The notes under the pieces were generated by a model, which was not told the origin of the DNA, did no database searches, and saw only the letters and a list, made by a program, of their open reading frames with translations. Shown here piece after piece: positions 1 to 64,000 of a stretch of DNA of 64,000 nt (positions are counted from its first letter, which is position 1; each line of letters starts with the position of its first letter). The DNA lies in assembly GCA_910822395.1 (NCBI GenBank), contig OU365335.1:1612001-1676000 (forward strand), given 5' to 3'. Both the position numbers and the translations under genes were made by a program. This DNA comes from Pseudoclavibacter triregionum. GTDB lineage: Bacteria; Actinomycetota; Actinomycetes; Actinomycetales; Microbacteriaceae.

Positions 1-560
1 AAGGCGTCGTGGGCCGGGCCCGTGAGCTCGACCATGCCGCTGGGCTTCGCGCCGTTCGTCACGTCGACCATCGTCACGACGGCCGTGCGGTCCTCGTCCG
101 AGCGGTAGGTGCGGATGAGCAGGGGCGCCTTGTCCTTGCCCTTGCGGCGCTCCTGCCATCCCAGCGGGGCGCCCGCGAGGTAGGCGGCGAGGATGGCGCG
201 GCCCTCGGCGTTCGGATCGGCCGAGGCGACGCGCGAGGTGCGGCGAGCGAGCGCGCGGCCGGAGGAGCGGAGCTTCCGGAGCTGGGTGCGGCAGAGGAGG
301 CCCTCGCCGCAGCAGAGCGCGAAGGCGGCGCCGGCCGCGAGGTAGATGATCAGGAGGAAGTCGGCGACGGCGCGGCCGCGGCGCGAGTTGGCGTCGTGGG
401 CGGCCTCGATGATGCCGTCCCAGTCCATGATCGCGTAGGCGACGAGGGCGAGGCCGGCGAGGATGCCGAGGACGCAGCAGACGATGAGGAGCCAGCGGCG
501 ACCGGGCGTTCGCGCGCATCGCGCGCGGCGGGACGCTGCGAGCCGTCGGTGAATCGAGGG
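1..560 (-). CDS. Membrane protein of unknown function, partial at left edge
   Basis: Reading the minus strand leftwards gives one continuous frame with a hydrophobic segment (WLLIVCCVLGILAGLALVAY), then MDWDGIIEAAHDANSRRG, then a second hydrophobic segment (FLLIIYLAAGAAFALCC) and a basic cytoplasmic-looking stretch that ends in a beta-rich region running past base 1. I do not recognise the family. The gene lies directly behind mrp on the same strand and is probably the last gene of that operon. Oddity: between the mrp stop (586) and the first membrane segment this frame holds no ATG, GTG, TTG or CTG. The only in-frame ATG (428) would remove the first membrane segment. So the start is unresolved, and a rare start codon or a small indel are both possible. 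The left boundary is the window edge. Confidence 0.5.
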
Positions 561-585
561 TGAAGAATCTTCGACTGAGTGTCCG

Positions 586-1788
586 TCAGCGCGGGGAGAG
601 GCCGAGGGAACGGCCCGCGAGGCCTCGGGGGCGCGCGGCGAGGGCGCGCGCGGCGGCGGCGAGCGCGATCGCCGCGGGGGAGTCGGGGTGCGCGAGGACG
701 TGCGGCGTCCCCGCGTCCCCATCCGCGCGGAGGAGCTCGTCGACGGGCACCTCCGCGAGCACCGGCACGGCCTCCACGTCGGATCCATCCGCCGCGCCTG
801 AGCCGCCGTCCGAGAGCCGCTCGGCCACGAGGCGTCCGCCGCCCTCGCCGAAGAGCGCGAAGCGCGAGCCGTCCGGCATCGTCGCGGGCGACATGGTCTC
901 GATGACGCCGACGACGCGCTGGCCGGTCTTCCGGGCGAGCGCGCCCGAGCGCCAGGCGACCTCGGCGGCGGCCGGCTGCGGGGTCGTCACGACCACGACC
1001 TCCGCGCCGGGCAGGAGCTGCCCCATCGAGATCGCGATGTCGCCGGTCCCCGGCGGCAGGTCGAGCAGGAGCACGTCGAGATCGCCGAAGTGGACGTCGC
1101 GGAGGAACTGCTCGAGGGTGCGGTGGAGCATGGGTCCGCGCCAGGCGACGATGCCGGCGTGCTCGGGGTCCTCCTCGGCGCCGCCGAGGAACATGCCGAT
1201 CGAGATGACCTTCACGCCGTGGATGACCGGGGGCAGGATGAGCTCGCCCACGCGCGTCGGCCGGGCCGAGCCCGTCTCCGAGCGCTCGTCGGCGCCCTCG
1301 CCCGCGAGCCCCATGAGGCCGGGGATCGAGAAGCCGTGGACGTCCGCGTCGACGAGCCCGACGCGGAGGCCGTCGGCCGCCATCCGGGCCGAGAGGTTCG
1401 CGGCGACCGTCGACTTGCCGACGCCGCCCTTGCCGCTCGTCACGGCGATGACGCGCGTGAGCGAGTCGCGGCCGAAGGGGTGCGCCGAGGGGCGCGAGCC
1501 GCGCAGCCGCTCGGTGAGGGCCGTCCGCTGCTCGGGGGTCATGACGCCGAGCTCCAGCTCCCAGCCGTTCCGGCCGATCGCGCCGGCGACGGCCTCGCGG
1601 ACGTCCCGCTCGATGCGCGAGGCCGCGGGGCAGCCGACGATGGTGAGCCGCACCTCGATGCGGACGATCCCGTCCTCGCCCTCCTCGACGCGCTCGACCA
1701 TGCCGAGCTCGTCGATCGGGCGCCGCAGCTCCGGGTCGACGACCGCGCCGAGGGCCCGCCGGGCCGCCTCGGCGCGCGAGCCGGTCAG
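586..1788 (-). CDS. mrp: Mrp/ApbC-family Fe-S cluster carrier ATPase
   Basis: P-loop ATPase of the Mrp/NBP35 family, which binds and hands on Fe-S clusters in the cytoplasm. The N-terminal 100 residues form the MIP18/DUF59 domain (ALGAVVDPELRRPIDELGMV near residues 12-31). The deviant Walker A SGKGGVGKST sits at about residues 118-127, followed by DADVHGFSIPGLMG and the LLLDLPPGTGD motif. Start choice: an ATG at 1701 would cut away half of DUF59. The frame stays open upstream to a CTG at 1788 whose last two bases share the TGA stop of the DUF1003 gene (CTGA overlap), giving 400 aa and a complete DUF59. This is the third gene of the 3783-to-1 operon. Family assignment is certain; the CTG start is inferred. 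Confidence 0.9.
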   Translation of the reverse strand: MTGSRAEAARRALGAVVDPELRRPIDELGMVERVEEGEDGIVRIEVRLTIVGCPAASRIERDVREAVAGAIGRNGWELELGVMTPEQRTALTERLRGSRPSAHPFGRDSLTRVIAVTSGKGGVGKSTVAANLSARMAADGLRVGLVDADVHGFSIPGLMGLAGEGADERSETGSARPTRVGELILPPVIHGVKVISIGMFLGGAEEDPEHAGIVAWRGPMLHRTLEQFLRDVHFGDLDVLLLDLPPGTGDIAISMGQLLPGAEVVVVTTPQPAAAEVAWRSGALARKTGQRVVGVIETMSPATMPDGSRFALFGEGGGRLVAERLSDGGSGAADGSDVEAVPVLAEVPVDELLRADGDAGTPHVLAHPDSPAAIALAAAARALAARPRGLAGRSLGLSPR

Positions 1789-2438
1789 CGCCGCTCCTCG
1801 CCGCGGGCGCGCTCCTGGCGCTCGCGGATCGCGGCCGCGCGAGGGCGCGAGGCAGGGCGCTCGGCGTCGTCGTCGAGCACGGGGATGCCGCGCTCCTTGT
1901 CCTCGTCGAGCTCCTCGATGTCCTCGAGGAGGGCGCGGAGCTCGGCGCGGATGAAGTCCTTCGTCGCCATGTCCTTCACGAGGATGCGCAGGGCGACGAT
2001 CTCGCGCGCGAGGTACTCGAGGTCGGCCGTGTTGCGCTCGGCGCGCTGGCGGTCCTGCTCGATCTGCACGCGGTCGCGGTCATCCTGGCGGTTCTGCGCG
2101 AGGAGGAGCATCGGGGCGGCGTACGAGGCCTGCAGCGAGAGCATGAGCGTGAGGGCGGTGAAGCCGATGTCGGCGGAGTCGAAGCGCATCTCCACGGGCG
2201 CCATCGAGTTCCAGGCCATCCACCCCGCGACGAAGATCGTGAGGATGATGAGGAACATCGGCGTGCCCATGCCGCGCGCGATGGCCTCCATGGCGCGGCC
2301 CAGGCGATCGCTCGACTCCACCGTCTCCGGCTCGTCGTCGCGCCCGCGTCGGCGGCTGAAGAGGCGCCGGCGGGTCACGGACTTCGGCGTCGCGAGCATC
2401 TCCTGCTCGCGCAGCTCCTCGCGGTCAGCGTCGGCCAT
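1785..2438 (-). CDS. DUF1003 membrane protein
   Basis: 217 aa. It carries the DUF1003 core: a basic N-terminus, then two membrane helices (about residues 60-80, MFLIILTIFVAGWMAWNSMA, and 92-113, FTALTLMLSLQASYAAPMLL), then NRQDDRDR and a long charged helix. The biochemical role of the family is unknown. A GAGGAGG ribosome site lies 5 nt before the ATG at 2438. The gene overlaps the MgtE-N/CBS gene upstream by 14 bases and mrp downstream by 4, so all three are translated from one message. Pairing of DUF1003 with a magnesium-transporter-like CBS protein recurs in actinobacteria and suggests a shared role in ion homeostasis, which is inference. Confidence 0.85.
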   Translation of the reverse strand: MADADREELREQEMLATPKSVTRRRLFSRRRGRDDEPETVESSDRLGRAMEAIARGMGTPMFLIILTIFVAGWMAWNSMAPVEMRFDSADIGFTALTLMLSLQASYAAPMLLLAQNRQDDRDRVQIEQDRQRAERNTADLEYLAREIVALRILVKDMATKDFIRAELRALLEDIEELDEDKERGIPVLDDDAERPASRPRAAAIRERQERARGEERR

Positions 2439-3783
2439 GCTCGCCTCCTCGCTGGGTCGGCGGCTGGGCGGCGGTCGCGCCCGTCGTCGCGCGTCCGACG
2501 AGGCGCGGCGCCGTGGCCGGGCTCGGGGCGTCGGCGGAGCGCCAGTCGGCCGGGAGGATGTGGTCGAGCACGTCGTCGACGGTGATGACGCCGACGAGGC
2601 GGTGCTCGTCGTCGACGACCGGCAGCGCCATGAGGTCGTAGCTCGCGAGCACGCGGCTCACCTCGGAGTCCGGCGTCTCGGTCGTGACGGGCTCCGTCGT
2701 GCGGTCCATGATCGTGCCGACCGTCTCATGCGGAGGGTGGCGGAGCATGCGCTGGAAGTGGACGATGCCGAGGAAGCGGCCGGTCGGCGGCTCGTAGGGC
2801 GACATCGTCACGAAGACGGTCGTCGCGAGCGCGGCGGGCAGCTCCTTGCGGCGGATGATCGCGAGCGCCTCGGCGATCGAGGTGTCCTGCGAGACGATGA
2901 CGGGATCGGTCGTCATGAGGCCGCCCGCGGTGTTCGGGGCGAACTCGAGGAGCATGCGGACGTCCTCGGCCTCCTCCGGCTCCATGAGCTCGAGGAGGTG
3001 CTCTGAGCGCTCGGGGCCGAGCTTCGCGACGAGGTCCGCGGCGTCGTCGGGCTGCATGCGGTCGAGGACGTCGGCGGCGTGCTCGTCGTCGAGGTGCTCG
3101 ATGATCGCGACCTGGTCGTCCTCGTACATCTCCTCGAGGACGTCCGCGAGCCGCTCGTCGGGCAGCTCGGCGGCGACCTCGAACATGCGGTCGCGGGGGA
3201 GCTCGAGGAGCGTCGCCGCGAGGTCGGAGGGGCGCATCTCGGAGTGCGCCGTGAGGAAGGCCGTCGCCGACTGGTCCCCCTCGAGCTCGAGGTCGACTTC
3301 GACCTCGTCCCAGGTGGCGTAGCGAGAGGGCGCCTTGCCGAAGAAGTTCGCGCCCTTGCGGGGGAGGCGGAGGTAGAGCTGGCCGATCGACCACTCGCCG
3401 GCCTCGTCCTGCTCGATCGAGACGTCGTCGATCGTGCCGGCGCCGGGCGCGCCCGAGTCGTCCGGGAGGGCGTCGTCGCGGAAGATGACGCGGCGGCCGA
3501 TGATCTCGCCGAGCACGCGCACCTCCTCGCCGCGCTGCGCGAAGCGGCGGAGGTCGATGACGCCGTCGGCGATGATCTGGCTCGAGCCGATCGAGGTCAC
3601 CTGCTGGATGGGCAGGAAGATCTGCCGCTTGCCGGGCACCTCGACGGCGAGGCCCGCGACGCGGGGCGCGTGCTCGGCCCGGAACACGACGATGACGTCC
3701 CGCACCTTGCCGATGCGGAGGCCGTCTGGGTCGAAGACCCCGCAGTTCGCGAGTCGCGAGACGAAGACCTTGGAGACGCTCAC
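2425..3783 (-). CDS. PRC-barrel / MgtE N-domain / CBS-pair protein
   Basis: 452 aa soluble protein. It starts with two PRC-barrel-like beta domains (VSVSKVFVSRLANCGVFDPD; residues 1-165), continues with an MgtE intracellular N-domain of repeating short acidic helices (about 190-290, e.g. LPDERLADVLEEMYEDDQVA) and ends in a pair of CBS domains (about 290-430, TTDPVIVSQDTSIAEALAII and GTIMDRTTEPVTTETPDSEV). In real MgtE channels these soluble parts sense magnesium, but the five membrane helices of the channel are absent, so this is a regulatory relative and not a transporter. The GTG start at 3783 follows a TAGGCT -10 box by 7 nt, so the message appears leaderless. First gene of the four-gene minus-strand operon. 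Confidence 0.85.
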   Translation of the reverse strand: MSVSKVFVSRLANCGVFDPDGLRIGKVRDVIVVFRAEHAPRVAGLAVEVPGKRQIFLPIQQVTSIGSSQIIADGVIDLRRFAQRGEEVRVLGEIIGRRVIFRDDALPDDSGAPGAGTIDDVSIEQDEAGEWSIGQLYLRLPRKGANFFGKAPSRYATWDEVEVDLELEGDQSATAFLTAHSEMRPSDLAATLLELPRDRMFEVAAELPDERLADVLEEMYEDDQVAIIEHLDDEHAADVLDRMQPDDAADLVAKLGPERSEHLLELMEPEEAEDVRMLLEFAPNTAGGLMTTDPVIVSQDTSIAEALAIIRRKELPAALATTVFVTMSPYEPPTGRFLGIVHFQRMLRHPPHETVGTIMDRTTEPVTTETPDSEVSRVLASYDLMALPVVDDEHRLVGVITVDDVLDHILPADWRSADAPSPATAPRLVGRATTGATAAQPPTQRGGEHGRR

Positions 3784-3790
3784 TCGGAGG

Positions 3791-3796
3791 AGCCTA
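3791..3796 (-). promoter_or_regulatory. -10 box of leaderless promoter for the MgtE-N/CBS operon
   Basis: TAGGCT on the minus strand, separated by 7 nt from the GTG at 3783, leaving no room for a ribosome binding site. The same geometry recurs at several other genes of the window. Confidence 0.6.
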
Positions 3797-3929
3797 GTCC
3801 CGCGGGCGCCGAGGCGCCCGGACGCGCCGGGGAGGGCATCCGCCCGCCCGCCGCACGCCCTCGGCGAACAGGGCCCGATCCTCGGCGATCGCCGGGCTTC
3901 GCGCGACGGCCGGCTGGGAGGATGGCGGC

Positions 3930-4814
3930 ATGAGCGATCCCTCGAGCCAGCGCGCCGCGCGCCGATTCCCGCCGATCCCGCAGGGCGAGACCGTCGCCTC
4001 CTTCGGCGAGTACGCCCAGGCGAAGGCCGCCGTCGGCCGCCTCGCCGACGCGGGCTTCCCGATCGAGCACGTCTCGATCATCGGCAGCGACCTCAAGTCG
4101 GTGGAGCGCGTGACCGGGCGGATGTCGTACGCCCGCGCCGCGGCGTCCGGCCTGATGTCGGGCCTCATGCTCGCGATGTTCGCCGGGCTCGTCTCGATGA
4201 TCGTGAACCCCGAGATCCAGCTCGGCTCGCTGCTCGCGATGGGCCTCGTCGCGGTCGGCTTCGGCCTGCTCTGGGGCGTCGTCGGCTACGCGATGAACCC
4301 CGCGAAGCGCGACTTCACGAGCGTCATGCAGACGGTCGCGACGCGCTTCGACGTCGTCGTGCCCGCCTCGGACGCCGCGGCCGCGCGCCAGCGGCTCGGC
4401 GGGGGCGCTCCGGCGCCGCAGCAGGCGCCGGCGGCGGCGGCCGCCGGCCCCGCTCCCGCGCCGTTCCAGGACGCTGCGAGCTCGCACGGCGCGCACGCGG
4501 CCGGCGGCCGCGCGCCGGCGTCCCATGAGTCGGCCCAGGCCCCGCAGGGCCGCTTCCTCGACCGTCCGACGCTCCGCGAGGAGCCGGTCGAGGCGCATCC
4601 CGGATCGCAGCAGCCCGTCTCGCAGGCGCCCGTCGCGCCGCAGGCCCCCGCGGCGCTCGCCGCCACGGCCCGCACCTACGGCGAGGTCCAGGACGAGCTC
4701 CGCCGCCAGGAGGCGGCGCGCCGCCGCGCCGAGCTCGAGGCGCTCTCGCGCCCGCGGCCGGCGGCCGACGACGACGCCGCCGAGCGACCGGCCGAGGGCG
4801 AGCGAGAGCGCTAG
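3930..4814 (+). CDS. YflT/general-stress-protein-17M-like membrane protein
   Basis: 294 aa. The N-terminal 50 residues (ETVASFGEYAQAKAAVGRLA, then HVSIIGSDL) match the ferredoxin-like general stress protein 17M/YflT domain. Two membrane helices follow (about residues 70-92 and 98-120). The C-terminal half is a low-complexity Ala/Gln/Pro/Arg tail ending in a charged helix (YGEVQDELRRQEAARRRAEL). A molecular function is not known for this actinobacterial version. The ATG at 3930 is preceded by GGGAGG 8 nt upstream. The stop (4812-4814) directly abuts the stop of the convergent aminopeptidase P gene, with no spacer at all. Confidence 0.75.
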   Translation: MSDPSSQRAARRFPPIPQGETVASFGEYAQAKAAVGRLADAGFPIEHVSIIGSDLKSVERVTGRMSYARAAASGLMSGLMLAMFAGLVSMIVNPEIQLGSLLAMGLVAVGFGLLWGVVGYAMNPAKRDFTSVMQTVATRFDVVVPASDAAAARQRLGGGAPAPQQAPAAAAAGPAPAPFQDAASSHGAHAAGGRAPASHESAQAPQGRFLDRPTLREEPVEAHPGSQQPVSQAPVAPQAPAALAATARTYGEVQDELRRQEAARRRAELEALSRPRPAADDDAAERPAEGERER

Positions 4815-6305
4815 TCAGGCGCGGCGCTCGCCGCGCACCCGCGCCATCCACGCCTCGACGTCGTCCGCCGTGCGCGGGATGGCGATCGAGAGGTTCTCCG
4901 CGCCGTCGGCGGTGACGAGGATGTTGTCCTCGATGCGCACGCCGATGCCGCGGTACTCCTCCGGCACCGTGAGGTCGTCGGCCTGGAAGTAGAGGCCGGG
5001 CTCGATCGTGAAGACCATGCCCTCCTCGAGGACGCCGTCGAGGTAGAGCTCGCGGCGCGCCTTCGCGCAGTCGTGCACGTCGAGGCCGAGGTGATGGCTC
5101 GTGCCGTGGACCATCCAGCGGCGGTGCTGCTGGCCGTCCGGCTGCACGGCCTCCTCGACCGAGCAGGGGAGCAGGCCCCAGGCGCCGACCGACTCGGCGA
5201 TCGACTGCATCGCCGTCTCGTGGATCATCCGGAAGGTGATGCCCGGCTTCACGACCGCGAAGGCGGCGTCGGCCGCCGCGCGCACGGCCTCGTACACCTG
5301 CCGCTGGAGCGGCGTGAACGTGCCGTCGACCGGCAGCGTGCGGGTGATGTCGGCCGTGTAGAGCGAGTCGACCTCGACGCCGGCGTCCACGAGCACGAGG
5401 TCGCCGGGGACGACCGGGCCGTCGTTGCGCGTCCAGTGCAGGTAGCAGGCGTGGGGGCCGGCGGCCGCGATCGTCTCGTAGCCGAGCTCATTGCCCTCGA
5501 GGCGCGCGCGGGCGAAGAAGGCGCCCTCGATGATGCGCTCGCCGCGCTCGTGCCCGGCGGCGCGATCGAGCTCGCGGATGATGTCGTCGAAGCCCTTCGC
5601 CGTGGCCGCGACGGCCGCCCGGATCTCGCCGATCTCGAAGTCGTCCTTCACGAGGCGCATCTCGCTGAGGTCCTGCTCGAGGAGGGCGTCGCCGTCGAGC
5701 TCGTCGGCGCGGTCCATGCCGTCCGCCGAGCGGCGGGCGCGCGTGCGGTCGACCTGCTCGGTCATGCGCGGGTCGGCCTCGCGGACGAGGATCGTCGGCA
5801 CGTCGCCGTCGAGGAAGAGCTCGCGCAGGTGGCGCGTCTCGACGCCGAGCTCGCCGGCGACGTGCGCGAGGGAGGGGCGCGGGCCGATCCAGAACTCGCC
5901 GATCTCCGGGTTCGCGTAGAACTCGGCGTCCTCGCGCGTCGCGCGCTCGCGGAAGTAGAGGGTCGCGGCATGCGCGGTGCCGCTCGGCTCGAGCACGAGC
6001 ACGGAGTCCGGCACGGCCTCCGAGCCCCAGCCCGTGAGGTGCGTGAAGGCGGAGTGGGCGCGGAAGCGGTAGTCGCAGTCGTTCGAGCGCTGCTTGAGGC
6101 CGCCGGCGGGGATGACGAGGCGCGTGCCGAGGTGGCGCTCGCTGAGGGCGCGGCGGCGCACGGCGGCGGCCGCGGCGGCGGCCGAGACCTCCGGGATGGA
6201 CTCGGGGCGATCCGCCCACCCCGAGCCGATCTCGCGCGTGAACGCCGAGTCGGCGGGAAGCGTGCTGCGGTTCGCGGTGGCCCGGGGCGTCGTCTCCTGC
6301 GTCAT
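4815..6305 (-). CDS. pepP: Xaa-Pro aminopeptidase (aminopeptidase P)
   Basis: 496 aa M24-family metallopeptidase that removes an N-terminal residue in front of proline. The creatinase N-terminal domain covers about residues 40-190. The pita-bread catalytic domain follows with the dimetal ligands visible in order: the two Asp of VDAGVEVDSLYTADITRTL, the His of HGTSHHLGLDVHD, the Glu of FTIEPGLYF and the Glu of GVRIEDNILVT. Start: the ATG at 6305 (MTQETTPR) stands 7 nt behind a GACAAT -10 box and is preferred to the ATG at 6314, which lies between box and start. It lies 62 nt downstream of the EEP-family gene on the same strand but seems to have its own promoter. Confidence 0.92.
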   Translation of the reverse strand: MTQETTPRATANRSTLPADSAFTREIGSGWADRPESIPEVSAAAAAAAVRRRALSERHLGTRLVIPAGGLKQRSNDCDYRFRAHSAFTHLTGWGSEAVPDSVLVLEPSGTAHAATLYFRERATREDAEFYANPEIGEFWIGPRPSLAHVAGELGVETRHLRELFLDGDVPTILVREADPRMTEQVDRTRARRSADGMDRADELDGDALLEQDLSEMRLVKDDFEIGEIRAAVAATAKGFDDIIRELDRAAGHERGERIIEGAFFARARLEGNELGYETIAAAGPHACYLHWTRNDGPVVPGDLVLVDAGVEVDSLYTADITRTLPVDGTFTPLQRQVYEAVRAAADAAFAVVKPGITFRMIHETAMQSIAESVGAWGLLPCSVEEAVQPDGQQHRRWMVHGTSHHLGLDVHDCAKARRELYLDGVLEEGMVFTIEPGLYFQADDLTVPEEYRGIGVRIEDNILVTADGAENLSIAIPRTADDVEAWMARVRGERRA

Positions 6306-6312
6306 ACGGCGC

Positions 6313-6318
6313 ATTGTC
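6313..6318 (-). promoter_or_regulatory. -10 box of pepP promoter
   Basis: GACAAT on the minus strand, 7 nt before the pepP ATG at 6305; leaderless arrangement. It is weaker than the TANNNT boxes elsewhere because the first base is G. Confidence 0.45.
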
Positions 6319-6367
6319 CCCCACGACGCTGGGCGGGGCGAATCGCGGGGCCCTCCGCGGCGAGCCG

Positions 6368-7438
6368 CTACCTCGCGGGGGCGAGCTCCGCGAGGACGGG
6401 GCGGTGGTCGGAGCCCGCGAGATCGTGGTCCGTCACGACCTCGAATCGCGTCGCCCGCCACTGGTCCGTCGCCATGACGTGGTCGATCGGGGAGGCGAGG
6501 ATCGGCGGGACGCCCGCCGGCCAGGTGCCGTTCGCGCCGGAGCCCGCCTGCACGGCCGCGTCGTCGCACTCGCCGAAGTCGTGGCCGTCGTCGCCGAAGC
6601 CGGCGAGGTGGTCGAGCGTCGAATTGAAGTCGCCCGCGACGATCGCGTCGCCGCGGCACTGCAGGGCGAGCCACTCGAGGTCGGATCGCCATTCGGCCAT
6701 GTGCGAGGGGACCGGGGCGATGGGGTGGGCGGCGATGATCGTCGGCCCCTCGCCGTCCACCGGCGTCGCGATGACGGTCGGCAGGTCGGTCGTGCCGCCG
6801 CGGCTCGCGTCGATCTCGTAGTCGCCGAGCTCGGGCGAGATGAGCAGGGTCGTCGAGGTCCACTTGTAGTCGGGGTCGACGACGATCGTGTGGACCCACA
6901 TGGGCCTGCCCGCCTCGCCCATGAGGTTCGCGACCTCCTCGCCCATCTCCTCGGTCGTCTCCGGGAGGGCGACGATGTCCGCGCCGTGGGCGATCGCGAG
7001 ATCGGCGATGGTCGGCGATCCGGGCTCGTCGCCGCGCGTGTTCCAGGCGAGCACGCGGATCGAGCCCTCGGCCTTGTCGCCGGAGACGTCGCCGGAGCCG
7101 AGCCCGCGGCTCGCCATGACGCCCGCCTGCGCGAGGACGAAGGCGGCGAGCACGAGCGTCGTCGCGACGGCGAAGCCGCGGCGGCCGCGGGGGAGCGCGA
7201 TGAGCAGGAGGAGCGAGAGCAGGAGCCCGACGGCGCCGACGATGAGGAGGGGGCCGCGGAAGGCGATGAGCTGCGAGACGCCGAAGGCGAGCTCGAGGCC
7301 GAAGGCCTGCGGCCAGGCGAGCACGGCGCAGCCGGCGGCGAGGAGCACGACGAGGAGCCCGGCGATGGCGGCGCCGAGGCCGAGACGTCGCGCGCCGGCC
7401 GTTCCGGGGCGCGAGGGGCGGGGGGAGCGGGGCGACAT
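6368..7438 (-). CDS. Membrane-anchored endonuclease/exonuclease/phosphatase-family protein
   Basis: 356 aa. Three hydrophobic helices come first (about residues 20-110), placing the catalytic domain outside the membrane. The EEP fold then shows its motifs: VLAWNTRGDE, VALPETTEEM (metal-binding Glu), GDFNSTLDH, SPIDHVMAT and the terminal GSDHRPVLAEL with the catalytic His. Substrate is unknown; relatives act on phosphodiesters, including DNA, lipids and nucleotides. The ATG at 7438 gives a sensible signal/TM start; the frame is open much further upstream but runs antisense through the PHP gene. Divergent from the PHP gene, with 39 bp between starts; a TACGAT box lies 9 nt before this ATG. Confidence 0.85.
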   Translation of the reverse strand: MSPRSPRPSRPGTAGARRLGLGAAIAGLLVVLLAAGCAVLAWPQAFGLELAFGVSQLIAFRGPLLIVGAVGLLLSLLLLIALPRGRRGFAVATTLVLAAFVLAQAGVMASRGLGSGDVSGDKAEGSIRVLAWNTRGDEPGSPTIADLAIAHGADIVALPETTEEMGEEVANLMGEAGRPMWVHTIVVDPDYKWTSTTLLISPELGDYEIDASRGGTTDLPTVIATPVDGEGPTIIAAHPIAPVPSHMAEWRSDLEWLALQCRGDAIVAGDFNSTLDHLAGFGDDGHDFGECDDAAVQAGSGANGTWPAGVPPILASPIDHVMATDQWRATRFEVVTDHDLAGSDHRPVLAELAPAR

Positions 7439-7477
7439 GACCGGGACATCGTACGCGCGAGTGGTTGACTGATCCGC

Positions 7478-8377
7478 ATGCCCTCCCAGCTCGACGCCCC
7501 CCGCCGCCGCTACGACGACGCCCTCCCCATCGACCTCCACACGCACTCCGACGCCTCCGACGGCACGGAGCCCGCAGCGGAGGTCATGCGCCAGGCGGCG
7601 CGCGCCGGGCTCGGCACCGTCGCGCTCACCGACCACGACACCGTCTCGGGCTGGGGCCCGGCGGCCGCGGCGGCGCGCGAGCTCGGCATCACGCTCATCC
7701 CGGGCGTCGAGTTCTCGGCGCAGCTCGGGCCCGCGAGCGTCCACGTGCTCGGCTACCTCATCGACCCCGCGCACGCCGAGCTCGAGGCGGAGATGGCGCA
7801 GACGCGCGTCGAGCGGCTCGAGCGGGCCGAGCGGATGGTCGCGCGCATCGCCGCCGACTACCCCCTGAGCTGGGACGACGTGCTCTCGCACGCGGAGCCC
7901 GGCGCCACCGTCGGCCGCCCGCACATCGCCGACGCGCTCGTGACGAAGGGCATCGTGCCCGACCGCTCGGCCGCCTTCGAGTCGATCCTCCACTGGCAGG
8001 GCGGCTACTACCGGCCGCACATCGCGCCGCCGCCGAAGCGCGCGGTCGAGCTCATCCGCGCGGCCGGCGGCGTGCCGGTGCTCGCGCATCCGGCCACGCG
8101 CGGCCGCCGGGCGATGTCGACGGACGCCATCGGCGAGCTCGTCGAGGCGGGCCTCATGGGCCTCGAGATCGGCCACCGCGAGAACGACGAGCCGGGGCGC
8201 GCGACGCTGCGGCACCACGCGAGGGTCCACGACCTCATCGTGACGGGGTCGAGCGACTACCACGGCGCGGGCAAGCCGAACCGGCTCGGCGAGCACACGA
8301 CCGACCCGGAGCAGCTCGACCGGATCATCTCGGCGGCGACGGGGTCGGCGCCGGTGTATCCGGAAGAGCGCGGCTAG
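7478..8377 (+). CDS. PHP-domain phosphoesterase (TrpH/YciV type)
   Basis: 299 aa. The PHP metal-binding motifs are complete and in order: DLHTHSDASDG near residue 19, ALTDHDTVSGW near 47, the GVEF of the third strand, GRPHIADAL, VLAHPATRG and SSDYHGAGKPN. Proteins of this type hydrolyse phosphoesters; the Escherichia coli member RNase AM removes 5' nucleotides from RNA ends and degrades 3',5'-bisphosphonucleotides. The length fits the single-domain family. Followed by a strong hairpin that it shares with the convergent helicase gene. Confidence 0.9.
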   Translation: MPSQLDAPRRRYDDALPIDLHTHSDASDGTEPAAEVMRQAARAGLGTVALTDHDTVSGWGPAAAAARELGITLIPGVEFSAQLGPASVHVLGYLIDPAHAELEAEMAQTRVERLERAERMVARIAADYPLSWDDVLSHAEPGATVGRPHIADALVTKGIVPDRSAAFESILHWQGGYYRPHIAPPPKRAVELIRAAGGVPVLAHPATRGRRAMSTDAIGELVEAGLMGLEIGHRENDEPGRATLRHHARVHDLIVTGSSDYHGAGKPNRLGEHTTDPEQLDRIISAATGSAPVYPEERG

Positions 8378-8424
8378 GCGGGTTCGCGGGCGGCGCGCTC
8401 GCGTCGACTGCCCGACCGCATGAG

Positions 8425-8459
8425 GAAGGCCCCGAGGAGCTCGCGCTCCCCGGGCCTTC
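8425..8459. terminator. Bidirectional terminator between PHP and DEAD-box genes
   Basis: Arms GAAGGCCC and GGGCCTTC, 8 of 8 paired, enclose an inner GGAG/CTCC stem. It lies in the 100-bp gap between two converging genes. No T-run follows on either side, as is usual in very GC-rich genomes. Confidence 0.65.
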
Positions 8460-8477
8460 GTCGAATCCGCTTGGGGA

Positions 8478-10010
8478 CTAGGCCTCGCCCTGCGGGGCCT
8501 CGCTCTGCGATCCGTTCTCGCTCTGCTGGCCGCCCTCGCTCTGCTGGCCCTCGCCCTGGCGTCCCTCGCCCGCGCCGCGGCCGCGGCCGCGGCCGCCGCG
8601 GCGACGGCGGCGACGGCGCGGGGTCGCGCCCGCGCCCTCGCCCTCGGCGCCCGCGGCGCTCTCGCGGACCTCGCCCTGCGCGGCGTCCAGCACGCCCTCG
8701 CCCGAGCGCGTCCGCGTGCGTCCGCGGCCGCCGCGCGAGCGGCGCTCGCCGGAGCCCTCGCCGTCGCGTCCGCGGCGCTCGACCGCGCCGACGCGCGGCT
8801 CGCGGCGCGGGGCCGTCGACTTCGAGGCGCCCGGCAGGCGGCCCTTCGTGCCCTCGGGGATCCGCAGGTCCGTGTAGAGGTGCGGCGAGGAGGAGTACGT
8901 CTCCGGCGGGTCGATCTGGGGCAGCTCGAGCGCGCGGGCGATCATGCCCCACTTGTGGAGGTCGTCCCAGTCGACGAAGGTCACGGCGATGCCCGTGTTG
9001 CCGGCGCGGCCGGTGCGGCCGACGCGGTGGAGGTACGTCTTCTCGTCGTCCGGGATCGTGTGGTTGATGACGTGCGTGACGTCGTCGACGTCGATGCCGC
9101 GCGCGGCGACGTCGGTCGCGATGAGGACGTCCCGCTTGCCCGCCTTGAAGGCGGCCATGTGGCGCTCGCGCTGCTCCTGGTTGAGGTCGCCGTGGACGGC
9201 GCCCACGTTGAAGCCGCGGTCCGCGAGCTCGTCCATGAGCTTCGCGGCGGCGCGCTTCGTGCGCGTGAAGATGACGGTCTTGCCGCGGCCCTCGGCCTGG
9301 AGGATGCGCGCGATCATCTCGTCCTTGTCGAGCGAGTGGGCGCGGTAGACGTGGTGCTCGATGTTCGCCTGCGTGACGCCCTCGTCGGGGTCGGTCGCGC
9401 GGATGTGGACCGGGCGGTTCATGAAGCGGCGCGCGAGGTTCACGATCGTGCCGGGCATCGTCGCCGAGAAGAGCATCGTGTGGCGCGTCGCCGGCGTCTG
9501 CGCGAAGAGGCGCTCGATGTCGGGGAGGAAGCCGAGGTCGAGCATCTTGTCGGCCTCGTCGAGCACCATCTCGCGGACGTTCGCGAGCGAGAGGAGGCGC
9601 TGCTGGCCGAGGTCGAGGAGGCGGCCGGGGGTGCCGACGATGATCTGGGCGCCGGCCTTGATCTCCTCGATCTGGCCCTCGTACGCCTTGCCGCCGTAGA
9701 TCGCGGCGACCTTCGTCGGGCGGTTCGCGGTGCAGAGGACGAGGTCCTCGTACACCTGCACGGCGAGCTCGCGCGTGGGGACGACGACGAGGGCCTGGAC
9801 GCCCGGCTCGGGGTCGGGGCCGAGGCGCTGGATGAGGGGGAGGCCGAAGCCGAGGGTCTTGCCGGTGCCCGTCTTCGCCTGGCCGATGATGTCCTGGCCG
9901 GAGATGGCCAGCGGGATCGTCTGCTCCTGGATGGGGAAGGGCTCGGTGATGCCGTGCGCGGCGAGCGCCTCGCAGAGGTCGGCGTCGACGTTGAGGTCGG
10001 AGAAGTTCAC
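8478..10010 (-). CDS. DEAD-box ATP-dependent RNA helicase with basic C-terminal tail
   Basis: 510 aa. All helicase motifs are present: F-x-PIQEQTI Q-motif (near 20), AKTGTGKT Walker A, PTRELAVQ, VLDEADKML, FSATMPGT, IFTRTKRAA, ATDVAARGIDV and HRVGRTGRAG. The last 120 residues are low-complexity: Arg/Gly blocks (RRRRRRRGGRGRGRG) followed by Gln/Glu/Gly/Ser repeats, the kind of tail that binds RNA nonspecifically in RhlE/CsdA-type helicases. Start: GTG at 10010 (VNFSDLNVD) places the Q-motif at the usual distance. The upstream open frame is antisense to a structured leader of about 150 nt, which may hold autoregulation. Confidence 0.93.
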   Translation of the reverse strand: MNFSDLNVDADLCEALAAHGITEPFPIQEQTIPLAISGQDIIGQAKTGTGKTLGFGLPLIQRLGPDPEPGVQALVVVPTRELAVQVYEDLVLCTANRPTKVAAIYGGKAYEGQIEEIKAGAQIIVGTPGRLLDLGQQRLLSLANVREMVLDEADKMLDLGFLPDIERLFAQTPATRHTMLFSATMPGTIVNLARRFMNRPVHIRATDPDEGVTQANIEHHVYRAHSLDKDEMIARILQAEGRGKTVIFTRTKRAAAKLMDELADRGFNVGAVHGDLNQEQRERHMAAFKAGKRDVLIATDVAARGIDVDDVTHVINHTIPDDEKTYLHRVGRTGRAGNTGIAVTFVDWDDLHKWGMIARALELPQIDPPETYSSSPHLYTDLRIPEGTKGRLPGASKSTAPRREPRVGAVERRGRDGEGSGERRSRGGRGRTRTRSGEGVLDAAQGEVRESAAGAEGEGAGATPRRRRRRRGGRGRGRGAGEGRQGEGQQSEGGQQSENGSQSEAPQGEA

Positions 10011-10221
10011 GTGTGGGTGTGCCTGTCGAACGGGTGCAGCGGGTCGCGCCCGGGATTCGAAGGGCGCCGTCTTGCTGAACGAGCGGATGCTGGATCGCCG
10101 GCTGCCCGCGCGAGCGCGCGGGGCGCTCGGCCGCGGGGCGCGAGCGCGCGCCGGTGCGGGCAGTCTACGCCCGCAGGCTCCGGCATCCGCCCCGACGGGC
10201 CGCTCGGCGGGGCCGCCCGCG
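10011..10221 (-). promoter_or_regulatory. Long structured 5' leader region of the helicase gene
   Basis: Between the helicase GTG (10010) and the divergent ferritin-like gene lies about 210 bp without a supported gene. On the minus strand a TAGACT box near 10165-10170 would start a leader of about 150 nt, rich in self-complementary GCGCGAGCGC-type blocks (about 10110-10160). Long leaders are common for bacterial DEAD-box helicase genes that control their own mRNA. That role is inferred here. Confidence 0.35.
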
Positions 10222-10227
10222 TAGGAT
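10222..10227 (+). promoter_or_regulatory. -10 box of leaderless promoter for the ferritin-like gene
   Basis: TAGGAT, 7 nt before the GTG at 10235. Its last three bases form part of an in-frame ATG (10226) that is therefore unlikely to be within the transcript. Confidence 0.55.
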
Positions 10228-10234
10228 GGCCCGC

Positions 10235-10942
10235 GTGAAGTCACCGTTCGGACGCCGCGACCACGCCGCCGAGGAGCCCGCCGCCGCGGGCCCCGAGCCG
10301 GAGTCCCTCGCCGACCTCGCCCCCGGCGCGGTCGACGTCCTCGCGCAGGCCGCCTACCTCGAGCTCGTGCTCTTCCAGGAGCTCTCCGACCTCGTCGCCG
10401 AGGCGCCGAAGCTCGAGGGCAAGCACCGCATCGGCCAGGCCGCCGCCGAGGCGCTCGAGCGCAACGAGGGCTTCCTCGCCCGCCTCTCGGAGGAGGGCGG
10501 CGACCCGAGCGCGGAGCTGCGCCGCGTGAGCCCGCCCCTCGACGAGTTCGTCGAGCGCGTGCGCGGCCGCGACACGGCCGAGCGCCTCATCAGCTGCTAC
10601 CTCACCTCCGGCTTCCTCCACGACCTCTACCGCGAGCTCGTCGGCCTGCTGCCGGCCGTCCCGAAGACGAAGGCGGAGCCCCTGCTCGACGACGCCGAGG
10701 AGCAGGAGCTCCTGCGCGGCGTGCTCGCCTCGATGTTCGAGGCCGACGCCCTCGTCGGGCCGCGCGTGGCCATGTGGGGCCGCCGGATCATGGGCGACTG
10801 CATCCTCTTCGCCCGCGAGCGCTTCGGCCTGCCCCGCGGCGCCGCGGCGCCCGAGAAGGAGGCCGAGCTCGTGGAGTCGCTGCTCTCGAACCTCATGGCG
10901 AACCACTCGCGCCGGATGAGCGCGCTGGGGCTCGCGGCCTGA
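10235..10942 (+). CDS. Ferritin-like (MiaE/rubrerythrin-type helical) protein
   Basis: 235 aa, almost entirely helical: VDVLAQAAYLELVLFQELSD, EALERNEGFLARLSEEGGD, LISCYLTSGFLHDLYRELV and the final HSRRMSAL. It resembles the ferritin-like fold proteins annotated near tRNA-(ms2io6A)-hydroxylase in actinobacteria. A clean set of two ExxH di-iron motifs is not evident to me, so catalytic activity is doubtful. GTG at 10235 is chosen over ATG at 10226 because of the -10 box TAGGAT that overlaps the ATG. Ends before a perfect inverted repeat shared with the next, convergent, operon. Confidence 0.65.
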   Translation: MKSPFGRRDHAAEEPAAAGPEPESLADLAPGAVDVLAQAAYLELVLFQELSDLVAEAPKLEGKHRIGQAAAEALERNEGFLARLSEEGGDPSAELRRVSPPLDEFVERVRGRDTAERLISCYLTSGFLHDLYRELVGLLPAVPKTKAEPLLDDAEEQELLRGVLASMFEADALVGPRVAMWGRRIMGDCILFARERFGLPRGAAAPEKEAELVESLLSNLMANHSRRMSALGLAA

Positions 10943-10982
10943 AGCCGTCTGCCGGGACGCCGCCCGCGCTGCGGCTCGCGGG

Positions 10983-11012
10983 GAATGCCGAAGGGGCGCC
11001 CCTTCGGCATTC
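10983..11012. terminator. Perfect 30-bp inverted repeat, bidirectional terminator
   Basis: GAATGCCGAAGGGGC is followed at once by its exact reverse complement, giving a 15-bp perfect palindrome (a few central bases must form the loop). It lies between the stops of the ferritin-like gene (10942) and the convergent membrane-protein gene (11021). Confidence 0.75.
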
Positions 11013-11020
11013 AGCGTGCG

Positions 11021-11653
11021 CTAGCGCGCGACCGTCTCGGAGTCGTCGTCCTCGACGACGCCCTGGGCGTCGGCGAGGACGGAGTCGGGCGTGTGCGCGC
11101 CGTCGGCGACGGGCTCGTCGGCGGTGTCGATCTCGGCGTCGGCGTCGACTTCGACGTCTGCGAGCGCCTCGGTCTCGGTCGCGGCGGCGGCCTCGTCGGC
11201 GGCGAGCTCGGCGTCCGCGCCATCCGCGTCGGCGTCCGCCTCGGCCTCGGCCTTCGCCTCGGCCTCGTCTTCGGCCTTCTGCGCGGCGGCGGCCTGGGCG
11301 GTCGTCTCGCCCGCCTTGCGGCGACGGCGCGGCTTCGTGCGGCCGACGTGGCTGAGACGGTCGAGGAGGTCGGCGTCGGCGCGCTCGCGGCGGCTCGCCA
11401 TCGGGATGACGACGGCGGCGACGATCGCGGCCGTGAGGAGGAGCGTGATCCACCAGATCCACGCCGCGTCGTACTTGAGCCAGGCGAAGCCGGGGACGGC
11501 GCCGAGCCAGGTGAGCGCCTCCCAGAGCGCGAGCGCGGCGATGCCGCCGAGCGCCGCCGGGAGCGCCGCGCCGATGAGCGTGCGCGGGCGCGCGAGCAGG
11601 CCGATGACGGCGCCGATGGCGAGGCCGGCGAGGCCGGCGAAGAGCAGCTCCAC
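11021..11653 (-). CDS. Membrane protein with long acidic C-terminal tail
   Basis: 210 aa. Three to four hydrophobic helices fill the first 100 residues (LLFAGLAGLAIGAVIGLLA; LIGAALPAALGGIAALALWE; WITLLLTAAIVAAVVIPMA). Then comes a basic stretch (KPRRRRKAGET) and about 80 residues of Ala/Glu/Asp low complexity. I do not recognise the family. GTG at 11653 lies 2 nt beyond the DUF3107 stop, so it is the second gene of a two-gene operon and probably translationally coupled. The acidic tail is made of near-repetitive codons (GCC/GAG/GAC) and may vary between strains. Confidence 0.7.
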   Translation of the reverse strand: MELLFAGLAGLAIGAVIGLLARPRTLIGAALPAALGGIAALALWEALTWLGAVPGFAWLKYDAAWIWWITLLLTAAIVAAVVIPMASRRERADADLLDRLSHVGRTKPRRRRKAGETTAQAAAAQKAEDEAEAKAEAEADADADGADAELAADEAAAATETEALADVEVDADAEIDTADEPVADGAHTPDSVLADAQGVVEDDDSETVAR

Positions 11654-11655
11654 GG

Positions 11656-11880
11656 CTACGCGATGAAGCCGACGCGGCGAGCCTGGTCGGCCGAGAGCTC
11701 GACGTAGAGGATGTCGTCCGTCTTCACGAGGTAGGTGCGGTCCTTCTCGTCCGTGAAGCGGACGATCGGGGACTTCTCCTCGATGGCGCTCGTGACGATC
11801 CGCTCGACCTCGGCGAGCGACTGCTCGGTCTCGAAGGAGAGCTCGCGGGGAGCGTGCTTGATGCCGATGCGAAGTTCCAC
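11656..11880 (-). CDS. DUF3107 small protein
   Basis: 74 aa, the normal size for DUF3107, an actinobacterial family of unknown function. The sequence begins VELRIGIKHAPRELSFETEQ and continues with a beta-hairpin/helix pattern ending in ARRVGFIA. GTG at 11880 is preceded by an AAAGG-type ribosome site 7-8 nt upstream. A minus-strand TACCCT box at 11959-11964 would give a leader of about 75 nt. It leads the operon with the membrane protein above and is divergent from adnA. Confidence 0.85.
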   Translation of the reverse strand: MELRIGIKHAPRELSFETEQSLAEVERIVTSAIEEKSPIVRFTDEKDRTYLVKTDDILYVELSADQARRVGFIA

Positions 11881-12094
11881 GGTGTGGCCTTTCGGGTGCA
11901 GGCCGCGTCGCGGCGGGCGGACGGCCCGGGCGAGGCGACCGGGTTGCGGTCGGGCACCAGGGTACAAGGGGCGGGCCCGGCGCTCGGCGGGAACGGGGCT
12001 CTCCGGGGTGCGCTCGCGGCGAACGCCCGCCGTCGACCTGGCGGCTCGGCCCCGGGCGGAGGCGAGCTCGTCTCGAAATGTCCGAGGCTCCGGC

Positions 12095-12100
12095 TACCGT
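12095..12100 (+). promoter_or_regulatory. -10 box of leaderless promoter for adnA
   Basis: TACCGT, 7 nt before the ATG at 12108. This argues against the in-frame ATG at 12078, which lies upstream of the box. Confidence 0.6.
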
Positions 12101-12107
12101 GGCGCCC

Positions 12108-15100
12108 ATGAACGAGATGCGCGATCCGGCGGGCCCCGACGGCGCCCCCGCCCTCGAGCTCGACCCCTCGCAGCGGGCGGTCGTCGACGCCGTCCTGGAG
12201 CGGCGCTCCGCCGCCGTGCTCGGCGCGCCCGGCTCCGGCCGCACGACGGCGCTCGTCGAGGCCGTCGCCGCCCTCCTCGACCGCGGCGTCGCGAGCGACG
12301 AGCTGCTCGTCCTCGCGCCCGATCGCCGCTCCGCGAGCCGCCTGCGCGACCGCATCGCCGCCCGCATCGCCGCGCCCACGACCTCCGGCGCCCTCGGCCG
12401 CACGCCGCAGTCGGCCGCCTTCGCCATCGTCCGCGCCGACCGCGAGCGCTCGGGGGAGGAGCCGCCGAGCTTCGTCACCGGCCCCGATGAGGAGGCTATG
12501 CTCTCGGAGCTGCTCGCCTTCGAGCGCGAGCAGGGCCGCGATCTCTGGCCCGACCCGGTCACGCCCGAGATGCTCGACCTCGCCGGCTTCCGCGCCGAGC
12601 TGCGCTCGATCCTCGCCGTCGCCGCCGATCACGACGTCTCGCCCGAGGAGCTCGAGGCGCTCGCCGAGGCGGCGCGGATGCCCGTGTGGCGCGCCGTCGC
12701 GCGGGTGCTGCGCGCCCGGCTCGAGCTCGCCGCGACGAGCGGCTCCGGCGCCTTCACGACCCCCGAGCTCCTACTCGAGGCAGTCTCCGTCCTCTACGAG
12801 CGCGCCGAGGCCGCGGCCGCGGGGGAGACGCCGGCGCCGGGCGCCTTCGACCGCGTGCGCTGGGTGCTCGTCGACGACGCGCAGGAGCTCGCCGAGCCCG
12901 CCCGCGCGCTCCTCGAGGCGCTCGAGGCGTGCGGCGCCGCCGTCGTCACCTTCGGCGACCCGGATGCCGCCATGGGCGGCTTCCACGGCGGCCGCCCCGA
13001 GCACGCCGTGAGCTGGCGGCGCGAGGGGCGCGATCCCGAGCGGATCGTGCTCGAGCGCGTGCACCGGCAGGGCCCCGAGCTGCGGGCGGCGGCCTCGGCG
13101 ATCGCCGAGCGCATCGCCGCGACGCGCGCCGCGGAGCACCGCCTCGCTCCGGCCGCCCGCGACGCCGCGCTCGGCTCGACGGCGCGCGACGCCGAGGCGA
13201 TCGGCGCCGTGACCGGATGGCGCGCGCCCGAGCCCATCATGCGCTCGATCGCCGCGAGCCCGGTCGAGGAGGCCGAGCGCATCGCGGCGTACCTCCGGGA
13301 GCTCCACCTCGCGGCCGGCGTGCCCTGGCGGGAGATGGCCGTCGTCGTGCGCTCGGGCGCCCAGATCGCGCCGCTCGAGCGCCTCCTCGCCCGCTACGAC
13401 GTGCCCGCCCGCACCGACCGGCCGCCGCGAGCCGTCGACGACCCGACCGTCGCCGCGATCGTGCGGCTCGCGTGGATCGCCATCGGCGAGGAGGAGCTCA
13501 CGGCCGAGGCCGTCGAGGAGCTCGCCCGTTCGCCGCTCTTCGGCGCCGACTCGGGCCAGCTCCGGCGCGTGCGCAAGGCCCTCCGCTTCGAGGAGCGCGC
13601 GGCGCTCGCGGGGGAGGGCGAGGCGGAAGCCGAGGCCGGCGCGCCGGCGGGCTCGGCCGCGGTCGCCGCGGCGCGCGGTCGATCGAGCGACGAGCTCCTC
13701 GTCGAGGCAGTGTCCGCCATCGGCGGCCTCGCGACCCTCGGCGATCCCGACAGCGCGCCGCTCGCCCTCACGGCCATGCGGGCCTTCGAGGCGTCCCGCA
13801 CCCTCGGCCGCGACCGCGGCGTCATCGCCCTGCGCCGCCTCGGCGAGTGCCTGCGCGCCGCCCGCGAGACGGCCATGACGGGCGGCGCCGCCGATGAGGT
13901 CATGTGGGCGATCTGGGAGACCGCGAAGGTCGCGAAGGACTGGCGCGAGGCCGCCCTGGGCGAGGGCCCCGCCGCGATCCGGGCGAACTCGCGGCTCGAC
14001 GCCGTCGTCGCCCTCTTCGACACGGCCAAGCGCGTCGTCGAGCGCGAGCCCGACAGCCATCCCTCCGCCTTCCTCGAGCAGTGGATGAGCCGCTCGGTCA
14101 TGGCCGACTCGCTCGGCCGCCAGGTCGAGGCGGAGGGCGTCGTGCTCGGCACGCCGCCAGCCGTGCTCGGCCGCGAGTTCCGCGTCGTCGTCGTGCCCGG
14201 CCTCAACGAGGGCGCCTGGCCGAACCCGCGTCTGCGCGACAGCCTCCTCGGCGCGGGCCTGCTCGCCGACCTCCTGCGCGGTCGCGAGGGCGTACTGCCG
14301 AATCCGGATGACCCCGTCGCCGTCGCCGAGTCGATGCGCGCCCGCCGCCGCGAGGTGCTCTCCGACGAGCTGCGGCTGCTCCTGCAGGCGATCACGCGAG
14401 CGAGCGAGCACGTGCTCCTCACCGCCGTGCGCGGCGAGGACGAGTCGCCGAGCCGCGTGCTCGAATGGCTCGACCTCCCAGGCGACGACTGGACATCGAA
14501 GCTCCCGCCGGGCTCCGTGAGCCTGCGCCGCCTCGTCGCCGAGCTGCGCCGATCGGGCGCCGCGAGCGAGGCCGCCGGCCGCGTCGGCTCGCCCGAATCG
14601 CTCGCGCTCGCGCGCCTCGCGCTCGCGGGCGCGCCGGGCGCCGACCCCGACGCCTGGCTCGGCCTCGACGACCTCTCGACGACCGCGCCCGTCCTCCGCG
14701 AGCGGAGGCCCGCGCCGGGCGAGGAGCCCTCAGAGTCCGGGCCCGCCTACGAGCTCCCGGTCTCGCCCTCCGGCGTCGAGGCCTTCGAGAAGTGCCCCGT
14801 CGCCTGGTTCGTCGAGCGCCACGGCGGCGGCTCGACCTCGGCGGCCATGGGCCTCGGCACCATCGTCCACGCGGCGGCCGAGCTCGACTTCCCCGACGCC
14901 GCCGAGCGGCTCGAGTGGGTGCGCGAGCAGGCCATGAGCGTCGAGGCCGAGGCCGAGTGGGACCGCACGCGCCTCCTCGAGCGCGCCGCCCACCTCTCCG
15001 GCACGCTCTCGACCTACCTCGTCGACGCGAAGCAGGAGGGATGGCGCGTCATCGGCGCCGAGCGCGCCTTCCGCATGCCCCTCCCGCCGCTGCCCGCCGA

Positions 15101-15740
15101 GGCGCTCGAGCTGCCCGACGAGCCCGAGGAGGCCGCCAAGGCGCCCGCCATGGCGCGCATCTCGTGGCCGGTGGGCGAGGCCGCGCTGCCCGTCGTGAAC
15201 GGCAAGATCGACCGTATCGAGGAGGGCCGCGACGGCGCCCTCCGCGTCGTCGACTTCAAGACCGGCAAGAGCCCCATCTCGATCGACGACGCGACCAGGA
15301 ACGCCCAGCTCGCCGCCTACCGCCTCGCGATCGCCGAAGGCGCCGTGCAGGAGCACGAGCCGCCCGAGGGCCTCGACCCGTCCGGGCCCGGCAGCGTCGA
15401 CCCGGGCGGCGACATCCCGCAGTACCAGCCGGTCGACGGCGCCCAGCTCGTCTACCTCGGCACCCCGAAGCCGACGCCCCGGCGCCAGGAGGGCGGCGAC
15501 GACGGCCTCGCGCGCGCCCGGGAGCGGCTCGCGCGCATCGCCCACGGCATGGCCGGCATCGACGTCGAGGCGCTCGAGCGGCTCGTCGAGGACGGACTCG
15601 ACGGCGAGGCGCTCGAGGAGGCCATCCGCGCCGCCCTCGACCGGGCCGTGCTCCGCTTCCACCCCGACACCTGCTGCGAGAAGAGCCACGGCTCGAGCGG
15701 CGCCTGCTCGATCCACCGCATCCCGGAGGTCACCCAGTGA
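12108..15740 (+). CDS. adnA: AdnA-type subunit of helicase-nuclease (UvrD-like motor plus RecB-like nuclease)
   Basis: 1210 aa, in the size range of mycobacterial AdnA, the partner of AdnB in double-strand-break end resection. An SF1A motor is followed by a C-terminal PD-(D/E)XK nuclease: NGKIDRIEEG and VVDFKTGKSP near residues 1030-1060. Cysteines that could ligate an Fe-S cluster lie on both sides (CPVAWF near 897; the CC pair and final Cys of TCCEKSHGSSGACSIH near 1188-1200). Oddities seen in the DNA: Walker A reads GAPGSGRT (Arg for the ATP-binding Lys) and motif II reads VLVDDAQE where DExQ is expected. The motor is therefore probably weak or inactive while the nuclease looks intact. GTGA overlap with adnB. 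Confidence 0.9.
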   Translation: MNEMRDPAGPDGAPALELDPSQRAVVDAVLERRSAAVLGAPGSGRTTALVEAVAALLDRGVASDELLVLAPDRRSASRLRDRIAARIAAPTTSGALGRTPQSAAFAIVRADRERSGEEPPSFVTGPDEEAMLSELLAFEREQGRDLWPDPVTPEMLDLAGFRAELRSILAVAADHDVSPEELEALAEAARMPVWRAVARVLRARLELAATSGSGAFTTPELLLEAVSVLYERAEAAAAGETPAPGAFDRVRWVLVDDAQELAEPARALLEALEACGAAVVTFGDPDAAMGGFHGGRPEHAVSWRREGRDPERIVLERVHRQGPELRAAASAIAERIAATRAAEHRLAPAARDAALGSTARDAEAIGAVTGWRAPEPIMRSIAASPVEEAERIAAYLRELHLAAGVPWREMAVVVRSGAQIAPLERLLARYDVPARTDRPPRAVDDPTVAAIVRLAWIAIGEEELTAEAVEELARSPLFGADSGQLRRVRKALRFEERAALAGEGEAEAEAGAPAGSAAVAAARGRSSDELLVEAVSAIGGLATLGDPDSAPLALTAMRAFEASRTLGRDRGVIALRRLGECLRAARETAMTGGAADEVMWAIWETAKVAKDWREAALGEGPAAIRANSRLDAVVALFDTAKRVVEREPDSHPSAFLEQWMSRSVMADSLGRQVEAEGVVLGTPPAVLGREFRVVVVPGLNEGAWPNPRLRDSLLGAGLLADLLRGREGVLPNPDDPVAVAESMRARRREVLSDELRLLLQAITRASEHVLLTAVRGEDESPSRVLEWLDLPGDDWTSKLPPGSVSLRRLVAELRRSGAASEAAGRVGSPESLALARLALAGAPGADPDAWLGLDDLSTTAPVLRERRPAPGEEPSESGPAYELPVSPSGVEAFEKCPVAWFVERHGGGSTSAAMGLGTIVHAAAELDFPDAAERLEWVREQAMSVEAEAEWDRTRLLERAAHLSGTLSTYLVDAKQEGWRVIGAERAFRMPLPPLPAEALELPDEPEEAAKAPAMARISWPVGEAALPVVNGKIDRIEEGRDGALRVVDFKTGKSPISIDDATRNAQLAAYRLAIAEGAVQEHEPPEGLDPSGPGSVDPGGDIPQYQPVDGAQLVYLGTPKPTPRRQEGGDDGLARARERLARIAHGMAGIDVEALERLVEDGLDGEALEEAIRAALDRAVLRFHPDTCCEKSHGSSGACSIHRIPEVTQ

Positions 15741-18700
15741 CGACCATCGACCCCGCCGACTCGACCTCGGGCGCCGCGAGCGAGCCCGCCGACCGGCTCC
15801 CGAGCTTCGGCTCCCGGGCCGAGCTCCACGAGGCGATCGCGACCGCCCTCGCCGGCCCCGGCGAGCGCGTCTTCCTCCCGACTGACGAGCAGGCGCGCGT
15901 CCTCGACCACGTCGAGGGGCCCTGCCTCGTCATGGCCGGCGCGGGATCCGGCAAGACGCACACGATGATGCTGCGCATCCTCACCCTCGTCGTGACGGGC
16001 GAGGCGACGCCCTCGAGCATCCTCGGCCTCACCTTCACCCGGAAGGCCACCGCCGAGCTGCGCGAGCGCGTGGAGTCAGGTCTGCGGAAGCTCCGCGCGG
16101 CCGGGCTCATCCCCGCCTCGCTCGCGCTCGAGAGCCCCGAGATCTCGACCTACAACTCCTACGCGAACGCGATCTACCGCGAGTACGCGCTCCTCGTCGG
16201 GCGCGAGCCCGACTCGACCCTCCTCGACGAGGCGAGCGCGTGGCTGCTCATGCGCGGGCTCGTCACCGCCTCCGACGACGAGCGCCTCGCCTCCCTCGAC
16301 CTCACCGCGCCGAGCATCGCCTCGCTCGCCCTCGAGCTCGCCCGCGCCGCCCGCGACAACGGCGTCGAGCCGGAGCGCCTCGCGCGCTTCCCCGAGGAGT
16401 TCCGCCGCATCCTCGAGCTCCCCAAGTCGGAGACCTCGAAGCCGGGCGCCGCGCCCTGGGCGCCCGTCCGCGACGCCGTGCCGCCGGTCGAGGCGCTCGC
16501 GCCGCTCGCCGACCTCGTCGCCGCCTACGAGCGGCGCAAGCGCGAGCGCGGGCTCATCGAGTTCTCCGACCAGGTCGCCGGCGCCGCCGAGATCATCCGC
16601 CGCTCCTCGGCGGTCCGCGGCGAGCTGCGCGCGCGTGCCCGCCACATCATCCTCGACGAGTACCAGGACACCTCCGCCGGCCAGGTGGAGCTCCTCGCCG
16701 GCATCTTCCGCGGCGCGAACGTCATGGCCGTCGGCGACCCGAAGCAGGCCATCTACGGATGGCGTGGCGCGAGCCCCGGCACGATGGGCCGATTCCTCCT
16801 CGACTTCGGCGGCGCCCCCGAATCGGTGCTCACCCTCTCCACGAGCTGGCGCAACGACCGGCGCATCCTCGACGCCGCGAACCTCGTCGCCTCGCCGCTG
16901 CCCGAGACGAAGCCGCTCGAGACCGGCCAGGAGATCCCCGAGCTCTCCGCGCGCGGCGACGCCGGCGACGGGCTCATCGAGCTCGTCGACGCCGCGACGC
17001 TCGAGGAGGAGGCCGAGGCCTGCGCCGAGCTCTGCGCCGACGCGCTCCGCGCGGCGGAGGCCGCCGGCGACGAGGCGCCGTCGATCGCGATGCTCTTCCG
17101 CAAGCGCGCCACCATGGGCGACTTCGCCTCGGCGCTCGCCGAGCGCGGCGTCCCGCACCGCATCGTCGGGCTCGGCGGCGTCCTCGCCTCGCCCGAGGTC
17201 GCCGACCTCGTCTGCCTCCTCAAGGTCACGCACGACCCCGACGCCGGCTCCGAGCTCATCCGCCTCCTCGCGGGCGCCCGCTACCGCGTCGGCATCGCCG
17301 ACATCGCCGCGCTCCACCGGCTCGCGCGCCGCGTCGCCCGCCACACCTGGCGCCGCCAGGAGGCCGTCATCGCCGTCGCCCGCGGCGAGGCCGACGAGGT
17401 CGACGTCCCCGAGCTCGACGAGGACGAGGACTTCGGCGCGAGCCTCCTCGAAGCCCTCGAGGTGGTCGGATGGTCGCGCCGCGAGCGGCTCCTCGCCGAC
17501 GGCTTCAGCGAGGACGGCATCGACCGGCTCAAGGCCGCCGAGCGCTTCATCCAGGAGCTCCGCGAGCTCGGGCGGCTCTCGCCCGTCGACCTCATCGACG
17601 AGACGATCCGCCGCGCCTTCCTCGACATCGAGATCGAGGCGAACCCGCGCTCCGCTTCGCGCCAGCGGAACCTCGACGCCTTCGTCGATGCGGTGTCCGG
17701 CCTCGTCTCGAGCGGCGAGGCGGCGAGCCTGCCGCAGCTGCTCGAATGGCTCGAGACCGCGAGCGAGCGGGCCGACCTCTCCGCCTCCGAGGAGCCTGCC
17801 GAGCCCGGCACCGTGCAGCTGCTCACCGTGCACGCGGCCAAGGGCCTCGAGTGGGATCTCGTCGTCGTGCCGCGCCTGCTCGACGGCGACTTCCCCTCCG
17901 CGCCCCGCAGCTCGAAGGGGTGGCTCGCGAAGGGCGTCCTCCCGTTCGAGCTCCGCAAGGACGCCGCGGCGCTCCCGCGCCTCGAGTGGCGCGACGCCGC
18001 GACGCAGACCGAGGTCAAAGAGGGCCTCGCCGCCCTCCACGACCAGATCAAGGAGGACGCGGCGCTCGAGGAGCGGCGCCTCGCCTACGTCGCCTTCACC
18101 CGCGCACGCAGCCGGCTCGTCCTCGCCTGCTCGCCCTGGACGCGCACCCGCGCCAAGGCCTCTGAGCGTTCGCCGTACCTCGTCGAGCTCGCCGAGGCGA
18201 CGCTCCTGCCCGAGCTCGCCGAGCGGATGGCCGAGGAGCCTGCCCTCTCGGAGCTCGAGCCCCCCGCCTGGGGCCGCGTCGAGCACCCCGAATGGCCGCG
18301 CGAGGCGATGCCCGCCGACGCCCTCGCCCGCGCCCGCGCGCTCGCCGAGGCGGTCAGGCGGACGGTCGAGGACGCGGAGGGGGAGCGCGGCGCGCTCGGC
18401 GAGACGCCGTGGGACCAGACCATCGACCTCCTCGTCGCCGAGGCCGCCGAGCGGCGCGAGACGCCGCTCATCCTCCTGCCGTCCCGTCTCGCCGCGAGCC
18501 GCTTCAAGGACGCCATCACCGACCCCGCCGAGATCGTCGACGACCTCCGCCGGCCCATGCCGCAGAAGCCGTACCGGGCGACCCGCCTCGGCACGAAGTT
18601 CCACGCCTGGGTCGAGGAGCGCTACGCGAGCGCGGCGACCGGCGGCGGCGACGTCCTCGACCTCGAGGGACTCGAGATCGGCGACGAGGACCGCCCGCTC

Positions 18701-19162
18701 CTCGGGCTCTCGGAGGTCACGCCCGAGGACGAGGCCGCCCTGCGCCCGCTCCGCGAGACCTTCCTCGCGAGCCGCTTCGCCGACCGCACCCCGGTCTCCG
18801 TCGAGCAGACCATCGAGCTGCGGCTCGGGGCGCGGACGATCGTCTGCAAGCTCGACGCCGTATTCGAGAACCCCGACGGCACCGTCGAGATCGTCGACTG
18901 GAAGACCGGCCGCGTCCCGCACGGCGAGACCGCCGAGTGGGAGCGGCAGCTGCAGCTCGCGCTCTACACGCTCGCCTGGTCGAAGCACCACGAGGTGCCC
19001 GTCGAGCGGATCCGCGCCATCCTCTACTACGTCGCCGACGACCTCGAGCTCGCCTTCGACGAGATCACGAGCGAGGAGCGGCTCCTCGGCCTCCTCGACG
19101 AGGCCGACGAGCGGCTGCGGGCCCTTCGCGCCGCGGAGCGGGAGGCGGTGGCCAGGGCATAG
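15737..19162 (+). CDS. adnB: AdnB-type subunit of helicase-nuclease
   Basis: 1141 aa. The SF1A motor is complete: Walker A MAGAGSGKTHTM (about 66-77), TFTRKATAELRERV, ILDEYQDT (about 305), GDPKQAIYGWRGA, LTVHAAKGLEWDLVVVP and YVAFTRARSRL (about 784). A RecB-like nuclease ends the protein (KLDAVFE, IVDWKTGRVP near 1040-1058, QLQLALYTLAW). Together with AdnA it should form the ATP-driven dimer that unwinds and trims broken DNA ends. The GTG start overlaps the adnA stop by GTGA, so the subunits are made in coupled fashion, as expected for an obligate heterodimer. The intact motor here, compared with the altered one in AdnA, marks AdnB as the engine. Confidence 0.93.
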   Translation: MTTIDPADSTSGAASEPADRLPSFGSRAELHEAIATALAGPGERVFLPTDEQARVLDHVEGPCLVMAGAGSGKTHTMMLRILTLVVTGEATPSSILGLTFTRKATAELRERVESGLRKLRAAGLIPASLALESPEISTYNSYANAIYREYALLVGREPDSTLLDEASAWLLMRGLVTASDDERLASLDLTAPSIASLALELARAARDNGVEPERLARFPEEFRRILELPKSETSKPGAAPWAPVRDAVPPVEALAPLADLVAAYERRKRERGLIEFSDQVAGAAEIIRRSSAVRGELRARARHIILDEYQDTSAGQVELLAGIFRGANVMAVGDPKQAIYGWRGASPGTMGRFLLDFGGAPESVLTLSTSWRNDRRILDAANLVASPLPETKPLETGQEIPELSARGDAGDGLIELVDAATLEEEAEACAELCADALRAAEAAGDEAPSIAMLFRKRATMGDFASALAERGVPHRIVGLGGVLASPEVADLVCLLKVTHDPDAGSELIRLLAGARYRVGIADIAALHRLARRVARHTWRRQEAVIAVARGEADEVDVPELDEDEDFGASLLEALEVVGWSRRERLLADGFSEDGIDRLKAAERFIQELRELGRLSPVDLIDETIRRAFLDIEIEANPRSASRQRNLDAFVDAVSGLVSSGEAASLPQLLEWLETASERADLSASEEPAEPGTVQLLTVHAAKGLEWDLVVVPRLLDGDFPSAPRSSKGWLAKGVLPFELRKDAAALPRLEWRDAATQTEVKEGLAALHDQIKEDAALEERRLAYVAFTRARSRLVLACSPWTRTRAKASERSPYLVELAEATLLPELAERMAEEPALSELEPPAWGRVEHPEWPREAMPADALARARALAEAVRRTVEDAEGERGALGETPWDQTIDLLVAEAAERRETPLILLPSRLAASRFKDAITDPAEIVDDLRRPMPQKPYRATRLGTKFHAWVEERYASAATGGGDVLDLEGLEIGDEDRPLLGLSEVTPEDEAALRPLRETFLASRFADRTPVSVEQTIELRLGARTIVCKLDAVFENPDGTVEIVDWKTGRVPHGETAEWERQLQLALYTLAWSKHHEVPVERIRAILYYVADDLELAFDEITSEERLLGLLDEADERLRALRAAEREAVARA

Positions 19163-19168
19163 CCGAGA

Positions 19169-19202
19169 GCGCTCGCGCGGGACGGCCGTTCCGCGCGAGC
19201 GC
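19169..19202. terminator. Bidirectional terminator after adnB
   Basis: Arms GCGCTCGCGCGG and CCGCGCGAGCGC pair over 12 bp around a 10-nt loop. Sits between adnB (stop 19162) and the convergent phosphotransferase-like gene (stop 19238). Confidence 0.75.
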
Positions 19203-19237
19203 GCCGGCGCCGGGGCGGGCGGGCGACGACCCGGAAG

Positions 19238-20542
19238 CTAGCGGGAGCCCTCGGGGCGCTCGTCGTCGCGGAGGAAGTCGGCGTCGGGAAGGGCGTCCTC
19301 ATCGGAGTCGGCTTCCGAGGCCGCCGGCGCGCCCTCGCGCCCGCCGTCACGCTCGTCGCCCTGGCCGTCGGCCTCGGCCTCGCCGTCGCGGAGCACCTCG
19401 TCGAGATCGTGCTCGTGCTCGTCGCCGTGCACCGCCTCGTCGGCGTCCGAGCGCAGCTGGGCGCTCTCGCCGCCCGCCGGGCGCACCGGGCCCGTCGCGT
19501 TGGGGTTCGCCGGACGCTGCTGCTCGCGGATCCCCTTCGCGTCGCGGAGCAGGTCCCGCACCTCCTCGAGGTCGAGCACCGGCAGCGTCTCGTGCACGAG
19601 CGGGGCGCCCGCCGCCTGGCGGACGCGGGAGACGAGCTCGTCGAGGAGGCGCTCGGCGTCCTCGATCATCCCCGCGTCGTCGAGCGCGACCGCGTGGTCG
19701 AGCCAGCGCGCGAGCTCGAGCTCGGCGTAGAGGTTCGCGCGCTGGCGCAGCTGGCGGTCCACGCCCGCGCCGCGCGCCTCGCCGTACGCCTCGAACACCT
19801 CGCGCGAGGCGGCCGGCGCGATCGACGTCGCCCAGCGGAGGTCGCGGGCCGGATCGCCGATGCGCAGATCGCTCCAGTCGATGATGCTCGCGAGGCGACC
19901 GGCGTCCTCGAGGAACGAGTCGAGGTCGAGGCCGCCGTGCGAGACGCACGGCTGGAACTGCCACAGCGTCGGGTCGTCGATCGCGGCGAGCCAGCGGCGC
20001 TCGAGCACGGCCGGCAGACGGCCCGTGCCCTTCGCCTTCATGACGAGGCGCGAGGCGCCCTCGCGGGCGTCGCCCGCCGAGCGCTGCGGCAGGCCCGCCT
20101 CGATCGCGAACTCGCGCGGCAGGGCGTGCACGGCCGCGATCGCCTCGCCGAGCTCGCGCAGGAGCGGCGAGCCGGGGGAGAGCTCCGGATCCTCGGGCGC
20201 GCGGCCCGCGATGAACACCGAGACGGCGACCTGCGGGGTCTGCGCGGCGGCGCCCTGGGCGTCGGCGTCGGGGGCGAGGCCCACCATCGTCGGCACCTCG
20301 AAGGGGAGTCGGCTGCGCACGCCCGGCGTCATCGCCGCGATCGCGCGCGCCTCCGCCCGCTGCTCGCGGGCCGCGTCGGGCGTGCGCGGGGCCCGCACGA
20401 GGAGGAGGCGGCCGGAGCGCTCGCGCACGAGCGCCGAGTCGAACTCCGCCTCCGAGAACGGCGCATCGCTCGCCTCGACGACATCGAGGCCGGGGATCGC
20501 CGCGGTCGCGAGCGCCGACAGTTCCAGGAAACGGATCGCCAT
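19238..20542 (-). CDS. Aminoglycoside/macrolide-phosphotransferase-fold protein with degenerate catalytic loop
   Basis: 434 aa. The N- and C-lobes of the APH kinase fold fill the first 300 residues: LLLVRAPRTPDAAREQRAEA, then the catalytic loop region, then IIDWSDLRIGDPARDL, which matches the usual metal-binding segment. The loop itself reads SHGGLDLDS where active enzymes have HGDxxxxN: the catalytic Asp is Gly and the Asn is Ser. A role as a pseudokinase or binding protein is therefore more likely than antibiotic phosphorylation. The last 110 residues are an acidic, disordered extension. Leaderless start: TAGCCT stands 6 nt before the ATG. A gene of this kind beside UvrD/Nudix genes is frequent in actinobacteria. 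Confidence 0.8.
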   Translation of the reverse strand: MAIRFLELSALATAAIPGLDVVEASDAPFSEAEFDSALVRERSGRLLLVRAPRTPDAAREQRAEARAIAAMTPGVRSRLPFEVPTMVGLAPDADAQGAAAQTPQVAVSVFIAGRAPEDPELSPGSPLLRELGEAIAAVHALPREFAIEAGLPQRSAGDAREGASRLVMKAKGTGRLPAVLERRWLAAIDDPTLWQFQPCVSHGGLDLDSFLEDAGRLASIIDWSDLRIGDPARDLRWATSIAPAASREVFEAYGEARGAGVDRQLRQRANLYAELELARWLDHAVALDDAGMIEDAERLLDELVSRVRQAAGAPLVHETLPVLDLEEVRDLLRDAKGIREQQRPANPNATGPVRPAGGESAQLRSDADEAVHGDEHEHDLDEVLRDGEAEADGQGDERDGGREGAPAASEADSDEDALPDADFLRDDERPEGSR

Positions 20543-20548
20543 GCCGCC

Positions 20549-20554
20549 AGGCTA
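20549..20554 (-). promoter_or_regulatory. -10 box of leaderless promoter for the phosphotransferase-like gene
   Basis: TAGCCT on the minus strand, 6 nt before the ATG at 20542. Confidence 0.55.
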
Positions 20555-20629
20555 CGAGCCGCCGCCCTCCCGCCAGGGATGCCGCGCCGCGCCGCTCGCC
20601 CGGCGTCGGCCCCGCTTCACGGCGCCGGC

Positions 20630-20700
20630 GCCGGTATCCGCTACCGATTCGGGCGTCTGCTACCCGAATGGCGGTAGCGAACACCTGCTTCGGTAGCGAA
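20630..20700 (+). repeat. 71-bp dispersed intergenic repeat, copy A
   Basis: Aligns without gaps to 30841-30911, sharing roughly three quarters of positions by eye; shared blocks include ATCCGCTACCGA, CGGTAGCG and TTCGGTAGCGAA. The arms CGCTACCGATTCGGG and CCCGAATggCGGTAGCG make it a foldable hairpin, followed by a third TCGGTAGCG half-site. Confidence 0.75.
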
Positions 20701-20720
20701 TGGGCTGCAGGCCGAGACCG

Positions 20721-20765
20721 CAGGTGGTTGAGGAGGCGGCGCAGCCGCCGTCTCGACACCACCGG
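20721..20765 (+). repeat. REP-like palindromic element, copy 1
   Basis: Outer arms GGTGGTTGAG.. and ..CTCGACACCACC enclose the inner palindrome GGCGGCGCAGCCGCC. Two further copies lie at 59757-59801 and, inverted, at 59815-59855. Elements of this look are common between genes in Microbacteriaceae (general knowledge). Confidence 0.7.
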
Positions 20766-20843
20766 AAGCCCCAGACGGCCGATGGCGTCGTGACGGGCCT
20801 TCGGCCCTCCTCAGCCACCTCAGGCTCTAGGCTGGCGAGCGCC

Positions 20844-21977
20844 GTGAACGAGCCGATCCGCCACCCAGACGCGCCCCGCGAGACCGCCGTCGAGCGAGCC
20901 TCGACGGCGGGCACGCCCGGCCGCCTCGACCACGCCTCGCAGCTCGTCGACCGCGACTGCGCGCGCCGCAAGGATCCGGACCTCCTCGCTGAGCTCGCCG
21001 CCGACCCGCGCGCCCGCGTCATGCGCATCAGCCGCGGCGCCGTCGCCGTCCGCGCCGCAGAGCCGGCCGCCGACGCCGCCGACGCCGAAGCCGACGACGA
21101 AGCCGACGCCGAAGCCGACGACGAAGCCTGTGCCGAGGTCCCCACCGACCTCTGGGGCGTCGTCGACGCCCCCGTGCGCCTCGCCCTCGACCCGATCGAC
21201 GCCGCCGTCCGCGCCGAGCTCGACGCCGCCGTCGCCGCCGAGACCGCCGCCGTCGTCTACCTCGGCCTCGCGACCCTCGCCGGCCCCGAGCACGACGCCG
21301 GCGCGCCGGTCCTCGCCCTCATCGACGAGGCGCACGCGACGCAGCCCGACGACGCCGAGCTCGTCCCGCTCCGCGCCCTCCTCGGCCGCCTCGCGCCGCT
21401 CGACCACGAGCTCGCCACGACGGCGACCGCCATGCGCGAATGGCACCGGGCGCATGCCTGGTCGCCCGCCTCCGGCGATCCGCTCGAGATCGGCGAGGCC
21501 GGATGGCTGCGCCAGGACCGCCACGGATCCCCGAGCTTCCCCCGCACCGACGCCGCGATCATCGCCGCCGTCGTCGACCCGGGCCACGGCACGCCCGAGA
21601 CCGAGCGCATCCTCCTCGGCTCGAACGCGAAGTGGAGCCGTCGCCGCTTCTCCCTCCTCGCCGGCTTCGTCGAGCCGGGGGAGAGCTTCGAGCAGGCCGT
21701 CGAGCGGGAGATCGCCGAGGAGTCGGGCATCCGCATCGCGAACCCGCGCTACGTCGGCTCGCAGCCCTGGCCCTTCCCGGCCTCGATCATGGTCGGCTTC
21801 CTCGCCGACCTGCACCCCGAGCAGGACCCGGCCGCCCTCGTGCCCGAGCCCGGCGAGATCGACGAGCTGCGCTGGCTCACCCGAGCCGAGCTCGAGGCGG
21901 GCGCCGTCGAGCTGCCGCCGCCCCCGACCATCGCGCGCCGCATCATCGACGGATGGCTGCGCGGGGACCTCCGCTAG
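20844..21977 (+). CDS. nudC: NudC-like NAD(H) pyrophosphatase / deNADding Nudix hydrolase
   Basis: 377 aa. The Nudix box is intact (GFVEPGESFEQAVEREIAEE, then SGI), and 15 residues later the NudC signature SQPWPFPASIM appears. This assigns it to the NADH pyrophosphatase group that cleaves NAD(H) and removes NAD caps from RNA. Oddities: the four-cysteine zinc ribbon expected between the N-terminal domain and the Nudix domain is missing (the region reads REWHRAHAWSPASGDPLEIG), and residues near 80-100 form an acidic Ala/Asp/Glu insert encoded by a duplicated 24-bp unit. GTG at 20844 is preceded by TAGGCT 10 nt upstream. The stop TAG shares its G with the uvrD2 GTG. Confidence 0.88.
   Translation: MNEPIRHPDAPRETAVERASTAGTPGRLDHASQLVDRDCARRKDPDLLAELAADPRARVMRISRGAVAVRAAEPAADAADAEADDEADAEADDEACAEVPTDLWGVVDAPVRLALDPIDAAVRAELDAAVAAETAAVVYLGLATLAGPEHDAGAPVLALIDEAHATQPDDAELVPLRALLGRLAPLDHELATTATAMREWHRAHAWSPASGDPLEIGEAGWLRQDRHGSPSFPRTDAAIIAAVVDPGHGTPETERILLGSNAKWSRRRFSLLAGFVEPGESFEQAVEREIAEESGIRIANPRYVGSQPWPFPASIMVGFLADLHPEQDPAALVPEPGEIDELRWLTRAELEAGAVELPPPPTIARRIIDGWLRGDLR
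21073..21125 (+). repeat. Tandem 24-bp repeat inside nudC
   Basis: A unit built of GCCGACGCCGAAGCCGACGA plus CGAA occurs twice in succession, coding for a run of Ala, Asp and Glu residues within the N-terminal part of the Nudix protein. Confidence 0.6.
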
Positions 21978-23812
21978 TGGCCGCCGACGAGCGCCGCGCC
22001 GAGGCCCGCGAGGAGACCCCCGCCGAGCCCCGCGACGAGACGCCGGATCGCCCCTCCCGCGGCCCCTCCGACGCCGAGGCCCTCCTCGCCGGCCTCAACG
22101 AGCGCCAGCGCGAGGCCGCCCTCGCGCTCGTCGGCCCCGTCGCGATCCTCGCCGGCGCCGGCACCGGCAAGACCCGCACGATCACGCACCGCATCGCCTA
22201 CGGCATCCGCACCGGCGTCTACGACCCGAGCGCCGTCCTCGCCCTCACCTTCACGACGAAGGCCGCCGGCGAGCTGCGCGGCCGCCTCCGCGAGCTCGGC
22301 GCCCCCGCCGTCGCCGCGCGCACCTTCCACTCCGCGGCCCTCAGCCAGCTCGGCTACTTCTGGCCGCACACCGTGGGCGGGCCCGCGCCGAAGATCCTGC
22401 CGAGCAAGGGCGCGACGATCTCGCAGGCCGCGGAGCGGGTGCGGATCCGCGTCGATCAGGCGTCCGTGCGCGACATCGCCTCCGAGATCGAGTGGCGGAA
22501 GGTCTCCGAGCTCTCGATCGAGCAGTACGGCCTCGCCGCCCGCTCGAGCCGCGCGCTGCCGGCCGGCCTCGACGCGCAGCAGATGGTCGACCTCCATCAG
22601 GCCTACGAGGACCTCAAGGACGAGCGCCGCCAGATCGACTTCGAGGACGTCCTCCTCGCGACCGCGGGCATGCTCGAGCTCGAGCCGTGGGTCACCCAGC
22701 GCGTCCGCGAGCAGTACCGCTTTCTCGTCGTCGACGAGTACCAGGACGTCTCGCCGCTCCAGCAGCGGCTCATCGACCTCTGGCTCGGCGACCGCCGCAA
22801 CCTCTGCGTCGTCGGCGACCCCGCCCAGACGATCTACTCCTTCACGGGCGCCTCGAGCCGCTTCCTCACGGGCTTCGCCGACCGCTACCCGGACGCCCGC
22901 GTCGTCGAGCTCACCGGGGGCTACCGCTCGAGCGGCCCCATCATCGCCGCCGCGAACGAGATCGCCCGGCGCATCCCGCACGCCCTCCAGCTCGAGCCGG
23001 TCGAGTCGACGTCCCAGCGCGAGCCGCTCCCGGAGCTGCTCGAGTTCCACGACGACGCCGAGGAGGCGGGCGAGATCGCCGAGCGCGTGAAGGAGGACCT
23101 CGAGGCCGGCATCCGCCCGAGCGAGATCGCGATCCTCTTCCGCACGAACGCGCAGACCGAGCCCTTCGAGCGCGCGCTCGCGCAGGCGGGCGTCCCGTAC
23201 GCGCTCGCCGGGCAGCGCCCCTTCTTCGACGAGCCGGCCGTCCGCCAGGCGATGGCCGCCATCCGCTCGCAGGCGCTCGTCGACGACGGGTCCCGCCCGC
23301 TCTTCCAGCTCGTGAGCGACATCCTCCGCGACGCGGGCTGGACGCAGCGCGCCCCCGAGGGCGAGGGCGCGCTGCGCGAGCGGTGGATGGCCTGGGACCG
23401 GCTCCTCCGCCTCGCCGAGGAGCAGCCCGAGGGCACGACCCTCCGCCGCTTCTCCGACGAGCTGCAGGAGCGCGCTGCGCTCCGCCACGAGCCCGCGCTC
23501 GAGGCCGTCACGCTCACGAGCGTCCACGCCGCGAAGGGTCTCGAGTGGGACAGCGTCCTCCTCGTCGGCTGCTCGGAGGGGCTGCTCCCCATCGGGCACG
23601 CGAAGGACCTCGAGGGCATCGACGAGGAGCGGCGCCTCTTCTACGTCGCGATCACGCGCGCTCGGCGCCGGCTGCGGCTCTCGTCGACGCGATTCGGGGG
23701 ACGTCGAGACGGATCGCGGACCCCGAGCCGCTTCCTGGCAGAGCTCGGCACCCGCACGCGCCGTGGAACGGGACCGGCTCGAGACGGGGGAGCGGGCTCC
23801 GCCCGAGCCTGA
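21977..23812 (+). CDS. UvrD2-type SF1 DNA helicase
   Basis: 611 aa. Motifs: LNERQREAAL Q-motif, Walker A AGAGTGKTRTI (about 57-67), TFTTKAAGELRGRL, VVDEYQDVSPLQQ (about 252), GDPAQTIYSFTGA, SVHAAKGLEWDSVLLVG and YVAITRARRRLRL (about 556). It lacks a nuclease domain and is shorter than mycobacterial UvrD2; I see no HRDC domain at the end. An ATP-dependent 3'-5' helicase acting in DNA repair is the expected role. GTG at 21977 begins inside the nudC stop codon (TAGTG). The last 160 bases overlap, tail to tail, the ThiF-like gene on the other strand. Confidence 0.9.
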   Translation: MAADERRAEAREETPAEPRDETPDRPSRGPSDAEALLAGLNERQREAALALVGPVAILAGAGTGKTRTITHRIAYGIRTGVYDPSAVLALTFTTKAAGELRGRLRELGAPAVAARTFHSAALSQLGYFWPHTVGGPAPKILPSKGATISQAAERVRIRVDQASVRDIASEIEWRKVSELSIEQYGLAARSSRALPAGLDAQQMVDLHQAYEDLKDERRQIDFEDVLLATAGMLELEPWVTQRVREQYRFLVVDEYQDVSPLQQRLIDLWLGDRRNLCVVGDPAQTIYSFTGASSRFLTGFADRYPDARVVELTGGYRSSGPIIAAANEIARRIPHALQLEPVESTSQREPLPELLEFHDDAEEAGEIAERVKEDLEAGIRPSEIAILFRTNAQTEPFERALAQAGVPYALAGQRPFFDEPAVRQAMAAIRSQALVDDGSRPLFQLVSDILRDAGWTQRAPEGEGALRERWMAWDRLLRLAEEQPEGTTLRRFSDELQERAALRHEPALEAVTLTSVHAAKGLEWDSVLLVGCSEGLLPIGHAKDLEGIDEERRLFYVAITRARRRLRLSSTRFGGRRDGSRTPSRFLAELGTRTRRGTGPARDGGAGSARA

Positions 23813-24530
23813 GCCGGATGCCCGCGGCCGAGCGGTCGCGATCGCGGCAGACCGCGAGCGCGAGGCGCGCCGCGAGCTCCGTCGCCGCCGGCTCATCGAG
23901 TGGCCCGGCTGCCGCGGCCTCGAGGGGATCCGCGGCGAGCTGCTGGGCGAGGACGGGAGCGAGCGGGTCGGCCTCGCGCTCGGCGAGCTCGAGGCACGCG
24001 AGGCAGGCCGATTCGCCCGGCACGACGAGCGGCCCGATCGTCACCTCGCCGCAGCTGCGCGCGATCGGGGCGTGGGGGAGGTCCTCGGCCATCGCCTCGG
24101 CGAAGCGGCGGGCGCGGATGACGGGGCCGCCGAGCTCCAGGGCGAGCCCGAGCGCCGGGCGCCGCGGCCCAGCCTGCGGCAGCCGCTCGCCCCACTCGCG
24201 GACCTCGAGGCCCTCCCGCTCGAGCCGCTCGCGCAGGCGTTCGGCGCCGCGGCCGGAGAGGGCGACGGCGAGCGGCCGCCCGCGCTCGGCGGCGAGGGCG
24301 GGCTCGAGGCGGGCGACGAGGGCGTCGGCGAGGAGCCGATCGACGCCGGCGCGCTCGAGCTCGCGGACGATCGCCGCGCGGGGCCGGCCCGCGCCTCGGA
24401 GGGCGCGGAGGGCGCGCTCGAGCTGGGGCGTCACGCCCTCGATGACGGTCGCGGAGGGGCCGAGGCCGAGCTGGAGGACGCCGGGGCCGCGCCAGAGCAG
24501 CGGCGTCTCGCGGGGTAGGCGGAGCTGCAT
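23652..24530 (-). CDS. ThiF/cyclodehydratase-like protein (TIGR03882-type), orphan
   Basis: 292 aa. After a winged-helix-like N-terminal part (TPQLERALRALRGAGRPRAA) there is a degenerate E1/ThiF-like domain with two Cys pairs: GESACLACLE near residues 172-181 and HGACGCRALPGS near 254-265, suiting a structural zinc site as in the cyclodehydratase C-proteins of thiazole/oxazole peptide pathways. No precursor peptide, YcaO or dehydrogenase gene is nearby, so a role in such a pathway is not supported. It occurs next to uvrD2, which may be its functional context. A GACGAT box lies 6 nt before the ATG. Antiparallel 161-base overlap with uvrD2. Confidence 0.7.
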   Translation of the reverse strand: MQLRLPRETPLLWRGPGVLQLGLGPSATVIEGVTPQLERALRALRGAGRPRAAIVRELERAGVDRLLADALVARLEPALAAERGRPLAVALSGRGAERLRERLEREGLEVREWGERLPQAGPRRPALGLALELGGPVIRARRFAEAMAEDLPHAPIARSCGEVTIGPLVVPGESACLACLELAEREADPLAPVLAQQLAADPLEAAAAGPLDEPAATELAARLALAVCRDRDRSAAGIRLRLGRSPLPRLEPVPFHGACGCRALPGSGSGSAIRLDVPRIASTRAAAGAERA

Positions 24531-24634
24531 GCCGCGATCGTCGCAGAGATGGCGGCGGCCCCGCGGACGTTGTCCACAGGGCCGCCGTCGAGGGGGTCGC
24601 AGCCGGTCGAGCCCGGGCCTGCGCCCGCCAGGGT

Positions 24635-26218
24635 CTACACCGGAGGAGCGTCGTGTCCGGTCGAGGGCGCGGGGCCGTCGTCGTCCGAGGACCCGCCGTC
24701 CTCGCCGTCCGACTCGCCCTCCTGCTCGCCCGAGCCCTGCTCGCCCGAGCCCTGCTCCCTGCCCCCGGCCCCCGCATCCCGCGGATCGCTCGGGTCGCCG
24801 CTCGCGCGCCGGTCCGCGGCGTCGCGCACGACGCCGCCCTCCGGCGCCTCGCCGAAGGCGTCCGGGTTCTCGAGCAGCGAGGCGAGCGCCGCGTCCATCG
24901 CGTCGGGCTCGCCCGCCGTCTCGCCGCGCAGGCGCGCGATGAGGGCGCTCGGATCGTCGATGTCCTCGGCCGTCGGCACCGCGTCGAAGTGGTCCCAGAG
25001 CGCGTCGCGCATCGCGGGGCCGAGCTCATCGGCGATCCGACGCCACATCGCCGCCGCCTCGCGGAGGCGGCGCGGGCGCAGCTCGAGGCCGACGAGCGAG
25101 CCGAAGGCCTTCTCGGCCGGGCCGCCCGTCGCGCGGCGGCGGCGCATCGACTCGCCGAGCGCCTCGCCCTTCGGCAGGCGCGCGGTCGCGTCGTGCGTGA
25201 CGGCGTCGACCCAGCCCTCGACGAGCGCGAGCATCGTCTCGATGCGGGCGAGCGCCTGGTCCTGCTGCTCGGTGCGCGGCGGGATGAACGCGCCGCGCTC
25301 GAGCGCCGAGCGGATCTCGTCCGGGTTCTGCGGGTCGATGCTCGCGGCGAGGTCCTCGATCGCCGAGACGTCGATCGTGATCCCCTGCGCGAACTCCGTC
25401 ACCTGCGAGGTGAGGTGGAGCTGCAGCCACTTCGCGTGCTGGAACAGGCGCGCGTGGGCGATCTCCCGCACGGCGAGGTAGAGCTCGACCTGGCTCGAGT
25501 CGACGTCGAGGCCCTCGCCGAAGGCGTCGACGTTCTGGGGGATGAGCGTCGCGCGGCGGTCGGCGAGCACGGGCATGCCGATGTCGCCGCCGGAGACGAC
25601 CTCGCAGGCGAGGCGGCCGACGACCTGGCCGAGCTGGAGGCCGAACATCGCGCCGCCGACGTTGCGGAAGAGGTTCGCGGAGTCGCCGAGCATCCCGGCC
25701 ATCTCCGGTGGGATCTGCTCGGCGAGGACGCTCGTGAGCGCCGAGGCGATCGACTCGGCGACGGGCTCGGTGAGCGCCGACCATGCTGGCATGGAGCCCG
25801 CGACCCACTCGCGGCGGGTCATCGTGCGGGGCGTCTCGAGCAGCTCGCCGACCGAGGTCGCCTCGCCGAGCCAGAGCTCCGCGAGCCGGAAGGCGTGCTC
25901 GTAGCGGGAGCGCTCCTCGGGCGTCACCTCGCGGTGGCCGGAGCCGGCGACCGCCTTCGCGTGCTCGGTCGCGGCGCGCCAGTCGATGCCGCCGTCGCCG
26001 CCCTGGCGGCCGAGGGCCTGCCGCATCTGCTCGACGAGCGCGCTCACGAGGGCCGGGTCGCTCGGCAGCCCGCCGACGCCGGCGAGCTTCGAGGGGTCGA
26101 ACCCGGCGCCGCCCGAGAGCATCTCGCGGAGGGCGTCGCGGAGCTCCTCTGCGGGGTCGCGCTCGGGCTCGTCGCCGTCGCGGAGGCCGTCGTCATCGCG
26201 GCCGGGCACGTCGTTCAT
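24635..26218 (-). CDS. DUF2342 / zinc-dependent metalloprotease-family protein
   Basis: 527 aa. The DUF2342 core is recognisable: MTRREWVAGSMPAWSALTEP, FGLQLGQVVGRLACEVVSGG, VREIAHARLFQHAKWLQLHL and GWVDAVTHDATARLPKGEAL. Family members are annotated as zincin-like hydrolases of the F420/actinobacterial group; the REIAHARLFQHAKW segment is the probable metal site, but activity is unproven. The C-terminal 90 residues are acidic and disordered. Start ATG at 26218 has GGAGG 6 nt upstream. Divergent from the PDZ-Lon protease gene and followed by UPF0182, an arrangement known from Mycobacterium and other actinobacteria. Confidence 0.85.
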   Translation of the reverse strand: MNDVPGRDDDGLRDGDEPERDPAEELRDALREMLSGGAGFDPSKLAGVGGLPSDPALVSALVEQMRQALGRQGGDGGIDWRAATEHAKAVAGSGHREVTPEERSRYEHAFRLAELWLGEATSVGELLETPRTMTRREWVAGSMPAWSALTEPVAESIASALTSVLAEQIPPEMAGMLGDSANLFRNVGGAMFGLQLGQVVGRLACEVVSGGDIGMPVLADRRATLIPQNVDAFGEGLDVDSSQVELYLAVREIAHARLFQHAKWLQLHLTSQVTEFAQGITIDVSAIEDLAASIDPQNPDEIRSALERGAFIPPRTEQQDQALARIETMLALVEGWVDAVTHDATARLPKGEALGESMRRRRATGGPAEKAFGSLVGLELRPRRLREAAAMWRRIADELGPAMRDALWDHFDAVPTAEDIDDPSALIARLRGETAGEPDAMDAALASLLENPDAFGEAPEGGVVRDAADRRASGDPSDPRDAGAGGREQGSGEQGSGEQEGESDGEDGGSSDDDGPAPSTGHDAPPV

Positions 26219-26401
26219 GCTGTTCCTCCATCGGGTTCGCTCTACGCTAGCCCGGTGGGTCCGGGCGAACCCGGCTCCGCGACCGGGCATGCGCCGCAAG
26301 GCGTGCGCCGTCCGCGAACACGGCGGGCGGATGCCCTGGATGGGGGCATCCGGCCCCCTCCGCGTCTCCCTCCCTCCGCACCGCCACACCACCGGAGCCC
26401 C
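26219..26401. promoter_or_regulatory. Divergent promoter region with a symmetrical -10 box
   Basis: CTACGCTAG at 26242-26250 reads TACGCT rightwards and TAGCGT leftwards, so one sequence can serve as -10 box for both divergent genes. Leftwards this gives an 18-nt leader with GGAGG in front of the DUF2342 ATG. Rightwards the transcript would carry about 145 nt before the PDZ-Lon GTG. Confidence 0.5.
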
Positions 26402-27616
26402 GTGACCTTCTTCAGCCAGCCGACGCCCGAGCAGCAGGCGCGCATCGAGGCGACCTCGCGCGAGCTCGCGGTCCGCCGCGAGCGCACGCGCCAGCGCGGC
26501 GACGAGGGCGAGCGGCGCACGAAGCTCGGCTCGCGCCTCCTCACTGCCGGCATCCTCGCGACGGCCGCGCTCGGCTTCGCGCCCGCGCCCTACGTCATCC
26601 GACAGCCGGGCCCCGTCTTCGACGCGCTCGGCGAGGTGCGGCCGACCGCCGACTCCGAGCCCTCCGAGATCATCACGATCGAGAACGCCCCGCAATACGA
26701 ACCCGAGTCGGGCCAGCTCGACGTCCTCACCGTGAACGTCGCGGGCAACCCGCAGAGCGAGCCGACGTGGTTCGAGGTGCTCCTCGCGTGGGCGACGCCC
26801 GAGCGCGACGTGCTCCCGGTCGAGGCCTACTACGCGGACGGCGAGTCGGCCGAGGTCCGCAACGCCGAGACCGCCGCCCAGATGACGAGCTCGCAGGACC
26901 TCGCCCGCGTCGCGGCCCTCCGCGAGCTCGGCTACGAGGTGCCCTCGCGGCTCTCAGTGGCGAGCGTCGTCGAGGGCGGTCCCTCAGCGGGCCAGCTCGA
27001 GGAGGGCGACGTGCTCGTCTCGGCGGGCGGGCAGCCCGTCACCGACATCGCGAGCCTTCGGACGATCCTCGCCGCGAACGGCACGGCCCCCATCGAGGTC
27101 GTCGTGCTCCGCTCGGGCGTCGAGCAGCACGCCACGATCACGCCCGTCATGAAGGAGCTCGACGGCGCGGAGTCGCCCGTGCTCGCGATCACGGCGCAGC
27201 AGACCTTCGACTTCCCGGTCACGATCCACATCTCGCTCGGCGACGTCGGCGGCCCGTCGGCGGGCCTCATGCTCACGCTCGCGATCATCGACAAGCTCAC
27301 TCCGGGAGACATGGCCGGCGACCGGAACATCGCCGGCACCGGCACGATCGACACCGAGGGCAACGTCGGCCCGATCGGCGGCATCCGGCAGAAGATCTAC
27401 GCGAGCATCGAGGCCGGGGCGGACGCCTTCCTCGCGCCGGTCGAGAACTGCGCCGAGGCGACGAGCCGGGCGACGCCGACCTCGATCCCGATCTACGCGG
27501 TGTCGACGCTCGACGAGGCGCGGACGGTCGTCGACGCGCTCGCGGCGGGCGGCGACGCGAGCGGGTTCCGCACCTGCCAGCAGGTCGTCGCGGCCGGCGG
27601 CGGCACCTCGGAGTAG
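26402..27616 (+). CDS. Membrane-anchored PDZ-domain Lon-type (S16) serine protease
   Basis: 404 aa. An N-terminal charged stretch and one membrane helix (about residues 42-62, LLTAGILATAALGFAPAPYV) precede the YVIRQPGPVFDALGE motif typical of YlbL-like proteases. A PDZ domain (about 175-270, SRLSVASVVEGGPSAGQLEE) and the Lon proteolytic domain follow. The catalytic Ser is in VGGPSAGLMLTLAI (about 285) and the catalytic Lys in GGIRQKIYAS (about 330). It acts outside the cytoplasmic membrane. GTG at 26402 with a nearby GGAG is preferred; an in-frame GTG at 26255 also stands 6 nt behind a TACGCT box and cannot be excluded. Confidence 0.88.
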   Translation: MTFFSQPTPEQQARIEATSRELAVRRERTRQRGDEGERRTKLGSRLLTAGILATAALGFAPAPYVIRQPGPVFDALGEVRPTADSEPSEIITIENAPQYEPESGQLDVLTVNVAGNPQSEPTWFEVLLAWATPERDVLPVEAYYADGESAEVRNAETAAQMTSSQDLARVAALRELGYEVPSRLSVASVVEGGPSAGQLEEGDVLVSAGGQPVTDIASLRTILAANGTAPIEVVVLRSGVEQHATITPVMKELDGAESPVLAITAQQTFDFPVTIHISLGDVGGPSAGLMLTLAIIDKLTPGDMAGDRNIAGTGTIDTEGNVGPIGGIRQKIYASIEAGADAFLAPVENCAEATSRATPTSIPIYAVSTLDEARTVVDALAAGGDASGFRTCQQVVAAGGGTSE

Positions 27617-27755
27617 GCGCGGCCGCGACCCGCGAGGCGCCCGGGGAGCGGCGATCGCGTTGCCGTCCGAGCATGGCCGGAGCGCCCTCGCAGCGCGACC
27701 CCGCGGTCCGTCTCGCTTGCGGCGAACAGACCCGAGGCGGCCGCGACCCCGCCGG

Positions 27756-27761
27756 TAGACT
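27756..27761 (+). promoter_or_regulatory. -10 box for the UPF0182 gene
   Basis: TAGACT, about 32 nt before the GTG at 27794; an AAGGGG ribosome site lies 4 nt before that GTG, so this is a leadered transcript. Confidence 0.5.
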
Positions 27762-27793
27762 GGCGCGACGCTCACCGCCGACGAAGGGGATCC

Positions 27794-30700
27794 GTGTCCA
27801 CCGCAGCCTCCGCGCCCCGTCCCTCCTCGCCCGCCTCGGCAGGCGGGCCGACCAGGCGACGCGGGCTCGGGCCGCTCACGACGACCTTCCTCATCGTCCT
27901 CGCGCTCATGCTCGCGTTCTTCTGGTTCGCGGGCTTCTACGCCGACATCCTCTGGTTCGACCAGCTCGGCTTCCTCTCGGTGCTCACGACGCAGTGGGCC
28001 TCGATGGCGGTCATGTTCCTCATCGGCTTCGCGGCCATGGCGATCCCCGTCGCGATCTGCCTCCAGATCGCCTACCGGGCGCGCCCCGTCTACGCGAAGC
28101 TCAACGCCCAGCTCGACCGCTACCAGGAGGTCATCGAGCCGCTGCGCCGCGCGGCGATGATCGGCGGCCCGATCGTGCTCGGCCTCTTCACTGGCCTCGT
28201 CGTCGCCCCCGCCTGGCCGACGGCCCAGCAGTTCCTCCACGGCAAGATGTTCGGCGTCGTCGACCCGGAGTTCGGGCTCGACGTGGGCTTCTACATGTTC
28301 CAGCTGCCGTTCTGGCGCGGGCTCGTGGCGATCGCGAGCGGCATCGCGCTCGTGTGCCTGCTCGCCACCGTCATGACGAACTACCTCTACGGCGGCATCC
28401 GCATCACCGGCCGCGACCTCGTCATCACCAAGCCCGCCCGCATCGCGATCGCCGTGCTCGCCGCCCTCTACCTGCTCCTGCAGGCCGTGAGCTTCTGGCT
28501 CGACCGCTACGAGCTCGTCGTCGACGGCAACGGCAAGTGGTCGGGCGCCATGTACTCCGACGTCCACGCGACGATCCCCGGCCTCGCGATCGTCTCCGGC
28601 GCCGCCGCGATCGTCGCCGTCCTCTTCCTCATCGCCGCCGCGGTGGGCCGCTGGCGCCTGCCGCTCATCGGCTCGGCGCTCCTCGTCGTCGTCGGCCTCA
28701 TCGTCGGCTCCGCCTACCCGGGCCTCGTCCAGGCCCTCCAGGTCGGCCCCTCCGAGCAGCAGCTCGAGGCGCCGTACATCGAACGGAACATCGAGGCGAC
28801 CCGGCACGCGTACGGCATCGACGAGGTCGTCGAGGAGTCGTACTCGGCGACGACGACCGCGAGCGCCGGCCAGCTCCGCGAGGACGCCGCGACGACGACG
28901 AACCTGCGCCTGCTCGACCCGAACGTCCTCACCCAGACTTTCGCCCAGAACGAGCAGGAGCGCGCCTACTACGGCTTCCCGGAGGACCTCGACGTCGACC
29001 GCTACACGATCGACGGCCAGGTGCGCGACGCCGTCGTCGCCGTGCGCGACGTGAACCTCGGCGGCCTCGGCGCCGACGCCCAGTCGTGGGTGAACCAGGC
29101 CCTCGTCTACACCCACGGCTACGGCATCGTCGCGGCCTACGGCAACCAGCGCTCGAGCGACGGCACGCCCGTCTACTTCGCGCAGGGGATGCCGCAGGCG
29201 GGCGACCTCGACGTCGTCGAGCCGCGCGTCTACTTCGGCGAGTCGTCGCCGGCGTACTCGATCGTCGGCGCCCCGGCCGGCGCGACCCCCGTCGAGCTCG
29301 ACTACGCGGCGGGCGCGGACGGCGCGACGCAGACCTACACGACCTTCGAGGGGAACGGCGGCCCGAAGCTCGACAGCCTGCTCAACCGCCTCGTCTACGC
29401 GCTGAAGTTCCAGTCCGAGCAGATCTTCCTCTCGGAGAACGTCACCGACCAGTCGCAGATCCTCTACCACCGCGACCCGGCCGAGCGCGTCCGCAAGGTC
29501 GCCCCGTACCTCACGATCGACTCCGACCCGTACCCGAGCGTCGTCGACGGCCAGATCGTGTGGATCGTCGACGGCTACACGACGAGCGACGCGTACCCCT
29601 ACTCGGCGCAGCGCTCGCTCGGCCAGATGATCACCGACACCCGGACGCAGACGACGATCCCGTTCGACGAGATCAACTACATCCGCAACTCGGTGAAGGC
29701 GACGGTGAACGCGTACGACGGCTCGGTCCACCTCTACGCGTGGGACCCGAGCGACCCGGTCCTCCAGACGTGGTCGGAGATCTTCCCCAGCACGATCGAG
29801 CCGATGGAGTCGATGTCGGCCGATCTCATGGCTCACGTGCGCTACCCCTCGGACCTCTTCAAGGTGCAGCGCCAGATGCTCGCGAGCTACCACGTCACCG
29901 ACCCGAACGTCTTCTACTCGCAGCTCAACGCCTGGCAGACGCCGGCCGACCCGACGGGCGGCGCCAACGCCCCGGCGCAGCCGCCGTACTACCTCACGAT
30001 GCAGATGCCGGGTCAGCACCCCGCGTACTCGATCTACTCGACGTTCATCCCGCAGCAGAACCCGAACGGCGAATCGCGGAACGTCCTCACCGGCTACCTC
30101 TCCGCGAACTCGAACGCGGGCTCGACGCCGGGGCAGATCGATCCCGGCTACGGCAAGCTCACGCTCCTGCGGATCGACAACGCCGCCGTGCCCGGCCCCG
30201 GCCAGGTGCAGAACGCCTTCACCTCGGACCCGACGGTCTCGAACGAGCTCAACATCCTCGCGCAGGGCAACACGGCGGTCATCCACGGCAACCTGCTCAC
30301 GGTGCCCGTCGGCGAGGGCTTCCTCTACGTGCAGCCGGTCTACGTGCAGTCGAAGGGCGAGACGAGCTACCCGATCCTCCAGCGCGTGCTCGTGGCCTTC
30401 GGCGACAAGATCGCGTTCAAGCCGACGCTCGAGGAGGCGCTCAACGCCCTCTTCGGCGGCGACTCGGGCGCGGACGCCGGCGACGCGGCGACCTCGCCGG
30501 GCGGGGCGTCCGACCCGGGCGCGGCGACGCAGACGCTCACGACCCAGCAGCAGCTCTCGCAGGCGATCGCGGACGCGAGCCAGGCGCTCACGGACCGCAC
30601 GACGGCGTACCAGCAGAACGATGTCGTCGGCGCGGCCGCGGCCGACAAGCGCCTGCAGGATGCCCTCGCCCGGGTGACCGCGCTCGACTCGCAGCTCCAA

Positions 30701-30814
30701 GCCGAGCTCGGCGGCCAGGCTCCGGCCGGGGGAGCGGCGACCACGACGCCCCCGCCCGCCGACCCCGCGGCGACGGCCGCCCCGAACGCGCCCGCGCCGA
30801 CGCCGACGCCGTAG
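27794..30814 (+). CDS. UPF0182 family large membrane protein
   Basis: 1006 aa. Seven membrane helices cover the first 300 residues, starting with TTTFLIVLALMLAFFWFAGF and the family motif ADILWFDQLGF. A large extracytoplasmic domain follows, with conserved elements such as YIERNIEATRHAYGID, YTHGYGIVAAYGNQ, PRVYFGESSPAYSIVG and NNLLTVPVGEGFLYVQPVYV-like segments. The tail is helical (QQQLSQAIADASQALTDRT) and then Pro/Ala-rich. The function of UPF0182 is not established. It is nearly always linked to DUF2342 and PDZ-Lon genes in actinobacteria, as here, which hints at a joint envelope role. Confidence 0.92.
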   Translation: MSTAASAPRPSSPASAGGPTRRRGLGPLTTTFLIVLALMLAFFWFAGFYADILWFDQLGFLSVLTTQWASMAVMFLIGFAAMAIPVAICLQIAYRARPVYAKLNAQLDRYQEVIEPLRRAAMIGGPIVLGLFTGLVVAPAWPTAQQFLHGKMFGVVDPEFGLDVGFYMFQLPFWRGLVAIASGIALVCLLATVMTNYLYGGIRITGRDLVITKPARIAIAVLAALYLLLQAVSFWLDRYELVVDGNGKWSGAMYSDVHATIPGLAIVSGAAAIVAVLFLIAAAVGRWRLPLIGSALLVVVGLIVGSAYPGLVQALQVGPSEQQLEAPYIERNIEATRHAYGIDEVVEESYSATTTASAGQLREDAATTTNLRLLDPNVLTQTFAQNEQERAYYGFPEDLDVDRYTIDGQVRDAVVAVRDVNLGGLGADAQSWVNQALVYTHGYGIVAAYGNQRSSDGTPVYFAQGMPQAGDLDVVEPRVYFGESSPAYSIVGAPAGATPVELDYAAGADGATQTYTTFEGNGGPKLDSLLNRLVYALKFQSEQIFLSENVTDQSQILYHRDPAERVRKVAPYLTIDSDPYPSVVDGQIVWIVDGYTTSDAYPYSAQRSLGQMITDTRTQTTIPFDEINYIRNSVKATVNAYDGSVHLYAWDPSDPVLQTWSEIFPSTIEPMESMSADLMAHVRYPSDLFKVQRQMLASYHVTDPNVFYSQLNAWQTPADPTGGANAPAQPPYYLTMQMPGQHPAYSIYSTFIPQQNPNGESRNVLTGYLSANSNAGSTPGQIDPGYGKLTLLRIDNAAVPGPGQVQNAFTSDPTVSNELNILAQGNTAVIHGNLLTVPVGEGFLYVQPVYVQSKGETSYPILQRVLVAFGDKIAFKPTLEEALNALFGGDSGADAGDAATSPGGASDPGAATQTLTTQQQLSQAIADASQALTDRTTAYQQNDVVGAAAADKRLQDALARVTALDSQLQAELGGQAPAGGAATTTPPPADPAATAAPNAPAPTPTP

Positions 30815-30840
30815 GCGCGGCTGCGGCCGCGGCGCCTCCA

Positions 30841-30911
30841 GCCGGCATCCGCTACCGAAGCGGGGGTCCGCAACCGGAATGTCGGTAGCGGACCCCCGAT
30901 TCGGTAGCGAA
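30841..30911 (+). repeat. 71-bp dispersed intergenic repeat, copy B
   Basis: Second copy of the element at 20630-20700. It has two nested arm pairs: CGCTACCGA/TCGGTAGCG and GGGGGTCCGC/GCGGACCCCC, and ends with a further TCGGTAGCG. Confidence 0.75.
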
Positions 30912-30941
30912 CACCGATGCCCGCCCCCGCGCCTCCGAGCA

Positions 30942-31200
30942 GCTGGCCGATCGCTCATCCGCTGGCGCCTTTCGGCCAGTCGTTGAGCGATAAGCCAGCA
31001 CTCCGGTGAGGGTCTGGCGCTTCGCTCATCCGCTGGCTCATTTCGGCCAGCCGCTCAGCGATCGGCCAGCCGCTGGCGGTTCGCTCACCCGCTGGCGGAG
31101 ATCCGCCAGCCCCTGAGCGATCGGCCAGTGCTTCGGCGGAGGGCTGGCGGTTCGCTCATCCGCTCGCGGAGATTCGCCAGCCCGTGAGCGATCGGCCAGC
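30942..31200 (+). repeat. Array of four 57-58-bp dyad-symmetric repeats
   Basis: Units at 30942-30999, 31014-31070, 31073-31129 and 31144-31200. Each begins CTGGCnnTTCGCTCA-like and ends TGAGCGATCGGCCAG-like, so the ends are complementary, and most carry an inner pair GCTGGCGG...CCGCCAGC. The spacers between units are 14, 2 and 14 nt, and the two 14-nt spacers resemble each other (CTCCGGTGAGGG and CTTCGGCGGAGGG), so the array looks like a duplicated pair. Confidence 0.8.
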
Positions 31201-31331
31201 GGGTTGGGGCGGGGCGGATGGCGTGAGGGAGCGCCCCGAAGCCGCGCGGAGCGGCCCTCGGCGGCCCGGCGCGGCCCGGAGCAGTCCGGGGTGGCCCGGA
31301 GCGGCCTCCCCGGCGCCGTCCGTTCACCGGC

Positions 31332-31360
31332 TGGACACCTCCGGATCGCTGTGCTAAGGT
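31332..31360 (+). promoter_or_regulatory. Promoter of tRNA-fMet
   Basis: TGGACA (-35, 31332-31337), 17-bp spacer, TAAGGT (-10, 31355-31360). The predicted start lies about 6 nt before the tRNA. Confidence 0.75.
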
Positions 31361-31372
31361 TTCTGCTTGTGC

Positions 31373-31449
31373 CGCGGGGTGGAGCAGTTCGGTAGCTCGC
31401 CGGGCTCATAACCCGGAGGTCGTAGGTTCAAATCCTGCCCCCGCAACCA
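31373..31449 (+). tRNA. Initiator tRNA-fMet (CAT)
   Basis: 77 nt including the encoded CCA. Anticodon CAT sits in the loop CTCATAA. Two initiator hallmarks are visible: the unpaired first position of the acceptor stem (C1 opposite A72: CGCGGGG against CCCCGCA) and three G-C pairs at the base of the anticodon stem (GGG/CCC). T-loop GTTCAAATC is canonical. It stands alone between its own promoter and terminator. Confidence 0.97.
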
Positions 31450-31467
31450 ATTCCGCAGATGCGGCAC

Positions 31468-31497
31468 GAAGGCCCGGTCCGATTGGACCGGGCCTTC
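31468..31497. terminator. Terminator after tRNA-fMet
   Basis: Arms GAAGGCCCGGTCC and GGACCGGGCCTTC pair over 13 bp around the loop GATT. It also faces the end of the minus-strand monooxygenase gene. Confidence 0.8.
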
Positions 31498-31548
31498 CAC
31501 GTTCCCGGGGTCGTGGATCGCGGGTCGTGGCCACGCGACCCGACGAAG

Positions 31549-32671
31549 TCACCGCTCCGGCGGCCGCCACGAGGTGAGGCTCCCCGAGCCGCCCGCCGCG
31601 AGCGAGTCCGGCAGCGCCGCGAGCAGCGCGTCGCGCACCGCCGCGCCGGGACCGGCGAGCTGCCCGACGACGCCCATGAGCCGCGAGGAGCGCGCGATCG
31701 AGGCCGTCCGACGGCGGCGCAGGCCGTCGTAGCGCGAGAGCGCGGCCGCGAGCTCCGTCGCCGAGGGCGATCCCGCGGCGACGGGCTCGAGCAGGGCGAC
31801 GAGCGTCGCGGCGTCCTCGAGGCCCTGGTTGCCGCCCTGCCCGAGGTTCGGCGTCATCGCGTGCGCCGCGTCGCCGAGGAGCGCGACCCGGCCGCGTGCG
31901 AAGCGGGAGGGCATCCGCCGCAGCTCCTCGATCCGCGTCCACGCCATCGCCTCCCGCGGCGTCGCGGCGAGGATGCCCGGGATGGGGTCGTGCCAGCGCC
32001 CGAAGCGCCCCGCGACCTCGGCGACGTCGCGGGGGGCAGCCGTCGTCCGGCAGCACCGCGAACCAGTACACCCGGCCGTCCGGCAGGGGAGTGAGGCCGA
32101 AGCGCTCGCCCCGGCCCCAGGTCTCGCTCGGCAGGACGTCCGCGAAGGGCTCGGGCGTCACTCCGCGCCAGGCGCCGTAGCCCGCTCGCCGCGTGCCGGC
32201 ATCGAGCCCGGCGGCCGCGCGCACGCCCGAGCGGAGTCCGTCGGCGCCGAGGACGAGGTCCGCCCGCAGCGTCTCGCCCTCGAGCTCGACCTCCGCGCGC
32301 TCGGGGTCGAGCAGCCGCGCCTCGCCGACGCGGACGAGCCCTCGCACCGGCTCGAGCATCGCCTCGCGCAGCTCGGCGCGGTGCACGACGCGCAGCCCCT
32401 CGGTCGCCGAGGCCGCCACGCGCGCGAGCCAGCGCCCTGATGGCGTGCGGATGCCGCCGCCCTGCGGCCCGACGCCGCCCGTGAGCCCCTCGATGGCCGC
32501 GCCGAGCCCCACGCGCTCGAGCGCCGCGAGCCCGTTCGGGAAGAGCGAGAGGCCGGACCCCTGCGAGCGCTCCGGCGCGCGCTCGATGACCGCGACCTCC
32601 GCGCCCGCGCTCGCGAACCCCGCCGCGGCCGCGAGCCCGGCCACGCCGGCGCCGATGACGGTGACCTTCAT
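31549..32671 (-). pseudogene. FAD-dependent aromatic-ring monooxygenase, frameshifted
   Basis: The N-terminal part is a normal group A flavoprotein hydroxylase: MKVTVIGAGVAGLAAAAGF (Rossmann GxGxxG), ERAPERSQGSGLSLFPNG, and LVLGADGLRSGVR. It runs to YWFAVLPDDGCPP, then leaves the frame. The C-terminal part, with the FAD motif VALLGDAAHAMTPNLGQGGN, continues in another frame to the stop at 31549. The break lies at a run of six G on the plus strand (32031-32036); removing one base restores DVAEVAGRFGRWHDPIPGIL and a full-length protein of about 373 aa. It is either a genuine inactivating or phase-variable indel or a sequence error at the homopolymer. Divergent from its probable TetR regulator. 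Confidence 0.85.
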
Positions 32672-32717
32672 CTCGACGCCCATCCCTCGCCCGCCCCGGA
32701 GGCCGCGCGGCGCATGA

Positions 32718-32733
32718 TTCTCCGAGTGGAGAA
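32718..32733. promoter_or_regulatory. TetR operator 1 (inverted repeat)
   Basis: TTCTCCGAGTGGAGAA, perfect 6-bp arms around 4 bases, in the gap between the monooxygenase and regulator genes. Confidence 0.65.
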
Positions 32734-32746
32734 ATCGCCTCCAGGC

Positions 32747-32752
32747 TACGCT
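32747..32752 (+). promoter_or_regulatory. -10 box of leaderless tetR promoter
   Basis: TACGCT, 6 nt before the ATG at 32759; its last base is the first base of operator 2. Confidence 0.6.
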
Positions 32753-32765
32753 CTCCGCATGGAGA
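32752..32765. promoter_or_regulatory. TetR operator 2 over the regulator start codon
   Basis: TCTCCGCATGGAGA: same TCTCC-N4-GGAGA consensus as operator 1, with the ATG of the tetR gene in its centre, so bound protein would block start of its own leaderless message. Confidence 0.65.
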
Positions 32766-33319
32766 ACACGCCGACGGCCGGCCTCCCGGCGCGCCTCGCC
32801 GACGCGGGCCTCGCCGTGCTCGCGCGCCGCGGCGCCGCCGGCTTCTCCGCCCGCGCCGCCGAGGAGGAAGCGGGCGCCCCGCACGGCTCCGTCCGGTACC
32901 ACTTCGGCGGCCACGCCGGCCTCGTCAGCGCCATGACCCAGCGCCTCGTCGAGCTCGAGCTCGACGGCGCCGAGGCCGATCCGCTCGGCACGACGGCCGA
33001 CTGGCTCGGCGCCCACCGCGAGCGCACGCGCGCCCGCTACGAGCTGCTCGTCCTCGCGCTCCGCGGCGGTGACGTCAGCGAGCGCTTCCTCGCCGGCCGC
33101 GACGCCGTCGTGGCCCAGGCCGTCGCCGCCACGGGCCTGCCCGCCGAGCGCGCCCGCGGCCTCGTCGCCGCCGTCGACGGCCTCGTGCTCGACGCGATGC
33201 TGCGCGGCGAGGCCGCCCTCGACCCCGCCGACCTCCGCGCGGTCATGGCCGGATTCCTGGGAGCGGGCCCCGGCGCCCTCCGCCTCCCGGATGATCCTCG
33301 TTCGCCTCGGGAGGAATAG
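32759..33319 (+). CDS. TetR-family transcriptional regulator
   Basis: 186 aa. The N-terminal helix-turn-helix is typical: RLADAGLAVLARRGAAGFSA, then AAEEEAGAPHGSVRYHFGGH with the YHF recognition-helix end. The rest is a helical ligand/dimer domain of the kind that senses small hydrophobic molecules. The ATG at 32759 is chosen over 32714 because a TACGCT box lies 6 nt before it and because the earlier ATG falls inside the operator region. Two matching inverted repeats flank the promoter, so autorepression together with control of the divergent monooxygenase is likely. Confidence 0.88.
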   Translation: MENTPTAGLPARLADAGLAVLARRGAAGFSARAAEEEAGAPHGSVRYHFGGHAGLVSAMTQRLVELELDGAEADPLGTTADWLGAHRERTRARYELLVLALRGGDVSERFLAGRDAVVAQAVAATGLPAERARGLVAAVDGLVLDAMLRGEAALDPADLRAVMAGFLGAGPGALRLPDDPRSPREE

Positions 33320-33400
33320 CCCCGCAATCGGGGTATCCCCCTCCCCGCGGTTCACCCGGTGCCCCTACCCTCTGAGCAACCATCGCCCCGGAGGACCACC

Positions 33401-34579
33401 GTGAAGCTGCGCCTGCCCCACATCATCGGCATCGGCCTGCTCCTGCTCGCGATCATCGCGGCCGTCGTCCTCCAGCTCATGAACCTCGGCAAGGGCCCGG
33501 CCCGCTTCGGCCTCACGACCGTCACGGGCGTCGTCGGCTCGGAGAAGGTCGAGTTCTTCAACGACCCCGCCGTGCAGGAGGTCTTCGCCCAGCACGGCTA
33601 CGAGGTGAAGGTCACGAAGTCCGGCTCGTGGCGGATGGCCGGCCTCGACGGCCTCGCGGAGAACGACTTCGCGTTCCCGGCCTCCGAGATCGCCGCCCAG
33701 CACATCGAGCAGACCCACAAGGCCGACGTCGTCGCGACGCACAAGCCGTTCTTCTCGCCGATGGCGATCGCGACCTTCGAGCCGATCATGTCCCTCCTCT
33801 CGCAGTCGGGCGCCGCGAAGCAGGACGCGAGCGGCCGCTGGCAGCTCGACATGGCCGCCTACCTCAAGCTCGTCGAGGCCGACACCCGCTGGAACCAGCT
33901 GCCGGGCGCGCAGGGCGTCTACGAGTCGCCGCGCACGGTCATGCTCACCTCGACCGACATCCGCACCTCGAACTCGGCCGGCATGTACCTCGCGCTCGCG
34001 AGCTACGCGCTCAACGGCTCGAGCGTCATCTCCTCGACGGCGCAGGCCGACCAGCTCCTCCCGACGCTCCAGAAGCTCTTCCTCGCGCAGGGCTACTCGG
34101 GGTCGTCCTCGACCGCGCCCTTCGACGACTACCTCTCGCAGGGCATCGGCGCCGTGCCGATGGTCATGATCTACGAGGGCCAGTTCCTCGAGGAGCAGCT
34201 CAAGCCGAACTCGCGCATCCAGCCCGGCATGGTGCTCGCGTACCCGAGCCCCACCATCTTCTCGGTGCACACGGGCGTGACCTTCTCGCAGGAGGGCGAG
34301 GCGATCATGCAGCTGCTCGAGACGGATCCCGAGCTCGCGAGCCTCCTCGCCGCCCACGGCTTCCGCGCCCAGGGCCAGAACGCCGGCGCCTTCCCGACCT
34401 TCCTGCAGGAGCACGGCCTCGAGGGCAGCTACCCGGGCACCTCCTCGTTCGTGTACGTGGCGCAGGAGCCGAGCTACGAGGTCCTCGACTACCTCCTCCG
34501 GAAGATCGGCGACGCCTACTCGCTCTCCGGCGCGCCGCCCGCCCAGACCGACGACGCCTCGACGGGAGCCACGCCGTGA
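33401..34579 (+). CDS. Membrane-anchored periplasmic-binding-like protein of the TelA/XpaC operon
   Basis: 392 aa. GTG at 33401 has a GGAGG ribosome site exactly 6 nt upstream. One N-terminal membrane helix (about residues 6-26, IIGIGLLLLAIIAAVVLQLM) anchors an extracytoplasmic domain that looks like a type-2 solute-binding fold: VGSEKVEFFNDPAVQEVFAQ, SGSWRMAGLDGLAENDFAFP, MLTSTDIRTSNSAGMYLALA, LAYPSPTIFSVHTGVTFSQE. No transporter permease or ATPase is linked, so a sensing or scaffold role is more likely than uptake. GTGA overlap with the following VWA lipoprotein gene. Not recognised as a named family. Confidence 0.75.
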   Translation: MKLRLPHIIGIGLLLLAIIAAVVLQLMNLGKGPARFGLTTVTGVVGSEKVEFFNDPAVQEVFAQHGYEVKVTKSGSWRMAGLDGLAENDFAFPASEIAAQHIEQTHKADVVATHKPFFSPMAIATFEPIMSLLSQSGAAKQDASGRWQLDMAAYLKLVEADTRWNQLPGAQGVYESPRTVMLTSTDIRTSNSAGMYLALASYALNGSSVISSTAQADQLLPTLQKLFLAQGYSGSSSTAPFDDYLSQGIGAVPMVMIYEGQFLEEQLKPNSRIQPGMVLAYPSPTIFSVHTGVTFSQEGEAIMQLLETDPELASLLAAHGFRAQGQNAGAFPTFLQEHGLEGSYPGTSSFVYVAQEPSYEVLDYLLRKIGDAYSLSGAPPAQTDDASTGATP

Positions 34580-36243
34580 CCGCGCACGCCCTGCCCGCGC
34601 ACACCCAGCCCGCCGCCGCCCAGCCGGCCGCCGAGCGGACCCGCCCCAGCCGGGCCATCCGCTTCGCCCGCCGCCTCGCCGCGGCGCTCGTCGCGCTCCT
34701 CGTCATGCCGCTCGCCCTGGCCGGCTGCACGCTCTTCGCGAAGGACAAGCTCGTCGTCCTCGCCGGCTCCGAGGTGAAGGACATGGCGCCGATCCTCGAG
34801 GAGATGGCGCGCGACATCGGCGTCGAGCTCGAGTTCGAGTACATGGGCACGCTGGACGGCACCGAGGCGCTCCTCAACGCCGGCGACCAGCCGAAGTGGG
34901 ACGCGACCTGGTTCCCCTCGAACCGCTACCTCTCGCTCTTCCCGGAGGGCCAGTCGCTCATCTCCAAGAGCGAGTCGATCATGCGCAGCGACGTCGTGCT
35001 CGGCCTCAAGCCCGAGGTGACGCAGCGCCTCGGATGGCAGGGCAAGCAGGTCACCTGGCAGCAGATCGTCGACGCGATCGGCGCGGGCCAGCTCACCTAC
35101 GGCATGACGAGCCCGATCTCCTCGAACTCCGGCTTCACGACGCTCGTGCAGCTCTCGACTGCGCTCTCCGGCACCGGCACCGTGCTCGTCTCGGACGACG
35201 TCGCGAAGGTGACCCCGCAGCTCACGCAGTTCGCGAAGGGCCAGACGCTCGCCTCGGGCTCCTCCGGATGGCTCGCCGAGCGCTTCGCCGAGGCGCCCGA
35301 GCAGGCCGACGGCATCTTCAACTACGACTCCGTGCTCGCGACGCTCTCGGTGAACGGGCAGCAGCTCGACGTCATCCGCCCCTCGGACGGCACGATCTCG
35401 AGCGACTACCCGCTCTCCCTCCTCTCGAGCGCCGGGCCCGACGCGACGGGCCGCTTCGACAAGGTCGTCGAGTACCTCCTCCGCGACGAGGTGCAGCAGA
35501 AGATCGCCGAGACGACCCACCGGCAGACGAGCTCCTCCTCGGCCCCGACCGGCGCGGCCCCGTATCCTGTCTTCCAGCTGCCCTTCCCGAACACGCTCGG
35601 CACCGTGCAGACCCTCCTCACGACGTGGATCGCGAACGTGAAGAAGGCCTCGAACATGGTCTTCGCGATCGACACCTCGGGCTCGATGGGCGCCGACGGC
35701 CGGATGGAGCAGCTCGGCCAGGCGCTCGCGGTGCTCTCGGGCGAGCAGCAGGACGGCACCGCCTCGCTCCTGCGCCTCCAGCCGCGCGAGACGATCACGT
35801 ACCTCGAGTTCGGGAGCAACATCAAGAGCGACGTGACCGTCGAGATCCCGAGCGACGCGGCGGGCTACCAGGCGGCGCTCGACAAGATCGAGCAGACGAC
35901 CTCCGGCTACCGGCCGGGCGGCTCGACCGCGATCTTCGACACCGTGCAGACCGCCTACGAGCGCGCCATCGCCCAGGCCTCGGGCGACCGCCTCTCGAGC
36001 ATCGTCCTCTTCACGGACGGCCAGAACACGACCGGCTCGAGCGAGCGCCAGTTCGAGAGCTGGTACCAGGGCTTCGTCGCGCAGCACCCGGAGGCGAAGG
36101 ACATCCCGGTCTACGCCATCGTCTTCGGCGAGGGCGACGTGGGGGAGCTCGAGCAGCTCGCGGCGCTCACCGGCGGCCGCACCTTCGACGCGGGCTCGAC
36201 CTCGCTCGCCTCCGTCTTCCGAGAGATCCGGGGATACCTGTGA
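34576..36243 (+). CDS. Lipoprotein with binding-protein-like domain fused to a VWA domain
   Basis: 555 aa. Signal peptide and lipobox (LLVMPLALAGC, Cys about residue 50) lead to an extracytoplasmic solute-binding-like domain (about 60-340, VVLAGSEVKDMAPILEEMAR, GMTSPISSNSGFTTLVQLST). A von Willebrand A domain follows (about 355-555) with a complete MIDAS: DTSGSMG, the Thr of GGSTAIFDT and the Asp of LFTDGQNT. It would bind metal and partner proteins at the cell surface. Start GTG overlaps the stop of the previous gene, and its own stop overlaps the next GTG, so the unit is tightly coupled. Confidence 0.82.
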   Translation: MTAHALPAHTQPAAAQPAAERTRPSRAIRFARRLAAALVALLVMPLALAGCTLFAKDKLVVLAGSEVKDMAPILEEMARDIGVELEFEYMGTLDGTEALLNAGDQPKWDATWFPSNRYLSLFPEGQSLISKSESIMRSDVVLGLKPEVTQRLGWQGKQVTWQQIVDAIGAGQLTYGMTSPISSNSGFTTLVQLSTALSGTGTVLVSDDVAKVTPQLTQFAKGQTLASGSSGWLAERFAEAPEQADGIFNYDSVLATLSVNGQQLDVIRPSDGTISSDYPLSLLSSAGPDATGRFDKVVEYLLRDEVQQKIAETTHRQTSSSSAPTGAAPYPVFQLPFPNTLGTVQTLLTTWIANVKKASNMVFAIDTSGSMGADGRMEQLGQALAVLSGEQQDGTASLLRLQPRETITYLEFGSNIKSDVTVEIPSDAAGYQAALDKIEQTTSGYRPGGSTAIFDTVQTAYERAIAQASGDRLSSIVLFTDGQNTTGSSERQFESWYQGFVAQHPEAKDIPVYAIVFGEGDVGELEQLAALTGGRTFDAGSTSLASVFREIRGYL

Positions 36244-36926
36244 ACCTGCGCCAGCTCGGCCTCCCGCTCGTCGTCGGCACGGGCACGACGATCGCGGCCG
36301 GCGCCGCGCTCGTCTTCCTCCTCGGCTTCGCCCCGCCCGTCGGGGGAGCGCTCGCGCTCGCCCTCGGCGCCGGCGCGGGCCTGCTCGCCTCGCCCATGCC
36401 GCCGAAGCCGCTCGAGCTCGGCGGCCCGCCGCCCTCCTCGGTGAACGGCATGCTCGACCAGGCGCGCCAGTCCGCCGACCAGATGTCGGCGACGATGAAG
36501 CGCCTCACGAGCCGCCCGCTCTGGGACGGCAGCCCGCTCGACGAGCGGCTCGCGCACATGCTCGACGGCATCCGCACCCTCGCGGCGACGCCCGCGCTCC
36601 GCTCGCGCACCTCCGTCGACGGCGACGTCCAGATGCTCTGGGCGCTCGCGACCGACTACCTGCCGACGATCGTGAACCTCGCGATCGAGAACGACCGCAT
36701 GCACTCGACCTTCTCGGGCCGCTCCTCGCGCGCCCAGGTCGAGCAGAACATCCGCGGCCTCGAGCAGCAGGCGGGCATCCTCGCCGAGGCCCTCGACCGC
36801 ATCGAGACGGACGTCGTCCGCGGCACGACCCAGTCGATCGCCGAGCACGACGCCTTCCTCCGCTCGCGATTCGAGCAGTTCGGGGGCGACTCCGTGCTCG
36901 ACCTCTCGAAGTCGGTGGGGCGCTAG
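36240..36926 (+). CDS. XpaC-like membrane protein
   Basis: 228 aa. Two N-terminal membrane helices (about residues 6-30 and 32-50, separated by PPVG) are followed by a long helical cytoplasmic domain (MLDQARQSADQMSATMKRLT, YLPTIVNLAIENDRMHSTFS, GLEQQAGILAEALDRIETDV). Size, topology and the gene directly in front of telA match the XpaC family (5-bromo-4-chloroindolyl phosphate hydrolysis protein), but primary-sequence similarity is not something I can measure, so this is an inference. GTGA overlap with the VWA gene. Confidence 0.6.
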   Translation: MNLRQLGLPLVVGTGTTIAAGAALVFLLGFAPPVGGALALALGAGAGLLASPMPPKPLELGGPPPSSVNGMLDQARQSADQMSATMKRLTSRPLWDGSPLDERLAHMLDGIRTLAATPALRSRTSVDGDVQMLWALATDYLPTIVNLAIENDRMHSTFSGRSSRAQVEQNIRGLEQQAGILAEALDRIETDVVRGTTQSIAEHDAFLRSRFEQFGGDSVLDLSKSVGR

Positions 36927-37037
36927 CGCCGCCGCCCGGCCGAGCCATCGTCCAGCCCGAGCATCCGGCCCCCACCAATCAGCCCCGACAGCCACCTCAC
37001 CCGCACCGCAGCGACCGACCCCGAGGAGACGGATCCC

Positions 37038-38285
37038 ATGACCGACAAGCTCCAGCCGCCGAGCCCCGAGGAGCTCGCCCCCATCGAGGCCGCCCCGCCG
37101 GTCGAGCAGGTGCAGCCGACGAAGGCCGTCGACATGCTCCCGGACATCGCCCCGGAGACGGCCCTCGACCTCCGCCACCGCGCCGACACCTGGGTCGGCC
37201 ACCTCGCGACGATGAAGCCGAAGACGCCCGAGTACCTCGAGCAGGTCCGCGCCATCCAGAACGTCGCGCGTCAGGAGATCACCCAGACCTCGCAGGCCTC
37301 GAACCGCTTCCTCCAGACGAGCCTCCAGCAGGCGAAGTCGGCCGGCGGCCAGGGCCACGCCGCGGAGGTGTCGCGCTCGCTCGTGGACCTCCGCAACAAG
37401 GTCGAGGAGCTCGCGCCGAACAACCAGTCGTTCTTCACGAAGCTCGCGCGGATGCTTCCCGGAGGCAAGCAGGTGCAGCGCTACTTCCGCCAGTACGAGT
37501 CGAACCAGGAGCAGCTCAACCAGGTCCTCGTCTCGCTCGAGCGCGGCCAGGACATGCTCCGCAAGGACAACGCGGCGCTCGCGGTCGAGCGCAAGAGCCT
37601 CTGGGACGCCATGGGCGAGCTCAAGAAGCTCGGCGCGCTCCTCCAGGAGCTCGACGGCGCGGTCGTCCGCAAGATCGACGAGCTCAAGGCCTCCGGCGAC
37701 GCGCAGGCGGCGCAGGCGATGGAGTCGGACGTCCTCTTCGCGGTGCGGCAGCGCCACGCGGACGTCCAGACCCAGATGGCCGTGAGCGTCCAGTCGTACC
37801 TCTCGATGGACCTCATCCAGGACAACAACCTCAAGCTCGTCGACGGCGTGGAGCGCGCGAAGACGACGACGATGACGGCGCTGCGCACGGCCGTCGTCGT
37901 CGCGCAGGCGCTCGAGAACCAGCGGATCGTCCTCGACCAGATCGACGCCGTGAACTCGACGACGAACGCGATGATCGACCAGACGAGCCAGATGCTCCGC
38001 GAGAACACGGGCCGCATCCAGGAGCAGGCCGTGAACTCGGGCGTCTCGCTCGAGACGCTCCAGCGCGCCTACGACAACGTGTTCGCGACGATCGACCAGG
38101 TCGAGACGTTTCGGATGAACGCGAACCGGAACTTCGCGACGACGATCGACAACCTCAACGCCCAGCTCCAGCGGGCCGAGCCGTACCTCGAGCGCTCGCG
38201 ACAGAACGAGCTCGCGCGCGGGGAGTCGGGATCGCAGACGCTGCTCTCCGGCGACGGCCAGCAGCCCCCGCAGCTCCTGCCGTAG
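37038..38285 (+). CDS. telA: TelA-family (toxic anion resistance) protein
   Basis: 415 aa, typical size. Long coiled-coil-forming helices throughout with the family core: FLQTSLQQAKSAGGQGHAAE, VRQRHADVQTQMAVSVQSYL, MDLIQDNNLKLVDGVERAKT and LRTAVVVAQALENQRIVLDQ. TelA proteins were named for tellurite resistance, but their true role is probably in envelope stress. Start ATG has GAGGAG 9 nt upstream. It follows the XpaC-like gene after 111 bp with no terminator, so it is the fourth gene of this operon. The tail (QQPPQLLP) is disordered. Confidence 0.92.
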   Translation: MTDKLQPPSPEELAPIEAAPPVEQVQPTKAVDMLPDIAPETALDLRHRADTWVGHLATMKPKTPEYLEQVRAIQNVARQEITQTSQASNRFLQTSLQQAKSAGGQGHAAEVSRSLVDLRNKVEELAPNNQSFFTKLARMLPGGKQVQRYFRQYESNQEQLNQVLVSLERGQDMLRKDNAALAVERKSLWDAMGELKKLGALLQELDGAVVRKIDELKASGDAQAAQAMESDVLFAVRQRHADVQTQMAVSVQSYLSMDLIQDNNLKLVDGVERAKTTTMTALRTAVVVAQALENQRIVLDQIDAVNSTTNAMIDQTSQMLRENTGRIQEQAVNSGVSLETLQRAYDNVFATIDQVETFRMNANRNFATTIDNLNAQLQRAEPYLERSRQNELARGESGSQTLLSGDGQQPPQLLP

Positions 38286-38303
38286 GGGGTCGCGCGGCAG
38301 GAG

Positions 38304-38332
38304 GTCGAGGCGGTCCGGCGGGCCGCCTCGAC
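38304..38332 (+). terminator. Terminator after telA
   Basis: Arms GTCGAGGCGG and CCGCCTCGAC pair over 10 bp with a 9-nt loop, 19 nt beyond the telA stop. Confidence 0.7.
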
Positions 38333-38414
38333 CGCCTGCGCAGGGGACCGCCCGCTGCCGAGCGGCGAGCCAAGCGCGCCGCTCGATGCCGCCCGCAGAC
38401 GCCCCCGCTGCTAC

Positions 38415-38921
38415 CTGCGACGGATCGCCTCGGCCGTCGCCGTCCCGCTCGCGTTCCTGCCGCTCTGGATCTCCGCGACGATCCTCGCCGCCCGGCCCGC
38501 TCCGACGAGCTCGACCGAGGCGATGAAGTCGCTCGAGATCTGGCTCGTCCATCTCCCCTCGCGCGTCGCCGGCTGCTCCATCGCGGCGGGGCTCGTCGCG
38601 ACCCCCGGACGACGCTGGATCGCGGCGGGGCTCGCGGCGGTCGCCGCGGCCGGCGCCAGCCTCGTCATCGCGCCGCAGGCCTCGGACCTCGTCATGTCGC
38701 TCCCCCTCGCCGTCCTCGCCATGCTCACGATGGGCCTCGGTGTGCTCGTCCGGAAGGGCCTCTCACGCTGGGCGAGCGCGGGGGAGCCCGACGCCGGCGA
38801 CCCCTGGTCGAGCCCGGATCCCGGCGACGCCGCGCCCGTCGCCGACGACGACGCCGTCCCCGCGGCGGCGCCCGCCGCCGAGGTGGCCCGGCCGACGCCG
38901 GCGGCACCCCCTCGCCCCTAG
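38415..38921 (+). CDS. Small membrane protein, unknown
   Basis: About 168 aa if the CTG at 38415 is used (LRRIASAVAVPLAFLPLWIS). Three to four membrane helices fill the first 115 residues, followed by a disordered Asp/Ala/Pro tail. The nearest ATG (38523) would lose the first helix, although codon choice with C or G in third position extends clearly upstream of it. No in-frame ATG or GTG exists between the telA terminator and 38523, so CTG is the best start and remains uncertain. No family recognised. The stop codon merges with the -10 box TAGGCT (38919-38924) that may drive the next gene. Confidence 0.55.
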   Translation: MRRIASAVAVPLAFLPLWISATILAARPAPTSSTEAMKSLEIWLVHLPSRVAGCSIAAGLVATPGRRWIAAGLAAVAAAGASLVIAPQASDLVMSLPLAVLAMLTMGLGVLVRKGLSRWASAGEPDAGDPWSSPDPGDAAPVADDDAVPAAAPAAEVARPTPAAPPRP

Positions 38922-38966
38922 GCTGGAGCGGGCCGAGTCGATGCGGCCGGGAAAGGCGGGCACGGG

Positions 38967-40292
38967 ATGGTCTGGAAGCTCCACGGCGACGGCCGGAGCG
39001 CGAGCGCGGGGACGATCGTCCTCCCCGAGGAGCGGCTGAGCTGGCCGCGCACGATCGGCTTCGGCATGCAGCACGTCGTCGCCATGTTCGGCGCGACCTT
39101 CCTCGTGCCGATCATCACGGGCTTCCCGCCCTCGACGACGCTCTTCTTCTCGGGCCTCGGCACGATGCTCTTCCTCCTGCTCACCCGCAACCGCCTCCCG
39201 AGCTACCTCGGCTCGAGCTTCGCGTTCCTCGCCCCGATCGCCGCGGCGCAGGCCCAGGGCGGGCCGGGCGCGGCGCTCGCGGGCGTCGTCATCACGGGCG
39301 CGCTCCTCGCGATCGTCGGCCTCATCGTGCAGCTCGCCGGCACGCGCTGGATCGACCGCCTCATGCCCCCGGTCGTCGCGGGCGCGATCGTCGCCCTCAT
39401 CGGCTTCAACCTCGCCCCTGCGGCGAAGGACAACTTCGACAAGGCGCCGCTCACGGCCATCGTCACCCTCGCCGCGGTCGTCCTCGCCGGCGTCGTCTTC
39501 CGCGGCCTCGCGGGCCGGCTCGCGATCGCGATCGGCGTCCTCGTCGGCTACGTCTTCGCGGCGCTCCGCGGCGAGGTCGACTTCTCGCGGATCGCCGACA
39601 AGCCGTGGATCGGCCTGCCCGAGTTCCACCACCCCGAGTTCAGCGTCGACCACCTCGGCCTCTACCTCATGTTCCTCCCGGTCGTCCTCGCCCTCATCGC
39701 CGAGAACGTCGGCCACGTGAAGGGCGTCGGGCAGCTCACCGGCCGCGACCTCGGCCCGCTCACGGGCCGCGCCCTCGCCGCCGACGGCCTCTCGACGATG
39801 CTCGCCGGCGCCTTCGGCGGCTCGCCCACGACGACGTACGGCGAGAACATCGGCGTCATGGCCGCGACCCGCGTCTTCTCGACCGCCGCCTACTGGGTGG
39901 CGGCGATCACGGCCGTGCTCCTCGGCTGCTCGCCGAAGATCGGCGAGGTCATCTACACGATCCCCGCGGGCGTGCTCGGCGGCGTGACGACCGCGCTCTA
40001 CGGCCTCATCGGCATCATCGGAGTGCGCATGTGGGTCGAGCACCGCGTCGACTTCGGGCGCCCGAAGAACCAGCTCACCGCCGCCGTCGCGCTCATCATG
40101 GGCATCGCAGACTTCACCGTCGGCTTCGGCGAGCTGAAGTTCGGCGGCATCATCCTCGGCACGGTCGCCGCGATCGTCGTGTACCACGTCATGCGCTGGT
40201 GCGGCCGCGTCTTCGGCACGGACGCCCGGGAGGAGCCGGTCACGGTGGCGGAGGGCGATCCCGACCCGGTCGGCGCCGGAGGCCGCGCATGA
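38967..40292 (+). CDS. uraA: NCS2-family uracil/xanthine permease
   Basis: 441 aa with 14 predicted membrane segments. It opens with GDGRSASAGTIVLPEERLSW and IGFGMQHVVAMFGATFLVPI, characteristic of UraA-type permeases; the short-helix substrate region includes the family Glu in PVVLALIAENVGHVKGVG and GAFGGSPTTTYGENIGVMAA. It should import uracil or a related base by proton symport. Start ATG follows a GGGCACGGG stretch. The stop overlaps the next gene by ATGA. Confidence 0.92.
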   Translation: MVWKLHGDGRSASAGTIVLPEERLSWPRTIGFGMQHVVAMFGATFLVPIITGFPPSTTLFFSGLGTMLFLLLTRNRLPSYLGSSFAFLAPIAAAQAQGGPGAALAGVVITGALLAIVGLIVQLAGTRWIDRLMPPVVAGAIVALIGFNLAPAAKDNFDKAPLTAIVTLAAVVLAGVVFRGLAGRLAIAIGVLVGYVFAALRGEVDFSRIADKPWIGLPEFHHPEFSVDHLGLYLMFLPVVLALIAENVGHVKGVGQLTGRDLGPLTGRALAADGLSTMLAGAFGGSPTTTYGENIGVMAATRVFSTAAYWVAAITAVLLGCSPKIGEVIYTIPAGVLGGVTTALYGLIGIIGVRMWVEHRVDFGRPKNQLTAAVALIMGIADFTVGFGELKFGGIILGTVAAIVVYHVMRWCGRVFGTDAREEPVTVAEGDPDPVGAGGRA

Positions 40293-40816
40293 GCCGGCCC
40301 GAGCAGGCGCCCGGTCGCGGGCCCGCCGAGCCCCGCCGGAGCTGGGCCGAGTCCGGCGGTGGTCCGATCGGGCCCGGTGGCCCCGGCGGCCCCGGTGGCC
40401 CCGTCGGGCACGGGTACTCCGGCGGCCCTGTCGGGCACGGCGGCCCCGGTCGTCCTGTTGGGCACGGGTACCCCGGCGGCCCTGTCGGCCCCGGGCGCCC
40501 CGTCGGCCTGCCCCCGCAGCGGCCGGAGCCGGCCCCGGGCCGCGCGCTGCGCCGCACCGGGACGACGCTGCTCGTCGTCAGCCCGGTGCTCGTCCTGCTG
40601 GCGGGCGTCGTCTGGGCGCTGCCGAGGATCCCGTTCCTGCTCGGCGCGGGCGGGAACGTCGCCGCGTACGAGGAGGAGTTCGGCGGCGCCATGGCCGTCG
40701 CCGACCTCCTCTCGGTCTGCGGGCTCGCGCTCGCCGCGCTCATGCTCGCGGCCGGCATCGTGACGCTCCGGATCGGCCGCGCGCAGCGGCGGAGGGCGGG
40801 GCTCTCGGCGCGCTGA
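40289..40816 (+). CDS. Two-helix membrane protein with Gly/Pro repeat N-terminus
   Basis: 175 aa. Residues 20-80 consist of near-repeats of GGPVGHGYSGGP and GRPVGHGYPGGP. The second half holds two membrane helices (TGTTLLVVSPVLVLLAGVVW and VADLLSVCGLALAALMLAAG) separated by an extracytoplasmic-looking loop. Family not recognised. ATGA overlap with uraA shows it is co-translated with the permease, but many Gly/Pro-rich two-helix proteins accompany unrelated genes in this group, so a role in uptake is only a guess. Confidence 0.65.
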   Translation: MSRPEQAPGRGPAEPRRSWAESGGGPIGPGGPGGPGGPVGHGYSGGPVGHGGPGRPVGHGYPGGPVGPGRPVGLPPQRPEPAPGRALRRTGTTLLVVSPVLVLLAGVVWALPRIPFLLGAGGNVAAYEEEFGGAMAVADLLSVCGLALAALMLAAGIVTLRIGRAQRRRAGLSAR

Positions 40817-40929
40817 CGCTCGGCGCCCGGGGATCGCGCCACGCCGGGGGGCCGCCACGCAGGCGTAGCCTTGGCATGAGGACGCGCGATCAACATGGTC
40901 CGCGCGCCGAAGTGAGGAGCATCACCACC

Positions 40930-41790
40930 ATGAACATCCGCAAGGTCACCGTCCTCGGCACGGGCGTCCTCGGTTCCCAGATCGCCTTCCAGACCGCGTA
41001 CTGCGGCTTCGAGGTGAGCGCCTACGACATCAATGACGGCGCCCTCGAGACGGCGAAGAAGCGCTTCGCCGGGCTCGTCGAGGCGTACAAGGTCGACAAG
41101 TACCCGGGCACGGAGGACGGCCAGGCCGAGCGAGCGGCCGAGGCCATCCGCCTCACGAGCGACCTCGCCGACGCCGTCGCCGATGCGGACCTCGTCATCG
41201 AGGCCGTCCCGGAGACGCCCGAGATCAAGACCTCGACCTACGAGAAGCTCGCCGCCGTCGCGCCGGAGAAGACGATCTTCGCGACGAACACCTCGACGAT
41301 GCTCCCGAGCTCGTTCATGGAGGCCACCGGCCGCCCGGAGAAGTTCCTCGCCCTCCACTTCGCGAACCACATCTGGCGCCTCAACACCGCCGAGATCATG
41401 GGCACCCCGAAGACCGACCCGAAGGTCTTCGACGAGATCGTCGAGTTCGCGGAGGCGATCAAGATGGTGCCGATCAAGGTCCTCAAGGAGCAGCCGGGCT
41501 ACGTCCTCAACTCGCTCCTCGTGCCGTTCCTCAACGCCGGCGCGGGCCTGCTCGTCGGCGGCGTCGCCGACGTCGAGACGATCGACAGGACGTGGCGGAT
41601 CGCCACGGGCGCGCCCCTCGGCCCGTTCCAGATCTACGACGTCGTCGGCCTCAACACGGCCTACAACATCTCCTCGGCGAACCCCGCCCCGGCCGCGCAG
41701 GCCTTCGCGAAGCTGCTCAAGGAGCAGTACATCGACCAGGGCAAGCTCGGCCGCGAGACCGGCGAGGGCTTCTACAAGTACGAGGCCTAG
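40930..41790 (+). CDS. 3-hydroxyacyl-CoA dehydrogenase (3-hydroxybutyryl-CoA type)
   Basis: 286 aa, the single-function short form. NAD-binding Rossmann fold starts at once: VTVLGTGVLGSQIAF, Asp of VSAYDIND. The catalytic His-Glu dyad region reads LALHFANHIWRLNTAEIM, and the C-terminal domain has QPGYVLNSLLVPFLNAG. It oxidises 3-hydroxyacyl-CoA to 3-ketoacyl-CoA. No thiolase or hydratase is next to it. Start ATG is preceded by GTGAGGAGC about 12 nt upstream; a TAGCCT box lies about 60 nt upstream. Followed by a very strong terminator. Confidence 0.92.
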   Translation: MNIRKVTVLGTGVLGSQIAFQTAYCGFEVSAYDINDGALETAKKRFAGLVEAYKVDKYPGTEDGQAERAAEAIRLTSDLADAVADADLVIEAVPETPEIKTSTYEKLAAVAPEKTIFATNTSTMLPSSFMEATGRPEKFLALHFANHIWRLNTAEIMGTPKTDPKVFDEIVEFAEAIKMVPIKVLKEQPGYVLNSLLVPFLNAGAGLLVGGVADVETIDRTWRIATGAPLGPFQIYDVVGLNTAYNISSANPAPAAQAFAKLLKEQYIDQGKLGRETGEGFYKYEA

Positions 41791-41802
41791 CCCCCTCGAG
41801 GC

Positions 41803-41834
41803 GAAGGGCCGCACCCGATCGGGTGCGGCCCTTC
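41803..41834. terminator. Bidirectional terminator
   Basis: Arms GAAGGGCCGCACCC and GGGTGCGGCCCTTC, 14 bp perfect, loop GATC. Lies between the dehydrogenase gene and the convergent MHS transporter gene. Confidence 0.85.
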
Positions 41835-41894
41835 GTAGTGCGTGCACATACGACTGCGTCCTACGCGATCGGCGCGTCCGGCGCCGAACGGGGG

Positions 41895-43298
41895 CTAGCT
41901 CGTCGGCGCGTCCGGCGCCTCGGCCAGGTCGAGTTCCGTCTCGTGCCGGGCGATCGAGCGCGCGAGGAGGATCGATACGATCGAGATGACCGCCATCGCG
42001 ATGATGAACACCGCCACCGGCACCCATGAGCCGTGGAACGCCTCCATGAGGCCCGTCGCGATAAGGGGCGCCGTGCCGCCGACGAGCGCCGCGCCGACCT
42101 GGTAGCCGAGCGTGATGCCCGTGTACCGGACGTCCGCGGAGAAGATCTCCGAGGCGAGCGTCGAGTACGTGCCCGTGATGAGCGGCCAGATGAGACCGAG
42201 CGCGATGATCGAGGCCGCGAAGAGCAGGCCCGCCTCGTGCGCGTTCACCATGAGGAAGTAGGGGAACGCGAACGCTGCCATGAGCACGGCGCCGGTCACG
42301 AACACGGCCATCCGGCCGAAGCGGTCGGAGAGCGCGCCCGCGAAGGGGATGCAGATCGAGGTGACGAGCGCCGCGACCGAGACGGCCGTGAGCACCGTCG
42401 GCTTGTCGAAGCCGACCGCCTGGCTCGTCGCGTAGCTGAGGATGAACGTCGCGACGATGTAGAACGGCGCCGTCTCGACGGCCTTCGCGCCGATGACGAC
42501 GAGCACCGCGCGCCAGTGCTTCCGGAACACCTCGAGGATCGGCAGCTTCGCCTGGCGGCCCTGCTCCTGCACCTTGCGGAACGCGGGCGTCTCGTCGACG
42601 CCGCCGCGGATCCACAGACCGAGGAGGATGAGCAGGATCGAGCCGACGAAGGGGATGCGCCAGCCCCAGGCCGCGAAAGCCTCCGGGTCCATGAAGCTCA
42701 GCAGCGCCATCGTCGCCGTCGCGAGGAGCATGCCGAGCGAGATGCCGACCTGCGGGATCGAGCCGAACAGGCCGCGGCGCTCGCGGGGCGCGTACTCGTA
42801 GGCGAGGAGGACGGCGCCGCCCCACTCGCCTGAGATCGCCAGGCCCTGCACGAGGCGGAGGAGGATGAGCAGGATCGGCGCCGCCATGCCGATCGCGGCG
42901 TAGTTCGGCAGCAGGCCGATGCCCATCGTCGCGATGCCCATGAGCAGGAGCGTCACGACGAGCGTCCTCTTGCGGCCGATCCGGTCGCCGAGGTGGGCGA
43001 AGACCGCGCCGCCGAAGGGGCGGACGAAGAAGGTGAGCGCGAGCGTGAGGTAGCTCAGCATGATCGAGATGAACTCGTTGTCGCTCGGGAAGAACTGCTT
43101 CGAGAACACGATGGAGGCGGCGCTCGCGTAGAGGAAGAACTCGAACCACTCGATCGTCGAACCCACGAGGGATCCCGCGAGGATGCGGAGCTTCTGGCTC
43201 GCCGGCATGCGGCGGAGCTGCTCGTCGGGGGAGAGGGCCGCGGCGCCCGCCTCGTGGGCGCTCGCGGCGGCGGGGACGCGTCCGGTGTCTGCGGACAT
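41895..43298 (-). CDS. MHS-family metabolite:proton symporter (MFS)
   Basis: 467 aa, 12 membrane helices. Family signatures: LVGSTIEWFEFFLYASAASI in helix 1, RPFGGAVFAHLGDRIGRKRT between helices 2 and 3, and QGLAISGEWGGAVLLAYEYA. Members carry shikimate, alpha-ketoglutarate, proline or other small organic acids; the substrate here cannot be told. ATG at 43298 is chosen because AAAGG lies 6 nt before it and because helix 1 then starts at the usual distance. The open frame upstream of it is not protein-like. Confidence 0.9.
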   Translation of the reverse strand: MSADTGRVPAAASAHEAGAAALSPDEQLRRMPASQKLRILAGSLVGSTIEWFEFFLYASAASIVFSKQFFPSDNEFISIMLSYLTLALTFFVRPFGGAVFAHLGDRIGRKRTLVVTLLLMGIATMGIGLLPNYAAIGMAAPILLILLRLVQGLAISGEWGGAVLLAYEYAPRERRGLFGSIPQVGISLGMLLATATMALLSFMDPEAFAAWGWRIPFVGSILLILLGLWIRGGVDETPAFRKVQEQGRQAKLPILEVFRKHWRAVLVVIGAKAVETAPFYIVATFILSYATSQAVGFDKPTVLTAVSVAALVTSICIPFAGALSDRFGRMAVFVTGAVLMAAFAFPYFLMVNAHEAGLLFAASIIALGLIWPLITGTYSTLASEIFSADVRYTGITLGYQVGAALVGGTAPLIATGLMEAFHGSWVPVAVFIIAMAVISIVSILLARSIARHETELDLAEAPDAPTS

Positions 43299-43656
43299 GG
43301 TTCGCCTTTCGTCGGCGGGGCGGCAGCCCCGGGGCAGGGAGGGGGCGGCCGCGCACGGCGGGCGGCGGCCAGGTATCGACGACCCTAGCGGGCCGCGCGG
43401 GCTCGCTCGATGCATGTCGATGCTGAGATCGGGCCGCGCGTCCACAGGGAATCCGCCGTTCGATTACCATTCATGATCGCGCGGGCGACCCCCGCCGAAC
43501 CTTCCCGTCGTCGAGGCCCGACCGGCCCGGCGTCGAAGCGCCCCGGCGCCGGTCACCGCGACCGAGCGCCGCGCCGCACGCCCATCCGACCGCCGCTCGG
43601 CCGCCGCTCGCCGCGACCGCGCCGCGGGCGTCCCCTCGACCGACCATGGAGGTCCC
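43299..43656. other. Divergent intergenic region, MHS and NSS transporter genes
   Basis: About 360 bp without a supported gene. Minus strand: TAGGGT and GATACCT near 43370-43390 are candidate -10 boxes for the MHS gene. Plus strand: TACCAT near 43465-43470 is a candidate for the NSS gene, giving a leader of about 180 nt. A direct repeat TCGATGC occurs twice, 10 bp apart, near 43407-43423 and could be a regulator site. Confidence 0.4.
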
Positions 43657-45300
43657 ATGTCCACCGCCGCCGGCACGACGCCGACGCGCGCCGCGGAGTC
43701 GACGACGTCCCACCACTCGGACTCGTTCTCCTCGCGGAACGTCTTCATCCTCTCGGCCATCGGCTCCGCCGTCGGCCTCGGCAACATCTGGCGCTTCCCG
43801 TACGTCGCCTACGAGAACGGCGGCGGGGCGTTCATCATCCCCTACATCGTCGCGCTGCTCTGCGCGGGCATCCCGCTGCTCTTCCTCGACTACGCCATCG
43901 GGCACCGCTACCGCGGCTCCGCTCCGCTCTCGTTCCGCCGCATGGCCCGCTGGACCGAGTCGCTCGGCTGGTGGCAGGTCGCGGTCTGCATCATCATCGC
44001 CATCTACTACGCGGTGATCATCGCCTGGGCCGTCATGTACATGTTCTTCTCGCTCACGCAGGCGTGGGGCTCGGACCCGAAGGGCTTCCTCTTCGGCGAC
44101 TTCCTCCAGCTCTCCGATGAGGTCGGCGTGGGGATGACCTTCGTGCCGCAGGTCCTCTGGCCGCACATCCTCGTCTGGGTCGCGACGCTCGCCATCATCG
44201 GCCTCGGCGTGACGAAGGGCATCGGCCGCGCGAACACGGTCTTCATGCCGCTGCTCGTCATCATGTTCCTTGTGCTCGTCGTGCAGGCGCTCTTCCTCCC
44301 GGGCGCCGTCGACGGCCTCAACGCGCTCTTCACGCCGAACTGGGCCGCCCTCGCCGACCCGGGCGTGTGGGCCGCGGCCGTGGGCCAGATCTTCTTCTCG
44401 CTCTCGGTCGGCTTCGGCATCATGATCACGTACTCTTCGTACCTCTCGCGGAAGACGGACCTCACGGGCTCCGGCCTCGTCGTCGCCTTCGCGAACTCGG
44501 GCTTCGAGCTCCTCGCGGGCATCGGCGTCTTCGCGGCCCTCGGCTTCATGGCCTTCAACGCCGGCACCGGCGTCGACGAGGTCGCCGCCGGCGGCATCGG
44601 CCTCGCCTTCGTCGCCTTCCCGACGATCATCAGCCAGGCCCCCCTCGGCCCGCTCGTGGGCGTGCTCTTCTTCGGTTCGCTCGTGTTCGCGGGCATGACC
44701 TCGCTCATCTCGATCGTCGAGGTCATCATCGCGGCGTTCCGCGACAAGCTCGGCATCTCGCGCGTGAAGGCGACGCTCCTCGTCGGCATCCCGATGGCGA
44801 TCGTCTCGACGCTCCTGTTCCCGACGACGACGGGCCTCTACCTGCTCGACGTCATGGACGAGTTCGTGAACAAGTACGGCATCCTCCTCGGCGGCCTCGT
44901 CGCCGCTGTCGCGGTCGTGCTCATCGTGCGCAAGCTCCCGCTGCTCTCGCGCCACCTCTCGGCGGTCTCCTCCGTGAAGGCCGGCGGCTGGTGGATGGCG
45001 CTCATCGGCGGCCTCGTGCCGCTCGCGCTCCTCGGCATCCTCATCGCGGACGTCGTGAAGAAGATGCAGACGCCGTACGGCGACGGCGACTACCCGACCT
45101 GGTTCCTCAGCACCTTCGGCTGGGGCATGGCGGGCCTGCTCATCGTCGTCGGCATCGTCATGGCGCTCCTGCCGTGGTCGAAGCGCGTCGACACGAGCTT
45201 CGACGAGGAGCACGAGGACCGCGCGCTCGCGCAGGTCGTCGCCGACCGCGAGCAGCCGCTGCGCACCACCGGAACCGACATCGAGGAGGCCGAGCTGTGA
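43657..45300 (+). CDS. Sodium:neurotransmitter-symporter-family amino-acid importer (MetP-like)
   Basis: 547 aa, 12 membrane helices, with the NSS signature in helix 1 (SAIGSAVGLGNIWRFPYVAY, then ENGGGAF) that holds sodium and substrate ligands. In Corynebacterium glutamicum the NSS protein MetP imports methionine and alanine and needs a tiny partner, MetS, encoded just downstream; that same partner is present here (45297-45413). So methionine/alanine uptake is the best prediction. GGAGG ribosome site directly before the ATG. Ends in a cytoplasmic tail (DREQPLRTTGTDIEEAEL). Confidence 0.9.
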   Translation: MSTAAGTTPTRAAESTTSHHSDSFSSRNVFILSAIGSAVGLGNIWRFPYVAYENGGGAFIIPYIVALLCAGIPLLFLDYAIGHRYRGSAPLSFRRMARWTESLGWWQVAVCIIIAIYYAVIIAWAVMYMFFSLTQAWGSDPKGFLFGDFLQLSDEVGVGMTFVPQVLWPHILVWVATLAIIGLGVTKGIGRANTVFMPLLVIMFLVLVVQALFLPGAVDGLNALFTPNWAALADPGVWAAAVGQIFFSLSVGFGIMITYSSYLSRKTDLTGSGLVVAFANSGFELLAGIGVFAALGFMAFNAGTGVDEVAAGGIGLAFVAFPTIISQAPLGPLVGVLFFGSLVFAGMTSLISIVEVIIAAFRDKLGISRVKATLLVGIPMAIVSTLLFPTTTGLYLLDVMDEFVNKYGILLGGLVAAVAVVLIVRKLPLLSRHLSAVSSVKAGGWWMALIGGLVPLALLGILIADVVKKMQTPYGDGDYPTWFLSTFGWGMAGLLIVVGIVMALLPWSKRVDTSFDEEHEDRALAQVVADREQPLRTTGTDIEEAEL

Positions 45301-45413
45301 ACGCCGACGCCATCGTCATGCTCGTCGTCGCCGCAGGCGTGATCTGGGGCGGCCTCGTCGCCTCGATCGTCCACCTGCGCCGCTCGACGGCGTACATGGA
45401 CGACCAGCAGTAG
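45297..45413 (+). CDS. MetS-type small subunit of NSS amino-acid importer
   Basis: 38 aa only. One membrane helix (IVMLVVAAGVIWGGLVASIV) followed by HLRRSTAYMDDQQ. This fits the MetS small-subunit family of methionine/alanine NSS transporters in size, topology and position. GTG overlaps the NSS stop (GTGA), so production is coupled one to one. Easily missed because of its length. Confidence 0.85.
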   Translation: MNADAIVMLVVAAGVIWGGLVASIVHLRRSTAYMDDQQ

Positions 45414-45423
45414 CGGTCGTCCC

Positions 45424-45445
45424 GGATGCCCTCCCCGGGGCATCC
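45424..45445 (+). terminator. Terminator after the NSS-MetS operon
   Basis: GGATGCCC and GGGCATCC pair over 8 bp around a 6-nt loop, 11 nt beyond the stop. Confidence 0.6.
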
Positions 45446-45542
45446 CTCGCATCGCGGAGCGCCCGGCGCCCCGCCTCGATCCCGGCTCGCCGGAAGTAGG
45501 ATCGAGGCAGGGCCCGGGCGCTCTCGCGTCCCCGCCCGCAAG

Positions 45543-45564
45543 GCGCCGGCATCGGAGCCGGCGC
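45543..45564 (+). promoter_or_regulatory. Hairpin in the flavodoxin leader
   Basis: GCGCCGGC and GCCGGCGC with loop ATCGGA, about 20 nt before the start codon and upstream of the GAAGGAGCC ribosome site. A TAGGAT box near 45497-45502 would place it in the 5' leader. Confidence 0.4.
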
Positions 45565-45585
45565 GCCAGCGAAGGAGCCCCGATC

Positions 45586-46092
45586 ATGACCACGCTCATC
45601 GCCTACGCCTCGAAGCACGGCTCGACGGAGTCGATCGCCGAGCGCATCGCCGAGCGGCTGCGCGCCGCCGGCCGCGAGGTCGAGCTCATCCACACCGACG
45701 AGCTGCCCGAGGACCTCTCCCGCTTCGAGGACGTCGTGCTCGGATGCCCGATCTACGCGACGAACTGGCACCGCAAGGGCGTCCACGCAGTGCGCGAGCG
45801 GGGGGAGGCGCTCAAGGCCGCGAACCGCCTCTGGGTGTTCAGCGTCGGCGGCGGCCCGACGATCACGCAGCCCGCGGTCGAGATCGCCCGCCCGCTCGCC
45901 CCGCGCGAGCACGCGTACCTCCGCGGCGCCCTCGAGCCCGCGAAGCTCGGGTTCATCGAGCGCCAGGTCATCCGTGGCGCGAAGGCGAAGACGGGCGACT
46001 TCCGCGACTGGGACGCGATCGACGCCTTCGCCGATCGGATCGCCCGGAACGCGCCGCTCTCCGGCCCCGCGGCCGACGCGACGGGGGAGTAG
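45586..46092 (+). CDS. Flavodoxin-domain protein (HemG/flavodoxin_5 type)
   Basis: 168 aa. FMN phosphate-binding loop YASKHGSTESIAERI is at the N-terminus, followed by LGCPIYATNWHRKGVHAVRE and LWVFSVGGGP. The pattern fits the flavodoxin_5 group, which contains menaquinone-dependent protoporphyrinogen oxidase; no heme genes are near, so the electron partner is unknown. Ribosome site GAAGGAG lies about 10 nt before the ATG. Confidence 0.85.
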   Translation: MTTLIAYASKHGSTESIAERIAERLRAAGREVELIHTDELPEDLSRFEDVVLGCPIYATNWHRKGVHAVRERGEALKAANRLWVFSVGGGPTITQPAVEIARPLAPREHAYLRGALEPAKLGFIERQVIRGAKAKTGDFRDWDAIDAFADRIARNAPLSGPAADATGE

Positions 46093-46196
46093 CCGGCGGA
46101 GCCGGACCGCCGACATGAGCACGGGCGAGAAGGGCGAGCCCTTCCACATGTGGCCCGGCCCTTCGGCATGTTCGATCCGATTCTCTGACTGGGGCA

Positions 46197-46214
46197 CCTC
46201 CCTAGTGGGGGAGG
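46197..46214. terminator. Weak hairpin between flavodoxin and 46237 gene
   Basis: CCTCCC and GGGAGG with a short loop (TAGTGG); lies between two converging genes. Short and therefore uncertain. Confidence 0.35.
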
Positions 46215-46236
46215 CACAAGCCGGGTTCGGCGCGAA

Positions 46237-46812
46237 CTACGCAGTCGCCCAGTCGGGCGGGTAGCGCCGGAACGGGGCGGAACGCACCGAGAGAACTTCG
46301 GTCGTCCGACCCTCGCGCGTGTAGCGCGTCATGCAGTGGAAGGCCGGGTCCAGCACGAACTCGACTTCTACCTCCTCCGGCAATCCCCACGACGCCGGTC
46401 TGGCAGCGCCGACGAGGACGCGCTCGCCGACCATCTCCGCCCGGACCGGCGCGAACCCGTCACCAGGGCGACCCCACACGGACTGAAGCTCCGGATAGAA
46501 CAGGGCGACCGGCCACAGGCAGTGCCAGTTGCAGAAGAGGTCCTGAGTGCCCGACATCCCGTCGAGGACACCCCGGCCCGCCACGCGATCCCAGTACGAG
46601 ACCTTCCCGGACGGCCATCGACCCGCCCACCAGCCCGCCGAGCGGCCGACCTCGACCTCGACCTCCTCGCCCTCGGGAGTCAGCACGACCGCGGCGAGTC
46701 CGTCAGCCGTCGGGCGCGGCGTGAGCGCCGCGCAGATCGCCGTAAGCTCGGCTGCTCCGAGCGAGGCCTGCTCCATCATCAGAAGATTGGTGCTTCCTGG
46801 CCGGTCGGCCAC
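46237..46812 (-). CDS. Hypothetical protein in a compositionally different patch
   Basis: 191 aa from GTG at 46812, or 180 aa from the ATG pair near 46779. I do not recognise a family. It is rich in Trp and aromatic residues (WWAGRWPSGKVSYWDRVAG; LFCNWHCLWPVALFYPELQS), with alternating beta-like segments such as EEVEVEVGRSAGWW and VEVEFVLDPAFHCMTRYT, resembling a beta-sandwich. No signal peptide or membrane helix. Base composition and codon use are less GC-extreme than in neighbouring genes, with A- and T-ending codons, which suggests later arrival. Coding nature is supported by length and the smooth amino-acid mix. Confidence 0.6.
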   Translation of the reverse strand: MADRPGSTNLLMMEQASLGAAELTAICAALTPRPTADGLAAVVLTPEGEEVEVEVGRSAGWWAGRWPSGKVSYWDRVAGRGVLDGMSGTQDLFCNWHCLWPVALFYPELQSVWGRPGDGFAPVRAEMVGERVLVGAARPASWGLPEEVEVEFVLDPAFHCMTRYTREGRTTEVLSVRSAPFRRYPPDWATA

Positions 46813-47280
46813 TCACACTGCGGGGAACCCGACCGGTCGCCGACGCACTGAAACCGATGGGTCACAACCGGGGTATTCAGACCGACCGCCCGGTCGAACT
46901 GGTTCGCGTAGTCCTTCACATGAAAGTACGCTGCCTCGATCGAGAACGTTCCTTCGCGATCGGTCCGATACTAGCTGAGTCATCGCGGACATATCAACCA
47001 ATATCGCTCTAGCGATCTCGACACCCCCCGAGGGTGGTGGGAGCGTCAGCACCTGCGGCCCTCGGCACTTCCGTGCGCCTGGCAGGGAGCCTCCGGGTTC
47101 GGCGAGGGGATTCCGCGCGTGCCTCGGAAGGCGAAGGCGCGCTCACCGCCCGCGCCATCGGTCGGACCCCGGTCAGCCCTGCGAAGGACGCGCCGGCCGG
47201 GGACATCGTGGGAGGATGCGGGCACCTTCCCGATGCGCACGCGCCCCCGTGCGCCGCGCCCGACCCGGATCGAGGACCAC
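46813..47280. other. AT-richer gene-free stretch upstream of SPFH gene
   Basis: About 470 bp with no convincing gene on either strand. Segment 46890-47020 is notably A/T-rich for this genome and contains the palindrome ATCGCTCTAGCGAT (47003-47016). The end is GC-rich again and holds the GAGGA ribosome site of the SPFH gene. Its composition groups it with the hypothetical gene at 46237. Confidence 0.5.
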
Positions 47281-48348
47281 ATGACCGAGGCGATCATCGC
47301 ACTGCTCGGGACGTTCGGCTTCGCGCTGATCGTCCTCCTCCTGCTGCTCATCCCGCTCTCCTTCGTGCAGACGCGCACCTCGACGAACAAGATCATCGAG
47401 CGCTTCGGCAAGTTCGTGCGGGTCACCCAGCCCGGTCTCTCGATGAAGGTCCCGTTCATCGACCGCGTCGTCGTCACGATGAATCTGCGCCTCCAGCAGC
47501 TCAACGTGCTCGTCGAGTCGAAGACGAAGGACAACGTCTTCGTGAACATCCCGGTCGCCGTCCAGTACCGCCCGATCGACTCCCGCGTGCGCGAGGCGTA
47601 CTACTCGCTCTCGGCGCCCGAGGAGCAGATCCGCTCATACGTCTTCGACACCATCCGCACGACGCTCGCCGACCTCACCCTCGACGAGGCGTACTCGAAC
47701 AAGGACGCCATCGCGAACGACATCGAGCGCCGCCTCCAGCACCAGATGGCCCAGTACGGCTACCAGATCGCGAACACGCTCGTCACCGACATCTCGCCGA
47801 CCGACCCGCGCGTGCGCGAGTCGATGAACCGCATCAACGCCGCGCAGCGCGAGCGCGAGGCGGCGAGCGCCGAGGGCGAGGCCGTGAAGATCCGCGCCAT
47901 CAAGTCGGCCGAGGCCGAGGCCGAGACGAAGCGCCTCCAGGGCGTCGGCGTCGCGAACCAGCGCAAGGCGATCGTCGAGGGCCTCGCGGAGCAGTACCAG
48001 GTGCTCCGCGCGATCGGCGTCGACGAGTCGCCCGAGCAGCTGCTCATGATGACGCAGTACTTCGACACGCTCCGCGACATCGGCGCGCAGTCCCGCTCGA
48101 ACACGATCTTCGTGCCCTCGAACCCGGGCGGCCTCTCGGCCTCGCAGGACGAGATCCGCAACACCCTCCTCGCCATCTCGGCGCAGGAGCGCACGGACGT
48201 GCTCCAGTCGCGCCAAGGCGCCAAGACGTCGGGGTCGGCGGGCTCGGCCGGCTCGGCGTCAGCCTCGCAGCCGGCGGCCGGATCGCAGGCCTACGGGCAG
48301 GCGTACGGCCCGGGGCAGCACGGCTACGGCGCTCCGTCTCAGGGCTAG
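47281..48348 (+). CDS. SPFH/band-7 (stomatin-like) membrane protein
   Basis: 355 aa. One N-terminal membrane helix (LLGTFGFALIVLLLLLIPLS), then the SPFH domain (VQTRTSTNKIIERFGKFVRV, PGLSMKVPFIDRVV, VNIPVAVQYRPIDSRVREAY) and a long coiled coil (REREAASAEGEAVKIRAIKS). A Gly/Ser/Gln/Tyr tail finishes the protein. Proteins of this group form large rings on the membrane and organise microdomains or protease complexes; the NfeD partner that often accompanies them is not seen here. ATG at 47281 gives the helix its normal position. Confidence 0.92.
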   Translation: MTEAIIALLGTFGFALIVLLLLLIPLSFVQTRTSTNKIIERFGKFVRVTQPGLSMKVPFIDRVVVTMNLRLQQLNVLVESKTKDNVFVNIPVAVQYRPIDSRVREAYYSLSAPEEQIRSYVFDTIRTTLADLTLDEAYSNKDAIANDIERRLQHQMAQYGYQIANTLVTDISPTDPRVRESMNRINAAQREREAASAEGEAVKIRAIKSAEAEAETKRLQGVGVANQRKAIVEGLAEQYQVLRAIGVDESPEQLLMMTQYFDTLRDIGAQSRSNTIFVPSNPGGLSASQDEIRNTLLAISAQERTDVLQSRQGAKTSGSAGSAGSASASQPAAGSQAYGQAYGPGQHGYGAPSQG

Positions 48349-48374
48349 GGCGGACGGCTCGTCCCCACGCTCGA

Positions 48375-48409
48375 CGAGGGCCCCGGCGCGTCTCGTGCCG
48401 GGGCCCTCG
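48375..48409 (+). terminator. Terminator after SPFH gene
   Basis: CGAGGGCCCCGGC and GCCGGGGCCCTCG, 13 bp perfect, 9-nt loop. It ends only 4 bp before the -10 box of the Lrp gene. Confidence 0.8.
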
Positions 48410-48412
48410 CGG

Positions 48413-48418
48413 TAGCCT
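48413..48418 (+). promoter_or_regulatory. -10 box of leaderless lrp-type gene
   Basis: TAGCCT, 8 nt before the ATG at 48427. Confidence 0.5.
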
Positions 48419-48426
48419 GGAGCGCG

Positions 48427-48888
48427 ATGCCCTCCGCCTCCCTCGACCGCACCGACCGCGCCATCCTCGCCGAGCTCCAGCAGGACGCGCGGCTCTCGGT
48501 GCGTGCCCTCGCCGAGCGGCTCCACCTTTCGCGGACGGCCGCGCACGCGCGCCTGCAGAGCCTCATCCAGCGCGGCGTCATCACGGGCTTCGCGGCCTCC
48601 GTCGACCGGCAGGCGCTCGGCCTCGCGGTCGCCGCGCTCGTCATCGTCCGCATCGAGGAGTCGGACTGGCAGTCGATCGCGAGCGAGATCGAGTCGCTGC
48701 CGTACGTCGACACGGTCATGGCCGTCTCGGGCGACGTCGACTTCGTCGTCACGGTGTCGGTGCCGGATCACGCGACGCTGAGCTCGGTCATCCTCCAGCG
48801 CATCCACGCGATTAAGGGCGTCACCTCGACGCGCTCGTACATCATCCTCGAGGAGCGCCGCGGGCCGGGCGCCCCCGACCCGGAGTAG
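48427..48888 (+). CDS. Lrp/AsnC-family regulator (next to ketoacid dehydrogenase operon)
   Basis: 153 aa. Helix-turn-helix LDRTDRAILAELQQDARLSV, then RALAERLHLSRTAAHARLQSL, followed by the RAM ligand-binding domain (VAALVIVRIEESDWQSIASE; GDVDFVVTVSVPDHATLSSV). It stands immediately upstream of the E1-E1-E2 operon in the same direction. In Pseudomonas the Lrp-type BkdR activates the branched-chain ketoacid dehydrogenase operon, so this protein is the first candidate for its regulator (inference). Confidence 0.9.
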   Translation: MPSASLDRTDRAILAELQQDARLSVRALAERLHLSRTAAHARLQSLIQRGVITGFAASVDRQALGLAVAALVIVRIEESDWQSIASEIESLPYVDTVMAVSGDVDFVVTVSVPDHATLSSVILQRIHAIKGVTSTRSYIILEERRGPGAPDPE

Positions 48889-49031
48889 CGCCGAGCTCAC
48901 GCATCCGATGCGCTCGGACGCTCGGCCAGGAACCCGGCCGCGCCCCGGACGATTGGCCCGCCCCGGCCCCCCGCCCGGGGCACTCCGTCGCGTGTGTCGC
49001 GAAGTGGCCTCAGAGCGGCCATCCGGCACCG

Positions 49032-49037
49032 CACAAT
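49032..49037 (+). promoter_or_regulatory. -10 box of the E1alpha-E1beta-E2 operon
   Basis: CACAAT, 7 nt before the ATG at 49045; leaderless geometry, non-consensus first base, consistent with a need for an activator. Confidence 0.4.
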
Positions 49038-49044
49038 CGTCCGC

Positions 49045-50205
49045 ATGAGCAAGGACGCTTCCGACGCCGAGCGCGCTTCGGCACCGACGACGGTGCCCGA
49101 GCTGACGCAGGCACTCCCCACGAAGGAGCCCATTCAGCTCCTCGCCGCGGACGGCACCCTCGCGGTGCCGGAGCTCGCGGCGGGCTACGCCATGCCCGAC
49201 GCCGAGACCCTCCTCGAGCTGCACCGCGCGATGGTCGTCGCGCGCCGCTTCGACACGCAGGTCACGGCGCTCACCCGCCAGGGCCGGCTCGCGACGTACC
49301 CCTCGGCCCTCGGCCAGGAGGCCGCCGAGATCGCGGCCGTCAAGGTGCTCCGCGACACCGACTGGCTCTTCCCGACCTACCGCGACTCGATCGCCCTCCT
49401 CACGCGCGGCGTGCCGGGGGCGTCGATCCTCGCCTTCTTCCGCGGCGACTGGCACATGTCGTTCGACCCCTACGACCACTGCGTCTCGCCGCAGGCGACC
49501 CCGCTCGCGACCCAGACCCTCCACGCGGTCGGCTTCGGCACCGCGGCCGTCCGCAAGGGCGAGGACACCGTCTGCCTCACCTTCGTCGGCGACGGCGCGA
49601 CGAGCGAGGGCGACACGCACGAGGCCCTCAACTTCGCGGCCGTCTGGAACGCGCCGGTCGTCTTCCTCGTGCAGAACAACCAGTACGCGATCTCGACGCC
49701 CACCCACCGCCAGTTCACGTCGCGCTCGCTCGCCGACCGCGCCGTCGGCTACGGGATGCCCGGCAAGATGGTCGACGGCAACGACGCGGCCGCCATGCAC
49801 GCCGTCCTCTCCGAGGCCGTCGAGCGCGCCCGCTCGGGCCAGGGCCCGACGCTCATCGAGGCGCGCACGTACCGCATCGAGTCGCACACGAACTCCGACG
49901 ACCCCACGCGCTACCGCGAGGACTCGGAGCGCGAGGAGTGGCGGAAGAAGGACCCGATCGCCCGCCTCGAGGCCCACCTGCGCTCGACCGGCGACCTCGA
50001 CGACGAGCGCCTCGCGAAGGTGACGGAGGAGGCCGAGGCCCTCGCCGCCGCCACCCGCGACGCCATGAACGCCGAGCCCGAGCTCGACCCGCTCGAGCTC
50101 TTCGACCACGTGTACGCGAACGAGCGCCCCGCGCTCCGCGAGCAGCGCGAGTACCTCGCCGCCGAGCTTGCCGCCCGCGTCGACGCCGAGGGAGGCCGCA
50201 ATTGA
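49045..50205 (+). CDS. 2-oxoacid dehydrogenase E1 component, alpha subunit
   Basis: 386 aa. Thiamine-diphosphate motif GDGATSEGDTHEALNFAAVW ending in NN is complete. The active-site region YPSALGQEAAEIAAVKVLRD and the loop YRIESHTNSDDPTRYREDSE with the phosphorylation-type serines fit branched-chain/pyruvate E1alpha. With E1beta it decarboxylates the 2-oxoacid and acylates the lipoyl group of E2. The alpha+beta architecture with a one-lipoyl E2 suits the branched-chain (Bkd) complex best, but pyruvate cannot be excluded. Stop overlaps the TTG of the next gene. Confidence 0.9.
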   Translation: MSKDASDAERASAPTTVPELTQALPTKEPIQLLAADGTLAVPELAAGYAMPDAETLLELHRAMVVARRFDTQVTALTRQGRLATYPSALGQEAAEIAAVKVLRDTDWLFPTYRDSIALLTRGVPGASILAFFRGDWHMSFDPYDHCVSPQATPLATQTLHAVGFGTAAVRKGEDTVCLTFVGDGATSEGDTHEALNFAAVWNAPVVFLVQNNQYAISTPTHRQFTSRSLADRAVGYGMPGKMVDGNDAAAMHAVLSEAVERARSGQGPTLIEARTYRIESHTNSDDPTRYREDSEREEWRKKDPIARLEAHLRSTGDLDDERLAKVTEEAEALAAATRDAMNAEPELDPLELFDHVYANERPALREQREYLAAELAARVDAEGGRN

Positions 50206-51173
50206 CCACCGTGACCATGGCCGCGGCCCTCAACCAGGCCCTGCGCGACTCGCTCGCCGAGGACCCGAGCGTCCTCATCTTCGGCGAGGACGTCGGCCCG
50301 CTCGGCGGCGTCTTCCGCATCACCGACGGCCTCGCGAAGGAGTTCGGCGACGAGCGCGTCTGGGACTCGCCGCTCGCCGAGGCCGGCATCGTCGGCACCG
50401 CGATCGGCATGGCGATGAACGGGATGCGCCCGGTCGTCGAGATGCAGTTCGACGCCTTCTCGTACCCCGCCTTCGAGCAGATCACCTCGCACGTCGCGAA
50501 GCAGCGCAACCGCACGAAGGGGAACGTGCAGCTGCCGATGGTCATCCGCATCCCCTACGCGGGCGCGATCGGCGGCGTCGAGCACCACAGCGACTCGTCC
50601 GAGGCCTACTGGACGCACACGCCGGGCCTCACGGTCATGACGCCCTCGAACCCGGCCGACGCCTACTCGATGCTCCGCGAGGCCATCACGTCGGACGACC
50701 CGGTGCTCTTCCTCGAGCCGAAGTCGCGCTACTGGACGAAGGCCGAGCTCGAGCTGCCCGTGCAGACCGAGCCCGCCTCGAAGGCGAAGGTGCTCCAGGA
50801 GGGCACCGACGTGACGCTCCTCGCGTACGGCCCGACCGTCGCGACGGCGCTCCAGGCCGCGAAGCTCGGCGCGGAGGAGGGCCTCTCGGTCGAGGTCGTC
50901 GACCTCCGCTCGCTCTCGCCCTTCGACGACGAGACCGTCGGCGCCTCGGTGCGCAAGACCGGCCGCGCCGCGGTCATCCACGAGGCGCACGAGTTCTGCG
51001 GGTACGGGGCCGAGGTCGCCGCGCGCACGACGGAGCGGAACTTCTTCCACCTCCACGCGCCGATCCTCCGCATCACCGGATTCGACATCCCCTACCCGGC
51101 GCCGAAGCTCGAGCGCTACTACCTGCCCACCGCCGAGCGCGTGCTCGCGGCCCTCGACACCTGGGAGTGGTGA
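50202..51173 (+). CDS. 2-oxoacid dehydrogenase E1 component, beta subunit
   Basis: 323 aa. Starts (L)TTVTMAAALNQALRDSLAED; typical features are LIFGEDVGPLGGVFRITDGL, DSPLAEAGIVGTAIGMAMNG, the GGVEHHSDSSEAYWTHTPGL active-site segment and VEVVDLRSLSPFDDETVGAS. Start choice: TTG at 50202 has GGAGG exactly 6 nt upstream and forms a TTGA overlap with the E1alpha stop; GTG 50211 and ATG 50217 are less well placed. Forms the alpha2beta2 E1 with the preceding gene. Confidence 0.92.
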   Translation: MTTVTMAAALNQALRDSLAEDPSVLIFGEDVGPLGGVFRITDGLAKEFGDERVWDSPLAEAGIVGTAIGMAMNGMRPVVEMQFDAFSYPAFEQITSHVAKQRNRTKGNVQLPMVIRIPYAGAIGGVEHHSDSSEAYWTHTPGLTVMTPSNPADAYSMLREAITSDDPVLFLEPKSRYWTKAELELPVQTEPASKAKVLQEGTDVTLLAYGPTVATALQAAKLGAEEGLSVEVVDLRSLSPFDDETVGASVRKTGRAAVIHEAHEFCGYGAEVAARTTERNFFHLHAPILRITGFDIPYPAPKLERYYLPTAERVLAALDTWEW

Positions 51174-51175
51174 CC

Positions 51176-52654
51176 ATGGCGAAGACCTTCCACCTGCCGG
51201 ACCTCGGCGAGGGCCTCACCGAGGCGAGCATCGTGAGCTGGCACGTCGCCGTCGGCGACACCGTGGCCGTCGACCAGCCGATCGTCGAGGTCGAGTCGGC
51301 CAAGGCCGTCGTCGAGCTGCCCTGCCCCTACGCGGGCACGGTCGTCGAGCTGCACGGCGGCCCGGGCGACGTCATCCACCTCGACGGGCCGCTCATCACG
51401 GTCGACACGGGCGACGGATCGTCGGAGGCCGCGCCGTCCGCGGCTCCCGCCGCCGCTCCCGCCCCGGGCGCCGAGTTCGCGGCCGAGCAGGCCCCGGCCC
51501 CGGACGACTCGGCGACGCACGCCGGCTCCGGCGCGGTGCTCGTCGGCTACGGCACGAGCGAAGACACGACCCGCCTCAAGCGCCCCGAGGGCGGCCGCTT
51601 CGGCGGGCGCCGCGGAAAGCACGCGGGCGGGGCGGAGCCGGCCTCGGCGCAGGCTCAGCAGGCGCAGGCTCAGCAGGCTCCGGCGCAGCAGGCGCCCGCC
51701 GCCGCGCTCGTCGACGAGTCGCGCAACAGCCCCGTCGTCTCGCCGATCGTCCGCCGCCTCGCGCGCGACGCCGGCTTCGACGCCTCGCACCTGCAGGGCG
51801 GCGAGGACGGGATCGTCCGCCGCGAGCACGTCGAGCGCGCGATCGCGCAGCTCGGCGGGCAGCCCGCGCAGGCCGCGCCCGCCGCGGCTCCGGCCGCGCA
51901 GGGGGCCCCGGCGCAGGCGTCGGCCCCGGCCCCGGCCCCGGCATCCGCCCCCGCCGGCCCCGCCGACGAGATCACCGAGATCCCGCTCACGGGCCTGCGC
52001 GCCGTCGTCGCCGAGCGCCTCTCGCGCTCGCGCCGCGAGATCCCCGAGGCGACGATCTGGCTCGAGGTCGACGTCACCGAGACGATGGCGCTGCGCGCCT
52101 CGCTCAAGGAGCAGACGGGCGAGCGCTTCTCGATGGCCTCGATCGTCGGCCGCTTCGCCCTCGCGGGCCTGCGCCGCCACCCGGTCCTCAACTCGACGAT
52201 GTCCGAGGACGGCCGCACGATCCTCCAGCACTCCACGGTGAACCTCGGGCTCGCCGCCCAGACGGAGCGGGGCCTCGTCGTCCCGGTCATCCACGGCGCG
52301 AGCGCGATGTCGCTGCGGGGCCTCCGCGACGCGATCGACGAGATCGCGCAGACCCCGGGCGGCGTCTTCCCGCCGGCGAAGCTGCAGGGCGCGACCTTCA
52401 CGCTCAACAACTACGGCGGCTTCGGCGTCGACGGCTCGGCGCCGATCCTCAACCAGCCCGAGGTCGCGATGCTCGGCATCGGCCGCGTCATCGACAAGCC
52501 GTGGGTCGTCGACGGCGAGCTCGCGATCCGCAAGATCGCCACGCTCACCTTCGTGTTCGACCACCGCGTCTGCGACGGCGACACGGCGAGCGGCTTCCTC
52601 ACCTTCGTGGCGGGCTGCCTCGAGTCCCCGACCCGCGCGCTCGCCGACCTCTAG
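51176..52654 (+). CDS. 2-oxoacid dehydrogenase E2 (dihydrolipoyl acyltransferase)
   Basis: 492 aa. One lipoyl domain (residues 1-80; lipoyl Lys in EVESAKAVVEL), an Ala/Gln/Pro linker, the E1/E3-binding domain (VSPIVRRLARDAGFDASHLQ, near 180-220), a second linker and the catalytic domain with the terminal motif FVFDHRVCDGDTASGF. It transfers the acyl group from the lipoyl arm to CoA and forms the core of the complex. ATG at 51176 has GGGAG 8 nt upstream; an in-frame GTG at 51170 overlaps the E1beta stop and is an alternative. The E3 gene is not in the cluster. Confidence 0.92.
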   Translation: MAKTFHLPDLGEGLTEASIVSWHVAVGDTVAVDQPIVEVESAKAVVELPCPYAGTVVELHGGPGDVIHLDGPLITVDTGDGSSEAAPSAAPAAAPAPGAEFAAEQAPAPDDSATHAGSGAVLVGYGTSEDTTRLKRPEGGRFGGRRGKHAGGAEPASAQAQQAQAQQAPAQQAPAAALVDESRNSPVVSPIVRRLARDAGFDASHLQGGEDGIVRREHVERAIAQLGGQPAQAAPAAAPAAQGAPAQASAPAPAPASAPAGPADEITEIPLTGLRAVVAERLSRSRREIPEATIWLEVDVTETMALRASLKEQTGERFSMASIVGRFALAGLRRHPVLNSTMSEDGRTILQHSTVNLGLAAQTERGLVVPVIHGASAMSLRGLRDAIDEIAQTPGGVFPPAKLQGATFTLNNYGGFGVDGSAPILNQPEVAMLGIGRVIDKPWVVDGELAIRKIATLTFVFDHRVCDGDTASGFLTFVAGCLESPTRALADL

Positions 52655-52669
52655 GTCGCGATCGCGCGC

Positions 52670-52699
52670 GGCCCGCGATGCTGGGGAGCATCGCGGGCC
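52670..52699. terminator. Terminator after E2 gene
   Basis: GGCCCGCGATGCT and AGCATCGCGGGCC, 13 bp perfect, loop GGGG, 16 nt beyond the stop. Confidence 0.85.
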
Positions 52700-52701
52700 C
52701 C

Positions 52702-52737
52702 GGCGCGGCGGCACGGCTTCGGCCGGGCCGCCGCGCC
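52702..52737. terminator. Second hairpin between convergent genes
   Basis: GGCGCGGCGGC and GCCGCCGCGCC, 11 bp, 14-nt loop. It probably serves the minus-strand Lrp gene, giving one terminator per direction. Confidence 0.65.
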
Positions 52738-52804
52738 CTCGTCTTCGGGGGAGCGGCGCCGGCGTCCGCGATGTCGATCGCGGGATGGCCGGGGGAGCGC
52801 GGCC

Positions 52805-53350
52805 CTAGCTCGCGCGCGCCCGCGGCTCGGCCTCGGCGTCCTCGCCGTCCCCGGCGTCTTCGCGCCCTTCGGCGCCGGCATCCGCCCCGCACGCCTTCTC
52901 GAAGAGCTCGAGGGTGCGGTTCTGCAGGTGCGAGCGGAGCACGATCGAGCTCGTCGTGCGCGTCACGGCGGGGATCGCCGCGATCTCGTCGAAGACGCGC
53001 TGGAGATCCTGGTTCGAGCGCGCGACGATCCGCATCGAGACGTCGAAGTCGCCCGTGACCGTGTAGAGGTCCAGCACCTCGGGGATGCGCGCGAGATCCT
53101 GCATGAACGAGTCGTGGCCGTGCCGCTGGTCGATGAGCACGCGGCACAGCGCCGTGATCGGATACCCGAACTGCGAGGGGTCGAGGATCGGCACGATCCC
53201 CTGCACCACGCCCGCCTGGTGCAGCCGCTGCAGGCGCGCCTGGATGGTCGGCCGCGCGACGCCGAGGCGCTTCGCGGCCTGGACGATGCTCGTGCCGGGC
53301 TCGCGCGTGTAGAGCTCGACGAGCCGATAGTCGAGGGGATCGACGGCCAT
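52805..53350 (-). CDS. Lrp/AsnC-family regulator divergent from the aminotransferase gene
   Basis: 181 aa. Helix-turn-helix (YRLVELYTREPGTSIVQAAK, then RLGVARPTIQARLQRL) and RAM domain (PEVLDLYTVTGDFDVSMRIV), followed by an acidic tail absent from typical Lrp proteins. It faces an aminotransferase and an amino-acid-type ABC importer across a 290-bp region with repeated sequence motifs, so it most likely controls those genes and itself in response to an aromatic amino acid (inference). Confidence 0.9.
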   Translation of the reverse strand: MAVDPLDYRLVELYTREPGTSIVQAAKRLGVARPTIQARLQRLHQAGVVQGIVPILDPSQFGYPITALCRVLIDQRHGHDSFMQDLARIPEVLDLYTVTGDFDVSMRIVARSNQDLQRVFDEIAAIPAVTRTTSSIVLRSHLQNRTLELFEKACGADAGAEGREDAGDGEDAEAEPRARAS

Positions 53351-53639
53351 GTGACCTCCAACGGTCGCTCTTCCGTGGGCGCGGCGGCCGCCGGCGGGGC
53401 ACCCGGACGACGCTGTCCCGGCTGGCCGGAGGGGCTCGACGCGCCCTCATCGGGACGCTTGGCGCGTCCAGGGTCGGGACGCCTGGCAACATGTATACCC
53501 GAAACCGGGCGATGGTGGGCAGAAATCCCGAAACCCGCCCGACGTAGTGGTCGGCTTGCCAAGGCGGGGGCGCCTGACTATTCTCATCGGGATCCCAGGC
53601 AGAGTCGCCTGGATCCCCAGCCACGAGCCAGGAGTCCGA
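53351..53639. promoter_or_regulatory. Divergent control region, Lrp regulator and aminotransferase
   Basis: GGGACGCYTGG occurs twice as a direct repeat (53452-53462 and 53476-53486) with an inverted GCGTCC between them (53464-53469). CCCGAAACC occurs twice (53498-53506 and 53527-53535). Spacing of roughly 24 and 29 bp is close to two or three helical turns, as for cooperative Lrp binding. TATACA on the minus strand near 53493 may be the regulator's -10 box. Confidence 0.55.
53556..53584 (+). promoter_or_regulatory. Promoter of the aminotransferase gene
   Basis: TTGCCA (-35, 53556-53561), 17-bp spacer, TATTCT (-10, 53579-53584). Predicted start near 53591, leader about 50 nt, containing the arms GGATCCCAGGC (53590-53600) and GCCTGGATCC (53607-53616), which form a hairpin at the 5' end of the message. 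Confidence 0.75.
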
Positions 53640-54695
53640 ATGATCCGCCAGCGCGACGCCCTCTCGAGCCTCCCCAGCTACAAGCAGGGCGCGGCTCCCG
53701 AGACGGCCGACATCGTGAAGCTCTCCTCGAACGAGAACCCGTACGAGCCGCTCGCCTCCGTCCGCCAGGCGATCGCCGCCGAGCTCGAGCGCATCAACCT
53801 CTACCCGGACATGGGCGCCACGCAGCTGCGCCAGCGCCTCGCCGAGCAGTACGGCGTCGACCCGATGTGCCTCTCCTTCGGCGCGGGCTCGGTCGAGGTC
53901 GCCTCGCAGCTCGTCTCGGCCTGCGCGGGGGAGGGCGACGAGGTCCTCTTCGCCTGGCGCTCCTTCGAGGCCTACCCGATCATCGCGACGACGAACGGCG
54001 CGACGCCGGTCAAGGTGCCGCTCACGGCCGACGAGCGCCACGACCTCGACGCGATGGCCGCCGCGATCACCGACCGCACGCGCATCATCTTCCTCTGCAA
54101 CCCGAACAACCCGACCGGCGCGACGATGACGCGCGACGAGGTCGAGGCGTTCATGCAGAAGGTGCCGAAGGACATCCTCGTCGTCATCGACGAGGCGTAC
54201 GAGCACTTCAACCGCGACCCCGAGACGGCCATCGGCGCCGACTTCTTCGGCCGCTACGAGAACGTCGCCGTGCTCCACACCTTCTCGAAGGCCTACGGCC
54301 TCGCGGGCCTGCGCATCGGCTACGCGATCGCGCCGCTCGAGGTCGCCGACAACCTCCGCAAGGTCGCCGTCCCCTTCGCCGTCACGGCCCTCGCCCAGAC
54401 CGCCGCCCTCGCCTCGCTCGACGCAGAGGACGAGCTCGACGAGCGCGTCGAGAAGCTCGTCGCCGAGCGCGGCCGCGTCATCGAGGCCGTCCGCGGCCAG
54501 GGCTGGAAGGTCGTCGACTCGCAGGCGAACTTCCTCTGGCTCCGCGCCGGCGACGACACGGAGCGCATCGTGGGGATCCTCCTCGAGCACGGCGTCATCG
54601 CGCGCCCGTTCCTCGGCGAGGGCATCCGCATCACGATCGGCGAGCCGGACGCGAACGACCGCGTCATCGCGGCGCTCGCCGAGGCCCGCCAGTAG
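53640..54695 (+). CDS. Histidinol-phosphate/aromatic aminotransferase (class I/II PLP)
   Basis: 351 aa. HisC-like features: KLSSNENPYEPLASVRQAIA, LYPDMGATQLRQRLAEQYGV, CNPNNPTGATMTRDEVEAFM, VVIDEAYEHF and the PLP-binding Lys in TFSKAYGLAGLRIGYAIAP, ending with the FLGEGIRITIGEPDANDRVI motif. No other his gene is near. Its own Lrp regulator and a TrpXYZ-type importer downstream argue for an aromatic amino-acid aminotransferase (Pat), as known for HisC paralogues in corynebacteria. AGGAG lies 5 nt before the ATG. Confidence 0.88.
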   Translation: MIRQRDALSSLPSYKQGAAPETADIVKLSSNENPYEPLASVRQAIAAELERINLYPDMGATQLRQRLAEQYGVDPMCLSFGAGSVEVASQLVSACAGEGDEVLFAWRSFEAYPIIATTNGATPVKVPLTADERHDLDAMAAAITDRTRIIFLCNPNNPTGATMTRDEVEAFMQKVPKDILVVIDEAYEHFNRDPETAIGADFFGRYENVAVLHTFSKAYGLAGLRIGYAIAPLEVADNLRKVAVPFAVTALAQTAALASLDAEDELDERVEKLVAERGRVIEAVRGQGWKVVDSQANFLWLRAGDDTERIVGILLEHGVIARPFLGEGIRITIGEPDANDRVIAALAEARQ

Positions 54696-54700
54696 ACCAC

Positions 54701-54728
54701 GGGGGCGGATCGTCGACGACCCGCCCCC
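54701..54728 (+). terminator. Terminator after the aminotransferase gene
   Basis: GGGGGCGG and CCGCCCCC with a 12-nt, itself palindromic, loop (ATCGTCGACGAC). Confidence 0.65.
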
Positions 54729-54746
54729 GGCCACGGCCAGCCGCCC

Positions 54747-54789
54747 TGCTGCGAGGGGCGGGGCAGCCTTCCACCGGACCCTCGCAGCA
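54747..54789 (+). promoter_or_regulatory. Hairpin in the region before the ABC importer operon
   Basis: TGCTGCGAGGG and CCCTCGCAGCA, 11 bp perfect with a 21-nt loop, 125 nt before the binding-protein gene. If transcribed it is a stable leader structure; it could also be a second terminator of the upstream gene. No leader peptide or riboswitch class is recognisable. Confidence 0.45.
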
Positions 54790-54913
54790 CCACCGCACCA
54801 CCCACATCACGCACCGCCGAGGACCGTCGGGCGCATCCCGCGCACGGCGGCCCGCCCCCCCCACCACACCGCCGCAACGTCGCGGCATCACGCCGCACGA
54901 CAAAGGAGTCATC

Positions 54914-55927
54914 ATGCGACGCTTCTCCAAGTACATGAGCGCGGCCGCCCTCGTGGCAGCCGGCGCCCTCAGCCTCACCGCCTGCTCGGGCGGCGGCGCG
55001 ACGGGCACGACGCCGGGCGCCACGGGCGCTGCCGGCGGGTCGGACAAGACCTACCAGATCGGCATCTCGCAGCTCGTCCAGCACCCGGCGCTCGACGCCG
55101 CCGCGAAGGGCTTCCAGGAGGCCTTCGACGAGGCCGGCATCAAGGCCGACTTCGACATCCAGAACGCCAACGGCGAGCAGGCCACGGCCACGACGATCGC
55201 CCAGGGCTTCCAGACGGCGAACAAGGACCTCGTCCTCGCCATCGCGACGCCCGCCGCGCAGTCGGCCGCGCAGTCGATCACCTCGATCCCGGTGCTCTTC
55301 ACGGCCGTCACCGACCCGGTCTCGGCCGGCCTCGTCGACTCGGCCGACAAGCCGGGCGGCAACGTCACCGGCACGACCGACATGAACCCGGTCGCCGAGC
55401 AGCTCGCCCTCATCAAGGAGATCGTCCCGACCGTGAAGACGATCGGCATCATCTACTCCTCGGGCGAGGTGAACTCGGAGGTCCAGGTCAAGCTCGCGCA
55501 GGAGGCCGCCGCCGGCCTCGGCGTCACGATCAAGGAGGCCACGGTCACGAACTCGGGCGAGGTCGCCACGGCCGCCCAGTCGCTCGGCCAGGTCGACGCG
55601 ATCTACATCCCGACCGACAACCGCGTGACCGAGGCGTTCGAGACCGTCGTCCAGTACGGCGAGCAGAACAAGATCCCGGTCTTCGGCTCGGAGACGAACC
55701 AGGTGAACCGCGGCGCGATCGCGACGCTCGGCCTCGACTACGAGAAGCTCGGCAAGCAGACCGGCGAGATGGCCATCCGCATCCTCACCGAGGGCGCCGA
55801 CCCGGCCTCGATGCCCGTCGAGCAGCTCACCGAGTTCCTCCTCACCATCAACCCCGATGCGGCCGGCCGCATGGGCGTCACGATCCCCGACGCGGTCACG
55901 AGCCGCGCCGACGAGACCGTCAAGTAG
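54914..55927 (+). CDS. ABC importer substrate-binding lipoprotein (TrpX/BMP-like family)
   Basis: 337 aa. Signal peptide and lipobox LSLTACSGGG (Cys near residue 24). The mature part is a type I binding protein of the family named for TrpX: YQIGISQLVQHPALDAAAKG, DFDIQNANGEQATATTIAQG, VLFTAVTDPVSAGLVDSADK, PGGNVTGTTDMNPVAEQLAL, IPTDNRVTEAF and GALD-type LGLDYEKLGKQTGEMAIRIL. Members bind tryptophan or other aromatic amino acids. AAAGGAG 5 nt before the ATG is the strongest ribosome site in the window. First gene of a three-gene importer. Confidence 0.92.
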   Translation: MRRFSKYMSAAALVAAGALSLTACSGGGATGTTPGATGAAGGSDKTYQIGISQLVQHPALDAAAKGFQEAFDEAGIKADFDIQNANGEQATATTIAQGFQTANKDLVLAIATPAAQSAAQSITSIPVLFTAVTDPVSAGLVDSADKPGGNVTGTTDMNPVAEQLALIKEIVPTVKTIGIIYSSGEVNSEVQVKLAQEAAAGLGVTIKEATVTNSGEVATAAQSLGQVDAIYIPTDNRVTEAFETVVQYGEQNKIPVFGSETNQVNRGAIATLGLDYEKLGKQTGEMAIRILTEGADPASMPVEQLTEFLLTINPDAAGRMGVTIPDAVTSRADETVK

Positions 55928-55969
55928 CCGGCAGATCGCCAGCACGCAGCCAACGGAGACGACACCGAA

Positions 55970-57004
55970 ATGATCGGCACCCTCGAACTGGGGCTCCTCT
56001 ACGCCGTCGTGGCGTTCGGGGTGTACCTCACGTTCCGAGTCCTCGACTTCCCCGACCTCACGGTCGACGGCAGCTTCACGACGGGAGGCGCCGTCGCGGC
56101 GTCGCTCATCGTCGGCGGCGTGAACCCCGTCCTCGCGACCCTCGCGGCCGCGGGGGCGGGGGCCCTGGCGGGCTGCGTCACCGCCCTTCTCCACACGAAG
56201 GGCAAGATCGACGGCCTGCTCTCGGGAATCCTCACGATGATCGCCCTCTGGTCGATCAACCTCCACATCATGGGGAAGTCGAACCTCCCCATGCTCCGCC
56301 TCGACACCGTCTTCACGCCCCTCCAGGACGCGAGGATCATGGGCACCTGGACGAGCGTCGCCCTCCTCGCCGTCGGCGCGATCATCCTCAAGCTCGTCAT
56401 CGACTGGTTCCTGTCGACCGACCTCGGCCTCTCGATCCAGGCGACGGGCAACAACGAGCAGATGATCCGCTCCTTCGGCGTCGACACGCACGGGACGACG
56501 ATCCTCACGCTCGCCCTCTCCAACGCGCTCGTCGCCGCGGGCGGCGCGCTCCTCGCCCAGTACCAGGGCTTCGCGGACATCTCGATGGGCGTCGGCCTCA
56601 TCCTCGTCGGCCTCGCTTCGGTCATCATCGGCCAGGCCATCTTCGGCAACTCGAAGGTGTTCTGGGCGACGCTCGGCGTCCTCGCCGGCGCCGTCCTCTA
56701 CCGCCTCATCATCTTCGGCGCGCTCCAGATGAAGCTCGACCCGAACGACGTGAAGATCATCTCCGCGATCGTCGTCGTCGCCGCGCTCCTCCTCCCGCGC
56801 TGGGGCCTGTTCAAGAACCTCACCCGCAAGCGCGTCGTGCCGGCCCCGCCCGCGCACATGCTCGCCGTCCCGGACGACGAGGGCGCGAGCATGGCGGCCG
56901 AGAAGGGCCACACGGTCGGCATCGACCTCCCCGCCCTCGACGAGACGGGCCGGGCGACCGGCCCCGCGGCCGGCGGCGCCACGGCGACGCAGGAAGGACG
57001 CTAG
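55970..57004 (+). CDS. ABC importer permease (TrpY-like)
   Basis: 344 aa. About nine membrane helices; begins IGTLELGLLYAVVAFGVYLT and carries the family stretches FPDLTVDGSFTTGGAVAASL, KIDGLLSGILTMIALWSINL and FGVDTHGTTILTLALSNALV. The cytoplasmic tail of about 70 residues is not part of the core. It makes the membrane channel of the importer together with the ATPase that starts 2 nt after its stop. Confidence 0.92.
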   Translation: MIGTLELGLLYAVVAFGVYLTFRVLDFPDLTVDGSFTTGGAVAASLIVGGVNPVLATLAAAGAGALAGCVTALLHTKGKIDGLLSGILTMIALWSINLHIMGKSNLPMLRLDTVFTPLQDARIMGTWTSVALLAVGAIILKLVIDWFLSTDLGLSIQATGNNEQMIRSFGVDTHGTTILTLALSNALVAAGGALLAQYQGFADISMGVGLILVGLASVIIGQAIFGNSKVFWATLGVLAGAVLYRLIIFGALQMKLDPNDVKIISAIVVVAALLLPRWGLFKNLTRKRVVPAPPAHMLAVPDDEGASMAAEKGHTVGIDLPALDETGRATGPAAGGATATQEGR

Positions 57005-57006
57005 CC

Positions 57007-57798
57007 ATGCTGCGCATCGACGACATCAAGAAGACGTTCTTCCCCGGCACGGTGAACGAGCGCGTCGCGCTCGCGGGCGTGAGCCTCACGATGAACGAGG
57101 GCGATTTCGTCACCGTCATCGGCTCGAACGGCGCCGGCAAGTCGACGCTCCTCAACGCCATCTCGGGCAAGCTCCCGGTCGACGAGGGCGACATCGCCGT
57201 CGACGACAAGAGCGTGCGGAAGCTCAAGGACCACCAGCGGGCGAAGGTCATCGGCCGAGTGTTCCAGGATCCGATGGCCGGCACGGCGCCCGACCTCACC
57301 ATCGAGCAGAACCTCGCCCTCGCCTACACGCGCGGCACGACGCGCGGCCTCGCGATGGGCGTGACGAACGCCCGCCGCGAGCTCTTCAAGCAGGAGCTCG
57401 TGCAGCTCGAGCTCGGCCTCGAGAACCGCCTCAAGGCGCGCGTGGGCCTGCTCTCGGGCGGCCAGCGCCAGGCGCTCTCGCTGCTCATGGCGAGCTTCAC
57501 CCAGCCGCGCATCCTCCTCCTCGACGAGCACACCGCCGCGCTCGACCCCCAGCGGGCCGCGCACGTCACGAAGCTCACGAAGGAGATCGTGGAGCGCTCG
57601 GGCCTCACGACGCTCATGGTCACGCACAACATGCAGCAGGCGCTCGACCTCGGCAACCGGCTCATCATGATGCACGAGGGCCGGATCATCCTCGAGCTCG
57701 ACGAGCAGGAGAAGAAGACGAAGACCGTCGAGGACCTCCTCGGCGAGTTCTCGAAGATCAAGGGCGCGCAGCTCGACGACAAGACGCTCCTCCAGTAG
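57007..57798 (+). CDS. ABC importer ATPase (TrpZ-like)
   Basis: 263 aa. Walker A GSNGAGKSTLLN (near residue 38), signature LLSGGQRQALSLLM, Walker B RILLLDEHTAALDP and H-loop VTHNMQQALD are all intact. The EHTAALDP variant is typical of the TrpZ group. Drives uptake by the two preceding products. Starts 2 nt after the permease stop. Confidence 0.93.
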   Translation: MLRIDDIKKTFFPGTVNERVALAGVSLTMNEGDFVTVIGSNGAGKSTLLNAISGKLPVDEGDIAVDDKSVRKLKDHQRAKVIGRVFQDPMAGTAPDLTIEQNLALAYTRGTTRGLAMGVTNARRELFKQELVQLELGLENRLKARVGLLSGGQRQALSLLMASFTQPRILLLDEHTAALDPQRAAHVTKLTKEIVERSGLTTLMVTHNMQQALDLGNRLIMMHEGRIILELDEQEKKTKTVEDLLGEFSKIKGAQLDDKTLLQ

Positions 57799-57817
57799 GG
57801 GAGCGGCGCGCGCACGC

Positions 57818-57847
57818 GGCGGGGCGGTCCTTCGGGGCCGCCCCGCC
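57818..57847 (+). terminator. Terminator after the ABC importer operon
   Basis: GGCGGGGCGG and CCGCCCCGCC, 10 bp, with a loop containing TTCG that lets two further G-C pairs form. Confidence 0.8.
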
Positions 57848-57959
57848 GTCGTCGTGCGGGGCGACGACGCCCGCGCGCGGCTGGCGGAGCCATCGGTCTC
57901 GATCTCATCTCGGTGGCCCGAGCGGGGTTCACGGGCGCGCGCGAGCCCGCGGATGCCCG

Positions 57960-57965
57960 TACCCT
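57960..57965 (+). promoter_or_regulatory. -10 box of leaderless promoter
   Basis: TACCCT, 6 nt before the GTG at 57972. Confidence 0.6.
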
Positions 57966-57971
57966 GGTCGG

Positions 57972-58391
57972 GTGACCGCCGCCGCCCGACCGTGCCCCGC
58001 CCTCCAGGGCGCCGCCGACGGGCATCCCGAGGACGGCGTCGTGGCCGCGGCCCTCGGCCGCCGCTGGCCCGAGGCGGCCGCGTGGGGCTTCGGCATCCAC
58101 CTCCTCGCGGGGCTGCCGGCGATCTTCGGCTGGCTCATTGTCGGCTCGGCCGCCCTCGACCTCCTCATGCAGCGCTTCGGCGGCGGCGGACCGCTCCAGG
58201 ACTGGGAGACGCTCGGCGCCTTCATGCCCTTCGGCGTCGGCGCGCTCGTCGTGACGTACCTCCTCGCGGTCGGGGCGTGCCTCCTCATCGCCCGCGCCCG
58301 CCGGCTCGCGCTCTTCACGATGCTCTCGGCCGGATGGCTCGGCTTCGTGCTGCCGTTCTCGGCCTGGCTCCTCTTCACCCTCGGCCGCTAG
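57972..58391 (+). CDS. Small three-helix membrane protein, unknown
   Basis: 139 aa. Three membrane helices (about residues 38-65, 80-105 and 112-135: WGFGIHLLAGLPAIFGWLIV; GVGALVVTYLLAVGACLLIA; LFTMLSAGWLGFVLPFSAWL). No family recognised. GTG start fixed by the TACCCT box 6 nt upstream. Ends 65 nt before the GNAT-AAA+ gene, which has its own promoter. Confidence 0.7.
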   Translation: MTAAARPCPALQGAADGHPEDGVVAAALGRRWPEAAAWGFGIHLLAGLPAIFGWLIVGSAALDLLMQRFGGGGPLQDWETLGAFMPFGVGALVVTYLLAVGACLLIARARRLALFTMLSAGWLGFVLPFSAWLLFTLGR

Positions 58392-58423
58392 CGGCGGCGT
58401 GCGGGAAGGCCCCGCGGGGCCGA

Positions 58424-58429
58424 TACGCT
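58424..58429 (+). promoter_or_regulatory. -10 box for the GNAT-AAA+ gene
   Basis: TACGCT, 26 nt before the ATG, leaving a short leader with GGGAGG 5 nt before the start. A GGCCCCGCGGGGCC palindrome (58408-58421) lies just upstream and may terminate the preceding gene. Confidence 0.5.
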
Positions 58430-58455
58430 TTCAGGGAGGACCAAGGGAGGCCCCC

Positions 58456-59745
58456 ATGACGACGTGGCGCATCCGCGACTTCCAGCCCGGCGATCTCGAC
58501 GCCCTGCTCCGGCTCTGGGACGAGCACCGGGCGAGCGGCTCGGAGCCGGTCTACGCCCTGAGCGAGGTCATCGCCTCGACGCGCAAGGATGTCGCGGTCG
58601 TCGCGGTCGCCGGCGACGAGGTCGTCGGCTGCTGCGTGGCCCGCGCCGCCCATGACCAGGGCTGGATCGTCTTCATCGCCACCGACTCCGGCCACCAGCG
58701 CCGCGGCATCGCCGGCGCCCTCATCTCGGCCGTCGAGCAGCGCCTCGCCTCGCTCGGGCTCCAGCGCCTCGCCATCCTCGTCCCGGACGAGCAGCCGCAC
58801 ATCGGCGCGCTCGTGAAGGCCGGCTTCGAGGACAAGCGCGACCTCCGCTTCTTCGAGCGCGAGATCCCCGTGAAGCAGGAGGAGATGCTCGTCCTCCGCG
58901 AGCTCGGGGGCCGCGTGCTCCCGCGCGACCGCTGGGAGGCGATCGGCGGGATGGCGAAGGAGAAGGACATCCTCGAGCGCCGGCTCGTCCTCCCGCTCTC
59001 GGACCCCGACCTCGCCGACCGCTACGGCGTCGTGCCGCCGCGCGCGATCGTGCTCTTCGGCCCTCCCGGCACCGGCAAGACGACCTTCGCGAAGGGCATC
59101 GCCTCGCGCCTCGAGTGGCCCTTCGTCGAGATCTTCCCCTCGCGCCTCGCCGCCTCGCCCAAGGGCCTCGCGGGGGAGCTGCGGGAGGCCTTCGAGCAGA
59201 TCGAGCACCTCGAGCACGCCGTCGTCTTCATCGACGAGGTCGAGGAGATCGCCTCGCAGCGCGGCGGCGAGCCGCCCTCGCCGACGCAGGGCGTCACGAA
59301 CGAGCTGCTCAAGATCATCCCGGCCTTCCGCGAGAAGCCGGGTCGCCTGCTCATCTGCGCGACGAACTTCATCCGCGCCCTCGACCAGGCCTTCCTGCGC
59401 CACGGGCGCTTCGACTACGTCATCCCGATCGGCCTGCCGGACGCCGACGCGCGGCACGCGATCTGGACGCGCTTCGTGCCCGAGCAGGTGGCGGGCCAGG
59501 TCGACCTCGACGCGCTCGTCGAGCGCACGGACGGCTACTCGCCGGCGGACATCGAGTTCGCGGCGCGCAAGGCCTCGCAGGTCGCCATGGAGCGGGCCGT
59601 CGCCGCGCGCCGGGACGGCGTCGACGCGCCCCTCGGCCCGACGACGGAGGACTTCCTCACGGCAGTCGACGCGACGCGGACGACGGTCTCCTCGGAGGCC
59701 TCGCGCGAGTTCGAGGAGGACATCGTCTCCATCGCGCGCGTCTAG
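58456..59745 (+). CDS. GNAT acetyltransferase fused to AAA+ ATPase
   Basis: 429 aa. Residues 1-150 form a GNAT domain: RIRDFQPGDLDALLRLWDEH, then the acetyl-CoA loop SGHQRRGIAGALISAVEQ and VKAGFEDKRDLRFFERE. Residues 165-415 form a classic AAA+ module of the Cdc48/FtsH type: WEAIGGMAKEKDILERRLVL, Walker A FGPPGTGKTTF (about 199-209), Walker B VVFIDEVEEI (about 257), sensor/Arg-finger segment ATNFIRALDQAFLRHGRFDY and GYSPADIEFAARKASQVAME. No proteolytic or membrane domain. The two parts suggest an unfoldase or remodeler with acetylation or acyl-CoA sensing. The target is unknown. Confidence 0.88.
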   Translation: MTTWRIRDFQPGDLDALLRLWDEHRASGSEPVYALSEVIASTRKDVAVVAVAGDEVVGCCVARAAHDQGWIVFIATDSGHQRRGIAGALISAVEQRLASLGLQRLAILVPDEQPHIGALVKAGFEDKRDLRFFEREIPVKQEEMLVLRELGGRVLPRDRWEAIGGMAKEKDILERRLVLPLSDPDLADRYGVVPPRAIVLFGPPGTGKTTFAKGIASRLEWPFVEIFPSRLAASPKGLAGELREAFEQIEHLEHAVVFIDEVEEIASQRGGEPPSPTQGVTNELLKIIPAFREKPGRLLICATNFIRALDQAFLRHGRFDYVIPIGLPDADARHAIWTRFVPEQVAGQVDLDALVERTDGYSPADIEFAARKASQVAMERAVAARRDGVDAPLGPTTEDFLTAVDATRTTVSSEASREFEEDIVSIARV

Positions 59746-59756
59746 GGGCCTGCTTG

Positions 59757-59801
59757 CAGGTGGTCGAGGAGCGAGCGAAGCGAGCGTCTCGACGCCACCG
59801 G
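59757..59801 (+). repeat. REP-like palindromic element, copy 2
   Basis: GGTGGTCGAGGAG at the left and CGTCTCGACGCCACC at the right as in copy 1, but with the inner palindrome GCGAGCGAAGCGAGC in place of GGCGGCGCAGCCGCC. Confidence 0.7.
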
Positions 59802-59814
59802 AGGCGCGTGGGGC

Positions 59815-59855
59815 GGTGGTTTCGAGTCGGCGGCTGCGCCGCCTCCTCAATCACC
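59815..59855 (-). repeat. REP-like palindromic element, copy 3, inverted
   Basis: Read on the minus strand it begins CGGTGATTGAGGAGGCGGCG and ends CTCGAAACCACCG, matching copy 1. It lies 13 bp from copy 2 in opposite orientation, forming a head-to-head doublet. Confidence 0.7.
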
Positions 59856-59869
59856 GTGTGACCCCGACA

Positions 59870-59912
59870 CGACGACGGCCCGGCGCTCCAGGGGCGCGGC
59901 GGGCCGTCGTCG
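59870..59912. terminator. Terminator of the acidic-protein gene
   Basis: CGACGACGGCCC and GGGCCGTCGTCG, 12 bp perfect, around a 19-nt GC-rich loop; just beyond the stop at 59924 on the minus strand. Confidence 0.7.
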
Positions 59913-59923
59913 CGCGGGTGGCG

Positions 59924-60403
59924 CTACTTCTGGGCGGGGGCGTCGAGCTCCCCCTGGAAGTCGTCGTCGACCTCGTCGCCGTCGTGGCTGCGGTCGTGCG
60001 GCTCGTCCTGCTCGTCGGCGTCGTCGGACTCGTCGGCGGCGTCGTCCTCGTCGTCGTCGTCCTCATCGTCATCCGACTCGTCGTCGTCCGACTCGTCGTC
60101 GTCCTCCTCGAGGGCGTCGAACTCGTCGTCCTCGCCGTCGAGGTCCTCGTCCTCGTCCTCGTCCTCGTCGACCCACTCGTCGATGAGGTCCTCGCCGGCG
60201 TCGGCGTCCTCGACCTCCTCGAGCTCGAGCGTGCCGTCGCCCCAGAGGCGGGTGGCGACCTGGACGTCGTCCGAGTCCTCGATCGACTCGTGGAACTCGC
60301 CCTCGAACTCGGTGGCGAGGCGGGCGGCCTCGTCCTCGTTCTCGGCCTCCACGATGAGACCCGAGACGACTTCGTACTTGAGGAGGACGGCGAACGTGGG
60401 CAT
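59924..60403 (-). CDS. Very acidic protein with conserved N-terminus, unknown
   Basis: 159 aa. The first 60 residues look globular (MPTFAVLLKYEVVSGLIVEA, EDEAARLATEFEGEFHESIE, VATRLWGDGTLELEEVEDAD). From about residue 75 on, almost every residue is Asp or Glu, with runs such as DEDEDEDEDLDGEDDEFD and ESDDDEDDDDEDDAADES, and then a mixed tail (DDDFQGELDAPAQK). No family recognised. AAGGAG stands 4 nt before the ATG. Possible roles are a nucleic-acid mimic, cation binder or chaperone, all unproven. The repetitive GAC/GAG tract is prone to length change. Confidence 0.75.
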   Translation of the reverse strand: MPTFAVLLKYEVVSGLIVEAENEDEAARLATEFEGEFHESIEDSDDVQVATRLWGDGTLELEEVEDADAGEDLIDEWVDEDEDEDEDLDGEDDEFDALEEDDDESDDDESDDDEDDDDEDDAADESDDADEQDEPHDRSHDGDEVDDDFQGELDAPAQK

Positions 60404-60513
60404 GGTGCTCCTTCATGGATGCTCTCGCGCCGGGCGGCGCACTGCCGAAGCTAGCGCGCGCGGGTGAACCGGACAAGGGAGCCGACGCGGGCGAGCCCTC
60501 GGGCGCCTCCCGC

Positions 60514-60519
60514 TACCGT
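60514..60519 (+). promoter_or_regulatory. -10 box of leaderless amidase promoter
   Basis: TACCGT, 6 nt before the ATG at 60526; identical hexamer to the adnA promoter. Confidence 0.6.
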
Positions 60520-60525
60520 GGAGCC

Positions 60526-61455
60526 ATGACGAGCAAGGACGCCACCGCCGCCGGATCCGCCCAGGGGAGCGCCGACCTCGAGTCCTCGGCCGAGGCCTCG
60601 GACGCCGCCGCCCGCGCCGCCTGGAGCGCCCCCGCGCGGCCCCTCCGCGTCGCCGTCGCCCAGCTCGCGCCGACCGCGGACGCCGCGGCGAACCGCGCGC
60701 GCCTCGTCCAGCTCGCGGAGCGCGCGGCCGAGTCGGGAGCCCGCCTGCTCGTCGCCCCCGAGTACGCCTCCTTCTTCGACGGCGCGCCCTCGGCGACGGC
60801 CGCCGCCGCCGCCGAGCCGCTCGACGGCCCCTTCGTGTCCGGGCTGCGCGAGACGGCGTCCCGCCTCGGGATCGCCATCGCCGCCGGCCTCGTCGAGCGC
60901 GCGGGCGACGCGGGCCGCTTCCGCAACGCGATCGTCGTCGCCTCGCCCGAGGGCGAGCTCGCCGCCGTCTACCGCAAGGTGCACCTCTACGACGCCTTCG
61001 GGGCGCGCGAGAGCGAGTTCGTCGAGGCCGGGGACGCCGCGGAGGAGCCGGTCTGCTTCGAGCTCGACGGCGTCCGCATCGGCATCCAGACCTGCTACGA
61101 CCTGCGCTTCCCCGAGTCGACGCGCCGCCTCGCCGCGGCGGGCGCGGAGCTCGTGCTCGTCCCGGCCCAGTGGGTGCCCGGCCCGCTCAAGGAGCACCAC
61201 TGGACGACGCTCCTCGCCGCCCGGGCCATCGAGTCGACGGTGGCCGTCGCCGCTGCCGACCACCCCGCGCCGAAGGGCGTGGGGCTCAGCCGGATCGTCG
61301 GCCCGGACGGCGTGCTCATGGCCGGCCTCGGCGCGGGCGAGGGGCTCGCGACGGCGGACGTCGACCCGGAGGCGATCCGCGCCGTCCGCCGGTCGAACCC
61401 GAGCCTGGCTGCGCGTCGCTACTCGGTCATCCCGAGGGAGGATTCCGGGCGCTAG
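60526..61455 (+). CDS. Nitrilase-superfamily carbon-nitrogen hydrolase
   Basis: 309 aa. Catalytic triad visible: Glu in LLVAPEYASFF, Lys in YRKVHLYDAFG, Cys in GIQTCYDLRFPES. The family also conserves ARAIESTVAVAAAD and GLSRIVGPDGV. The enzyme hydrolyses an amide; the subgroup with CYDLRFPE includes omega-amidase and deaminated-glutathione amidase types, but substrate cannot be fixed. The first 38 residues are a disordered Ala/Ser/Glu extension. Start fixed by the TACCGT box; the frame further upstream is antisense to the acidic-protein leader. Confidence 0.9.
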   Translation: MTSKDATAAGSAQGSADLESSAEASDAAARAAWSAPARPLRVAVAQLAPTADAAANRARLVQLAERAAESGARLLVAPEYASFFDGAPSATAAAAAEPLDGPFVSGLRETASRLGIAIAAGLVERAGDAGRFRNAIVVASPEGELAAVYRKVHLYDAFGARESEFVEAGDAAEEPVCFELDGVRIGIQTCYDLRFPESTRRLAAAGAELVLVPAQWVPGPLKEHHWTTLLAARAIESTVAVAAADHPAPKGVGLSRIVGPDGVLMAGLGAGEGLATADVDPEAIRAVRRSNPSLAARRYSVIPREDSGR

Positions 61456-61570
61456 CCGCCCGGCGCGCCGTTCCGCCGCGCTCGCGCCTCGCCTACGCTG
61501 GGGCCACGCGGCGCCGATCGGCGCGCGATGGACATGACGGCACGATCGGGTCGGGACGAGGCGGACGCGG

Positions 61571-63529
61571 ATGGCTGAGGACGAGCGCGAGGCGGGACGA
61601 GCCGCGCCGCGCGTCCGGATGCGCAGCTGGCGGCCGCGCGCGCACCCGTCCACCCGCGGCCGCCACGCGGGGCCGCTCGCGGACGAGCGGGAGCCGGAGG
61701 AGCTCGAGGCCGTCGACGGCGAGGTCGAGGCGCGCGAGCCGGAGGCCGAGGCGGGCGGGCCGGAGGCCGTGCTGCGCGAGCCGGGGATCGTGGCGGACGG
61801 GCCGGAGGCTGAGGCGACCGAGCTGGACGCCGAGCCGATCGACGTGGGCGCCGATTCCAGCGCGTCGGGCGCCGAGGGCGGCGACGCGAACGGGGACGCC
61901 GACGCCAAGGCCGACGCCGACGCCCACGACGAGCCGAACGTCTTCCACCCGGTCGTCGTGCCGAGCCTGCCCCGCACCGGCTCCTCGCGCGTGACGCGGC
62001 CCACCCTCGTCGACCGCGTCGCCGCCGGTGCGCCGAGCACCGAGCCCGCGGGCGAGCCGACGGACTCCGCCGAGGCCGAGGCGTCGGCCGCGCTCGCTGG
62101 CGAGACCGCGGCGCCCCAGACGTCCGCCCCGCTGTCGCCGTCCGCCGGCTCGACGGCCCTGCCCGCGGCCACCGCGCTCGTCACGACCCCTCCCGCGCCG
62201 CCCGCAGCCGCCGCGACCGCACCCGCGGCGCCCGCCGCCGCGCCGATCACCTCGATCTTCCCCGCGACGTCGAAGGCGACCGCCACGCCGACTTCACCCG
62301 CCGCCTCCACTGCGCCCGCGCCGCTCCCGGCGCCGCAGCCTCGCGCCGCCTCCGAGCGCCCGGGCGGCTTCGGCCTCGGCGCCGTCATCGCGGCCGCCGC
62401 CTGCGCCGGCCTCGTCGGCAGCGTCCTCGGCGGCGTCATCACCGGCAATATCCTCGACCAGAGCCGACCGGCCGCGACCGAGCAGACGACGAACGGCACT
62501 GGCCTCGCCGGCTCCGCGACCGAGCTCGACGTCTCCGCCGCCATCGCCGCCGCGAGCCCATCGATCGTCCAGCTCGACGTCGCGACGGCCACCCGCAGCG
62601 AGGTGGGCTCGGCGATCGTGCTCTCCGCGGACGGCCTCGTCCTCACGAACGCCCACGTCGTCACCCTCGACGGCACCGTGAACGACGCGATCGTCTCCGG
62701 CACGACCTCGGACGGCCGCGTCTTCAGCGCGACGCCCGTCGGCATCGACGCCTACGCGGACCTCGCCGTCCTGCGGCTCGAGGGCGCGAGCGGCCTCGTG
62801 CCCGCGACGTTCGCCGACTCGAGCCGCATCGAGGCGGGCCAGCCGGCGGTCGCGCTCGGCTCGCCTCTCGGCCTCCACGGCAGCGCCACGAGCGGCGTCA
62901 TCTCGACGACGGCGCGCAGCATCGAGGTGAGCTCCTCGGCCGCGCCGCCGTCGGCGGATCCCGCGAACCCCGCGACCTTCGATATCCCGCAGCCGCGGCC
63001 GGCCGAGCCGAACGTGCACCTCGCGGTCATCCAGACCGACGCGGCGATCAACCCCGGCAACTCCGGCGGCGCGCTCGTGAACGACGCGGGCGAGGTCATC
63101 GGCGTGAACGTCGCGATCGCGACGACGAACTCGAACCGCGAGCGGGGGAGCGACTCCTCGGGCTCGATCGGCCTTGGCTTCGCCATCCCCTCGGATGTCG
63201 CGCGCCGCATCGCCGACGAGTTGATCGCGGGCCAGATGCCGAGTCACGGCGCCATCGGCGCGAGCGTCCGGAGCGCCTCGAAGATCGACGTCGGCGGCCA
63301 GCGGCACGCGGGCGCGTGGATCGAGACCGTCGCGCCGGGCGGCCCGGCGGCCACCGCGGGCCTCGCGCCGGGCGACATCATCACCTCGGTCGCGGGCGTC
63401 CCGGTCTCGAGCTCCTCGGACCTCCTCGCGCAGGTGCGCTCGCACGCCGCGGGGGAGCAGGTGTCGGTGGAGGTCATCCGCGCCGGCGCCCCGCTCACGG
63501 TGCAGCTCACGCTCGACGCGCTCGCCTAG
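61571..63529 (+). CDS. HtrA/DegP-type membrane-anchored serine protease with PDZ domain
   Basis: 652 aa. A 260-residue disordered cytoplasmic part rich in Ala, Glu, Pro and Thr precedes a membrane helix (about 265-292, GAVIAAAACAGLVGSVLGGV). The trypsin-like domain has the full triad: His in LTNAHVV (about 360), Asp in YADLAVLRL (about 396) and Ser in INPGNSGGALVN (about 497). One PDZ domain ends the protein (about 560-650, APGGPAATAGLAPGDIITSV). It should degrade or refold damaged proteins outside the membrane. A TACGCT box lies at 61494-61499, giving a leader of about 70 nt. Confidence 0.92.
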   Translation: MAEDEREAGRAAPRVRMRSWRPRAHPSTRGRHAGPLADEREPEELEAVDGEVEAREPEAEAGGPEAVLREPGIVADGPEAEATELDAEPIDVGADSSASGAEGGDANGDADAKADADAHDEPNVFHPVVVPSLPRTGSSRVTRPTLVDRVAAGAPSTEPAGEPTDSAEAEASAALAGETAAPQTSAPLSPSAGSTALPAATALVTTPPAPPAAAATAPAAPAAAPITSIFPATSKATATPTSPAASTAPAPLPAPQPRAASERPGGFGLGAVIAAAACAGLVGSVLGGVITGNILDQSRPAATEQTTNGTGLAGSATELDVSAAIAAASPSIVQLDVATATRSEVGSAIVLSADGLVLTNAHVVTLDGTVNDAIVSGTTSDGRVFSATPVGIDAYADLAVLRLEGASGLVPATFADSSRIEAGQPAVALGSPLGLHGSATSGVISTTARSIEVSSSAAPPSADPANPATFDIPQPRPAEPNVHLAVIQTDAAINPGNSGGALVNDAGEVIGVNVAIATTNSNRERGSDSSGSIGLGFAIPSDVARRIADELIAGQMPSHGAIGASVRSASKIDVGGQRHAGAWIETVAPGGPAATAGLAPGDIITSVAGVPVSSSSDLLAQVRSHAAGEQVSVEVIRAGAPLTVQLTLDALA

Positions 63530-63570
63530 CGCGTCCGCGCTCTCCACCCAGCGCACGAGGCTCACGCGAA

Positions 63571-63621
63571 CTGAGCGCAAGCTGCTGTTCGGGTCTGCCC
63601 GGAACAGCCGCTTGCGCCCAG
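63571..63621. terminator. Long hairpin terminator between HtrA-type and EcsC-type genes
   Basis: GCGCAAGC-t-GCTGTTC pairs with GAACAGC-c-GCTTGCGC, extended by CTG/CAG at the base; one internal mismatch. Lies between convergent gene ends. Confidence 0.75.
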
Positions 63622-63652
63622 TCGAGGAGGAGAGGGTCGGTGCGAGTCCGCG

Positions 63653-64000
63653 CTAGCGGTCGCCCTCGCCCGCCTCGAGCTCCTTGTGCTTTCGGCCGAG
63701 GATCGGCGCGAAGAAGAGGAAGCCGCCCTTCTCGTCCTTCGGCTTCGCCGTGAGCTGGAGGTCGACGGGGAAGAGCGCCGGAGCCGGGCCGAAGGCCTCG
63801 TGCGAGGCCTCGATGACCTTGCCGGCGAGGATGCGGTTGCCCGCGCCGCCGATGACCGCGCCGATGCCGAAGGGGATGAGGCGGCCGATGGCGCCGGCGC
63901 CCCGGCGCGGGATGAAGCGCTTCACGAAGGCCTTGCGGATGCGCTCCGAGAGCGGGCCCATCATCGCGGCGGGCATGTTCTTCGTGACGATCTCGCCCCA
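63653..64000 (-). CDS. EcsC-family protein, C-terminal part, cut by right edge
   Basis: The frame runs from the stop at 63653 through the window end (residues WGEIVTKN before an internal Met), so the start lies outside. The visible 115 residues show the C-terminal part of EcsC-like proteins: RLIPFGIGAVIGGAGNRILA, then KVIEASHEAFGPAPALFPVD. The last residues are charged (GRKHKELEAGEGDR). EcsC was named from the Bacillus ecs locus; its role is unclear. Confidence 0.75.
   Translation of the reverse strand, partial: WGEIVTKNMPAAMMGPLSERIRKAFVKRFIPRRGAGAIGRLIPFGIGAVIGGAGNRILAGKVIEASHEAFGPAPALFPVDLQLTAKPKDEKGGFLFFAPILGRKHKELEAGEGDR

Follow-up and report, generated by a model that had tools for sequence, protein, structure and literature searches.

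Gene organization of the locus

Four genes were found on the same strand (+) at positions 33401-38285 of the window, that is, the whole stretch of 64,000 nucleotides analyzed here, on the basis of the ORF list and the sequence. Gene 1 (33401-34579, +) encodes a 392-aa protein resembling an anchored solute-binding protein (SBP), gene 2 (34576-36243, +) a 555-aa lipoprotein in which an SBP domain and a VWA domain are fused, gene 3 (36240-36926, +) a 228-aa membrane protein that has two helices and an additional domain, probably a distant XpaC-type protein, and the last gene (37038-38285, +) the 415-aa toxic anion resistance protein TelA. The initial annotation had spoken of GTGA-overlapping genes. 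Such overlaps indeed connect gene 1 with gene 2 (34576-34579, +) and gene 2 with gene 3 (36240-36243, +); TelA is not overlapped and follows after a gap of 111 bp. A scan for a promoter and a terminator at the module found neither, nor was a dedicated regulator of the module found.

Seven neighboring ORFs of the window were tested: a TetR-type regulator (32714-33319), a piece of an FAD-binding protein, a UPF0182 protein, one protein without Pfam match, a xanthine/uracil permease, a 3-hydroxyacyl-CoA dehydrogenase, and an MFS carrier. None of the seven is an ABC permease or ATPase, in agreement with what had been claimed for the locus. The host genome is a single contig of 2.36 Mb, 90% complete, with one TelA. 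Judged by gene 2, the nearest named relative among the matches listed is a Gulosibacter sp. (Microbacteriaceae).

Two outer proteins with related binding domains

Each family alignment combined the window protein with a portion of the relatives listed: 37 rows for gene 1 (A3), 38 for gene 2 (A4), 36 for gene 3 (A2), and 24 for TelA (A5), out of 51, 53, 47, and 32 available relatives, respectively, those left out being mostly near-duplicates and contig-end pieces. The gene 1 protein of the window gave nothing significant in Pfam or NCBIfam, and Pfam showed no SBP domain in either outer protein of the window (gene 1 or gene 2) at E up to 1. Across the families, PF13531 (SBP_bac_11) was detected in 27 of the 38 gene 2 proteins (E up to 0.1, best 1.4e-17) and in 3 of the 37 gene 1 proteins (E up to 1, best 0.0012). 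In hhalign, the gene 1 family aligned to the gene 2 SBP domain over 297 columns at 97.3% (2e-11, an E-value for one comparison), and another run gave 96.9% (E-values again for single comparisons), indicating that gene 1 and the SBP domain of gene 2 are homologous. Both SBP-type domains retain matching conserved positions in the alignments (GS/GT, SNSA/SNSG, Q, and YE).

Hydropathy places an N-terminal membrane anchor at residues 8-26 of gene 1 (33422-33478, +), and a hydrophobic segment lies before residue 60 in 35 of the 37 aligned proteins; the predicted topology is N-in/C-out. Three lone gene 1 relatives (L100, L101, and L159) all carry an extension ahead of the anchor. The two extensions tested contain the NF046112 three-helix dimerization domain (1.2e-19 and 6.6e-18), as would be expected of a membrane-spanning receptor, and these extensions fit both the N-in/C-out topology and a receptor-like use of gene 1. 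By eye, the third extension resembles the other two.

The gene 2 protein begins with a lipobox (LAGC) whose cysteine, C51 (34726-34728, +), is conserved in 35 of the 38 aligned proteins and falls in a gap in the other 3. It is followed by the SBP_bac_11-type domain (residues 56-338; 34741-35589, +; profile A8) and by the VWA domain (residues 360-539; 35653-36192, +; PF00092, 6e-12), the latter present in 38/38. The metal site is complete, with the MIDAS motif DTSGS at residues 366-370 (D366, S368, and S370; 35671-35685, +), T451 (35926-35928, +), and D481 (36016-36018, +), and these five residues are identical in all 38 aligned proteins. The proposal of two outside proteins of the binding-protein type, one of them with a complete MIDAS-type VWA domain, is supported.

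In the PDB comparison, the SBP domain of gene 2 matched several structures, including the molybdate-binding ModA, all below threshold (best E 0.019), and the relatives listed for the VWA domain include several adhesion, matrix, or pilus proteins. No convincing solved relative of gene 1, gene 3, or TelA was found in this comparison. The single match of gene 1 (E 4.5e-6) was set aside, as it covers 30 residues of a 1343-aa chain.

The inner proteins: TelA and a probable distant XpaC-type protein

The identity of TelA was confirmed by PF05816 at 246.8 bits (curated cut-off 30; E 4e-73). Hydropathy revealed no hydrophobic segment, and the protein is taken as cytoplasmic.

The assignment of gene 3 requires more caution. 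The window protein has no significant match in Pfam or NCBIfam and does not match PF10112 (XpaC); this family was also absent from the best 25 of 33 Pfam families retrieved for 36 gene 3 members. A profile made from eight seeds outside its own genus and searched against 6679 ORFs recovered the window protein nearly full length (3.6e-7 in one fetch and 1.5e-6 in another that overlapped it), and the same-genus copy L003 at only 0.0012. Compared with five XpaC proteins, the family reached 52% in hhalign, rising to 78% when two proteins occupying the gene 3 slot in related modules were added. Of these slot proteins, L102 scores 38.5 bits against PF10112 (cut-off 29.8) and L103 22.5 bits, under the cut-off. 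With the gene 3 profile, the PF10112 proteins L102, L103, and L105 scored above 200 of 200 shuffles, and L108 and L110 did not. The slot itself is seen in the genomes G136 and G157, where the order is gene 2, PF10112-type protein, gene 1, and TelA; G265 has the same genes split over two contigs. TelA, used as a negative control in profile comparison, was unrelated to gene 3 (0.4%). Gene 3 is therefore probably a distant XpaC-type protein outside PF10112, a likely kinship helped by the PF10112 protein found in the same slot. The XpaC label given to it at first thus stands as a likely relationship, with moderate sequence support, and not as membership of the XpaC family in Pfam.

Linkage of the four genes among relatives

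Seven gene 2 sequences, used to scan genome contigs, recovered at least 114 relatives, of which 80 loci were kept: 55 relatives (L014-L068) and 25 controls (L069-L093) in which little more than the VWA part matched. Among the 55 relatives of the matches listed, gene 2 was found at 75% profile coverage or more in 53, gene 1 in 51, and gene 3 in 47, and TelA lay on the same strand in 32. Complete flanks, meaning 2.3 kb or more on either side, were available for 46 relatives, again among the matches listed; all of these had gene 1, 40 had gene 3, and 30 had TelA on either strand. By comparison, the 25 control loci (4.3-14.7 kb) had no gene 1 or TelA, and no gene 3 at E under 1e-3. One control, L077, gave a gene 3 match at 0.004 once the speed filters were off.

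The arrangement within the sets is variable. Among the matches listed, gene 1 stands immediately ahead of gene 2 in 29 of 51 relatives, with TelA in between in the other 22, and the overlap between genes 2 and 3 measures 4 or 14 bp in 38 of 45 (starts chosen by script). On a 58-row tree of gene 2, the order gene 1-TelA-gene 2-gene 3 occurs 30 times, gene 1-gene 2-gene 3-TelA 6 times (including the window), gene 1-gene 2-gene 3 13 times, and gene 1-gene 2 alone 7 times, the two other orders lying at contig ends. In L051, scored as gene 1-gene 2-gene 3, TelA is on the opposite strand. According to this quick tree, TelA changed its place at least twice while staying linked, and its presence changed at least 12 times.

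The linkage of the module genes exceeds chance. Relatives among the matches listed belong to Actinomycetota, Pseudomonadota, Deinococcota, Verrucomicrobiota, and Dormibacterota, so that the rarity of linkage in other genomes, which the initial annotation had named as grounds for abandoning the idea of a system, was not what was found.

Distribution in phylum, class, and genus samples

In a sample of 246 genomes of the phylum, TelA was above the cut-off in 12 genomes (14 places). Scores of 280 bits or more for gene 2 occurred at 9 places, distributed over 8 of the 246 genomes, the window's own included, and the next match scored 154 bits; the cut at 280 bits was set after the list had been inspected. 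Since at most five candidates were scored per genome, gene 2 may have been missed in large genomes. TelA is present in all 8 genomes with gene 2 and in 4 of the 238 others (Fisher 1.7e-12), and the two genes lie within 3 kb of each other in 7 of the 8, the exception being the set divided between contigs in G265. A second gene 2 copy in G165 has no adjoining TelA. Regarding the 14 TelA places, 8 are in the module, 1 is beside gene 3 alone (L107), 3 are beside a PF10112 protein (G050, G211, and G233), and 2 have none of these companions (L106 and L109).

In the class sample, gene 1 was found in 62 of 394 genomes. Eighteen of these actinobacterial loci were read, selected by choice for long frames or low scores, with some ordinary ones; gene 2 was in the cluster in 17 of the 18, TelA together with gene 3 in 4, and neither of the latter two in 14. 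In the genus sample, 4 of 10 genomes had a complete or almost complete gene 2 and 4 of 10 had TelA, three genomes being common to both groups. One genome (G004) kept TelA with gene 2 reduced to about its last 48 residues. In another (G003), the TelA match in the module was partial, and a second pair of TelA and gene 3 was present at a different place. No gene 2 was found in 15 genomes from other genera of the family. The distribution of the module is thus patchy. Plasmid copies occur in Variovorax, Sphaerotilus, and Deinococcus, and searches of phage and viral-contig collections found no copy. In Variovorax, Wadjet genes are found close to the copy.

A constant outer pair and an optional inner pair

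At loci with gene 2, TelA never occurred without gene 3 (0/30 with complete flanks and 0/38 in a 68-row set), and gene 3 occurred without TelA in 10 of 46 complete-flank loci and 11 of 68 in the larger set. Fisher tests of the gene 3-TelA association gave 0.00085 and 1.6e-9, values that ignore descent. With descent allowed for, 2.8 of 7 independent pairs agreed on average and 0 disagreed (sign-test median p 0.25), and the correlation is not significant. Outside the module, TelA and gene 3 were found together without genes 1 and 2 in G176 (the locus L107) and in a sister genome (L119), and TelA without gene 3 in L106, L109, and L117.

Among the matches listed, 21 loci with gene 2 had no in-line TelA. 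A search of 19 of their genomes, some of them incomplete, found TelA in 7 and none in 12; one of the 7 is L051, where TelA lies within the locus on the opposite strand. Taken together, the distribution of TelA and gene 3 across gene 2 loci and genomes shows that the set consists of a constant outer pair (genes 1 and 2) and an optional inner pair (gene 3 and TelA), which also exists alone. Since the outer pair without TelA is common, TelA cannot be its general output. The proposal of a four-gene system has therefore to be narrowed: among the matches listed, the outer pair was constant (46/46), but its companions were not (gene 3 in 40/46 and TelA in 30/46).

Neighboring genes

From 180 neighbor ORFs picked by script, 77 were scanned, these being the nearest on each side once nine near-duplicate loci had been dropped. 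The families found in two or more of the 77 were LysR regulators (3) and housekeeping families and ABC_tran (2). No permease family was found in two or more of them, nor was TerD or TerC, which were also absent from the seven window neighbors. Ordinary importer binding proteins with a distant permease, the other outcome that had been thought damaging to the idea of a new system, were not what was found. In Gulosibacter (L014), the nearest gene upstream of the module encodes an ABC binding protein (PF04392), followed by what were judged by eye to be a permease and an ATPase; these genes run in the opposite direction and were taken for a separate importer. An importer with a linked permease was rejected, given that the neighbors scanned lack a recurrent permease and that the L014 operon is divergent and has its own binding protein.

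PADLOC gave a single weak match for the four proteins (ZorA, 0.016, for gene 3) and no family in more than 2 of the 77 neighbors. On the basis of this neighbor scan and of the result with phage and viral collections, a defense island was rejected. A fifth partner was also rejected, since most clusters from an all-against-all comparison of neighbor ORFs were judged to be shadow frames of the module's own genes or genes particular to a genus.

Proposed function and alternative explanations

TelA and XpaC have been tied to envelope stress in several bacteria. In Bacillus subtilis, xpaC-yaaN is reported in the accessible text to be a sigma-W core operon (PMC3498285). In Listeria, according to the portion available of the study on lmo1966-lmo1967, sensitivity to nisin is raised 4-fold and that to tellurite 2-fold in an lmo1967 mutant, and the mode of action of Lmo1967 (TelA) is given as not known (PMC12791056).

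Since related sets occur in distant bacteria without a transporter of their own, the module is probably a device for envelope protection or sensing and not a nutrient importer. The reading preferred here, to which roughly an even chance is assigned, is a permease-free module for sensing or withstanding envelope stress, made of an outer SBP/VWA pair and an inner XpaC-type/TelA pair. The outer pair would comprise two homologous type-II SBP domains, one tethered by a helix (gene 1) and the other on a lipoprotein with a metal-site VWA domain (gene 2), and would bind a compound or a component of the envelope. Through its metal site, the VWA domain might then enter reversible contact with a membrane protein, either one of the module (gene 1 or gene 3) or a different one. 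In the inner pair, the two-helix XpaC-type protein encoded by gene 3 would couple the outer event to the putatively cytoplasmic TelA at the membrane, and the result would be resistance to envelope-damaging or toxic compounds through their sensing or holding, and not their import. The stress role in this scheme would be carried over by analogy from TelA and XpaC proteins of other phyla. A broader idea, possible although somewhat doubtful, is that the outer pair represents a new and widespread class of permease-free receptors able to serve different membrane outputs, here the XpaC-type/TelA machinery. If true, TelA would thereby gain its first known extracellular input. The partner set offers handles on TelA in the form of a ligand, a mutable metal site, and an outer-inner contact, and an outer pair without its own transporter is an unusual use of solute-binding proteins.

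Other explanations were weighed against this one. A structural or assembly role, in which the SBP folds no longer capture small ligands and the VWA/MIDAS protein acts as an extracellular scaffold or chaperone holding a complex of the cell wall, pilus, or lipid machinery of the envelope, is rather unlikely. It would agree with the invariance of the five metal-site residues (38/38), with the adhesion, matrix, and pilus proteins among the VWA relatives in the PDB listing, and with the existence of the outer pair without the inner pair; nevertheless, the positions kept in both SBP-type domains (GS/GT, SNSA/SNSG, Q, and YE) are not obviously needed by a scaffold. Patchy spread (4/10 genus genomes), the plasmid copies in Variovorax, Sphaerotilus, and Deinococcus, and the proximity of the first of these to Wadjet genes would all be compatible with an anti-phage or inter-bacterial defense module of the sort suggested for Ter systems that contain TelA; the available text of PMC7824862 counts TelA among the Ter components that may block phage entry. 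This explanation is improbable, given the lone ZorA match (0.016), the absence of any PADLOC family from more than 2 of 77 neighbors, and the lack of copies in the phage and viral-contig collections searched.

That genes 1 and 2 encode importer binding proteins served by an unlinked ABC permease appears distinctly improbable. Membership of the SBP_bac_11 family, the importer SBPs such as ModA among the best solved relatives (all sub-threshold, best E 0.019), and the divergent ABC importer upstream of the module in L014 would favor it. However, no permease family occurs in two or more of the 77 neighbors and the importer in L014 comes with a binding protein of its own; in addition, the VWA fusion, a permanently anchored second copy, and the linkage to TelA and gene 3 across phyla are features that argue against an importer. 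A chance neighborhood of unrelated genes can hardly be credited: the gene families are also found separately, but their clustering is conserved, among the matches listed, in five phyla and in several orders, frequently with 4- or 14-bp overlaps.

Comparison with known systems

A description of the four-gene set was not found in the full-text literature searched, chiefly open papers, consistent with the earlier statement that no characterized system is known to have this make-up; the parts are of known kinds, and their arrangement appears new to the authors. The closest counterparts of the inner pair are the XpaC-TelA operons xpaC-yaaN and lmo1966-lmo1967, in which a small-protein gene also adjoins a telA of the same family. 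Gene 3 probably resembles XpaC distantly; it does not itself match PF10112. The accessible parts of the two papers on these operons mention no extracytoplasmic SBP or VWA partner (PMC12791056, PMC3498285).

Ter systems were reportedly reviewed by the Aravind group in 2012. As described in the available text of another source, they include TelA, TerD, TerC, and the VWA protein TerF (PMC7824862), so that TelA and a VWA protein are common to both, whereas in the module the VWA domain forms part of an exported lipoprotein, in fusion with an SBP domain. Importer SBPs of the SBP_bac_11/ModA type share the fold family of the N-terminal domain of gene 2 and, by homology, probably that of gene 1, but the module differs from them in the VWA fusion, the membrane-anchored paralogue, and the absence of a recurrent adjoining permease or ATPase.

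In the Variovorax records, NCBI names members of the gene 2 family for their domains ('substrate-binding and VWA domain-containing protein'); these records give a name only, with no function or partners. The PDB listing for the VWA domain also includes the alpha2-delta protein of voltage-gated calcium channels (E about 0.001), in which extracellular VWA/MIDAS and ligand-binding domains act on a membrane partner. As an analogue it has the VWA domain alone in common with gene 2, the ligand-binding fold being different.

Variant modules and more distant relatives

Within the same genus as Pseudoclavibacter triregionum, locus L117 of genome G004 probably represents a decayed module, in which a stub of gene 2, the gene of the SBP-VWA lipoprotein, adjoins a retained TelA gene, and neither gene 1 (membrane-anchored SBP-like protein) nor gene 3 (distant XpaC-type membrane protein) was recognised at this locus. 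Another variant carries a second gene 3-type gene (L051:6897-7799) immediately 3' of the first, with TelA encoded on the opposite strand.

More distant relatives of the SBP-VWA protein, at about 310 bits, were found on plasmids of Thiodictyon (L013) and Miltoncostaea (L012); the family extends beyond the loci analysed here. In both loci the relative is followed downstream by a small unnamed protein, and a gene 1-like protein is also present on the Thiodictyon plasmid. Three gene 1 relatives bear an extension N-terminal to the membrane anchor, comprising dimerization domain NF046112 in L100:5466-7007 and L101:5956-7536, and a dimerization domain assigned by eye in L159:5510-6958; gene 2 was absent from the fetched stretches around them.

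Genes neighbouring the modules

On an 800-kb Variovorax plasmid (L009, 9487-11437), the module is situated approximately 2.4 kb from Wadjet anti-phage genes. In Gulosibacter, an ABC import operon (L014:2103-5114, minus strand) is located upstream of the module on the opposite strand; its binding protein belongs to PF04392, and its permease and ATPase were assigned by eye. On a Vescimonas plasmid (L114:2776-5182), an XpaC-TelA pair is followed by a protein annotated as containing a TPM domain.
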